Assembly (NCBI GenBank): GCA_947501115.1
Contig: CANMVX010000038.1
Location: forward strand, 1-36,033
DNA from: Haliscomenobacteraceae bacterium
GTDB taxonomy: Bacteria; Bacteroidota; Bacteroidia; Chitinophagales; Saprospiraceae
Reading direction: 5' to 3'
DNA: 36,033 bases
The translations under genes and the position numbers were made by a program. The notes beneath the pieces were generated by a model. That model did no database searches. It had not been told where the DNA came from and worked only from the letters and a program-made list of their open reading frames with translations. Numbering within the stretch: the first letter of the stretch is position 1; each line of letters starts with the position of its first letter. This document shows positions 1 to 36,033 of this stretch, in pieces.

Positions 1-1251
1 CCGATGCTCTCACCAGAATCGGCCGTTAAAATAGGCTTGGAAAAGAATTTTGGTATTCAGATTCTTAGAAATAATGAACGAATAGCTCAGTTAAATAATA
101 CCCCGGGCCGAGCTGGCTTATTACCCACTCTGGGTGTAAATAGTCTGGCAAACTATGCAAGTAACAACACAGAGCAAAAGTTCTTTAATGGTGAAACCCG
201 TTCCGGTATAGGCGCGGGAAATCTTACGACCAGAATGGGTCTGGAGATGAATTGGACGGCTTTCGATGGTTTTAACATGTTTGTGGAGAGAGACAGGCTG
301 GCGCTCATGGAAAAAATGAGCCGGGCTGAGACTACCGCTCAGATGCAAACCTTCGCAGCAGGTATTCTCGCCGCTTATTATCGCTTGGTTGAATTGGAGA
401 GATCTACAGAAAATCTAAGATATGCCGTTACCCTCGATCGGGATATTCTCGATTTAGTGAAAAACAAGAAAAAAATTGGTACAGCAAATGGTTTGGAGGT
501 ACTACAGTCGCAAACGAGGTTAAATAGTGATTCCGCGCGCCTCGTTTTGCTTGAAAATGATATCTCAAGATCAAGAATGAATTTTAATATTTTGTTGAAT
601 CTTGACCCTAATACGCCTTTTACGCTGGATACTCGTTTTCAAAATGCTACCATGCCTTCCTTGGAAGAGCTCCTATTGCGGACCCGGCAGAATCATCCGG
701 ATTTATTACTAACAAAATTGCAAAAGGAACAAGCCGCTTTAAGACTGGAAACGGTTAAAAGTAGTTTTTGGCCCGTTGTAACGCTTCAAGCCGCTTATAA
801 TGTGGCTTTTTCACGTTCTGAAGTAGGATTTTTGCTTTCCAATCGGTCAAATGGTCCTTTTGTAGGTCTTACCTTAAGATATACCATTTTTGACGGGCAG
901 AACCGGAAAAATGATCAGGAAATTGCTTTAGTGCAGATGGAAAATGCAGCCTTAAGAGAAACCGATTTATTGACTATTCTCGAAGGTAGAATTAAAACAA
1001 AAGTATCTGATTATAGTGCTCTTTCAAATCTTATCAGCATGGAAGAGGAAAATTTAGATGCATCCCGTCAACAATCGGCTTTGGCAAGGGAACTATATAG
1101 ATTGGGTAAAACTACTAATTTTGAGGTGAGAGAGTCTATTCTGCAAGAAATTCAGGCGCTTGACAGAGTTATTAACGCTCAGGCAAGGGTGAAACAAGTA
1201 GAAATTGAAATTTTCAATGATGCAGGAATTCCTTTGTTTCCTGTGCAATAA
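1..1251 (+). CDS. TolC-family outer membrane efflux protein (5' end outside window)
   Basis: This is an outer-membrane channel subunit of a tripartite efflux or type I secretion system, expected to form a trimeric beta-barrel with a periplasmic helical tunnel. The frame is open from base 1 (codon ccg before the first ATG at 4). The protein then begins directly with the mature-type motif LSPESAVKIGLEKNFGIQIL, so the signal peptide and true start lie upstream of the window. The 415 visible residues are mostly amphipathic helix and form the two OEP repeats: one opens at about residue 5, the second at about residue 215 (ELLLRTRQNHPDLLLTKLQ). The C-terminal repeat contains the usual 'YxxGKTTNFEVRES' helix. 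It is followed after 24 bases by the M28 peptidase, probably in the same transcript. Family assignment is firm. The substrate and partner pump are unknown. Confidence 0.9.
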   Translation, partial: PMLSPESAVKIGLEKNFGIQILRNNERIAQLNNTPGRAGLLPTLGVNSLANYASNNTEQKFFNGETRSGIGAGNLTTRMGLEMNWTAFDGFNMFVERDRLALMEKMSRAETTAQMQTFAAGILAAYYRLVELERSTENLRYAVTLDRDILDLVKNKKKIGTANGLEVLQSQTRLNSDSARLVLLENDISRSRMNFNILLNLDPNTPFTLDTRFQNATMPSLEELLLRTRQNHPDLLLTKLQKEQAALRLETVKSSFWPVVTLQAAYNVAFSRSEVGFLLSNRSNGPFVGLTLRYTIFDGQNRKNDQEIALVQMENAALRETDLLTILEGRIKTKVSDYSALSNLISMEEENLDASRQQSALARELYRLGKTTNFEVRESILQEIQALDRVINAQARVKQVEIEIFNDAGIPLFPVQ

Positions 1252-1275
1252 TTTTGTCAGCATTAATTTACTATT

Positions 1276-2814
1276 ATGAAAAAAATGACTCTGCAGATAC
1301 TTTCTGCCTGTTTTTTCCTGCTTCTGGCTGGAAATAAACTTTCTGCCCAGCGTGAACCTATAAATGCTCAACTCGTCGAGGCAATTCGCAAAGAAGGCCT
1401 GGAGAATAGTCAGGTTATGGAGGTTGCGGCATGGTTAACCGATGTGCACGGACCACGTTTAACTGGTTCCCCAAAACTTGATGATGCAACGAAATGGGCT
1501 AAATCTACCCTTGAAAAATGGGGAATGTCCAATGTGCACTTAGAGGAATGGGGTCCTTTTGGCAGAGGTTGGCAACTGAGTCATTTTTCTATGCACGCGC
1601 TAACGCCAACCTATTTCCCCATTATTGCTGTGCCTAAAGCATGGTCGGGTTCTACAAAAGGAGAAATAACAGGGGAGGTCATTTATTTAAATGCCAATGA
1701 TTCAACAGATTTACCAGCCTATAAAGGTAAATTAAAAGGTAAATTTATTTTATTAGATACCATTAGAGATTTAAAAGAATGGTTCGATGCACCTGCAGAA
1801 AGACATTCTGATGCTGCTTTGTTACAAATGGCTCAAGCTCCCCTTCCCGGAGGAAGACCTGAAAGAGATTATAGTAGAATGGGTGGATTTAGTTTCAATA
1901 CTCAATTGTGGAAATTTATTTCCGAGGAGAAACCCGCCGCTGTGCTTGATCGCGGATTTAAAGGTGATTTAGGGGTAGTTTTTGCCACCGGCGCGCGGGT
2001 TACGACGGGTAGAGCCCAAGATGTTGATAATCCGGTCATTCCTCAAGCTACTTTGTCTGTGGAACACTACAATAGAATTTTGCGTACCGTCAATAGAAAT
2101 ATGCCTGTTTCCCTTAGTTTGAATTTATTGGGTACTTATACTAATCCCGATGGAATGGAACATAATCTAATCGCAGAAATTCCAGGTTCTGATAAAGCGG
2201 ACGAGGTGGTCATGTTAGGTGCACACATCGATTCATGGCACAATGGAACTGGAGCTACAGATAATGCTGCTGGTTCTGCTGTTATGATGGAGGCACTGCG
2301 TATTATTCAGGAAGTTACCAAAGCAACAGGTATTAAACCAAGACGTACTATTCGCCTGGCTCTTTGGACAGGGGAAGAACAAGGCCTCTTAGGTTCAAGG
2401 GCTTATGTGAAAAATCACTTTGGTGAAACGCCTGAGGGAGACGCTAAAAGAGCAAAAATTTCTGCCTATTATAATCTGGACAACGGAACTGGTAAAATAA
2501 GAGGTATTTACACGCAGGGTAATGAAAAAATAGCTCCTATTTTTAATAGCTTGCTTCAGCCTTTTAAAGATCTGGGCGCAGCAACCGTTACATATAGTAA
2601 TACCGGCGGTACAGACCACCAAGCCTTTGATGGCGTTGGTATCCCTGGATTTCAGTTTATTCAGGAACCTATTGCCTATTCCACCAGAACACATCACTCA
2701 AATATGGATAATTGGGATCATTTAATCGCTGATGACCTTAAACAGGCAGCAACGGTTATTGCCTCTATTGTATTGCATACAGCAATGCGTGATGAACTTA
2801 TGCCTAGAAAATAA
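1276..2814 (+). CDS. Secreted M28-family zinc metallopeptidase (carboxypeptidase Q-like)
   Basis: Predicted exported di-zinc aminopeptidase or carboxypeptidase. Residues 1-25 form a signal peptide (KKM, hydrophobic core, LSAQ). About residues 130-265 look like the PA-type insert typical of this subfamily. The catalytic domain follows, with all M28 metal and catalytic positions visible: H317 in GAHIDSW, D329 in GATDNAAG, E367/E368 in WTGEEQG, D402 in YNLDNG, and H473 or H474 in RTHHSNMD. At 512 residues it is near the normal length for PGCP/carboxypeptidase Q-type proteins. There is no C-terminal sorting domain, so a periplasmic or lipid-free secreted location is inferred. It sits between a TolC-type gene and cutC with very short spacers, suggesting one transcript but no obvious shared function. 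The peptide substrate cannot be read from the sequence. Confidence 0.93.
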   Translation: MKKMTLQILSACFFLLLAGNKLSAQREPINAQLVEAIRKEGLENSQVMEVAAWLTDVHGPRLTGSPKLDDATKWAKSTLEKWGMSNVHLEEWGPFGRGWQLSHFSMHALTPTYFPIIAVPKAWSGSTKGEITGEVIYLNANDSTDLPAYKGKLKGKFILLDTIRDLKEWFDAPAERHSDAALLQMAQAPLPGGRPERDYSRMGGFSFNTQLWKFISEEKPAAVLDRGFKGDLGVVFATGARVTTGRAQDVDNPVIPQATLSVEHYNRILRTVNRNMPVSLSLNLLGTYTNPDGMEHNLIAEIPGSDKADEVVMLGAHIDSWHNGTGATDNAAGSAVMMEALRIIQEVTKATGIKPRRTIRLALWTGEEQGLLGSRAYVKNHFGETPEGDAKRAKISAYYNLDNGTGKIRGIYTQGNEKIAPIFNSLLQPFKDLGAATVTYSNTGGTDHQAFDGVGIPGFQFIQEPIAYSTRTHHSNMDNWDHLIADDLKQAATVIASIVLHTAMRDELMPRK

Positions 2815-2820
2815 AGATAT

Positions 2821-3447
2821 TTGATACTCGAAGCTTGCGTTGAAACAGCCGATCAGGCCGTTTTAGCTGAACAAAATGGGGCAGATAGAATTGAACTCTG
2901 CTCCCATCTGGAATGGGATGGCTTAACGCCTTCCGATGATTTGTTGAATGAAACCCTTTCCCGGATCTCCATTCCTATTATGGCTATGGTGAGATCCCGG
3001 AAAGGTGGTTTCGTTTATTCTTCAGAGGATATATTCGATATGAAAGTTTCTACTTCATTTTTTAAGGATGTCGGTGTTAAAGGTATCGTTTTCGGAGGCC
3101 TTTTGAAGAATAATGAAATTGATTTTAATGCGCTTGATAAAATTTCAAATGCTGCCGCAGGCCTTCCTCTTACTTTTCATAAAGCCATTGATTTTACTCC
3201 GAATCCTTTGAAATCCTTGATGGCTCTTGCCAAAGAAAAGATGGTTTCAACCGTTCTAACCTCTGGAGGACATGGCTCAGCATGGGACAATAGATTGGTC
3301 CTAAAGGAAATGGTCGCCTTTGGAAAAGATAATAATGTGACTGTTTTAGTGGCCGGGGGCGTTCGCTCTGATAATCTGCCAGCCTTACACGAGTTCTTAC
3401 ACGCGACGGCCTATCATGGTAGAAGAATAGTACCCAATATCGGTTGA
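2821..3447 (+). CDS. cutC: CutC family protein
   Basis: CutC is a cytoplasmic TIM-barrel protein historically linked to copper homeostasis; its biochemical role is unsettled. The N-terminus MILEACVETADQAVLAEQNG followed by ADRIELCSHLEWDGLTPS is the family hallmark. MAMVRSRKGGFVYS, GIVFGGLLKNNEIDF, LTFHKAIDFTPNP, VLTSGGHGSAWDN and VLVAGGVRSDN also fit. At 208 residues it is toward the short end of the family, but both ends of the barrel appear present. The start codon is TTG: the gene begins six bases after the M28 stop, and no ATG or GTG exists in frame between them. The conserved MILE sequence starts exactly at the TTG, which supports this choice. The gene ends 10 bases from the convergent gene at 3458. 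Confidence 0.9.
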   Translation: MILEACVETADQAVLAEQNGADRIELCSHLEWDGLTPSDDLLNETLSRISIPIMAMVRSRKGGFVYSSEDIFDMKVSTSFFKDVGVKGIVFGGLLKNNEIDFNALDKISNAAAGLPLTFHKAIDFTPNPLKSLMALAKEKMVSTVLTSGGHGSAWDNRLVLKEMVAFGKDNNVTVLVAGGVRSDNLPALHEFLHATAYHGRRIVPNIG

Positions 3448-3457
3448 AAACCAATAT

Positions 3458-4012
3458 TTACCACCATAGAAAAGAGGATTCTTCAGCATAGAGGGTAATT
3501 TCCATATTGACAATGCCCAGGGAAGAAAAAGAATGGCTTATCCATCTTGGGATGGTCTCATCTTCCATTTCCCGCCAGGTAATAACGCTTCCTTCTTCCT
3601 TTTCGTTTTTATAGACCATGGGTGTATTAACCGCCTTTTTAGAAAATAAATTAGGGAAAAAATCTATCGAAAATGGTCCTGGAACAACTTTTCTAAAAGA
3701 TGAAAATCGGTAGATACTTCTTGTATTGTCCGTAAATAACCATTTTTCTGCATAGATCATCTGATAGGTCAGGTCCGCATAAAAAATATATTGTTTAGTG
3801 TCAGGATTTATATAAATCTTGCCTTCCAAAGGTGTTTTTTGTCCTTTTTTGGAAACTAAATGCCCTTTAACTCTTATCCGAAGACATGGCCCATCAACAT
3901 ACAGCGTTTTTGCTATAGAAACAGCTTGTTTTCTAACGTTATTTGCTCCGAGGGAATCAAGTAGTATAAAGATGAATACAATCCAAAGTAAGGAAGTTAT
4001 AAGAAGTATCAT
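3458..4012 (-). CDS. Hypothetical membrane-anchored protein
   Basis: I do not recognise this 184-residue protein. It starts with a hydrophobic segment (residues 2-19, LITSLLWIVFIFILL) that is either an uncleaved anchor or a signal peptide. The remainder looks like a beta-rich extracytoplasmic domain with alternating polar and aromatic residues (KIYINPDTKQYIFYADLTYQM, WLFTDNTRSIYRFSSFRK). It lies 29 bases downstream of the MtfA-like gene on the same strand, so the two are probably co-transcribed. The ATG at 4012 is the first in frame and places the hydrophobic segment at the N-terminus. No cysteine lipobox, catalytic motif or repeat is evident. That it is a real gene is likely from codon pattern and operon position; its function is unknown. 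Confidence 0.65.
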   Translation of the reverse strand: MILLITSLLWIVFIFILLDSLGANNVRKQAVSIAKTLYVDGPCLRIRVKGHLVSKKGQKTPLEGKIYINPDTKQYIFYADLTYQMIYAEKWLFTDNTRSIYRFSSFRKVVPGPFSIDFFPNLFSKKAVNTPMVYKNEKEEGSVITWREMEDETIPRWISHSFSSLGIVNMEITLYAEESSFLWW

Positions 4013-4041
4013 GGTTATTTTTAAAATATAAGCTTAAAAAA

Positions 4042-4848
4042 TCATAGATCTTTTGCGTGTAATAAAGAAAAGATATCTGGAAATTTTTCCATCGTTGGTA
4101 TAGGAAAATAAAGAAGATGAACAATAACGACAGGCAATATTTCAATATCTGGCCTTCCAATACATTCAAAAATACAGGTTTTGTCCCAGCCACTTATTTC
4201 GGCTAAGGTTTCCCACCACGATTCTTCCCCTTCTGGCCATTTTCTGTCTGTATTTTGCGCTATGTAAATTTTAGACCATTCATGAGCGGTAACCGGATAA
4301 TGATTTATTGGATTCATGTATCCCTGGAATATAGCTTGTGCAGAAAACAGTAAAACACCGTCCTCTGAAAATGATTCTGAATGATGAAAGTTATTAGGAT
4401 ACTGTGGAGAAGGGAAGGCGGTAGGATAAATTACTATTTTTTCATAACCATTAAAAAGAAATTTCTCCTCCTCGAAGGTTAACATGACGGCGGGAATAAT
4501 AGCCATAAGCTTGAAATCTTCGGGTAAACTCTCTTCTGATTGGCCTTGAAAATCAATAGCCAGAAGCATAAGAAAACAACGTTGCTCAAAAACTAATTTT
4601 TTCTCAGCACTCAATGCAATGTAAAATGGACAACCTGTGAGGAGGATCTGTTTTTGAATGTTATCAAGGCCTGGCGTAAATTTCTTATAGTAATACCAGT
4701 CTATCTGAGGTGAAAGTACATATATAACGGCTATCAAAATGATTGGAGGTAACATCCATATACCATACAAACCGTCATTTATCCATGAATAATAACCCAC
4801 GATAAGAAAGACAATAAAACAAGGAATGAGAAGTATCCTGGATGGCAT
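4042..4848 (-). CDS. MtfA-like (peptidase family M90) protein with degenerate zinc motif
   Basis: Residues 5-45 form one or two membrane helices. From about residue 85 the protein follows the MtfA/M90 'zinc-dependent peptidase' pattern: VMLTFEEEKFLFNGYEKIVIYP (121-142), a short SPQYPNNFHHSE segment, a strand-rich GVLLFSAQAIFQGYMNPINH, then the active-site helix. In active family members that helix carries HExxH. Here it reads AHEWSKIY (H189, E190, K193), so the second zinc histidine is lysine. The later Glu ligand region (usually EYFF) reads VHLLYFP and lacks the Glu. The C-terminal PDIFSLL matches the family ending. I therefore read it as a catalytically impaired or repurposed homologue. It is upstream of the hypothetical gene at 3458-4012. 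E. coli MtfA binds the regulator Mlc; nothing here shows that this relative does. Confidence 0.72.
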   Translation of the reverse strand: MPSRILLIPCFIVFLIVGYYSWINDGLYGIWMLPPIILIAVIYVLSPQIDWYYYKKFTPGLDNIQKQILLTGCPFYIALSAEKKLVFEQRCFLMLLAIDFQGQSEESLPEDFKLMAIIPAVMLTFEEEKFLFNGYEKIVIYPTAFPSPQYPNNFHHSESFSEDGVLLFSAQAIFQGYMNPINHYPVTAHEWSKIYIAQNTDRKWPEGEESWWETLAEISGWDKTCIFECIGRPDIEILPVVIVHLLYFPIPTMEKFPDIFSLLHAKDL

Positions 4849-4858
4849 CTTTTTTTTG

Positions 4859-4887
4859 TAAAGATAAGTGGATTCGGCTCAGACAAA
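4859..4887 (-). promoter_or_regulatory. Candidate promoter of the MtfA-like operon
   Basis: Read on the - strand, TTTG (4887-4884) and TATCTTTA (4866-4859) are separated by 17 bases, resembling the Bacteroidota -33 TTTG / -7 TAnnTTTG promoter. The ATG at 4848 follows 10 bases after the -7 box. The last base of the box deviates from consensus. Confidence 0.4.
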
Positions 4888-4950
4888 TCTGCTTTTTAAA
4901 ATAATTGTATTTTTTTTTTGAAAGAATAGTACTTCTTTAAAAAAGAATAG

Positions 4951-4958
4951 TATCTTTG
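4951..4958 (+). promoter_or_regulatory. -7 box for tRNA-Phe (and probably the his leader)
   Basis: TATCTTTG is an exact Bacteroidota -7 element (TAnnTTTG), 30 bases before the tRNA. No good TTTG is found at the usual -33 distance. An 11-bp direct repeat, AAAGAATAGTA, lies at 4921-4931 and again at 4942-4952, 21 bp apart (two helical turns), with the second copy entering the -7 box. No other promoter-like sequence occurs between the tRNA and hisG, so this may also be the his operon promoter. Confidence 0.5.
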
Positions 4959-4988
4959 TCCCGCTCAAAAGAGGAGTTTTAATAGGAA

Positions 4989-5061
4989 GGTATGGTAGCT
5001 CAGTTGGTAGAGCACAGGACTGAAAATCCTGGTGTCGGCGGTTCAATTCCGCCCCGTACCA
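4989..5061 (+). tRNA. tRNA-Phe (GAA)
   Basis: A 73-base cloverleaf can be folded by eye. The acceptor is GGTATGG/CCGTACC with one T-G pair and discriminator A. The D arm is GCTC-AGTTGGTA-GAGC. The anticodon stem CAGGA/TCCTG encloses loop CTGAAAA, giving anticodon GAA. The T arm is GGCGG-TTCAATT-CCGCC. CCA is not encoded (ACA follows the acceptor stem). Only 14 bases separate it from the ATG of the His leader ORF, and no terminator intervenes, so read-through into the his leader is expected. Confidence 0.97.
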
Positions 5062-5075
5062 CAATTTTATTTTAT

Positions 5076-5138
5076 ATGATTAACATAGCATTTCATATTG
5101 GTCATCATCATCACGTACTACCTTGTAGTGTGGGTTGA
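5076..5138 (+). CDS. hisL: Histidine operon leader peptide (20 aa)
   Basis: A 20-codon ORF, ATG at 5076 to TGA at 5136-5138, encodes MINIAFHIGHHHHVLPCSVG. Five of the 20 residues are histidine, including four consecutive codons (5103-5114, CAT CAT CAT CAC). It lies immediately upstream of an intrinsic terminator that precedes hisG, the position and composition expected of a his attenuator leader. In enterobacteria HisL is a short peptide with seven consecutive His. Stalling there under histidyl-tRNA shortage allows antitermination. Here the peptide product itself probably has no function; its translation is the sensor. No Shine-Dalgarno sequence is visible, normal for this phylum. The name is assigned by analogy with enterobacterial HisL, not by homology. 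Confidence 0.85.
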   Translation: MINIAFHIGHHHHVLPCSVG

Positions 5139-5173
5139 AACCGGTATAAATGGTTTAAAAGAGGTTTACCCAC
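5112..5173 (+). promoter_or_regulatory. His attenuator: pause hairpin and antiterminator
   Basis: Two competing structures are visible. Pause hairpin: CAC 5112-5114 plus ACTAC 5117-5121 pair with GTAGT 5125-5129 plus GTG 5130-5132. Antiterminator: GTGGGT 5130-5135 pairs with ACCCAC 5168-5173, and AAACC 5138-5142 pairs with GGTTT 5163-5167, giving 11 bp with a two-base bulge. The antiterminator uses the 5' arm of the terminator (5157-5172), so the two exclude each other. The leader stop codon (5136-5138) overlaps the bulge, so a ribosome finishing the leader would block the antiterminator. A ribosome stalled at 5103-5114 would instead break the pause hairpin and favour it. Confidence 0.8.
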
Positions 5174-5197
5174 TCGTGGTTAAACCTCTTTTTTTTT
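5157..5197 (+). terminator. Intrinsic terminator (attenuator) before hisG
   Basis: Bases 5157-5172 pair with 5177-5192: a 16-position stem with a single C-T mismatch (5169/5180), loop CTCG, and an uninterrupted T run through 5197. It sits between the His leader ORF and hisG, 15 bases before the hisG ATG. It would also end the tRNA-Phe transcript. Confidence 0.92.
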
Positions 5198-5212
5198 GCA
5201 ATTTTTTATCAA

Positions 5213-6073
5213 ATGAGTGATATGCTTAAGTTAGCGGTACAAAAATCGGGAAGACTTCTTGAGGGTTCTTTAGATTTGTTGAAATCTTGTGGTATCAAAA
5301 TTGATAATGGAGAAGACCGGTTGCGTGTTACGGCCACTCATTTCCCTATGGAGCTTTATTTTTTAAGAAATTCCGATATTCCGCAATACGTTCAGGACGG
5401 TATTGCAGATATTGCTATTCTCGGAGAAAATACGCTGGTGGAGAAAAATAGAGAGATGGATAAAATTATGCCTCTGGGTTTTTCAAAATGCCGTCTTTCT
5501 ATTGCCGTACCCAAAGGGGTGAACTACACGGGCGTGCAATGGCTGGAAGGTAAAAAAATAGCCACTTCCTATCCCCATTCACTGGCAAATTATTTAGATG
5601 CCTTGAAGATAAAAGCTGAAATTCATGAGATTTCCGGCTCTGTAGAAATTGCCCCAAATATTGGTCTCGCAGATGCTATCTGTGATTTAGTGAGCAGTGG
5701 TTCCACGCTCTTCAAGAATAATCTGGTGGAAAAAGACGTACTTTTCAAATCAGAGGCTTGGTTGGTATCACACAAAGCTATCTCTCATGAAAAACAGGTT
5801 TTACTCGATAAATTGATATTTAGAATGAAAGCCGTGCTTACAGCGGCGAATAATAAATATCTTTTGATGAATGTTCCGAATGATAAAGTAAAAGAAGTCA
5901 TTGAACTGCTGCCTGGTATGAAAAGTCCAACCGTCATGCCGCTGGCAGACCAACAGTGGAGTTCCGTTCATACAGTGATTGGAGAAGATCAGTTTTGGGA
6001 TATTATAGACAGATTAAAAGATGCGGGTGCTCAGGGCATTTTAGTTATTCCAATTCAAAAAATGATTCTATGA
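5213..6073 (+). CDS. hisG: ATP phosphoribosyltransferase, long form
   Basis: HisG catalyses the first and feedback-regulated step of histidine synthesis, condensing ATP with PRPP. At 286 residues it is the long form. The catalytic part has LKLAVQKSGRL at the N-terminus, DIAILGENTL, KKIATSYPHSLANYL and the PRPP-loop-type sequence ADAICDLVSSGSTLFKNNL (about residues 153-171). The last ~75 residues (YLLMNVPNDKVKEVIELLPGM through GAQGILVIPIQKMIL) are the ACT-like HisG_C domain that binds histidine. The ATG at 5213 is 15 bases after the attenuator T run. Its TGA overlaps the hisD ATG (ATGA, 6070-6073), indicating translational coupling. Expression is predicted to depend on read-through of the upstream attenuator. 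Confidence 0.97.
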   Translation: MSDMLKLAVQKSGRLLEGSLDLLKSCGIKIDNGEDRLRVTATHFPMELYFLRNSDIPQYVQDGIADIAILGENTLVEKNREMDKIMPLGFSKCRLSIAVPKGVNYTGVQWLEGKKIATSYPHSLANYLDALKIKAEIHEISGSVEIAPNIGLADAICDLVSSGSTLFKNNLVEKDVLFKSEAWLVSHKAISHEKQVLLDKLIFRMKAVLTAANNKYLLMNVPNDKVKEVIELLPGMKSPTVMPLADQQWSSVHTVIGEDQFWDIIDRLKDAGAQGILVIPIQKMIL

Positions 6074-7371
6074 CCTCTTTTATAAAGCACTTTTATGATA
6101 ATCCACCGAAAGCGGAATGGGCAAAAATTCTTGCCAGGCCAAATCCAGGAGGTGCTGATATTTCTGCACTCGTTGCTGATATTTTGGTTGCCGTTAAAGA
6201 AAAAGGGAATCAGGCTATTTTAGATTTTAATACCCGGTTTGATGGATTTGACAGTGTGTCACTTGAAGTTACTGAAGAGGAAATAAAGGAAGCGGTTTTA
6301 TCATTACCAGAAAATTTAAAAAAAGCTATTCTAAGTGCAGCGGCTAATATTACTGCGTTTCACGAAAAGCAAAAAGTAGATCAGGAACCTGTCGAAACCA
6401 TGCCAGGTGTTTTATGTTGGCGAAAAAGTGTGCCTATTGAAAAAGTAGGTTTATACATTCCGGGTGGAACAGCGCCTCTGTTTTCCAGTGTGCTTATGCT
6501 GGGTATTCCAGCTAAAATTGCCGGATGTAGTGAAATAATATTGTGCTCTCCTCCGCAGAAGGACGGAAAAATTCATCCGGCTATTTTATTTGCCGCTCAT
6601 ATTACGGGTATAACCCGAATATTTAAAGTAGGGGGGGCTCAGGCTATCGCCGCTATGGCCTTCGGTACCGAAACCATTCCTGCCGTATATAAAATTGCCG
6701 GACCAGGAAATAGGTACGTCACAGAGGCAAAACAGTCTATTACAAAGTTTGGTGTCGCTATAGATATGCCCGCCGGACCAAGTGAGGTGCTGGTTTTTGC
6801 CGATGAAGGGGCAAATCCTGCCTTTGTTGCCGCCGATTTACTCTCGCAGGCCGAACATGGTGAAGATAGTCAAGTTGTGTTAATTTGTCCGGATAAAATG
6901 TTTTTTGAAAAGGTGGATATAGAAATTGGTAAGCAATTAGCCTTCTTGCCACGAATGGAAATAGCTGTAAAGGCGCTTCATAATAGTGTGGCCATCGCAG
7001 TAAATAATGCTTCCATAGCCATGGATTTAATTAATGATTATGCGCCGGAACATTTGATTATGGCGTTGCGGAACCCTATCGATTTTGTAAATGATATCAG
7101 GAATGCTGGTTCTGTATTTCTTGGGGATTACACCCCTGAAGCGGTAGGCGATTATGCCTCAGGTACTAATCATACGCTGCCAACCAATGGTTTTGCCCGC
7201 GCTTTTAGCGGAGTTTCTGTTGATTCTTTCATAAAAAAAATTACTTTTCAACAAGTTAGCCCGTCCGGTTTAACTACATTGGGGCCAATCGTTATGACTA
7301 TGGCGGAAGCTGAACGACTCGAAGCCCATAAGCAAGCGGTTTCAATCAGACTTGATAATCTTCAACTATGA
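6070..7371 (+). CDS. hisD: Histidinol dehydrogenase
   Basis: HisD carries out the last two oxidations, L-histidinol to L-histidine, using NAD and zinc. The 433-residue protein has the family signature region (IPGGTAPLFSSVLMLGIPAK, FKVGGAQAIAAMAFGTETI, IAGPGNRYV). The expected zinc ligands are Q260, H263 (LLSQAEHGEDSQ), D361 (AVGDYASG) and H420 (ERLEAH); the catalytic pair is E327-H328 (APEHL). I place the start at the ATG at 6070 although the frame is open upstream, because MTSFIKHFYD matches the normal N-terminus and gives the ATGA overlap with hisG. The 3' end overlaps the next gene by ATGA as well. Confidence 0.97.
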   Translation: MTSFIKHFYDNPPKAEWAKILARPNPGGADISALVADILVAVKEKGNQAILDFNTRFDGFDSVSLEVTEEEIKEAVLSLPENLKKAILSAAANITAFHEKQKVDQEPVETMPGVLCWRKSVPIEKVGLYIPGGTAPLFSSVLMLGIPAKIAGCSEIILCSPPQKDGKIHPAILFAAHITGITRIFKVGGAQAIAAMAFGTETIPAVYKIAGPGNRYVTEAKQSITKFGVAIDMPAGPSEVLVFADEGANPAFVAADLLSQAEHGEDSQVVLICPDKMFFEKVDIEIGKQLAFLPRMEIAVKALHNSVAIAVNNASIAMDLINDYAPEHLIMALRNPIDFVNDIRNAGSVFLGDYTPEAVGDYASGTNHTLPTNGFARAFSGVSVDSFIKKITFQQVSPSGLTTLGPIVMTMAEAERLEAHKQAVSIRLDNLQL

Positions 7372-8558
7372 AGAATATAGCTTTTTTGTTATTGATTTTT
7401 CTCGCTTCTTTTTCACTTAAGGGCCAGTCGTTCCTTTCAGGGAAAACCTATTTTAGCGATAAGGAATATATAGAATATTTCGCTGGAAATATGCCTCTTA
7501 TTTTGACTGTACCCCATGGAGGTTTGTTGGTCCCATCCACTATTCCTAACAGGAATTGTGCGGGATGTGTGACCGTTATGGATACAAATACCCAGGAATT
7601 GGGAAGATTGATTGCAGACGAGATTAAAAAAATGACTGGGGGAAATTGTTTTCCTCATCTTATTATTAATCGCCTGAGAAGAACTAAACTTGACGCAAAC
7701 AGAGATCTTTTTGAGGCAGCTTTAGATAATCCAGACGCTGTCAACGCATGGTATGCCTTTCACAAGTTTATTGATTCTGCCAAAATGATGGTCGCTAATC
7801 AGTTTCAACGGGGTTTATTGATAGACCTTCACGGACATGGTCATGCCTTTCAAAGGCTGGAATTGGGATATTTGCTCTCTGCTTCCAATCTGAGGAGTGG
7901 GAATAATTTTTTGAACAGTCCAGTAGCTATCGAAAATAGTAGCATCAGACATTTAGCCTCAAATAATAAAAATGAATACCGTCACGCCGAATTGTTGAAT
8001 GGTCAGAAGAGTTTGGGCGGATTTTTTGAAACGGAACGATATACCGCAGTGCCTGGCCCCGCAGATATTGCACCAAGAAGTGGGGAAGATTATTTTTCCG
8101 GAGGATACAACACAGAGAGACATGGCTCGGTGGATAGTGGAAAAATAGATGCTATACAGATTGAATGTAATTTTACAGGGGTGCGGGATTCAGAAATATC
8201 TCTCCAGTTTTTTGCTGAAGCTACGGCTAATGCATTGGTTAAATTTTTAAAAACTCACTATTTTGGTAAAGATGGATTTTCATGCCCTACCTCGATAACA
8301 AGTAATAAGGATAAAAATACGGAGCTTTCTTTTAGCGTATTTCCTAATCCCGCCTGCGAATCGGTCACGTTGAATTTACCTTCTCCGGGTACCCTTCGAA
8401 TGTATAACGCAACCGGGCAGGTTTTAAATGAATTTTCCTTGCTCAAGGAGGGCGAACACACCCTACCTTTAGCGTTTAATGATAAGTTTGTTCTTCTTCA
8501 ATTTATTGGTAAAGATGGATCAAGTGGGTCCATGAAACTTATGCGTCAATGTTATTGA
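7368..8558 (+). CDS. Secreted N-formylglutamate amidohydrolase-like protein with T9SS sorting domain
   Basis: This 396-residue protein starts with a signal peptide (residues 1-20, KNIAFLLLIFLASFSLKGQ). The main domain (about 30-295) follows the N-formylglutamate amidohydrolase family: LTVPHGGLLVPSTIPNR, DTNTQELGRLIADEI, PHLIINRLRRTKLDANRDL and LIDLHGHGHAFQRLELGYLL. The His/Asp/Glu residues of these motifs are likely metal and substrate ligands. The C-terminal ~75 residues (from about 320, FSVFPNPACESVTLNLP, through GEHTLPL to the end) are a Por/T9SS type A sorting domain. It should therefore cross the outer membrane. It lies inside the his operon, overlapping hisD by 4 bases and hisC by 10. 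Cytoplasmic relatives (HutG) deformylate N-formylglutamate in histidine breakdown, but many family members have unknown amidase or peptidase substrates. A direct link to histidine synthesis is not shown. Confidence 0.88.
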   Translation: MKNIAFLLLIFLASFSLKGQSFLSGKTYFSDKEYIEYFAGNMPLILTVPHGGLLVPSTIPNRNCAGCVTVMDTNTQELGRLIADEIKKMTGGNCFPHLIINRLRRTKLDANRDLFEAALDNPDAVNAWYAFHKFIDSAKMMVANQFQRGLLIDLHGHGHAFQRLELGYLLSASNLRSGNNFLNSPVAIENSSIRHLASNNKNEYRHAELLNGQKSLGGFFETERYTAVPGPADIAPRSGEDYFSGGYNTERHGSVDSGKIDAIQIECNFTGVRDSEISLQFFAEATANALVKFLKTHYFGKDGFSCPTSITSNKDKNTELSFSVFPNPACESVTLNLPSPGTLRMYNATGQVLNEFSLLKEGEHTLPLAFNDKFVLLQFIGKDGSSGSMKLMRQCY

Positions 8559-9613
8559 AAAAATTAGACTTCAACCGCCTCGTGCGCGCAAATATTCTTA
8601 AGCTCACTCCTTATTCGTCGGCAAGGGGAGAGTTCAAAGGTTCTGCCTCCGTTTTTCTGGATGCGAATGAAAATCCTTTCGATTCAGGGTATAATCGCTA
8701 TCCTGATCCACTGCAATTAACCCTAAAAGATAAAATTAGTGCCCTTTGGCATGTTCCCGTACCTTCTGTTTTTCTTGGAAATGGAAGTGATGAACCCATT
8801 GATTTACTCGTTCGTCTTTTCTGTGAACCAGGCTTAGATCACATTATCATTACGCCTCCCACCTACGGAATGTATCGTGTCGCTGCTGATATTGCCGGGG
8901 TCGAAGTCAAAGAAATAAATCTTCGCGCTGATTTTCAACTTCCCGTAAAGGATATACTCGAACAGGCAAATGAACACAGTAAAATCCTCTTCTTATGCAG
9001 CCCCAATAATCCAACGGGGAACCTTTTAAATAAAGAGGATATTATTCAGATTATCCATCTTTTTCCGGGTATTGTAGTACTCGATGAAGCCTACACCGAC
9101 TTTGCAGAGAATACCAGCTTCCTTCCGGAGCTGTCCAATTTTCCAAATTTGGTTATCCTCCAGACCTTCTCTAAAGCATGGGGTCTAGCCGCTATTCGAT
9201 TGGGCATGGCCTTCGCCTCCATGGAAATAATAGATTTGCTGAATAAGATTAAATCTCCCTACAATCTAAATATTTTAACCATAGATTTTGTCCTTCGTCA
9301 ACTGGACTTTTTAAAGGAAAAAAATGACTCAGTGGACATTTTAATAAAGGAAAGACACCTGCTGATAGAACATTTTAAGTCCTTCACCTTTATAAACAAA
9401 GTGAATCGTTCCGACGCTAATTTTATCCTCATTCAGGTAGATGACGCAGATGGACTTTACCAATTTCTTGTTTCTAAAGGCATTATCGTGAGAAATAGGT
9501 CAAATATGCCACTTTGCGAGGGAGGATTAAGAATTACCGTAGGTACAACGCTGGAAAATAATAATCTTTTAGCGTCCATGAGCGAATGGGCCAGTTTAAA
9601 ATCTTTATCATGA
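8549..9613 (+). CDS. hisC: Histidinol-phosphate aminotransferase
   Basis: HisC is a fold-type I PLP aminotransferase converting imidazole-acetol phosphate to histidinol phosphate with glutamate as donor. Recognisable elements in the 354 residues are LDANENPF (38-45), [13 protein letters not shown] (cofactor phosphate region), CSPNNPTGN (150-158), [10 protein letters not shown] with D179 and Y182, and the Schiff-base lysine K209 in [14 protein letters not shown]. The C-terminus carries the substrate arginine region (GGLRITVGT). The ATG at 8549 lies inside the last codons of the amidohydrolase gene (10-base overlap). The TGA at 9611-9613 overlaps the hisB ATG. Confidence 0.96.
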
Positions 9614-10746
9614 AAAGAGTTTTATTTATAGATAGGGACGGAACATTAGTGTTTGAACCTGCTGATTACCAAATAGATAGTAAGGAAAAAGTTTCTTTTT
9701 TACCAGCTGTGTTTGCTTCATTGGCGCGTATTTGTAAAGAGACAGATTTTGAATTGGTTATGGTGACCAATCAGGATGGATTAGGTACAGATTCCTTCCC
9801 GGAAAATACTTTTTGGCCAGCTCATGAATTCATTTTAGATGCCTTTAAGAAGGAGTCTGTTGTTTTCAGTGAAGTTTATATCGACAAATCTTTCCCTCAC
9901 GAAAATGCTCCCACCCGGAAACCCAGGCTTGGGATGTTGCAAAAGTATTTGTCCAGTGAGTATGATCTTAAAAATTCCTGGGTCATCGGCGATCGCTTAA
10001 CCGATATGGAATTGGCCTATAATCTTGGTGCAAAAGGTATTTTTATCACAAGCAATGAGGAACTAGGAGTACAGGAGGTAAGTAGGGATATGACTGAAAT
10101 CAATAAGGTGATTGCCCTGAAAACGAGAGATTGGAATGAAATGGCTACTTTTTTGTGCCAACAAAGAGCGCCTGTCACCTTATCAAGAAAGACGATGGAA
10201 ACAGACATTTTCGTAAGTCTTAATCTCGACGGTGCAGGTAATTATAATCATCAAACCGGATTGGGTTTCTTTAATCACATGTTGGATCAATTGGCTAAAC
10301 ACAGTGGCATTGATTTATCTGTAACCGTTTCGGGCGATTTACACATTGATGAACATCATACTATAGAAGATACCGCCCTTGCTCTAGGCGCCGCATTTAA
10401 AAAGGCATTGGGGGATAAAAGAGGCATTGAAAGATATGGTTTTTTTATTTTACCTATGGATGACGCTTTGGCTCAGGTAGCCATAGATTTTAGTGGAAGA
10501 CCCTGGTTGGTATGGAATGCTTCTTTTTTAAGAGAAAAAGTAGGTGATTTTCCAACGGAAATGGTGTATCATTTCTTCAAATCATTTTCTGATGCCGCAG
10601 CTTGCAATATTAATATTTCGGTGAGTGGGGAAAATGAACACCATAAAATAGAGGCGCTTTTCAAATCTTTCGCCAAAGCTATAAAAATGGCAGTGAAAAA
10701 AGACCCGGAAAACCATGCTTTACCTTCCACAAAGGGTTTGCTTTAA
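9610..10746 (+). CDS. hisB: Bifunctional histidinol-phosphatase / imidazoleglycerol-phosphate dehydratase
   Basis: This is a fusion of two pathway enzymes, 378 residues. Residues 1-165 are the HAD-type histidinol phosphatase: FIDRDGTL gives the nucleophile Asp, VTNQDG motif II and [19 protein letters not shown] motif III/IV. From about residue 180 comes imidazoleglycerol-phosphate dehydratase with its manganese-binding histidines: [32 protein letters not shown] and [16 protein letters not shown]. Start chosen at the ATG at 9610 because it begins right at the HAD strand ([12 protein letters not shown]) and forms an ATGA overlap with hisC. An in-frame ATG at 9586 would add eight residues inside hisC. 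The fused architecture is common in Bacteroidota and enterobacteria. Confidence 0.96.
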
Positions 10747-10755
10747 ATTGATTTT

Positions 10756-11355
10756 ATGAGCCAGCAAATTGCCGTTATTCAATATAATGCAGGAAATATA
10801 CACTCCGTATTATCTGCCTTACATCGTCTAGGTTTCAAAGGTATTCTTACCGATAATCCGGAGATTATTCAATCTTCCGATAAAGTAATTTTTCCCGGAG
10901 TGGGTGAGGCCAGGTCAACCATGAATCATTTAAGGGAAAAGGGTTTGGATGAGATTATTAAAAACTTAACCCAACCTGTCCTTGGAATTTGTTTGGGAAT
11001 GCAACTTCTTTGTAAACATTCAGAGGAAAATGACACAGATTGTTTAGGAATTATTCCCCTTGAAGTGAAAAAATTTATTCCCCAACAGAGGGAAAATGTT
11101 CCTCATGTCGGTTGGAATACCCTGCTGAATACCCAAAACTTACTCTTTGAGGGTCTTCCTGAAAATTCTTTTGCCTATTTTGTACATAGTTACTATGCAA
11201 CGTTGGGGCCTGAAACCATAGCACAAACAGATTATATTTTTCCTTTTAGTGCGGCGGTTCAAAAAGATAATTTTTACGCAACGCAGTTCCATCCCGAAAA
11301 ATCTGGATGGGTTGGAGAAAAAATTCTTGGTAATTTCTTAAATATCGCTCCCTAA
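10756..11355 (+). CDS. hisH: Imidazole glycerol phosphate synthase, glutamine amidotransferase subunit
   Basis: HisH is a class I glutaminase that supplies ammonia to the HisF cyclase. The catalytic triad is visible: C79 in GICLGMQLL, and H179 and E181 in QFHPEKSG. IAVIQYNAGNIHSV opens the protein and FPGVGEARSTM is the oxyanion region. Length (199) is normal. It begins 9 bases after hisB and is followed 21 bases later by hisA. Its obligate partner HisF is not encoded in this operon. Confidence 0.96.
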   Translation: MSQQIAVIQYNAGNIHSVLSALHRLGFKGILTDNPEIIQSSDKVIFPGVGEARSTMNHLREKGLDEIIKNLTQPVLGICLGMQLLCKHSEENDTDCLGIIPLEVKKFIPQQRENVPHVGWNTLLNTQNLLFEGLPENSFAYFVHSYYATLGPETIAQTDYIFPFSAAVQKDNFYATQFHPEKSGWVGEKILGNFLNIAP

Positions 11356-11376
11356 TTCATTTTTTAAAATGTATAT

Positions 11377-12120
11377 ATGATTATTATTCCTGCCATTGAC
11401 ATTATAGGTGGAAAATGCGTAAGATTAACGCAAGGTGACTATAATCAAAAGATTGAGTATAATTCCAATCCATTGGAAGTGGCGAAACTTTTTGAAGGAA
11501 ATGGATTAAATTATTTGCACGTCGTTGATCTTGACGGTGCTAAGGCTGGTAAAATTGTCAATTATCAAATCTTAGAACAAATTACCCATCGAACCAATTT
11601 AAAGGTTGATTTTGGGGGTGGATTGAAATCAAATGACGATTTGAAAACAGCCTTTGAATGTGGTGCCAATCAAGTTACAGGAGGTACTATCGCTGTCAAA
11701 AATAAGGCTTTATTCCTGCATTGGCTGGAACAATTCGGAGCAGAAAAAATAATATTAGGCGCTGATTTCAAAGCGGATTATATAGCTACTGACGGTTGGC
11801 AGGAATCGAGTGATAATTTGCTTTTACCCTTCCTGGAAAGTTATTTTAAAGAGGGCATTAGGTATGTCATTTCAACAGACATAAGTAAAGATGGCCTCTT
11901 AAAGGGTTGTTCTTTAACTAAATACGAGGAAATAAGACACGAATTACCTGAAATAAAACTGATCGCCAGCGGGGGAGTAACGACGGTAGATGAGTTAGAC
12001 AAATTATTTGAACTCGGTTGCCATGGCGCTATCATTGGTAAAGCGCTCTATGAAGGTCACTTTACAGCCAAAGCCTTAGGTCTTCTTCAGGAAACATATT
12101 TTTCAAAACATGGGAGCTAG
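11377..12120 (+). CDS. hisA: ProFAR isomerase (HisA)
   Basis: HisA is the TIM-barrel isomerase converting ProFAR to PRFAR. D8 (PAIDIIGGKCVRLTQGDY) and D130 (LGADFKADY) are the two catalytic aspartates. LHVVDLDGAKAGK, VDFGGGLKS, STDISKDGLLKG, IASGGVTTVDEL and GAIIGKALYEG are the phosphate-binding and family motifs. At 247 residues it is complete. HisA and HisF are paralogues, but the N-terminus (IIIPAIDI rather than HisF's RIIPCLDV) fixes it as HisA. It is the last his gene here: uvrA starts 56 bases downstream, where hisF and hisIE would normally follow. Confidence 0.96.
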   Translation: MIIIPAIDIIGGKCVRLTQGDYNQKIEYNSNPLEVAKLFEGNGLNYLHVVDLDGAKAGKIVNYQILEQITHRTNLKVDFGGGLKSNDDLKTAFECGANQVTGGTIAVKNKALFLHWLEQFGAEKIILGADFKADYIATDGWQESSDNLLLPFLESYFKEGIRYVISTDISKDGLLKGCSLTKYEEIRHELPEIKLIASGGVTTVDELDKLFELGCHGAIIGKALYEGHFTAKALGLLQETYFSKHGS

Positions 12121-12166
12121 TTTATTTGTTTAGCTATTGTTTCCTATCCCATATTTGCAAATAAAC
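12120..12166 (+). promoter_or_regulatory. Candidate uvrA promoter inside a 9-bp inverted repeat
   Basis: TTTG (12125-12128) and CATATTTG (12150-12157) are 21 bases apart and match the Bacteroidota -33/-7 pattern except for the first T of the -7 box. GTTTATTTG at 12120-12128 is perfectly inverted as CAAATAAAC at 12158-12166, so the arms overlap the -33 and abut the -7. This could be an operator or a weak stem. uvrA starts at 12177. Confidence 0.45.
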
Positions 12167-12176
12167 TGGTTTTATA

Positions 12177-15023
12177 ATGGATATATCCAACTCACCTGAA
12201 GATTTAAAGCAGGAATTTATAGAGATTATTGGTGCGAGAGAGCATAATCTTCAAGGTATTGATTTAAATATTCCCAGAAATCAACTCGTCGTTATTACGG
12301 GTATAAGCGGCAGTGGGAAATCTTCCCTGGCTTTCGATACGTTATATGCCGAAGGGCAGCGCAGATATCTTGAAACTTTCTCAGCTTATGCGCGACAGTT
12401 TATAGGAGAAATGGAGCGACCTGATGTGGAAAAAATTTCAGGATTGAGTCCGGTTATTTCCATTGAACAGAAAACGACAGGTAATAATCCTCGTTCTACC
12501 GTCGGTACAGTGACTGAAATCTATGATTTCATGCGTCTTTTATTTGCCAGAACAGCAGAAGCTTTTTCTTATGTTACAGGGGAAAAGATGATTGCGTATA
12601 GCGAGGAACAAATGAAAGAAAGAATCCTTTCCGATTTTGAACAAAAGAAAATTATGATTCTTGGTTCCCTGGTAAGAGGTAGAAAGGGACATTACAGAGA
12701 GTTATTTGAACAGGTTAGAAAAACAGGATATACCAAAATCAGGGTCGATGGGGAAATGCTGGATTTAACGCCCGGACTGTCTGTCGATCGTTATAAAGTG
12801 CATGATATAGAAGTAGTGGTTGATAGAATTCAAGTGACTGAGGACAAATTACCCAGAATAAATGAAGCGCTGCAAATGGCGCTGAAGCTTGGCCAAGGTT
12901 TATTAATGATTCAAGATACGGACTCAGGGGTTACCACTACATTAAGTAAATTCCTGATGGATCCGGTTGGGGGTATTTCCTATAGCGAACCCTCTCCAAA
13001 TTCCTTTTCGTTTAACTCTCCGTATGGCGCCTGTCCGGCATGCAATGGTTTGGGGGTTCTAACCAGGGTGGATATAAATAAGATGGTCCCCGACCCTCAA
13101 AAATCAATCAATGAGGGAGGTATTATTCCTCTTGGAGAGCCTCGGGATAACACCCTTTTTAAACAATTAAGAGAGCTTTCAAAGCATTTCAAATTTAGTT
13201 TCTCCCTCCCTATTTCAGAATTACCAGCTGAAGCCTGGAAAATAATTCTTCATGGTACAGGTAAAATGAGTAACCAAAAAGAAGAATTTACCTACGATAT
13301 TGTGGCTGAGGGTTTAATTAAAATGATGATGCATTGGTATGCTGATACCTCTTCTGAAAAGGTTCGGCTCTGGGCAGAAGAGTTCATGGTCGTAGATACC
13401 TGTCAGGAATGTAATGGTTACCGTTTGAAAAAGGAATCTCTTCATTTCAAACTCGCCGGTAAGCATATTGGTGAACTCTCTTCTATGGACATACAGTCCT
13501 TAAAAAATTGGATTCAAGAATTGCCACAAAATTTAGAAGAAAGACAGGTAACTATTTCAGAACCTATATTGAAGGAAATTGAATTGAGAATTGGTTTTCT
13601 GTTGAAGGTTGGACTCGATTATTTAACCTTAAACAGACCCGCACGGACCTTATCGGGTGGAGAATCGCAGCGTATTCGTCTGGCTACACAGATTGGTTCC
13701 CAACTTACAGGTATCACCTATATTCTCGATGAACCAAGCATTGGTTTGCATCAAAGAGATAATCAACGATTAATCGATTCGCTAAGACAATTGACCGATA
13801 TAGGTAATACAGTGTTAGTCGTCGAGCACGATAAAGATATCATGTTGGCTTCCGATTATTTGATTGATATGGGCCCTGGGGCAGGTAAGCTGGGGGGAAG
13901 AATAGTAGGGGAAGGTATTCCTGCCTCTTTCGCTCAAAAAAATACCTTAACTGCAGACTATTTAAGTAAGAGGATCTCCATCGAAATACCACAAAGCAGA
14001 AGAATTGGCTCAGGGAAATATTTGCATTTAGAGGGTGCATCAGGGAATAATTTGCATGATGTTTCTATAAAAATTCCATTAGGCATATTAGCCTGTATAA
14101 CAGGTGTTTCAGGTAGCGGAAAATCAACGCTTATAAATGAAACGTTGTATCCAATCTTAAGGCAACATTTCTTTAAAAGCCTGAAGCCACCCATGCCTTA
14201 TCAATCTATTTTAGGATTGGAGCATTTAGACAAAGTAATCGATATTGATCAATCTGCTATTGGCAGAACACCTCGTTCTAATCCGGCAACCTATACGGGA
14301 GTTTTTACTGAAATAAGAAAGATATACTCGGATCTTCCGGAATCAAAAATACGCGGTTATCTTCCTGGACGGTTTTCGTTTAACGTCAAAGGAGGTCGCT
14401 GCGAAGAGTGTCAGGGTTCTGGAATGAGGGTCATAGAAATGAATTTTCTTCCAGATGTTCACGTTCATTGTGAAAAATGTCAGGGAAAACGCTACAATAG
14501 AGAAACCTTGGAGGTGGTTTATAAGGGTAAATCTATTAATGATGTGCTCGAAATGACGGTAGCTGAGGCTGTTGGCTTTTTTGAAAATATACCGGCCATT
14601 TATCGTAAGGTAAAAACCCTGGAGGAAGTTGGTCTTGGCTATATTTCTCTGGGTCAACAGGCAACTACCCTGTCCGGTGGCGAAGCTCAAAGAGTCAAAC
14701 TCGCCGAAGAATTATCAAAAAAGGATACAGGAAATACCATGTACATTCTGGATGAACCTACCACAGGACTTCATTTTGAAGACATTCGACATTTGTTGGT
14801 CGTCCTTCAAAAATTGGTCGACAGGGGAAATACGGTGTTGGTTATCGAACATAACATGGATGTTATCAAAGTGGCAGACTATGTTATTGACATGGGCCCT
14901 GAAGGTGGAAACCGAGGCGGAGAAGTTATAGCAGAGGGAACACCAGAGCAGGTGGCCGCAGTGGATAGAAGTTTTACCGGCCAATTTCTTAAATTAGAAT
15001 TACCTGATTTTAATGCTAATTGA
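12177..15023 (+). CDS. uvrA: UvrABC system protein A
   Basis: UvrA is the DNA-damage sensor ATPase of nucleotide excision repair; a dimer loads UvrB at lesions. The 948-residue protein has two ABC ATPase halves. Walker A motifs are GISGSGKSS (about 42-50) and GVSGSGKST (about 643-651). The signatures are LSGGESQRIRL (about 492) and LSGGEAQRVKL (about 832). Walker B regions are ILDEPSIGLHQRD and ILDEPTTGLHFED. Zinc-binding pairs CPAC (about 285), CQEC (about 408), CEEC (about 742) and CEKC (about 766) are intact. REHNLQGIDL and ERPDVEKISGLSPVISIEQKTT are standard. Length is typical. It stands apart from the his operon with its own probable promoter. No LexA-type box was recognised. Confidence 0.98.
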   Translation: MDISNSPEDLKQEFIEIIGAREHNLQGIDLNIPRNQLVVITGISGSGKSSLAFDTLYAEGQRRYLETFSAYARQFIGEMERPDVEKISGLSPVISIEQKTTGNNPRSTVGTVTEIYDFMRLLFARTAEAFSYVTGEKMIAYSEEQMKERILSDFEQKKIMILGSLVRGRKGHYRELFEQVRKTGYTKIRVDGEMLDLTPGLSVDRYKVHDIEVVVDRIQVTEDKLPRINEALQMALKLGQGLLMIQDTDSGVTTTLSKFLMDPVGGISYSEPSPNSFSFNSPYGACPACNGLGVLTRVDINKMVPDPQKSINEGGIIPLGEPRDNTLFKQLRELSKHFKFSFSLPISELPAEAWKIILHGTGKMSNQKEEFTYDIVAEGLIKMMMHWYADTSSEKVRLWAEEFMVVDTCQECNGYRLKKESLHFKLAGKHIGELSSMDIQSLKNWIQELPQNLEERQVTISEPILKEIELRIGFLLKVGLDYLTLNRPARTLSGGESQRIRLATQIGSQLTGITYILDEPSIGLHQRDNQRLIDSLRQLTDIGNTVLVVEHDKDIMLASDYLIDMGPGAGKLGGRIVGEGIPASFAQKNTLTADYLSKRISIEIPQSRRIGSGKYLHLEGASGNNLHDVSIKIPLGILACITGVSGSGKSTLINETLYPILRQHFFKSLKPPMPYQSILGLEHLDKVIDIDQSAIGRTPRSNPATYTGVFTEIRKIYSDLPESKIRGYLPGRFSFNVKGGRCEECQGSGMRVIEMNFLPDVHVHCEKCQGKRYNRETLEVVYKGKSINDVLEMTVAEAVGFFENIPAIYRKVKTLEEVGLGYISLGQQATTLSGGEAQRVKLAEELSKKDTGNTMYILDEPTTGLHFEDIRHLLVVLQKLVDRGNTVLVIEHNMDVIKVADYVIDMGPEGGNRGGEVIAEGTPEQVAAVDRSFTGQFLKLELPDFNAN

Positions 15024-15129
15024 TTGGTTTCTTAGCTTAAATGGATAGAAAGGGCGAAAGGCATTAATAAGAATACGCAGATAAATTACTCAGAAAATTT
15101 AGTTATTTGAGTATCTTTATCAAATATCG

Positions 15130-16659
15130 ATGTTTATGCGCCATTGGATAAATAGTGTTTTTAAGCTTTATTATTCTCGCAGGTATCTGTACTTTAATTC
15201 TATTTACAGTAACCCTGAAAAATTACAAGAGCATTGGCGGTCGTATTTAGTTCGTAAGGCTGAAAATACCACCTACGGAAAATCGTTTAATTTTTCTCAA
15301 GTCAAAGATTATCATTCATTTTCCGAGCAAATTCCCGTGGTCGATTATGAGCCTTTGAAACCTTTTATACATCAAATGATGTTGGGGCACTCAGATGTGT
15401 TATGGCCGGGAAAAGTTCGCTGGTTTGCTAAATCTGCCGGAACTTCCCAGGATAAAAGTAAATTTATTCCGGTTTCATCAGAAAATAGACAACAATGCCA
15501 TCTTCGGGGTACCTGGGACACTATGATGTTTTATTATCATTTGCGTCCCAATGCAAGACAGTTTGAGGCTAAAACGCTATTGATGGGCGGTAGTATTTCA
15601 CCTTTTAATGAGTTTCCGCAGTCACAGGTAGGAGATATTTCTGCCATAATGATTAAACACCTTCCATGGGTGGCCATACCTTTTTTTGCACCGGATATCC
15701 CCACCGCGCTTATTTCAGATTGGGATGAAAAGTTAGAGAAAATAGCTCAATATGCCGCTAATCAATCAGATATTGTTATGGTTGGTGGCGTTCCAACCTG
15801 GACTGTACTCCTTTTACACCGGATATTAACCATCACGGGAAAAAATCATATTCAAGAGGTTTGGCCCAATTTTCAACTTTACACTCATGGTGGCGTAAGT
15901 TTTTTGCCTTACAGAGAACAATTTAAAGCTCTTTTTCCTCTTCCTGGCGTGCAATTTATTGAAACCTATAATGCAACGGAAGGTTTTTTTGCTGTCCGCG
16001 ATCACCCCGATGAAGATTCAGGCATGCGCCTTCTGCTGAATAATGGCATATTTTATGAATTTATTCCTCAAGATGCTCATAACGAGTATGATAGTTCTCC
16101 TGTTCCCTTGTCGGAGGTAGTGCTAAACATAAATTACGCTATGGTCATTACTACCAATAGTGGCTTATGGAGATATAAGATTGGGGACACCGTTGCATTT
16201 ACCAGCTTGAATCCTTACAGATTAAAGGTGACTGGCAGAGTTCAACAGTTTATAAATACCTTTGGAGAAGAGGTAATGGTAGAAAATACAGACAAAGCGC
16301 TTGCTATGACTTGCCAGCAGTTTGGTGTTTTTGCTATTGAATATACCGTAGCTCCTAAGTTTTTATCTCACAATGAAAAGGGTGCCCACGAATGGATTAT
16401 TGAATTTGAAAATCCTCCCCCCAATGTGGAACTTTTCGCTGTCTCTTTAGATAAAAATTTGCAAACTATAAATTCTGATTATGAAGCCAAAAGATTTTCA
16501 AATTTGGCCATAACGCAACTTATATTGCACAGTGTACTTAAAGGGACATTTCATCGATGGATGCGATCAAAAATGAAATTCGGAAATCAGAACAAGGTGC
16601 CCAGATTATCCGAAGATCGTCGAGTTTTAGAAGAAATTTTGAGTTTTTCTAAATTATAA
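15130..16659 (+). CDS. GH3-family acyl-adenylating enzyme
   Basis: This 509-residue protein belongs to the GH3 branch of adenylate-forming (ANL) enzymes, named for plant auxin-amino acid synthetases. In bacteria their substrates are largely unknown. Visible motifs are the ATP phosphate loop WFAKSAGTSQDKSKFIPVS (about 95-113), the second nucleotide motif ETYNATEGFFAVRD (about 277-290), and YKIGDTVAFTSLNPYRLKVTGR, carrying the hinge-region Asp. There is no signal peptide, so it is cytoplasmic. The ATG at 15130 is used; a second ATG two codons later is equally possible. TATCTTTA at 15112-15119 may be a -7 element, although that leaves almost no leader. The likely reaction is ATP-dependent activation of a carboxylic acid, perhaps conjugated to an amino acid. 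It has no functional partner nearby. Confidence 0.85.
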   Translation: MFMRHWINSVFKLYYSRRYLYFNSIYSNPEKLQEHWRSYLVRKAENTTYGKSFNFSQVKDYHSFSEQIPVVDYEPLKPFIHQMMLGHSDVLWPGKVRWFAKSAGTSQDKSKFIPVSSENRQQCHLRGTWDTMMFYYHLRPNARQFEAKTLLMGGSISPFNEFPQSQVGDISAIMIKHLPWVAIPFFAPDIPTALISDWDEKLEKIAQYAANQSDIVMVGGVPTWTVLLLHRILTITGKNHIQEVWPNFQLYTHGGVSFLPYREQFKALFPLPGVQFIETYNATEGFFAVRDHPDEDSGMRLLLNNGIFYEFIPQDAHNEYDSSPVPLSEVVLNINYAMVITTNSGLWRYKIGDTVAFTSLNPYRLKVTGRVQQFINTFGEEVMVENTDKALAMTCQQFGVFAIEYTVAPKFLSHNEKGAHEWIIEFENPPPNVELFAVSLDKNLQTINSDYEAKRFSNLAITQLILHSVLKGTFHRWMRSKMKFGNQNKVPRLSEDRRVLEEILSFSKL

Positions 16660-16788
16660 TCGTACTTTGTGTATCGTAGTTTAAACAAAAATCAATATTT
16701 GATGTTTTTAGTTTACAATTTAGAAGTTAAATGATAGTATTGATATCATTTCAGGAGTAAAATAAATTTTAGGTTAGTTAATAGGGTT

Positions 16789-18114
16789 TTAGGTGTTTTT
16801 TCGGGTCGGCGTTCTATCGCTGACCTTTTTTATTAGTGCATTTCTCTCGTTCTCAGAAAAATTTTGAGCTATTTTTTTTCTATCACAATGATAGATCTGG
16901 TTATTTTTCCAACCCTTATACATTGTTGTTATCCAGTCCTTTAATCTCTTGGTTTCACTATTTTGAAAATAGCCTTCCGTTTGATAGCAGGATAAAATTC
17001 TTTTCATCTCCGTTTCCAATACCCCATTTGTTAGAACCAGAATAGGTCTGCCCGTATCTAAATATTCAAAAAGTTTGGTGGTTAAGATGCCTTTTTGAAC
17101 GGAGGTACTCCAGGTTAGTACTAGATTTATCGCTGCCCCCTGCTGCCTTTCCCGCGCTTCTAAAAGGGGTAGATATGCTTTAATGTCTATCTGTTCTTTA
17201 GGAAAATGTGGAATCAGCCATTGCTCATATTGCCATGGATGTAAACCGCAATAGGTCCAGAATATATCTCTTTTATTCATTATTCCTTCCTCAATTAACG
17301 CTAAAATAACTTTAACTAAAGGAGATAAGTCCTGATAATCAGGATAAATAGAGCCTGTATAATTTAAGGTAAAGTTTGGTGATATGATCGTTGGACGTTG
17401 TACTTCTTCAGGAGAAATACAACCTGAGTAGATATTAATCTTTGCACAGAATTTTTCTAATTCGTTAGCGATGCCTTTTGAAACGGTGATGACAGCATCC
17501 GCTTTTTTTAGTAAATGGTTTAAAAAATATTTACAGATGGTATGATTCAAATAATGGGGGTATTTAACATCAACGGGCAAGTCCCTGAAATCGGCCATCC
17601 AATGAAGGCGTGGAAAGGTGCATTTTAATAAAAAAGCAATGAAATGGTCAACCATAGGGCTGTAAGAAGTAAAAAGATGAGTGATTTTATGGTTTTTTAT
17701 CCATTTTACTGACTTGAAATAAGCTATACAAAGGTAAATTAAGCCACCGTCTCCAATGATGATATTGAATGGAATGCGTTTTCTAAAAGATAAAAGCGAC
17801 GAAACAAATACCTTCTTTTTCCACAAAAGGGGTAAGGTATAATGAGTTAATATGAAATTTGACAATAATCGTCGCAACCCCATAAGGGGTATATGGTAAA
17901 TGTTCGAAATGGGTTGATTTATGGTCTGTTCTCCGGCCATTTTCTTTGGGAATTTTCCGGTAAGTACTAAGATAGTAAATCCGTTGGCAATAAATCCTTC
18001 ATAAAAATGCCTAATTCTAATCGAGGAACTAACCTGGACAGGTGGAAAATAGTAACTCAGGAAAAGCAAATTTTTAGCCATATAGTTAGAAATCGTTTGC
18101 ATTTTTTTATTCAT
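16789..18114 (-). CDS. Glycosyltransferase, GT4-like
   Basis: A 441-residue cytoplasmic or membrane-peripheral GT-B fold glycosyltransferase. The N-terminal acceptor half begins NLLFLSYYFPPVQVSSSIRIRHFYEGF, the form seen in GT4/WbuB-like enzymes (proline-rich loop, then an Arg-rich helix). The middle has HWMADFRDLPVD and ADAVITVSKGIANEL. The C-terminal nucleotide-sugar half has LNYTGSIYPDYQDLSPL and TTKLFEYLDTGRPILVLTN, where the usual ExxxxxxxE motif is reduced to its second Glu. The start is placed at 18114 because that ATG overlaps the preceding gene's stop (ATGA, 18111-18114); in-frame ATGs at 18123 and 18081 are alternatives. It pairs with the next upstream glycosyltransferase, suggesting a surface polysaccharide or glycoprotein glycan. 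The sugar is unknown. Confidence 0.82.
   Translation of the reverse strand: MNKKMQTISNYMAKNLLFLSYYFPPVQVSSSIRIRHFYEGFIANGFTILVLTGKFPKKMAGEQTINQPISNIYHIPLMGLRRLLSNFILTHYTLPLLWKKKVFVSSLLSFRKRIPFNIIIGDGGLIYLCIAYFKSVKWIKNHKITHLFTSYSPMVDHFIAFLLKCTFPRLHWMADFRDLPVDVKYPHYLNHTICKYFLNHLLKKADAVITVSKGIANELEKFCAKINIYSGCISPEEVQRPTIISPNFTLNYTGSIYPDYQDLSPLVKVILALIEEGIMNKRDIFWTYCGLHPWQYEQWLIPHFPKEQIDIKAYLPLLEARERQQGAAINLVLTWSTSVQKGILTTKLFEYLDTGRPILVLTNGVLETEMKRILSCYQTEGYFQNSETKRLKDWITTMYKGWKNNQIYHCDRKKIAQNFSENERNALIKKVSDRTPTRKNT
16804..16831 (+). terminator. Intrinsic terminator for the GH3 gene, inside the convergent glycosyltransferase
   Basis: GGTCGGCG (16804-16811) pairs with CGCTGACC (16818-16825) through 8 bp, one of them G-T, with loop TTCTAT and followed by six Ts. 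Read on the + strand it is a good intrinsic terminator 145 bases after the GH3 stop. It lies within the last codons of the - strand glycosyltransferase. Confidence 0.7.
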
Positions 18115-19259
18115 TTCAAACACATAATCTTTTCTATAGAAAGGGCATAACCTTGGTGAATAGACAGATTGAAGTAGCGGGGTGGAATACTGCCTGGCGA
18201 TTGCTTAGCCATAGACAAAAGTTTTGAGTAGGGCATGAGCAGTATTTTTTTGAATAAAAGCGTTAACTCTTTTATGTTATCTGTTGGAAAAAGCCATCCA
18301 TTCTCGCCCTCTTTGATTAATTCCGCGCAACCGGGTGCGGTGGAAGAAACAACAGGTCGACCGCAGGCAAGGGCCTCCAAAATAGTTCTGGATAAGCCTT
18401 CTCTTTTGGAAGGTTGCACAATCATATTCGAAAGGCCAAGTAAAGGTCGAACGTCGGAATGATTACCTACATATTGTATAATTCCCTCTTTTTCCCATTC
18501 CAATATCCTGCTTAATGGGATGTCAGTGGGGTGTCCACCGCCTATTTTACCTGCCATCAAACAATGAAATGGAATATTTTCATTTTTAAGACGTTTTAAA
18601 CTGGCTATTAAACATTGTAAACCTTTATCGTATTGAATGCGACCTAAATATAGAATTACTCTGGTTTTTGCACGTTCAGGGTAAGTAATAGGTTGGTAAT
18701 AAGTTGGGCAAATGCCAGAACCCGCAATAATGCCCATTTTTTCATTATTTATCCATTTGTTCCTGAGAAAATAATTAGCGTCCTCCTTATTTTGAAAAAA
18801 GATTATTGGGCATTGCTGGAATATTTTTTTTAATAAAAAACCTGACACATTAGCAATGATTTTCTGATGCATAAACAAAAAGCCCAATCCGGTGAAAGTT
18901 GGAATTAATGGTATGTGTAATGCCCTACAAACGATGGCAGCGGCAATAGATATTTTAAAAGTAAAGGAAAAAACAGCCGATGGCTTAGTTTTTAAAAATA
19001 TCTTTCTAAGGTCCTGATGTAGTTTAATTTGTTTGAAACCATTGAATTGATAGGCATGAAAAAATGGTAAAAAGTAAGTGTCGTAATCTGTTGGGAAGTC
19101 ATTTTCCATGACATTATTGTCTAAAGGAACAATGATGCTAACTCGATAACCCGATGATGTAAAAAATGTGAGGAGGTGTTCATAGTAATGATGTAAAAAA
19201 TAAGCACTATTTGCAATGAAAAGGATAGAAACCGGCTTTGATGAAACATTCATTAGCAT
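18111..19259 (-). CDS. Glycosyltransferase family 4
   Basis: This 382-residue GT-B enzyme starts with SILFIANSAYFLHHYYEHLLTFF and contains SFTFKISIAAAIVCRALHIPLIPTFTGLG, a pattern resembling PglA/capsule-type GT4 enzymes that act on undecaprenyl-linked sugars. The donor half shows VILYLGRIQYDKGLQCLI and the EX7E motif E287/E295 in SKREGLSRTILEALACGRPVVSS, so it looks catalytically intact. It is the first gene of a two-gene - strand unit whose stop codon overlaps the second glycosyltransferase. An alternative ATG lies two codons into the gene (MNVSS). No flippase, polymerase or sugar-nucleotide gene is adjacent, so this is not a full polysaccharide locus. Confidence 0.88.
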   Translation of the reverse strand: MLMNVSSKPVSILFIANSAYFLHHYYEHLLTFFTSSGYRVSIIVPLDNNVMENDFPTDYDTYFLPFFHAYQFNGFKQIKLHQDLRKIFLKTKPSAVFSFTFKISIAAAIVCRALHIPLIPTFTGLGFLFMHQKIIANVSGFLLKKIFQQCPIIFFQNKEDANYFLRNKWINNEKMGIIAGSGICPTYYQPITYPERAKTRVILYLGRIQYDKGLQCLIASLKRLKNENIPFHCLMAGKIGGGHPTDIPLSRILEWEKEGIIQYVGNHSDVRPLLGLSNMIVQPSKREGLSRTILEALACGRPVVSSTAPGCAELIKEGENGWLFPTDNIKELTLLFKKILLMPYSKLLSMAKQSPGSIPPRYFNLSIHQGYALSIEKIMCLK

Positions 19260-19383
19260 ATTGTTAGGTTGGACTTAGAAAAGATTAAATATCCCATCAT
19301 TTTATGGGAATCACATCGTTTTCCCTACCCTAATGAAGGACAAAACACCGGATTTGTCGACCTGCTGAAAACATTCGATTTAT

Positions 19384-19399
19384 TATATTTGTATATTTG
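19384..19399 (+). promoter_or_regulatory. Tandem candidate -7 boxes for the DUF4294 operon
   Basis: TATATTTG occurs twice back to back (19384-19391 and 19392-19399), each matching TAnnTTTG. The downstream copy would give a transcript with a short leader to the ATG at 19421. A TTTG exists at 19353-19356, but the spacing (27 and 35 bases) is longer than usual. The rest of the 160-base divergent gap holds nothing else recognisable. Confidence 0.4.
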
Positions 19400-19420
19400 T
19401 ATAAAATTAGATCCTAGCTT

Positions 19421-20068
19421 ATGCGAATCTTGTGGCTGGTCCTCAGCATTTTTTTTATTTCCAACCTTCAGGGCCAGGAGAAAAAGACCCTTCTTATCAA
19501 TGGAGATTTATTTGAATATATCCTCGATGATTGTGGCGACACCATTGTATTGGCAAATTTTGGTGACATGACGGTAACCTCAAGAAGGGAATTCGCCAGT
19601 ATGGACGAATATAATAAGTACCAAAGATATAGGAGGTATGCCTATCAGGTGTATCCTTATGCTGAAAAAGCGATCCGAATTTTTAAGGAAGTTCAACGGC
19701 AAACGGCGGAAATGAGGAAGGGAAAAAGAAGAAAATATACCAGGGAACTTCAGGATCAACTAAAAAATGAGTTTGAAACACCTCTGCGAAATTTATCGAA
19801 AACCCAGGGAATGATTCTTATGAAGATGATTGAAAAGGAGGTGCAAGCGCCCATTTTTTATCTTATAAGAGATTTAAGAGGTAATTTTACCGCCTTTTAT
19901 TGGAATACACTCAGTGGGTTTTACGGTCATAAATTGAAGGATGGGTACAAAAGGGGGAAGGATTCCATATTAGATATGGTTCTTGACGATGTTAATCTTA
20001 CCTACGGAAGTGATGAGGGGCCTTTGCCTGCGAGCATAAGACTACCTAAAAAATTAGGAAAAGAATGA
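19421..20068 (+). CDS. DUF4294 family exported protein
   Basis: A 215-residue protein with a signal peptide (MRILWLVLSIFFISNLQGQ, cut near residue 19). The DUF4294 domain follows: LINGDLFEYILDDCGDTIVLANFGDM, then TSRREFASMDEYNKYQRYRRYAYQVYPYAEKAIRIF. The latter is the characteristic basic/aromatic helix with the YPYA core. The rest is helical and highly charged. The family is nearly restricted to Bacteroidota and has no established function; a periplasmic location is inferred from the signal peptide. Its TGA overlaps the ATG of the small membrane ORF at 20065. Confidence 0.88.
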   Translation: MRILWLVLSIFFISNLQGQEKKTLLINGDLFEYILDDCGDTIVLANFGDMTVTSRREFASMDEYNKYQRYRRYAYQVYPYAEKAIRIFKEVQRQTAEMRKGKRRKYTRELQDQLKNEFETPLRNLSKTQGMILMKMIEKEVQAPIFYLIRDLRGNFTAFYWNTLSGFYGHKLKDGYKRGKDSILDMVLDDVNLTYGSDEGPLPASIRLPKKLGKE

Positions 20069-20235
20069 AATTATTCGGTGCTTCTGGTTTAAAGGGCAGA
20101 TTTTGGCGTATTTTACCCTGGATAATTGGCATTTTATGTACCTTACTCTTATGGCAATACATTCGAACCAGACGTCCTTTGTCACAACCCACTACCAGCT
20201 TTTACCACAGTAATAATATTAATTTAATTCTTTAA
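20065..20235 (+). CDS. Small membrane protein (56 aa)
   Basis: A 56-codon ORF fits exactly between its neighbours: its ATG overlaps the DUF4294 stop (ATGA, 20065-20068) and its TAA ends two bases before the next ATG at 20238. The product has a basic N-terminus (MKLFGASGLKGRFWR), one predicted membrane helix (about residues 16-31, ILPWIIGILCTLLLWQ), then IRTRRPLS and a polar tail. Charge distribution is positive on both sides of the helix, so topology is unclear. I do not recognise the family. The tight packing is the main evidence that it is translated. Confidence 0.6.
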   Translation: MKLFGASGLKGRFWRILPWIIGILCTLLLWQYIRTRRPLSQPTTSFYHSNNINLIL

Positions 20236-20237
20236 AT

Positions 20238-23168
20238 ATGGATTTTCCAGGGGAGCTATTATCTGACATTGCGAAAGATTTCGACGGTGATTTTTTTCAA
20301 GACGAAACCATACGCATTCTTTATGCAACGGATGGGTCTGTTTATAGGGAAATTCCTTTGGCCGTAGCTTGTCCGAAAAATGAAAAGGATATTAAAACAT
20401 TGGTTTCGTTCGCTCACCAACATGGTATTTCCTTAATTCCGAGAACCGCAGGGACTTCTCTCGCCGGACAATGTGTTGGTAGTGGCATAGTGGTTGATGT
20501 TTCAAAATATATGAATCGCATCCTGGAATTCAATGCTGAAGAAGGGTGGGTAAGGGTGCAACCTGGCGTTATTCGCGACGAACTAAATCATTTTCTAAAA
20601 CCATTTGGTTACTTTTTTGGACCAAATACCTCGACCGCAAATCGATGTATGATCGGTGGAATGGTAGGAAACAACAGCTCCGGCACTACTTCTATAAAAT
20701 ATGGGGTAACAAGAGATCATGTTCTTGAAATAAAAGGATTCTTGTCAAATGCAGATGCTGTTCATTTTTCTCCCCTCAGTAAGGAAGCGTTTCACGAAAA
20801 AACGAAAGGAGATAGTCTTGAAAATGAATTATATAAGCATGTTTTTTCGGTATTAGATGATGCTGAAAATAGAAGAGAAATTGAAGCCCAGTTTCCAAAA
20901 CCTGAAATTCATAGACGAAATACAGGCTATGCTATAGATATGTTACTTCGTTCCGAGGTGTTTACGCCTGGAGGGAAACCTTTTAATTTTTGCGAGTTAA
21001 TGGCAGGTTCAGAAGGCACGCTGGCCTTTTTCACAGAGATAAAATTACACGTTAATCTTTTGCCTCCGCCCGCAGAAGCCATCCTTTGTGCTCATTTTTC
21101 TTCGCTGACAGAAGCGTTGGAGGCTACTTTAACCGTCATGGAGCATGGACCTTATGCCTGCGAACTGATGGATAAATTTATCATGGATTGCACCAAAGAA
21201 AATAAGGAGCAACAAAAAAATAGATTCTTTCTTGAAGGTGATCCAGCCGCTATTCTAATCATTGAGTTGAGAGATAAAGAGGTAATTTCCTTAAATAAAC
21301 AAGCGGAACACCTTATTAATGTGTTGAAAGAAAGGGGGTTTGGTTATGCTTACCCCATCGTTTATCCGCCAGATACACAGAAAGTAATGGCGTTGAGAGC
21401 GGCAGGATTTGGTGTTCTTTCTTTGGTGAAAGGAGATAAAAAACCCTTAGAATTTGTTGAAGATACGGCCGTTGCCTTAGCTGATTTGCCTGCTTATATT
21501 GCTGAATTTCAAGAATTAATGAAGAAATTTGGTCAGGAAGCTGTGTATTATGCCCATGCCGGTGCGGGTGAATTACACATCAGACCTTTGGCAAATCTGA
21601 AAACCACAGATGGTTTAAATGAATTCAGAGCCATTGGTGAAGCATCGGCAAGATTGGTTAAAAAATATAATGGATCTCTTTCCGGTGAACATGGCGATGG
21701 CAGAGTAAGAGGAGAATTTATTCCTCTGATGCTCGGTTCACACAATTATGAGCTGTTGAAAGGACTCAAAAATAAATGGGATCCAAAACATATTTTTAAT
21801 CCGGGCAAAATTATCGATACGCCTCCCATGAATGCCGGTACTCGTTATCTGGTAGATGTGGAACAACCTAAATGGCAGACTATTTTCGATTTTTCTTCTC
21901 ATGGAGGTATATTAAAGGCTGCTGAAAAGTGCAGTGGATCAGGAGATTGTAGAAAATTACACGATGTTTCCGGCGGCGTTATGTGCCCTTCCTATATGGT
22001 TACTAAAAATGAAAAGGATTCCACCCGGGGAAGAGCTAATGTTTTGCGTGAGGTCCTGACGCGAACAAATCAAGGTCAAAGTGCTTTTAATAGAAAGGAA
22101 TTGGACGAGGTGATGGATTTATGCATTTCCTGCAAAGGTTGTTCATCGGAATGTCCTTCCAATGTGGATATGTCCACCTTAAAAGCGGAATATCTTTATC
22201 AGAAATATAAAGAAACAGGTATTCCCTTTCGTTCCTTTATGATCGCAAATATCAGTCTGTTTAATCATATAGGTTCTTTTTTTCCTTCTTTAGCCAATTT
22301 CTTCTTTTCAAATGCTTTCTTTAGTCGTTTTATAAAAATGGCTATGGGCATTGCTGAACAAAGGAATCTTCCACGCATTGAAGGCGATTTAAAGAAATGG
22401 TTTACATCAAATAAACCTAAGCCTAAGGGAAAAATGCTGGGTAACGTCATGTTCTTTTGTGATGAATTTACCAGGTTCAATGACGTAGAAATAGGAAAAA
22501 AGGCTATTTTACTGCTTACCAGACTAGGTTATCAGGTGGAAATACCCGATCATGTGGATAGTGGAAGGGCGGCTATTTCAAAAGGTTTACTAAAGCATGC
22601 CCAAAAATCTGCTGAGAAAAACCTTCTTCTTTTAGGTGATAAAGTTTCTGAATTTGTCCCACTTATTGGTATTGAGCCTTCTGCTGTGCTTAGTTTTAGA
22701 GATGAATATCCAAGGTTAGTGCAGGAAAAATGGAAAAATGTTGCTAATAGCGTCAAAAATCATGTTTTTTTGCTGGAAGAGTTTATCGCCAGGGAAGTTG
22801 AAAGGGGAAATATCACGCAGGAATGTTTTACAAAGGATAAGGCTAAAGTAAAATTACATGGGCATTGTCACCAAAAGGCATTAGCGTCGCAAAGTGATGT
22901 TGCTTTTTGCCTGAATTTGCCTGAAAATTATCAGGTAGAAGTACTTCCAACGGGTTGTTGTGGCATGGCAGGGTCGTTTGGTTACGAAAAGGAACACTAT
23001 GATTTAAGCATGAAAATTGGGGAATTGGTGCTTTTTCCTGAAATCCGTAAAAATGAAAAGGAGGTTATCATTGCCGCTTCCGGAACAAGCTGCAGACACC
23101 AGATTTTTGACGGAACAAACAGATCAGCGGTTCATCCCGCAGAAATATTATACGATGCCCTCAGATAA
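20238..23168 (+). CDS. FAD-linked oxidase / Fe-S D-2-hydroxyacid dehydrogenase (YdiJ/GlpC-type fusion)
   Basis: A 976-residue fusion. Residues about 35-185 are the FAD-binding PCMH domain (LIPRTAGTSLAGQCVG, NNSSGTTSIKYGVTRDHVLE). About 215-535 are the FAD-oxidase C-terminal domain (LMAGSEGTLAFFTEI, YYAHAGAGELHIRP, SLSGEHGDGRVRGEF). About 560-645 is a ferredoxin-like part with CSGSGDCRKL...MCPSY and the 4Fe-4S motif CISCKGCSSECP. About 730-960 is a CCG/heterodisulfide-reductase-like region with HGHCHQKAL and LPTGCCGMAGSFGYEKEHY. This order matches YdiJ-type D-2-hydroxyglutarate or D-lactate dehydrogenases, which feed electrons to the quinone pool. The natural substrate is not decidable here. 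No signal peptide. It follows the miniprotein by two bases. Confidence 0.92.
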   Translation: MDFPGELLSDIAKDFDGDFFQDETIRILYATDGSVYREIPLAVACPKNEKDIKTLVSFAHQHGISLIPRTAGTSLAGQCVGSGIVVDVSKYMNRILEFNAEEGWVRVQPGVIRDELNHFLKPFGYFFGPNTSTANRCMIGGMVGNNSSGTTSIKYGVTRDHVLEIKGFLSNADAVHFSPLSKEAFHEKTKGDSLENELYKHVFSVLDDAENRREIEAQFPKPEIHRRNTGYAIDMLLRSEVFTPGGKPFNFCELMAGSEGTLAFFTEIKLHVNLLPPPAEAILCAHFSSLTEALEATLTVMEHGPYACELMDKFIMDCTKENKEQQKNRFFLEGDPAAILIIELRDKEVISLNKQAEHLINVLKERGFGYAYPIVYPPDTQKVMALRAAGFGVLSLVKGDKKPLEFVEDTAVALADLPAYIAEFQELMKKFGQEAVYYAHAGAGELHIRPLANLKTTDGLNEFRAIGEASARLVKKYNGSLSGEHGDGRVRGEFIPLMLGSHNYELLKGLKNKWDPKHIFNPGKIIDTPPMNAGTRYLVDVEQPKWQTIFDFSSHGGILKAAEKCSGSGDCRKLHDVSGGVMCPSYMVTKNEKDSTRGRANVLREVLTRTNQGQSAFNRKELDEVMDLCISCKGCSSECPSNVDMSTLKAEYLYQKYKETGIPFRSFMIANISLFNHIGSFFPSLANFFFSNAFFSRFIKMAMGIAEQRNLPRIEGDLKKWFTSNKPKPKGKMLGNVMFFCDEFTRFNDVEIGKKAILLLTRLGYQVEIPDHVDSGRAAISKGLLKHAQKSAEKNLLLLGDKVSEFVPLIGIEPSAVLSFRDEYPRLVQEKWKNVANSVKNHVFLLEEFIAREVERGNITQECFTKDKAKVKLHGHCHQKALASQSDVAFCLNLPENYQVEVLPTGCCGMAGSFGYEKEHYDLSMKIGELVLFPEIRKNEKEVIIAASGTSCRHQIFDGTNRSAVHPAEILYDALR

Positions 23169-23170
23169 AT

Positions 23171-23178
23171 TATCTTTG
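23171..23178 (+). promoter_or_regulatory. Candidate -7 box before the CNNM/CorC gene
   Basis: TATCTTTG matches TAnnTTTG exactly, two bases after the preceding stop codon and 49 bases before the ATG at 23228. No clear TTTG is at the expected upstream distance, so support is from the -7 element only. Confidence 0.4.
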
Positions 23179-23227
23179 CGGTATATTTTTATTTTTCTTG
23201 CTTTTTTTTGAATAAATATTTTTTTAG

Positions 23228-24514
23228 ATGGGACTTGAAATTTTCTTAACATTCTTTTTAGTATTCTTAAATGGTTTTTTTGTAGCAGCTGAATTTGCTA
23301 TTGTGAAAGTTAGAATTTCGCAGATTCAAGTGAATAATAATCCTAGTTTTAATGCTAAAATGGCGCATAATGTAGTATCAAATCTCGATGCCTATCTCGC
23401 TGCCACACAATTGGGAATTACACTGGCTAGTTTAGCTTTGGGCTGGATTGGTGAAGACGTGGTCACCCGCATTATTTTAAATTTCATGGATTGGCTGGGC
23501 TTTGAGTTTTCTGAAAGTGCAGCACATAAAATAGCTATTCCTATTGCCTTTTCTTTCATTACCGTCCTTCATATAGTTTTTGGTGAGTTGGCTCCTAAAT
23601 CGCTGGCAATAAGACATCCTAAAGAAACCGCTCTGGCCGTTTCTCTGCCGCTAAAAGTATTTTATCTCCTTTTCCGTCCTTTTATTATCGTTCTAAATGG
23701 TTTTGCAAACTTTATCTTGAGAATTATTGGTATAAAACCTGTGCCTCATGGAGATATACATTCTGAAGATGAATTGAAGTTAATTATTGCCGAAAGTGCT
23801 GAAGGGGGTGCCATTGAAGCCTCGGAAAGAGAACTTATTCAAAATGTTTTCGACTTTGATGACAGAACCGTAAAAGAAGTGCTTAAACCTAGAAATCAAT
23901 TGGTTGGCTTAAGTGCAAATTTAACGGTTATCGATGCCATTGATATAGCCATAGAGGAAGGTTATTCCCGTTATCCCGTGTATGAAGACAGTATGGATGT
24001 GATCATTGGCTTCGTTCACACTAAAGATTTGTTATCCAGCTCTAAAATAAATCCTGATAAAATAATTAAGGATATGGTTAGACCTATCCTTTTCCTTTCT
24101 GCTAATAAAAAGATTTTGCAAGTTTTAAGGCTTTTTCAAAGTAAGAAAACACAGATGGCCGTCGTTGTCAATGAATTTGGAGGAACCATTGGCTTACTAA
24201 CTTTGGAAGATATTATCGAGGAGCTGGTGGGCGAAATACAAGATGAGCATGATACAGAGACGCCTATCGTGGAAAAAATCAAAGAAAATTCATTTAGGAT
24301 TAAAGCGCAAAATCCTATGGACGAAATAAATGAATTTATTCCCGTTCCTTTCTTAAAAAGTGATTCTTATGTTACCCTTGCTGGCTTAATTTTGGAATCA
24401 TGTGAAAGTATTCCCGTCGAAAATCAGGAAATTTTCATTCATCCCTATCAAATTAAAATTATTAAAATGGGACAAAATAGTCCTGAAGATGTTCAAGTTA
24501 CGCTCACTGAATGA
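23228..24514 (+). CDS. CNNM/CorC-family transporter with CBS domains (HlyC/CorC type)
   Basis: A 428-residue membrane protein. The N-terminal CNNM (DUF21) domain, about residues 1-190, has three to four helices with the conserved LNGFFVAAEFAIVKVR, LGITLASLALGWIGED and VFGELAPKSLAIRHP segments. A CBS pair (about 205-325: VLKPRNQLVGLSANLTV, GYSRYPVYEDSMDVIIGFVHTKDLL, MAVVVNEFGGTIGLLTLEDIIEELVGEI) follows, then the CorC_HlyC domain (about 340-420). Family members mediate magnesium or cobalt export; the older name hemolysin C is misleading. Specificity cannot be read from the sequence. Confidence 0.93.
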   Translation: MGLEIFLTFFLVFLNGFFVAAEFAIVKVRISQIQVNNNPSFNAKMAHNVVSNLDAYLAATQLGITLASLALGWIGEDVVTRIILNFMDWLGFEFSESAAHKIAIPIAFSFITVLHIVFGELAPKSLAIRHPKETALAVSLPLKVFYLLFRPFIIVLNGFANFILRIIGIKPVPHGDIHSEDELKLIIAESAEGGAIEASERELIQNVFDFDDRTVKEVLKPRNQLVGLSANLTVIDAIDIAIEEGYSRYPVYEDSMDVIIGFVHTKDLLSSSKINPDKIIKDMVRPILFLSANKKILQVLRLFQSKKTQMAVVVNEFGGTIGLLTLEDIIEELVGEIQDEHDTETPIVEKIKENSFRIKAQNPMDEINEFIPVPFLKSDSYVTLAGLILESCESIPVENQEIFIHPYQIKIIKMGQNSPEDVQVTLTE

Positions 24515-24526
24515 TATTTGGGCTGT

Positions 24527-25549
24527 ATGGAAAAGGAACTTGTGGCCTGTGTGCCCAATTTTAGTGAGGGTAGGAATCCCGACAGTATAGCGTCAATAAA
24601 ACAAGCTATTGAATCAGTAAGTGGCGTAAAAATCCTACATACAGATATAGGTTTTTCTGTAAATAGAACAGTAATTACCTTTGTTGGTCCACCTCAACAA
24701 ATCGTTGAAGCTGCTTTCCTTGGCATTTGTAAAGCTTATGATCTCATTGACATGAGTAAACACAGCGGTACTCATCCTCGAATGGGTGCTGTGGATGTGT
24801 GCCCTTTAGTGCCTTTGATAGGGGTAACTATGGAACAGACAATGGCTTTGGCAGAGCAGTTGGCCATTAAAGTAGCAGCAGTCTGCCATCTTCCCGTTTT
24901 TAGATACGAGAAAAATGCAGTCTTACCCCATCGTATGAAGCTTTCCCAAATCCGTTTTGGGGAATATGAAGGGTGGTTTCAGAAGATAAAAAATCCGGAA
25001 TGGAAACCAGATTTTGGCCCAACCGAGGTGTCGGTTGAAAAAGGAATTCTGGCCGTTGGTGCCAGAGATATTATGCTGGCTTATAATGTTAATTTACACT
25101 CAAAGGATGTATCCATAGCGAATAAAATAGCTAGGGAATTAAGAGAATCCGGGTATGTTGCCGCAGATAATCAAGGAAATAAGACGATTATACCTGGTTT
25201 ATGTAAAGGGGTGCGCGCTATTGGTTGGTTTATTCCAGAATTCCAGTGCGCTCAGGTTTCTATGAATCTTATGGATTTAAATCAAACATCTTGGGTTCAA
25301 GCTTTTGAAACTTGTAAAAAGTTAGCGGCCAGACATGGCGTAGAGGTAAGTGGTTCCGAATTGGTGGGTATGGTGCCGGAATCTGTCATTTTAGCCGCCG
25401 GGAATCATTTCCTGGGGATTGAAAAATCTCATTTTACTAAAAATGACATAGTTTCCGCAGGCATAAATGGATTAGGATTGTCCGATAAAGTGCCTTTTAT
25501 TCCTGAAGAAAAAATTATTGAATGGAGATATAATACCTTAGCCATTTAA
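24527..25549 (+). CDS. ftcD: Glutamate formimidoyltransferase
   Basis: Transfers the formimino group from N-formimino-L-glutamate to tetrahydrofolate in histidine catabolism. The 340-residue protein starts MEKELVACVPNFSEGRNPD, the family hallmark. It contains HSGTHPRMGAVDVCPLVPL (catalytic His region), LPVFRYE, FGPTEVSVEKGILAVGARDIMLAYNVNL and VAADNQGNKTIIPGLCKGVRAIGW. Only the formiminotransferase N- and C-subdomains are present; the cyclodeaminase part of the vertebrate enzyme is absent, as in many bacteria. I chose the ATG at 24527 over an in-frame TTG at 24518 because the family N-terminus begins there. No hutH, hutU or hutI lies nearby. Confidence 0.94.
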   Translation: MEKELVACVPNFSEGRNPDSIASIKQAIESVSGVKILHTDIGFSVNRTVITFVGPPQQIVEAAFLGICKAYDLIDMSKHSGTHPRMGAVDVCPLVPLIGVTMEQTMALAEQLAIKVAAVCHLPVFRYEKNAVLPHRMKLSQIRFGEYEGWFQKIKNPEWKPDFGPTEVSVEKGILAVGARDIMLAYNVNLHSKDVSIANKIARELRESGYVAADNQGNKTIIPGLCKGVRAIGWFIPEFQCAQVSMNLMDLNQTSWVQAFETCKKLAARHGVEVSGSELVGMVPESVILAAGNHFLGIEKSHFTKNDIVSAGINGLGLSDKVPFIPEEKIIEWRYNTLAI

Positions 25550-25598
25550 AATGCCTAAATTGTGTTCGATTTCATTTGCTTTTTAAATATCTCGAAAA

Positions 25599-26402
25599 AT
25601 GATACTGAATTATATAAATTGGAACGCTAATCCTGAAATATTTTCTTTGGGAAGTATCTCTCTTAGGTGGTATGGGCTTCTGTTTGCATCAGGCTTTCTA
25701 ATAGGCCTTTATATGGTGCGAAAAATGTATCAGGCGGAGGGTGCACCTGAAAAATGGTTAGATTCTGCCTTCATTCATATTGTTTTAGGAGCTGTTATTG
25801 GGGCAAGATTGGGACATGTTTTTTTCTACGATTGGGATTATTATAAAGAGCATTTAATTGAAATTCCTCAAACTTGGCATGGTGGTTTGGCCAGTCACGG
25901 CGGGGCAATTGGCATCTTTATTGGCCTTTGGCTTTTTTCAAGAAATGTGTCGAAAAAACCAATGGTCTGGATGCTCGATAAAATTGCGGTGCCCACAGCC
26001 CTCGCAGGATTCTTTATACGTATGGGGAATTTAATGAATTCCGAAATTTTAGGTAAACCAACCGATGTCTCCTGGGCTTTTATCTTTGTAAGAGAAGGAG
26101 ATGGATTACCAAGACATCCAACGCAATTATATGAATCATTGGCATATCTTGTCATCTTTTTTATCCTTTATTTTGTTTATTGGAAAACGGAAAAAAGACA
26201 TCAGCCAGGCTACCTTTTCGGCGCTTTTATGATGTTAGTTTGGGGCGTTCGGTTTTTCCTTGAATTTACTAAAGAGAGTCAGGGTGGTTTCGAATCTGCT
26301 TTGGGTCAATCACTTAGCACCGGTCAATGGTTAAGTATTCCTTTTGTTTTGATAGGTGCCTATTTTGTTTTTAGGCCCTGGGATTCATTAAAGAAAATTT
26401 GA
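25599..26402 (+). CDS. lgt: Phosphatidylglycerol:prolipoprotein diacylglyceryl transferase
   Basis: Lgt is an inner-membrane enzyme that adds diacylglycerol to the lipobox cysteine of prolipoproteins, the first step of lipoprotein maturation. The 267-residue protein has about seven hydrophobic segments. Diagnostic sequences are LRWYGLLFASGFLIG, GAVIGARLGHVFFYDWDYY, WHGGLASHGGAIG (conserved His) and FFIRMGNLMNSEILGKPTD, which contains the conserved Arg/Asn. RHPTQLYESL and GVRFFLEFTKESQ near the C-terminus are also standard. It precedes odhB by 29 bases. Confidence 0.96.
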   Translation: MILNYINWNANPEIFSLGSISLRWYGLLFASGFLIGLYMVRKMYQAEGAPEKWLDSAFIHIVLGAVIGARLGHVFFYDWDYYKEHLIEIPQTWHGGLASHGGAIGIFIGLWLFSRNVSKKPMVWMLDKIAVPTALAGFFIRMGNLMNSEILGKPTDVSWAFIFVREGDGLPRHPTQLYESLAYLVIFFILYFVYWKTEKRHQPGYLFGAFMMLVWGVRFFLEFTKESQGGFESALGQSLSTGQWLSIPFVLIGAYFVFRPWDSLKKI

Positions 26403-26431
26403 ACAAATTATTTAAATATATTTGAAGCGAT

Positions 26432-27649
26432 ATGAGTTTGATTGAAATGAGGGTGCCACCCGTTGGTGAATCCATAAATGAAGTTACGTTGTCTCGATGG
26501 CTTAAAGAAGAAGGGGCAATAGTTAAATTAGATGAGCCTATATGTGAATTTGAATCCGATAAAGCTACCCTGGAATTTCCAGCGGAAGCAACGGGTAAGT
26601 TGACTTATGTGGCAAAAGAAGGCGATGATCTTACTATCGGTGCACTGGTAGCAACTATTGATACTTCTTTTGTTAGTGAAGCTGCTTCCGTTCCAACTGC
26701 GCCTAAGGAAACCTTTGCACCTACTGTGGTAGTTGAAAAAGCAGCCCCAGTGGCGGCAAATACTTATGCTGCAGGTCACCCATCTCCGGCTGCTTCAAAA
26801 ATACTGGAAGAAAAGGGTATTCCGGCAAGTTCATTACAAGGATCAGGAAAAGATGGCAGAATTACCAAGGCTGACGCGACACAGGCCGTTCCCGCTAAAC
26901 AGCAGGAACAACCTAAAGTAGTTAAAGTATCTGCCCCGGCCCATTTCTCAAGAACAGAGGAGCGCAAAAAGATGTCCCGCATGCGCAGGACTATTGCAAA
27001 AAGGTTGGTTAGTGCCAAAAATGAAACGGCTATGCTAACCACTTTCAATGAAGTGGATCTTACCGCAATTATGCAAATTCGTGATAAATATCAAGAAAAA
27101 TTTGTCGCTAAATACGGTATTAAACTCGGCTTTATGTCCATTTTCGCTAAAGCTTGCGCCAAGGTGTTAATGGAAATGCCGGAAATTAATGCCAGAATTG
27201 ATGGCGAAGAGCTCGTTTTACCTAATTACGCCGATATTTCTTTCGCTATCTCTACCCCAAATGGACTTGTAGTTCCACCTATAAAAAATATTGAGTCTCT
27301 TTCCTTTGCTGATATTGAATTAGCACTGAAAAATCTGGCTCAAAAAGCCAGAAATGGTTCCTTAACCTTAGACGAAATGTCTGGAGGTACTTTTACTATT
27401 ACCAATGGTGGCGTTTTCGGTTCTTTGCTGAGTACACCCATTATAAACGAACCTCAATCAGCTATTTTAGGTATGCATAGTATCAAAAATAGACCTGTCG
27501 CTATAGATGGTAAGGTGGAGATTCGACCAATGATGTATCTCGCCATGTCTTATGATCATAGAGTAATCGATGGAAGTAGCTCGGTCACTTTCTTAGTTAA
27601 AGTCAAAGATTTACTGGAAGACCCTATCTTACTTTTTATGGATCTATAA
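26432..27649 (+). CDS. odhB: Dihydrolipoyllysine-residue succinyltransferase (E2 of 2-oxoglutarate dehydrogenase)
   Basis: E2 core of the 2-oxoglutarate dehydrogenase complex, producing succinyl-CoA. Domains in order: lipoyl domain (1-80, lipoyl lysine K44 in [11 protein letters not shown]), an Ala/Pro-rich linker, the E3-binding domain (about 115-150, [22 protein letters not shown]), and the catalytic domain (about 170-405) ending with [12 protein letters not shown]. The catalytic residues there are H376 and D380. The [17 protein letters not shown] opening favours succinyl- over acetyl-transferase. The usual upstream E1 gene sucA is not here; lgt occupies that place. TATATTTG at 26417-26424 resembles a -7 box, but would leave virtually no leader. 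The stop codon overlaps the convergent gene at 27644. Confidence 0.93.
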
Positions 27650-29170
27650 TAGTTGGCTAACCTTCTTTCGTAAATCTATTATTTCATTGAAGGCAAAAAA
27701 TAAGGACGGTTGGTTTGAGGGTATGTCTAATGCTTCCAGCCAACCGTCTTCATTTATAGTTTCTGTTAAGTTACAGCGCCTCGCATATAGTAAAAATAGT
27801 TCCTCATAGTGTTCAAAGGCAAAAAATCCTCGGACTAAATATTTTTCCCACATTTTTACTAAGTGAAATTGTAAATGTTGTGAGTTCTTTTCCGACCAGC
27901 TTAGATACGGATGTATTATAATATTATATAAAATATGTTCAGCGTCAATGGGTTCCTTCCAGTGTAGCAAATATTTCTGCGTTAATTTAATAGATTCTTC
28001 CCCTGAAAGTATGTCTATAAGAGCGGTGATTACCTCATCTGATAAAGCACAGGTTTCAGTATATTCAATGGCGTATTGTAACAAATAAAATGCCCATTCA
28101 TTGCTTTTGTAATTCAATACCGCTTGAGTAAGATGCGGTAGCCAAAGCTTATAAACAGATTCTTTAAGCAAAATATCTAAGAATTGCTCCGGGCTTACCT
28201 GTAAATTTTCATGCCAAACAGAGGGGTGGAAAATGGAAACAAAGGGTAGATAGGCCGTTGACTTTTTACTATCTTCATCGAAGCCCAAATGTCTCCATTG
28301 TTCAGGCCAAGGTGCTGGCATTTGAACCCAAAGGGTATTTTCATTGAACTTAAAACAAGCTAAAATATCGGTTTTTAACTGTTCAATTTCTTTATCATCT
28401 GGCAGTAATTTACATCTGATTCGGGTCGAGATCTTAATTAATTCAAAGTCATTATCTTTTCTGGCCAGGTCTGTCAAATAATCACCGGGTAGAATATCCA
28501 TTTTCTCAAGAAGCAAAAAAAAATTAATTTTATCATACGAACTGTCCTCTTTCCATGTGCTGGAAAGAATGGTTTCTATTTTGTCAGGGAGGTGTACGCA
28601 CAGATGAGTCAATAAAGCAATTCTTTCAGAAAAAGTGCCAACATACCATACATTCTCATCGTTTGACGGTAAAAGTGAACGCCATTTTTTATTTTTTGGC
28701 AATAAATGGTATCCATTGTCGGGAATGACAGGTTGCAATCTCTTGTAATAAAATGCATCCTGGCAAGCTATATCAAACAATGTGGGTAAAAGCAAAACGG
28801 GAACAAATCTGTTTCCTTCCTTCACCCTGTTAAACAGGGTTATCTGTAAGTCCAGATAGCTGGTATTTTTAAATATTTTTTTAAGATAAGTAAGCTGCTG
28901 AAATGAAAGGTTTTTTTCATTTTTCGACACGGTGTTGACAGTGATATCAGCTGAATTTTCAAGGTATGAAGTGCTTGTCTTTTCGGATGTCAATATGGAA
29001 AGAGGGGGAGATATTTTTTTAAAGCCAACATGCATGGCCAGAGAAATGCGCATAAATGGGGTATCATTTAAAGCAGAATCTATGCCGGCAGTTGCCCAGA
29101 ATGCTCGTATTTCAGGGGTTACGGGTAGATGATCGGTGCCAAGAATCAATATCTTTTCCCAATCGTTCAT
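27644..29170 (-). CDS. Large protein of unknown function, possibly DUF5691-like
   Basis: A 508-residue soluble protein without signal peptide or membrane helix. The N-terminus ([27 protein letters not shown]) and the all-helical, repeat-like remainder with conserved-looking tryptophans ([32 protein letters not shown]) recall DUF5691 proteins. This is from memory of the family pattern and is only a weak call. In other bacteria such genes sit with AAA+ MoxR and VWA-domain genes, none of which is present here. Its ATG overlaps the BCCT transporter stop (ATGA, 29167-29170), so the two are translationally coupled. Its 3' end overlaps odhB by six bases in convergent orientation. No catalytic motif was found. 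Confidence 0.7.
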
Positions 29171-30687
29171 TTTGCACCTTCTTTAAATACGATACTCTTT
29201 TTACCCTGAATTAGCATGCGAAAAGTGCTCGCAATAACGAAAAGATATAAAAAAAGAGCAGGGAATCCACCAAGGTTAGATGCCATTTTGACTCCATCTA
29301 TGCCCGCTTGGCTTACCATAATCCAGGCAGTAAGTCCAACGATAACACCCCAAATTATTTTGATTTGATAAGGTGCTTCCTCCTCATTTTCAGAAATACC
29401 TTTGGTACTTAATGCGCTCATTGCCGATGTATTGGAATCAGCGGCCGTTACAAAGGATATGAAGACTAAAAGGAAGTAAAAAATAATCCACCAGGTTGCC
29501 AATGGAAGTTGTTTTATGATTTCAAAAATAATAGTTTCCGGTCCCTTTTTTACCAAAAGCTGATATAACTCGCCATCAAATATTTGGTCGAAATGTAGGG
29601 AATACCCTCCAAATAGAAACATCCAGATCATTGAAAAAAGACTTGGAAAAAGAAGGTTAAACCTTATAAATGTCCTGATATTATAACCTCGGCCCAATCG
29701 ACCTAAAAATAAGGCGGAAATAGGGGTCCATGCCAGCCAATTGGCCCAATAAAAAATAGTCCAGCTATTTGCCCAGCTTTTATCAATGCCTAATGCTAAA
29801 CTTTTGGGGATAAGCGTAGTGGCGAAATCAGAAAAGTACGAGCCAAAATGAGGCAATATTTCGGTGAATGGGCCAAAAAAAGTGAACCACCCAATAAGGA
29901 TGATAAAGCCAATGATATTAATATTCGATAATAATTTAATCCCTTTTTGTAGTCCTGATGCAGCAGACCAGATAAAGGTTATGGTCAAAAAAAAGGCAAT
30001 GATGCCTAAGTTTGTTTGCGTTTTTGCCGTGGGAAAAAATTGATTTATACCGCCTGAAAGGGTCAGCAATCCTGCACCCATGGAGGCCGACATGCCTGCA
30101 ACTAAACTAAATAAACTTAGGCTGTCAACGTAAGGGGAAAGTTTCAATGATCTTTTTTCACCAAGTATCGGCATGAGTAAACTGCCAATTTGGAAGGGTT
30201 GTTTCAAATTATAAAAGCCGATGGCAAACATGAGGGCAGTCAGGGTGTAAATGCTGTAGGGTATAAAAGTCCAGTGTAAAAATAAGGTGGAAATAGAAAA
30301 AATCTTCGCCGATTCACTTCTACTATCAATGCCTAATCCATCTGGTGGTGTGTTGAAGTGATAAAGTGGCTCAGCAGAAGCCCAAAATAAAATGCCTACC
30401 GCTATGGTCGTACACAATGAAATAGAAAACCAATGTAGTTTATTCAGCAATGGCTTTGCCTCTTTTCCTCCTATTATTATGCCGCCAATGGGTGAAATAT
30501 AAAGGAGAATAACCAATATTAAACCAACAATGGCAGCTGTGGCAAACAACCATCCAAAATGATTCAATATCCATTGGTTGGCAGCTTTTGTAACTGTCAA
30601 GAAGCCATTCCCGTCTGCCAAACTATAAAAAATAGTTAGCATTAGTAATATAACGGGTACACCAAAAACTGCTTTGCGAAGGTTCAT
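29167..30687 (-). CDS. BCCT-family (betaine/carnitine/choline) transporter
   Basis: A 506-residue inner-membrane transporter with about twelve hydrophobic helices and the LeuT-like fold of the BCCT family. GILFWASAEPLYHF (98-111) and HWTFIPYSIYTLTAL (138-152) are TM3/TM4 family motifs. AGMSASMGAGLLTLSGG (197-213) corresponds to the unwound glycine-rich segment. SWTIFYWANWLAWTPISALFLGRLGRG (308-334) is the family signature in TM8. The signature normally reads WxWW; here it is W314-A-N316-W317, so one of the tryptophans of the substrate cage is Asn. BCCT carriers import quaternary ammonium compounds using sodium or proton gradients; the altered cage suggests another substrate. It is the first gene of a two-gene unit. 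Confidence 0.9.
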   Translation of the reverse strand: MNLRKAVFGVPVILLMLTIFYSLADGNGFLTVTKAANQWILNHFGWLFATAAIVGLILVILLYISPIGGIIIGGKEAKPLLNKLHWFSISLCTTIAVGILFWASAEPLYHFNTPPDGLGIDSRSESAKIFSISTLFLHWTFIPYSIYTLTALMFAIGFYNLKQPFQIGSLLMPILGEKRSLKLSPYVDSLSLFSLVAGMSASMGAGLLTLSGGINQFFPTAKTQTNLGIIAFFLTITFIWSAASGLQKGIKLLSNINIIGFIILIGWFTFFGPFTEILPHFGSYFSDFATTLIPKSLALGIDKSWANSWTIFYWANWLAWTPISALFLGRLGRGYNIRTFIRFNLLFPSLFSMIWMFLFGGYSLHFDQIFDGELYQLLVKKGPETIIFEIIKQLPLATWWIIFYFLLVFISFVTAADSNTSAMSALSTKGISENEEEAPYQIKIIWGVIVGLTAWIMVSQAGIDGVKMASNLGGFPALFLYLFVIASTFRMLIQGKKSIVFKEGAK

Positions 30688-31079
30688 GATATGAATTTAA
30701 AACAAAGAAATGGTAAACTTTTTACATGTCATGTTAAATTTTAAAAATCAACACGTCTTTGTGAATCTGTTAGCAGTTATTATATCAAGTTCATAAAAGT
30801 ATCTGATGGCGTTATATCCCAATTATTTCCTTCGGATGGTTAGTTCGAAGATGGCAGAGCAATGCCATTGTGTGAAGTAGAACACCAAGAGACGACCCTC
30901 AGAGACAAACGTCTCCAGATAACCTTTACATCCGAAATGAAGACGTCCTCTTTAATTCTAAAAATCCTGTAAATCCTGGTTCAAAACCAGGTATTGAGGG
31001 TGAAATTTATATTGAAACCTAAAGGGGAGAAGACGCGAGGCATCGCGTCTCTACATGGCGGCATCCCCTCTGGTTGATT
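30688..31079. repeat. Gene-free segment with five perfect hairpins
   Basis: No plausible coding sequence. Perfect stem-loops occur at 30830-30850 (CTTCG/CGAAG), 30851-30868 (ATGGCA/TGCCAT), 30902-30915 (GAGAC/GTCTC, loop AAAC), 30975-30991 (CCTGGTT/AACCAGG) and 31031-31050 (AGACGCGA/TCGCGTCT, loop GGCA). The last is of the REP-like 'GCGTCTC' palindrome type common between genes in this phylum. GGGGA (31024-31028) and TCCCC (31064-31068) can add an outer stem. Function is unknown; it could be decayed palindromic repeats or a structured RNA. Confidence 0.55.
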
Positions 31080-31525
31080 CGCCAGACGTCCTACATCACA
31101 CATGGGCATAGCCCCGACATCTTCGTAACACGTCATCGACAGGTCATCCATCCCATCCGGTCAGAAAGGCAGTCAATCGCCAGAAATACTATATCATATA
31201 GCAGTATAGACCCGCCATCCTCGTATCCCTTTCATCGTCAGGATGTTTATTTGGGTTATAGGTCTTCGTCACGTTTCCTGCATCACACAGGGTCATAGCC
31301 CCGCCATCTTCGTAACAAGCCATCGACAGGTCAGCCATCTCATCTTGTCAGAAAGTCTGACCTCGCCAGACGTCCTACATCACGCAGGGTCATAGACCCG
31401 CCATCTTCGCACCCGCGCCATCGACAGGTCAGCCATCCCATCTGGTCAGAAAGTCTGATCTCGTCAGACCTCCTACATCACACAGGGGCATAGCCCAGCC
31501 ATCTTCCTACCACGCCATCTCCACT
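31080..31525. repeat. Imperfect ~98-bp tandem repeat, about 4.6 copies
   Basis: Copies begin with CGYCA at 31080, 31178, 31267, 31364 and 31462; spacings are 98, 89, 97 and 98 bases, and the last copy is partial. Copies 3 and 4 are the most alike and copy 2 is degenerate. Each good copy contains CATCACACAGGG-CATAG, CCGCCATCTTCG, CCATCGACAGGTCAGCCATC and GGTCAGAAAG. Two small stems recur: GGGYC-ATA-GRCCC and GTCAGA-AAG-TCTGAC, with compensatory differences between copies. The period is not a multiple of three and stops occur in all frames, so it is not coding. It ends just before the acyltransferase promoter. Confidence 0.8.
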
Positions 31526-31548
31526 TTATTTCACTGAAGTGAACAGGC

Positions 31549-31582
31549 TTTGGAAAAATTATAATGTTGCTGCTTATCTTTG
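31549..31582 (+). promoter_or_regulatory. Promoter of the acyltransferase gene
   Basis: TTTG (31549-31552) and TATCTTTG (31575-31582) are 22 bases apart, a good Bacteroidota -33/-7 pair with slightly long spacing. The ATG at 31607 follows 24 bases later. Confidence 0.6.
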
Positions 31583-31606
31583 CGCCATCTGAAATATAAC
31601 TTCCTC

Positions 31607-32437
31607 ATGAATAAAGCAAAAGAAACCCATACTTCCCTTTCCTATTCAGAACCTGGAGATCCGTGGGTGACGAAATGGATTATTCAATTGGTGGAGGGCC
31701 TGACCGGTAGAAACCTTATTGAAAAAAAATACAATGAAGTGTTGAATAGGGGCCTGCCTGGAAAAGATTTGATGAGTGCCGCATTGAGGGAGTTAGATAT
31801 AAATCTATGCTTTGATGGTTTTTCAATCATGGATATTCCCCGTGAAGGGCCAATCATCTTTATTGCCAATCATCCGTTCGGAGTTGTTGATGGCTTGGCG
31901 CTAGGGGAGATTATTTCAAAAGTTAGAGACAAATTTGCCATCCTGGTAAATGCCGTCCTGTGCAGAAATCCGCAGTTGGATCCATTTTTATTGCCCATTG
32001 ATTTTAGGGAAATACCGGAAGCAATGAAGACAAATATTAATACCCGACAAGAAGCAATAAATAGACTTTTAAATGGAGAAGCCATCGCTATTTTTCCTTC
32101 AGGGGCAGTAGCAACTGCCCCTTTTCCAGGGAAGGAACCTGTCGATTTAGAGTGGAAAAGATTCGTAGTTAAACTTATTACTCAGTCTAAAGCAACCGTT
32201 ATTCCTCTTTATTTTCATGGAAATAATAGTTTCTGGTTCCAATTGGCCAGTTATATTCACATGAATTTAAGATTAGGCCTCTTATTGTTTGAGGTGAAAA
32301 ATAAAATGGGTAAACCCCTTTTTGTATCTATCGGAAAACCAATAACACCAGCAGAATGGCAATCAAAAAATGTCATTTCAGAATTATTGCCCTTTTTACG
32401 TGCACAAACGATGTCTTTAGGTGATAAAAACCCTTAA
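31607..32437 (+). CDS. PlsC-like 1-acyl-glycerophosphate-type acyltransferase
   Basis: A 276-residue acyltransferase of the LPLAT superfamily. The catalytic HX5D variant is IANHPFGVVDGLALG with H89 and D95. The second block is IAIFPSGAVATAP, taking the place of the EGTR-type motif. The 'NHPFG..DG' form resembles the hemolysin-like/OlsA-type branch (COG3176-like), whose members acylate lysophospholipids or lyso-ornithine lipids. There is no strong membrane helix. The start is the ATG at 31607, because an upstream in-frame TTG at 31580 lies inside the promoter -7 box. The acyl acceptor is unknown. ileS follows on the same strand after 59 bases. Confidence 0.85.
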   Translation: MNKAKETHTSLSYSEPGDPWVTKWIIQLVEGLTGRNLIEKKYNEVLNRGLPGKDLMSAALRELDINLCFDGFSIMDIPREGPIIFIANHPFGVVDGLALGEIISKVRDKFAILVNAVLCRNPQLDPFLLPIDFREIPEAMKTNINTRQEAINRLLNGEAIAIFPSGAVATAPFPGKEPVDLEWKRFVVKLITQSKATVIPLYFHGNNSFWFQLASYIHMNLRLGLLLFEVKNKMGKPLFVSIGKPITPAEWQSKNVISELLPFLRAQTMSLGDKNP

Positions 32438-32442
32438 TTGCT

Positions 32443-32450
32443 TACTTTTG
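32443..32450 (+). promoter_or_regulatory. Candidate -7 box of ileS
   Basis: TACTTTTG fits TAnnTTTG and lies 46 bases before the ileS ATG. Only a weak TTTA (32416-32419) is at a suitable upstream distance. No leader peptide or riboswitch fold was recognised in the 59-base gap. Confidence 0.4.
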
Positions 32451-32496
32451 CATTCGATTCCTATTTTACTATCTTTCTTTTTCCAAAATAAACAAT

Positions 32497-35400
32497 ATGT
32501 TTAAAGAGTTTAAAGGACTTAATCTGCCTCAAATTGATAAGGAAATTCTCGAATATTGGGATAATGCTCAAATTTTTCAGAAAAGTATCGATCAAAGAGA
32601 TTCTAATCAGCCTTTCGTATTTTATGAAGGTCCCCCGTCCGCAAATGGTATGCCTGGGATTCATCATGTGATGGCACGTGCTATAAAAGATATTTTTTGT
32701 CGCTTTCAAACGATGAAGGGTAAAAGAGTTGAGAGAAAAGGAGGGTGGGATACTCATGGGTTACCCATTGAATTAAGCGTGGAAAAGGAATTGGGTATTA
32801 CAAAGGAGGATATCGGCAAATCAATTTCAGTGGAGGAATATAACGATAAATGTCGTGAAACCGTCATGCGTTATAAAGATAAATGGGATGCTATCACGAA
32901 GCAAATGGGGTATTGGGTCGATCTTGAAAATCCTTATGTCACTTATACGAATGAATACATTGAATCGGTCTGGTGGTTGATTTCTCAATTATATCAAAAA
33001 GGGTTGCTTTATAAGGGTTATACCATTCAACCTTATTCACCTGCTGCAGGTACCGGACTGAGTTCCCATGAGTTGAATATGCCCAATGCTTATCAGGAAA
33101 TTACAGATATTTCAGCCGTTGCTCAGTTCAAAGTGAAAGGGGAAGTCAATACTTTTATACTGGCATGGACAACAACACCCTGGACTTTGCCTTCCAATAC
33201 CGCGCTGGCCGTTGGAAAAGATATCCGATACGTTAAAGTACACACTTTTAATAGATATACAAAGGAAGAATGTTTCGTCATTCTGGCTAAAGATAGATTT
33301 TCATCCTATTTTAGCGAGCAACAGCCCGATTTACAACCCGATCAGATGAAAGCGGGAAATCAGCCTATTCCTTATATAGAAATAGTGGGCGAATATTCGG
33401 GAAGAGAATTGGAAGGTATTCATTATGAACAACTTTTGTCGTATGTTATTCCTGAAGGAAAAGCATTTGAAGTTATTTTAGGAGATTTTGTCACGACCAG
33501 TGATGGTACAGGTATTGTTCATATATCGCCTACTTTTGGAGCGGACGACTTTAAAGTAGCCAAATTAAATGGTATCGCCGCGCTAACTGTTCCCGACGTG
33601 AATGGCAATCCAATGCCTTTAGTTGATAAACAAGGCAAATTTGTCTCGCAGGTAACTGATTTTGCTGGTCGTTATGTGAAGGATTATGGTCAAAAAGAGG
33701 AAAGATCAGTAGATACCGACATTACTATTAAGCTTAAAACAGAAAATAAGTTATTTGTCTCTGAAAAATATGTGCACTCTTATCCTCATTGCTGGAGAAC
33801 AGATAAGCCGATTCTTTATTATCCTTTAGATTCCTGGTTTATCAAAACGTCCAGCCTGAAGGAAAGAATGGTGCAGTTAAATCAAACCATTAATTGGAAA
33901 CCCGCTTCGACAGGTGAAGGCAGGTTCGGAAAATGGTTGGAAAATCTTCAGGACTGGAATCTCTCCCGCTCAAGATACTGGGGTATTCCTCTGCCTATCT
34001 GGAGAAGTGCAGACGCTAAAGAAGAAATTTGCATTCAATCTATCGCTCAGTTGAAAATGGAAATCGATCGGGCTAATGATGTTTTAGGTCTCCAACAATC
34101 CGTTCCCGCCGATCTTCATCGTCCTTATATGGATGAAATTATTCTTGTGTCGGCAAATGGGGAGAAGCTTTTCAGAGAACTCGATTTAATTGACGTTTGG
34201 TTCGATTCAGGGGCTATGCCTTATGCTCAATGGCATTACCCATTTGAAAATAAAGAAAAATTTGAACAGAATTTTCCAGCCGATTTTATTGCTGAAGGCG
34301 TTGATCAAACCAGAGGTTGGTTTTATACCTTGCATGCCATCGGTGTTATGGTGTTTGATAGTGTTGCTTTTAAAAATGTAGTGTCGAATGGTTTAGTCCT
34401 GGATAAAAATGGACAAAAAATGTCGAAACGCTTAGGTAATGGTATCGACCCTTTTTCAACCATCGAAAAATATGGCGCCGATGCTACGCGCTGGTATATG
34501 ATTTCTAACGCGCAGCCTTGGGATAACCTGAAATTTGACTTGTCGGGTATTGAGGAAGTGTCCAGAAAATTCTTTGGAACCCTATATAATACTTATTCTT
34601 TCTTCGCACTTTATGCAAATATTGATCAGTTTAAATGGTCCTCCGCCGAAGTTCCATTGGAAAAAAGACCCGAAATAGATCGTTGGGTTTTATCGGAATT
34701 AAATACACTGATTCATTTAGTGGATACAGATTATGCTACCTACGAACCAACGAACGCTACAAGGAAAATCATGGAATTTGTCGATGAAAATCTGTCAAAT
34801 TGGTATGTCAGACTTTGCCGTCGCCGGTTTTGGAAAGGTGAAATGTCAGAAGATAAACTGGCCGCCTACCAGACCCTTTATACTTGTCTGAATGTCGTTT
34901 CTCGTTTGATGGCTCCCGTAGCTCCCTTTTTTGCCGATTGGTTATATAGAAATTTACAAGAAGGGGCATTGGAAAAAGGTCCTGAATCGGTTCACCTCGC
35001 TTTGATTCCAGTGTCGGATTCCGGAATTATTGATCACGCTTTGGAAGAAAGAATGGCTTATGCCCAAAGAATATCTTCTCTCGTTCTTAGCTTAAGAAAA
35101 AAGGAAAAACTGAAGGTGCGACAGCCATTACAGAAAATGCTTATTCCTATTTTGAATGATAATTTTGAAAAGCAGGTCGAAGGTGTGAAAGATTTAATCC
35201 TCGCCGAAGTCAATGTCAAGGAAATTGAATATGTTTCAGGTGCTGGAAACATTATTCAGAAAAAAGTGAAGCCTGACTTTAAATCGCTGGGAAAAAAACT
35301 TGGAAAAAATATGAAGGCGGTAGCAGATGCTCTTGCCTCGCTTTCCCAGGAAGACATTCAGCAAATTGAAAAATCAGGTTCTTTTGAAACCAATATTTCC

Positions 35401-35778
35401 GGAGAAATCATTCAATTAACAAAAGAAGAACTGGAAATTGTTCCCGTAGATATCCCAGGTTGGTTGGTCGCAACAGATGCAGGATTAACTGTGGCGCTCG
35501 ATATTCAATTAAGTGATGAACTTATCGCTGAAGGTATGGCCAGAGAATTGGTAAATCGTATCCAAAATATTCGGAAGTCCAGTGATTTTAATGTCACTGA
35601 TAAAATAGCTATTCAATTGGAAGCGCTTGATTTCGTAAAACCTGCCGTTAAAAAGTATGCTTCCTATATTTGTAGTGAAACGCTAGCTGAAAAACTTGAT
35701 GTAGTGGAAAAAGGGGACGGCGGTGAAATGCTGGACCTTCCCGAAGGTGAAATTTGGATTAAAGTGACCTTGAGTTAA
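32497..35778 (+). CDS. ileS: Isoleucyl-tRNA synthetase, type 2 (IleRS2)
   Basis: Class I aminoacyl-tRNA synthetase charging tRNA-Ile, 1093 residues. Order: N-terminal Rossmann half with GPPSANGMPGIHHVMARAIKD (45-65), the CP1 editing domain (about 190-390, including the threonine-rich LAWTTTPWTLPSNTALAVG and FGADD), the KMSKR loop (641-645), the anticodon-binding domain (about 690-850), and a long C-terminal extension without the zinc-finger cysteines of type 1 enzymes. The length and SANGMPGIHH form place it in the eukaryote-like type 2 group. The HIGH motif reads G54-I-H-H57 rather than H-I-G-H. That GxHH form has been described in IleRS2 enzymes with very high mupirocin resistance; resistance here is inference. 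WVDLENPYVT and SRYWGIPLPIW are standard. Confidence 0.97.
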   Translation: MFKEFKGLNLPQIDKEILEYWDNAQIFQKSIDQRDSNQPFVFYEGPPSANGMPGIHHVMARAIKDIFCRFQTMKGKRVERKGGWDTHGLPIELSVEKELGITKEDIGKSISVEEYNDKCRETVMRYKDKWDAITKQMGYWVDLENPYVTYTNEYIESVWWLISQLYQKGLLYKGYTIQPYSPAAGTGLSSHELNMPNAYQEITDISAVAQFKVKGEVNTFILAWTTTPWTLPSNTALAVGKDIRYVKVHTFNRYTKEECFVILAKDRFSSYFSEQQPDLQPDQMKAGNQPIPYIEIVGEYSGRELEGIHYEQLLSYVIPEGKAFEVILGDFVTTSDGTGIVHISPTFGADDFKVAKLNGIAALTVPDVNGNPMPLVDKQGKFVSQVTDFAGRYVKDYGQKEERSVDTDITIKLKTENKLFVSEKYVHSYPHCWRTDKPILYYPLDSWFIKTSSLKERMVQLNQTINWKPASTGEGRFGKWLENLQDWNLSRSRYWGIPLPIWRSADAKEEICIQSIAQLKMEIDRANDVLGLQQSVPADLHRPYMDEIILVSANGEKLFRELDLIDVWFDSGAMPYAQWHYPFENKEKFEQNFPADFIAEGVDQTRGWFYTLHAIGVMVFDSVAFKNVVSNGLVLDKNGQKMSKRLGNGIDPFSTIEKYGADATRWYMISNAQPWDNLKFDLSGIEEVSRKFFGTLYNTYSFFALYANIDQFKWSSAEVPLEKRPEIDRWVLSELNTLIHLVDTDYATYEPTNATRKIMEFVDENLSNWYVRLCRRRFWKGEMSEDKLAAYQTLYTCLNVVSRLMAPVAPFFADWLYRNLQEGALEKGPESVHLALIPVSDSGIIDHALEERMAYAQRISSLVLSLRKKEKLKVRQPLQKMLIPILNDNFEKQVEGVKDLILAEVNVKEIEYVSGAGNIIQKKVKPDFKSLGKKLGKNMKAVADALASLSQEDIQQIEKSGSFETNISGEIIQLTKEELEIVPVDIPGWLVATDAGLTVALDIQLSDELIAEGMARELVNRIQNIRKSSDFNVTDKIAIQLEALDFVKPAVKKYASYICSETLAEKLDVVEKGDGGEMLDLPEGEIWIKVTLS

Positions 35779-35962
35779 AGACATGTGACCCTTGGCAATA
35801 GACATGTGACCCCTCCGGGGTCAGGACAAAAATGAACCGACCCCTCTGGGGTCGCACGTTTCTAGCATGTTAGGCCGCAAGGCGCACAATAGTTCGATGG
35901 ACATTTATTATCGCAAGGCGCAAATGGTACAATGAAAACATTTATTATCGCAAGGCGCAAAT
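35779..35962. repeat. Cluster of short direct and inverted repeats after ileS
   Basis: Starting right at the ileS stop, AGACATGTGACCC occurs at 35779-35791 and 35800-35812. Two perfect 7-bp hairpins follow: TGACCCC-TCC-GGGGTCA (35807-35823) and CGACCCC-TCT-GGGGTCG (35838-35854). CGCAAGGCGCA occurs three times (35876, 35912, 35949). The last two copies are embedded in a perfect 25-bp direct repeat at 35901-35925 and 35938-35962 (period 37). There is no coding potential. They resemble small intergenic repeats dispersed in Bacteroidota genomes. Confidence 0.75.
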
Positions 35963-35968
35963 AGCATA

Positions 35969-36008
35969 AAAAAAGGGAGGCTATCTTTTTAGACAGCCTC
36001 CCTTTTTT
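35969..36008. terminator. Strong bidirectional intrinsic terminator
   Basis: GGGAGGCT (35975-35982) pairs with AGCCTCCC (35995-36002). The stem continues inward after one A-C mismatch with TCT/AGA (loop TTTT) and outward with six A-T pairs (35969-35974 with 36003-36008). T runs on both strands make it usable in both directions. It would end the ileS transcript and that of any convergent gene beyond the window. Confidence 0.9.
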
Positions 36009-36033
36009 ATAACGTTTTCTATTTACTACAAAG

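Follow-up and report, generated by a model that had tools for sequence, protein, structure and literature searches.

The his operon of this member of the Saprospiraceae is probably controlled by a ribosome-mediated transcription attenuator that is borne on the tail of a tRNA-Phe transcript. The window, by which we mean the whole stretch of 36,033 nt that was analysed (Haliscomenobacteraceae bacterium, assembly GCA_947501115.1, contig CANMVX010000038.1), contains a tRNA-Phe gene, a His-rich leader ORF, competing hairpins and hisG in succession (Table 1). The basis for this reading is what the sequence itself presents: the parts of the element, their conservation and covariation, where they lie, too little space for a promoter before the leader and the one tRNA-Phe that was found. 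From these we infer promoter use, tRNA cleavage, ribosome stalling and read-through.

Table 1 Features of the tRNA-Phe and his leader region, numbered from the first nucleotide of the window
Feature	Coordinates	Strand	Remarks
Bacteroidota-type -7 box TATCTTTG (TAnnTTTG)	4951..4958	+	Putative promoter for tRNA-Phe, leader and his operon
tRNA-Phe (GAA)	4989..5061	+	Discriminator A5061; CCA not encoded
Spacer from tRNA 3' end to leader start, 14 nt	5062..5075	+	Gap measured
his leader peptide ORF (hisL-like) MINIAFHIGHHHHVLPCSVG and stop	5076..5138	+	Read by eye and by script
Weak pause/protector hairpin, 8 bp	5114..5132	+	Folding; without a ribosome, part of a larger fold in which the antiterminator arm is hidden
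Antiterminator 5' arm	5130..5142	+	Overlaps the leader stop codon; folding and duplex tests
Antiterminator 3' arm	5163..5173	+	Inside the 5' half of the terminator hairpin; folding and covariation
Intrinsic terminator	5157..5197	+	Stem 5157-5192, T-run 5189-5197; attenuator of his
hisG, first structural gene	5213..6073	+	TIGR00070, 180.7 bits against a cut-off of 75.75
hisD, amidohydrolase-like ORF, hisC, hisB, hisH, hisA	6070..12120	+	Downstream of hisG, same strand

The leader ORF comprises 20 codons and TGA, with five His codons, one at 5094-5096 and four in tandem at 5103-5114. A preliminary description of this DNA had reported this ORF and its His codons with the right coordinates, as reading by eye and a script both confirm. 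When the 420 nt that precede hisG in the window were dinucleotide-shuffled 5000 times, a short ORF containing HHH arose in 11 shuffles and one containing HHHH in none. The leader was found in all seven same-genus loci, with the fourth His of the run replaced by Tyr or Cys in three. These seven are near-copies that are also counted within the 34 fused loci considered below. Loci nearly identical to that of the window (HisG 97-99%) are from metagenome-assembled genomes, and three of these are labelled Saprospiraceae.

Further downstream, the amidohydrolase-like ORF between hisD and hisC (7368-8558) has a weak match to N-formylglutamate deformylase (23.2 bits against a cut-off of 278.75). The hisF gene lies apart from the his operon (G000:C7:60140-60889, L221), close behind another ORF, and no His leader is present in the stretch read just upstream of it.

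The region of 151 nt that contains the element folds better than 200 out of 200 shuffles (z -3.56). A pause hairpin had been placed at 5112-5132; it is real, with 8 bp (5114-5121 with 5125-5132), but weak, at only -4.0 kcal/mol in window folding. The 11-bp antiterminator proposed between 5130-5142 and 5163-5173 was found there, formed by 5130-5135 and 5138-5142 pairing with 5163-5173 (-15.4 kcal/mol). The leader stop codon, described as sitting in the bulge of this helix, does so mostly but not wholly, the unpaired positions being 5136-5137. The terminator stem had also been recognised together with its T-run (5157-5197), and consists of 15 bp and one mismatch (-16.1 kcal/mol), with a run of nine T that ends 15 nt before hisG. 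A simple terminator scan of 4500-5600 called no terminator, presumably because the scan requires an unbroken stem. Since the arm at 5163-5173 is common to antiterminator and terminator, and both helices covary over related loci, the mutual exclusivity claimed for them is borne out. The first paired base of the main antiterminator helix is 15 nt past the His run. Taken alone, the antiterminator of the window is not significant, since shuffling its arm gave an equally good result in 13 of 200 cases; its support comes from relatives.

We gathered 205 hisG loci from four sources. A draw of relatives had hisG in 46 of 100 genomes, and all 46 places were taken; a family draw had it in 227 of 398, from which the best 30 (17 new) and 40 chosen places were taken; a phylum draw had it in 252 of 296, from which the best 30 (27 new) and 20 chosen places were taken; and 55 named loci were added. 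The sample favours HisG proteins resembling that of the window, and many genomes of the phylum with only a distant hisG match were left out. After dropping two loci whose hisG start could not be located (L101, which is fragmentary, and L213, which showed no leader), two with less than 150 nt upstream and ten duplicates, 191 distinct loci were retained.

A His-rich leader was detected by a looser test in 181 of the 191 upstream regions, and a run of at least three His precedes hisG in 159. For the first 147 loci of the set, HHH in a short upstream ORF occurred in 127, compared with 14 of 2940 shuffles, and the next commonest residue runs were Ile (30) and Ser (26); the looser test was positive in 142 of these 147 and in 356 of 2940 shuffles. 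Ten of the 191 loci lack a leader by script; among these, L016 has one beyond the 420-nt limit, L036 has a weak one with two His, and L106 retains the terminator alone. A terminator of -8 kcal/mol or better follows the leader in 170 of the 181 leader-bearing loci. Two of the 11 loci scored as negative, L037 and L139, have a clear stem with a poor T-run. The suggestion in the preliminary description that the element may be conserved before hisG in relatives thus agrees with the counts for both leader and terminator. The Flavobacteriaceae loci in the sample have the same anatomy. One Flavobacteriaceae-type hisG with its leader (L065) is on a contig labelled Rhodobacteraceae, and is probably from a mislabelled bin. 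A second leader-like stretch before hisG, indicative of tandem his attenuators, was seen in L111, L082, L099, L038 and L033, with a second terminator in some of them.

Covariation was evaluated in 32 loci, drawn from the tRNA-linked loci and those with similar leaders, after removal of near-copies. In the terminator, 95.3% of the cells are paired and nine pairs have changes on both sides; in the antiterminator, 87.1% are paired (shuffled mean 84.6%) and seven pairs have changes on both sides. Neither the nine nor the seven was reached in any of 500 shuffles, and with slid partners the maximum was three double-change pairs for the terminator and two for the antiterminator. Covariation of the stems in relatives had been named at the outset as a way to check the attenuator, and both competing helices covary in this set. 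Two same-genus rows of the alignment are out of register for the antiterminator; for a test in which arms were reassigned among loci we omitted one same-genus row and registered the window by hand, leaving 31 loci. The observed 271 of 310 paired cells was never reached in 2000 reassignments (mean 258.5, maximum 268). Relative to the antiterminator pattern of the family, the window has three double changes that keep the pairing (columns 38, 39 and 40). In the larger set of 170 loci, a locus's own antiterminator arm outperforms its shuffled versions (p<0.05) in 109, and in 87 it exceeds 95% of the foreign terminators. In those 109 loci the arm, as delimited by the duplex program including one flanking base, starts a median of 13 nt after the His run (IQR 11-15), approximately where a stalled ribosome ends. 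Judged from these alignments, the covariation is good enough for building a covariance model.

These patterns bear on the idea that the hairpin is solely the terminator of tRNA-Phe, with the His-rich ORF being a chance occurrence or encoding a working peptide (for example a metal-binding one), and with no attenuation at all. The hairpin must end the tRNA unit anyway, and L106 retains tRNA-Phe and the his terminator with its leader ORF lost, apparently as a decayed attenuator. Yet runs of at least three His stand before hisG in most of the sampled loci, although 144 of the 191 are without a tRNA in the vicinity, and the peptide outside the run differs by group while the antiterminator pairing persists. 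A working-peptide role for the leader was rejected on these grounds, and we give almost no credence to an explanation without attenuation.

In four loci (L039, L042, L043 and L175) the His leader ends in HHSS or HHSV. Its stop codon is accompanied by a small hairpin, and hisG is not preceded by any convincing intrinsic terminator; a hit of -9.1 kcal/mol in L043, included in the 170, is long and loose. These loci possibly represent a terminator-free variant. Such a variant may exist in the phylum, and its leader translation might then control hisG translation or Rho rather than an intrinsic terminator. It is very unlikely that the window itself works in this way, given its -16 kcal/mol hairpin with nine T, the T-run ending 15 nt before hisG, and the covariation of this hairpin in relatives.

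The preferred reading, attenuation by a translating ribosome, was modelled by folding the RNA up to the terminator loop with a ribosome placed so that a given codon was in the A site. With any of the four codons of the run in the A site, the antiterminator of the window has 10.1-10.7 bp, and with the earlier His (5094) 9.9 bp. With the stop codon in the A site it has 0 bp, a blocking that is partly a product of the mask itself. In the absence of a ribosome the leader folds back onto the arm, which leaves the antiterminator 0.3 bp. Across loci, a stall at the first or last His gives at least 5 bp of antiterminator in 166 of 170, exceeds the stop-codon position by at least 4 bp in 160 of 170, and exceeds the no-ribosome state by at least 3 bp in 123 of 170. 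The fold-back protection is not steady, as three same-genus loci (L003, L005 and L007) retain 3.5-6.4 bp of antiterminator without a ribosome. In a control with the stall at the last His, shuffled arms reached 5 bp in 952 of 1700 cases compared with 161 of 170 for the real arms, and real arms beat all ten of their own shuffles in 81 of 170 loci, where 15.5 were expected. In these models, stall-dependent pairing is clear across the set, not for single loci. When the whole terminator is included, equilibrium folding prefers it in every state, and the switch must therefore be kinetic. The hisL-type logic originally proposed is thus supported, as far as alignments and models go, by conservation of leader and terminator, by covariation and by folding with positioned ribosomes.

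The tRNA-Phe gene directly upstream of the leader was absent from the preliminary description, which had the element start at 5062. The element itself stands, but the description needs correction in that the element begins at the 3' end of tRNA-Phe and the promoter is very probably common to both. A tRNA gene occurs within 1.3 kb upstream in 47 of the 191 loci and is tRNA-Phe on the same strand in all 47; in the other 144, no tRNA gene was found on either strand within 1.3 kb, as far as the sequence reached. A leader was detected in 44 of the tRNA-linked loci; the gap between tRNA and leader is 1-26 nt in 34 of them (most 12-18 nt), which are termed fused here, and 45-210 nt in the other 10. 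In L019, L118 and L120 the leader AUG and the discriminator of the tRNA are 1 nt apart.

In all 34 fused loci the tRNA is preceded, at a distance of 17-58 nt, by a perfect TAnnTTTG, which we take to be the Bacteroidota -7 consensus. A control interval 120-172 nt upstream contains a perfect box in none of the 34 and five of six positions in 14. Between 8 and 35 nt before the leader, a match of five of six was found in none of the 34 fused loci, compared with 107 of 137 loci without a tRNA (40 of 137 in the control interval). The window offers little room for another promoter in the 14 nt between tRNA-Phe and leader. This lack of room, the -7 box on the tRNA side and the absence of one before the leader suggest that the tRNA-Phe promoter probably drives the his operon too, and that the attenuator serves as the terminator of the tRNA. 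A search for a sigma-70-type leader promoter gave five sites in 4500-5600 against a shuffle mean of 3.4, and this candidate was rejected.

In the draft genome to which the window belongs, tRNA-Phe 4989-5061 was the sole full-length match found. The his-linked copy was recovered by the tRNA-Phe search in all 34 fused genomes and a second tRNA-Phe in none (E 1e-6), with the proviso that these are mostly drafts and a copy may be missed; 26 have at least 90% completeness and at most 5% contamination. Seven second hits are tRNA-Met (six) and tRNA-Ile (one).

Alternatively, the attenuator may be real and have a promoter of its own, hidden in the tRNA gene or the spacer, with tRNA-Phe as a mere neighbour. 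Promoters inside genes are possible in bacteria, and separate transcription is likely in the ten loci with larger gaps. All ten have a hairpin and T-run inside the gap (counted without a shuffle comparison; that of L124 is weak), but only four of the ten have a promoter-like box (five of six) before the leader. In one of the ten, L038, the arrangement is tandem: the tRNA is followed immediately by a first leader with its terminator, so that the hairpin in the gap is the first attenuator. In the fused loci, by contrast, gaps of 1-26 nt (1 nt in three loci) are too short for a terminator, and the -7 matches seen before the leader in 107 of 137 tRNA-less loci are found in 0 of 34, with only this -7 type scored. 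We therefore consider a separate promoter unlikely and favour transcription from the tRNA-Phe promoter.

We placed the link on a HisG tree from a quick search (105 rows, with near-copies thinned and 12 further linked loci included). In this tree 35 of 38 tRNA-linked rows fall in one branch together with three unlinked rows (SH-aLRT 98). Seven changes are needed to explain the link, and well-supported branches force at least three. The HisG proteins of L034, L036 and L038, all linked to tRNA-Phe, lie elsewhere among the Saprospiraceae and may reflect second origins or transfer of hisG. A single origin had appeared in a quick tree of 118 rows, where 35 of the 47 linked loci formed a branch of 36 with the unlinked L014; the 105-row tree does not bear it out. 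On the HisG phylogeny, most tRNA-linked loci cluster in a single group of the family, and several origins, losses and hisG transfer are indistinguishable.

The window has no match to the Rfam His_leader family (RF00514) at gathering level, and none up to E 10 in 4900-5300. Among other Rfam elements, only tRNA reached its gathering score, the remaining matches being far below theirs. In the enterobacterial hisL, a leader with a His run precedes hisG as the first gene, and mutually exclusive antiterminator and terminator hairpins are switched when a stall on the His codons frees the antiterminator arm. The window resembles hisL (RF00514) in each of these features; it differs in the missing RF00514 match and in having tRNA-Phe, instead of a promoter, directly before the leader. 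Protein genes that use a tRNA promoter are exemplified by thrU-tufB and metY-nusA of E. coli, where the tRNA is released by processing. The proposed unit would be similar in having protein genes on a tRNA promoter with the tRNA processed off. Unlike in either operon, what follows the tRNA here is an amino-acid attenuator, which would at the same time terminate the tRNA unit, and the tRNA serves an unrelated amino acid. Attenuators in Bacteroidetes/Chlorobi are reportedly mentioned in an older comparative paper.

In the accessible parts of the literature, his attenuators are described from Proteobacteria and some Firmicutes (PMC9413887), and his leaders from gamma-proteobacteria and from hisZ of some Firmicutes (PMC4833913). 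The Firmicutes candidates in the former, which have three to five tandem His codons, terminator and antiterminator hairpins and also lack RF00514 matches, are similar to the window in leader and hairpins; they belong to another phylum, and no tRNA fusion is described in that part of the source. Leader-like small ORFs occur in 5' UTRs of Bacteroides (PMC7366714), and neither this source nor PMC4833913 names a his attenuator of Bacteroidota in the text available. In a superphylum survey of his genes (PMC8305728), again in its available text, 'leader' is absent and 'attenuat' appears once, about enterobacteria. For Flavobacterium psychrophilum and other Flavobacteriaceae, a structured 5' element before hisG has been reported, together with clues to leader-peptide attenuation at amino-acid operons and such elements without Rfam hits (available part of PMC9723704). 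This element is in the same phylum and before the same gene as that of the window; in the text available it is neither termed a His leader nor connected with a tRNA. The novelty within the phylum that the preliminary description saw in this element must accordingly be qualified: the hisG element is real but not wholly undocumented, to judge from that part of PMC9723704. Our searches of the open-access literature turned up no description of an amino-acid attenuator joined to a tRNA gene. The his attenuator thus looks to be of a kind already known, at which published work hints for flavobacterial hisG, and the tRNA fusion looks new.

Under the proposed mechanism, RNA polymerase would start before tRNA-Phe and make a transcript in which the leader directly follows the tRNA. 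An endonuclease cut after the discriminator is expected for tRNA 3' ends without an encoded CCA, and in the window no CCA immediately follows the discriminator, so a cut would be expected there. Removal of the tRNA would leave a leader RNA with a 5' UTR of 14 nt (1 nt in some relatives), and a ribosome would translate the 20 codons. With ample charged tRNA-His, the ribosome would reach the stop codon and cover the antiterminator arm 5130-5142; the terminator 5157-5197 would then form, and the transcript would end as a tRNA-Phe gene with its terminator. With scarce charged tRNA-His, the ribosome would stall on 5103-5114 and leave the arm free to pair with 5163-5173, and polymerase would continue into hisGDCBHA. 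If the leader were untranslated, the arm would be hidden in the fold predicted for the window, and termination would follow as well.

A bolder version, possible though on balance doubtful, is that tRNA 3' maturation enables the attenuator. Cutting tRNA-Phe off the nascent transcript would create the 5' end of the leader, so that the terminator decision would depend both on processing of the tRNA and on the charging of tRNA-His, and what seems to be the sole tRNA-Phe and the his operon would be tied to one stable-RNA promoter. The leaders of L019, L118 and L120 would be practically leaderless if the tRNA is cut after the discriminator. Were this version true, the attenuator would, under histidine starvation, have to work against any stringent shut-down of the tRNA-Phe promoter.

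Classical attenuation is the usual arrangement before hisG in the sampled Bacteroidota and is hardly described in the literature that we found for the phylum. The fusion to tRNA-Phe raises two questions: how a biosynthetic operon could be driven by the promoter of a stable RNA that is essential, and whether translation of the leader is gated by processing of the tRNA. Within the Saprospiraceae, fused, separated, tandem and leader-less versions of the element form a natural series for experiments.
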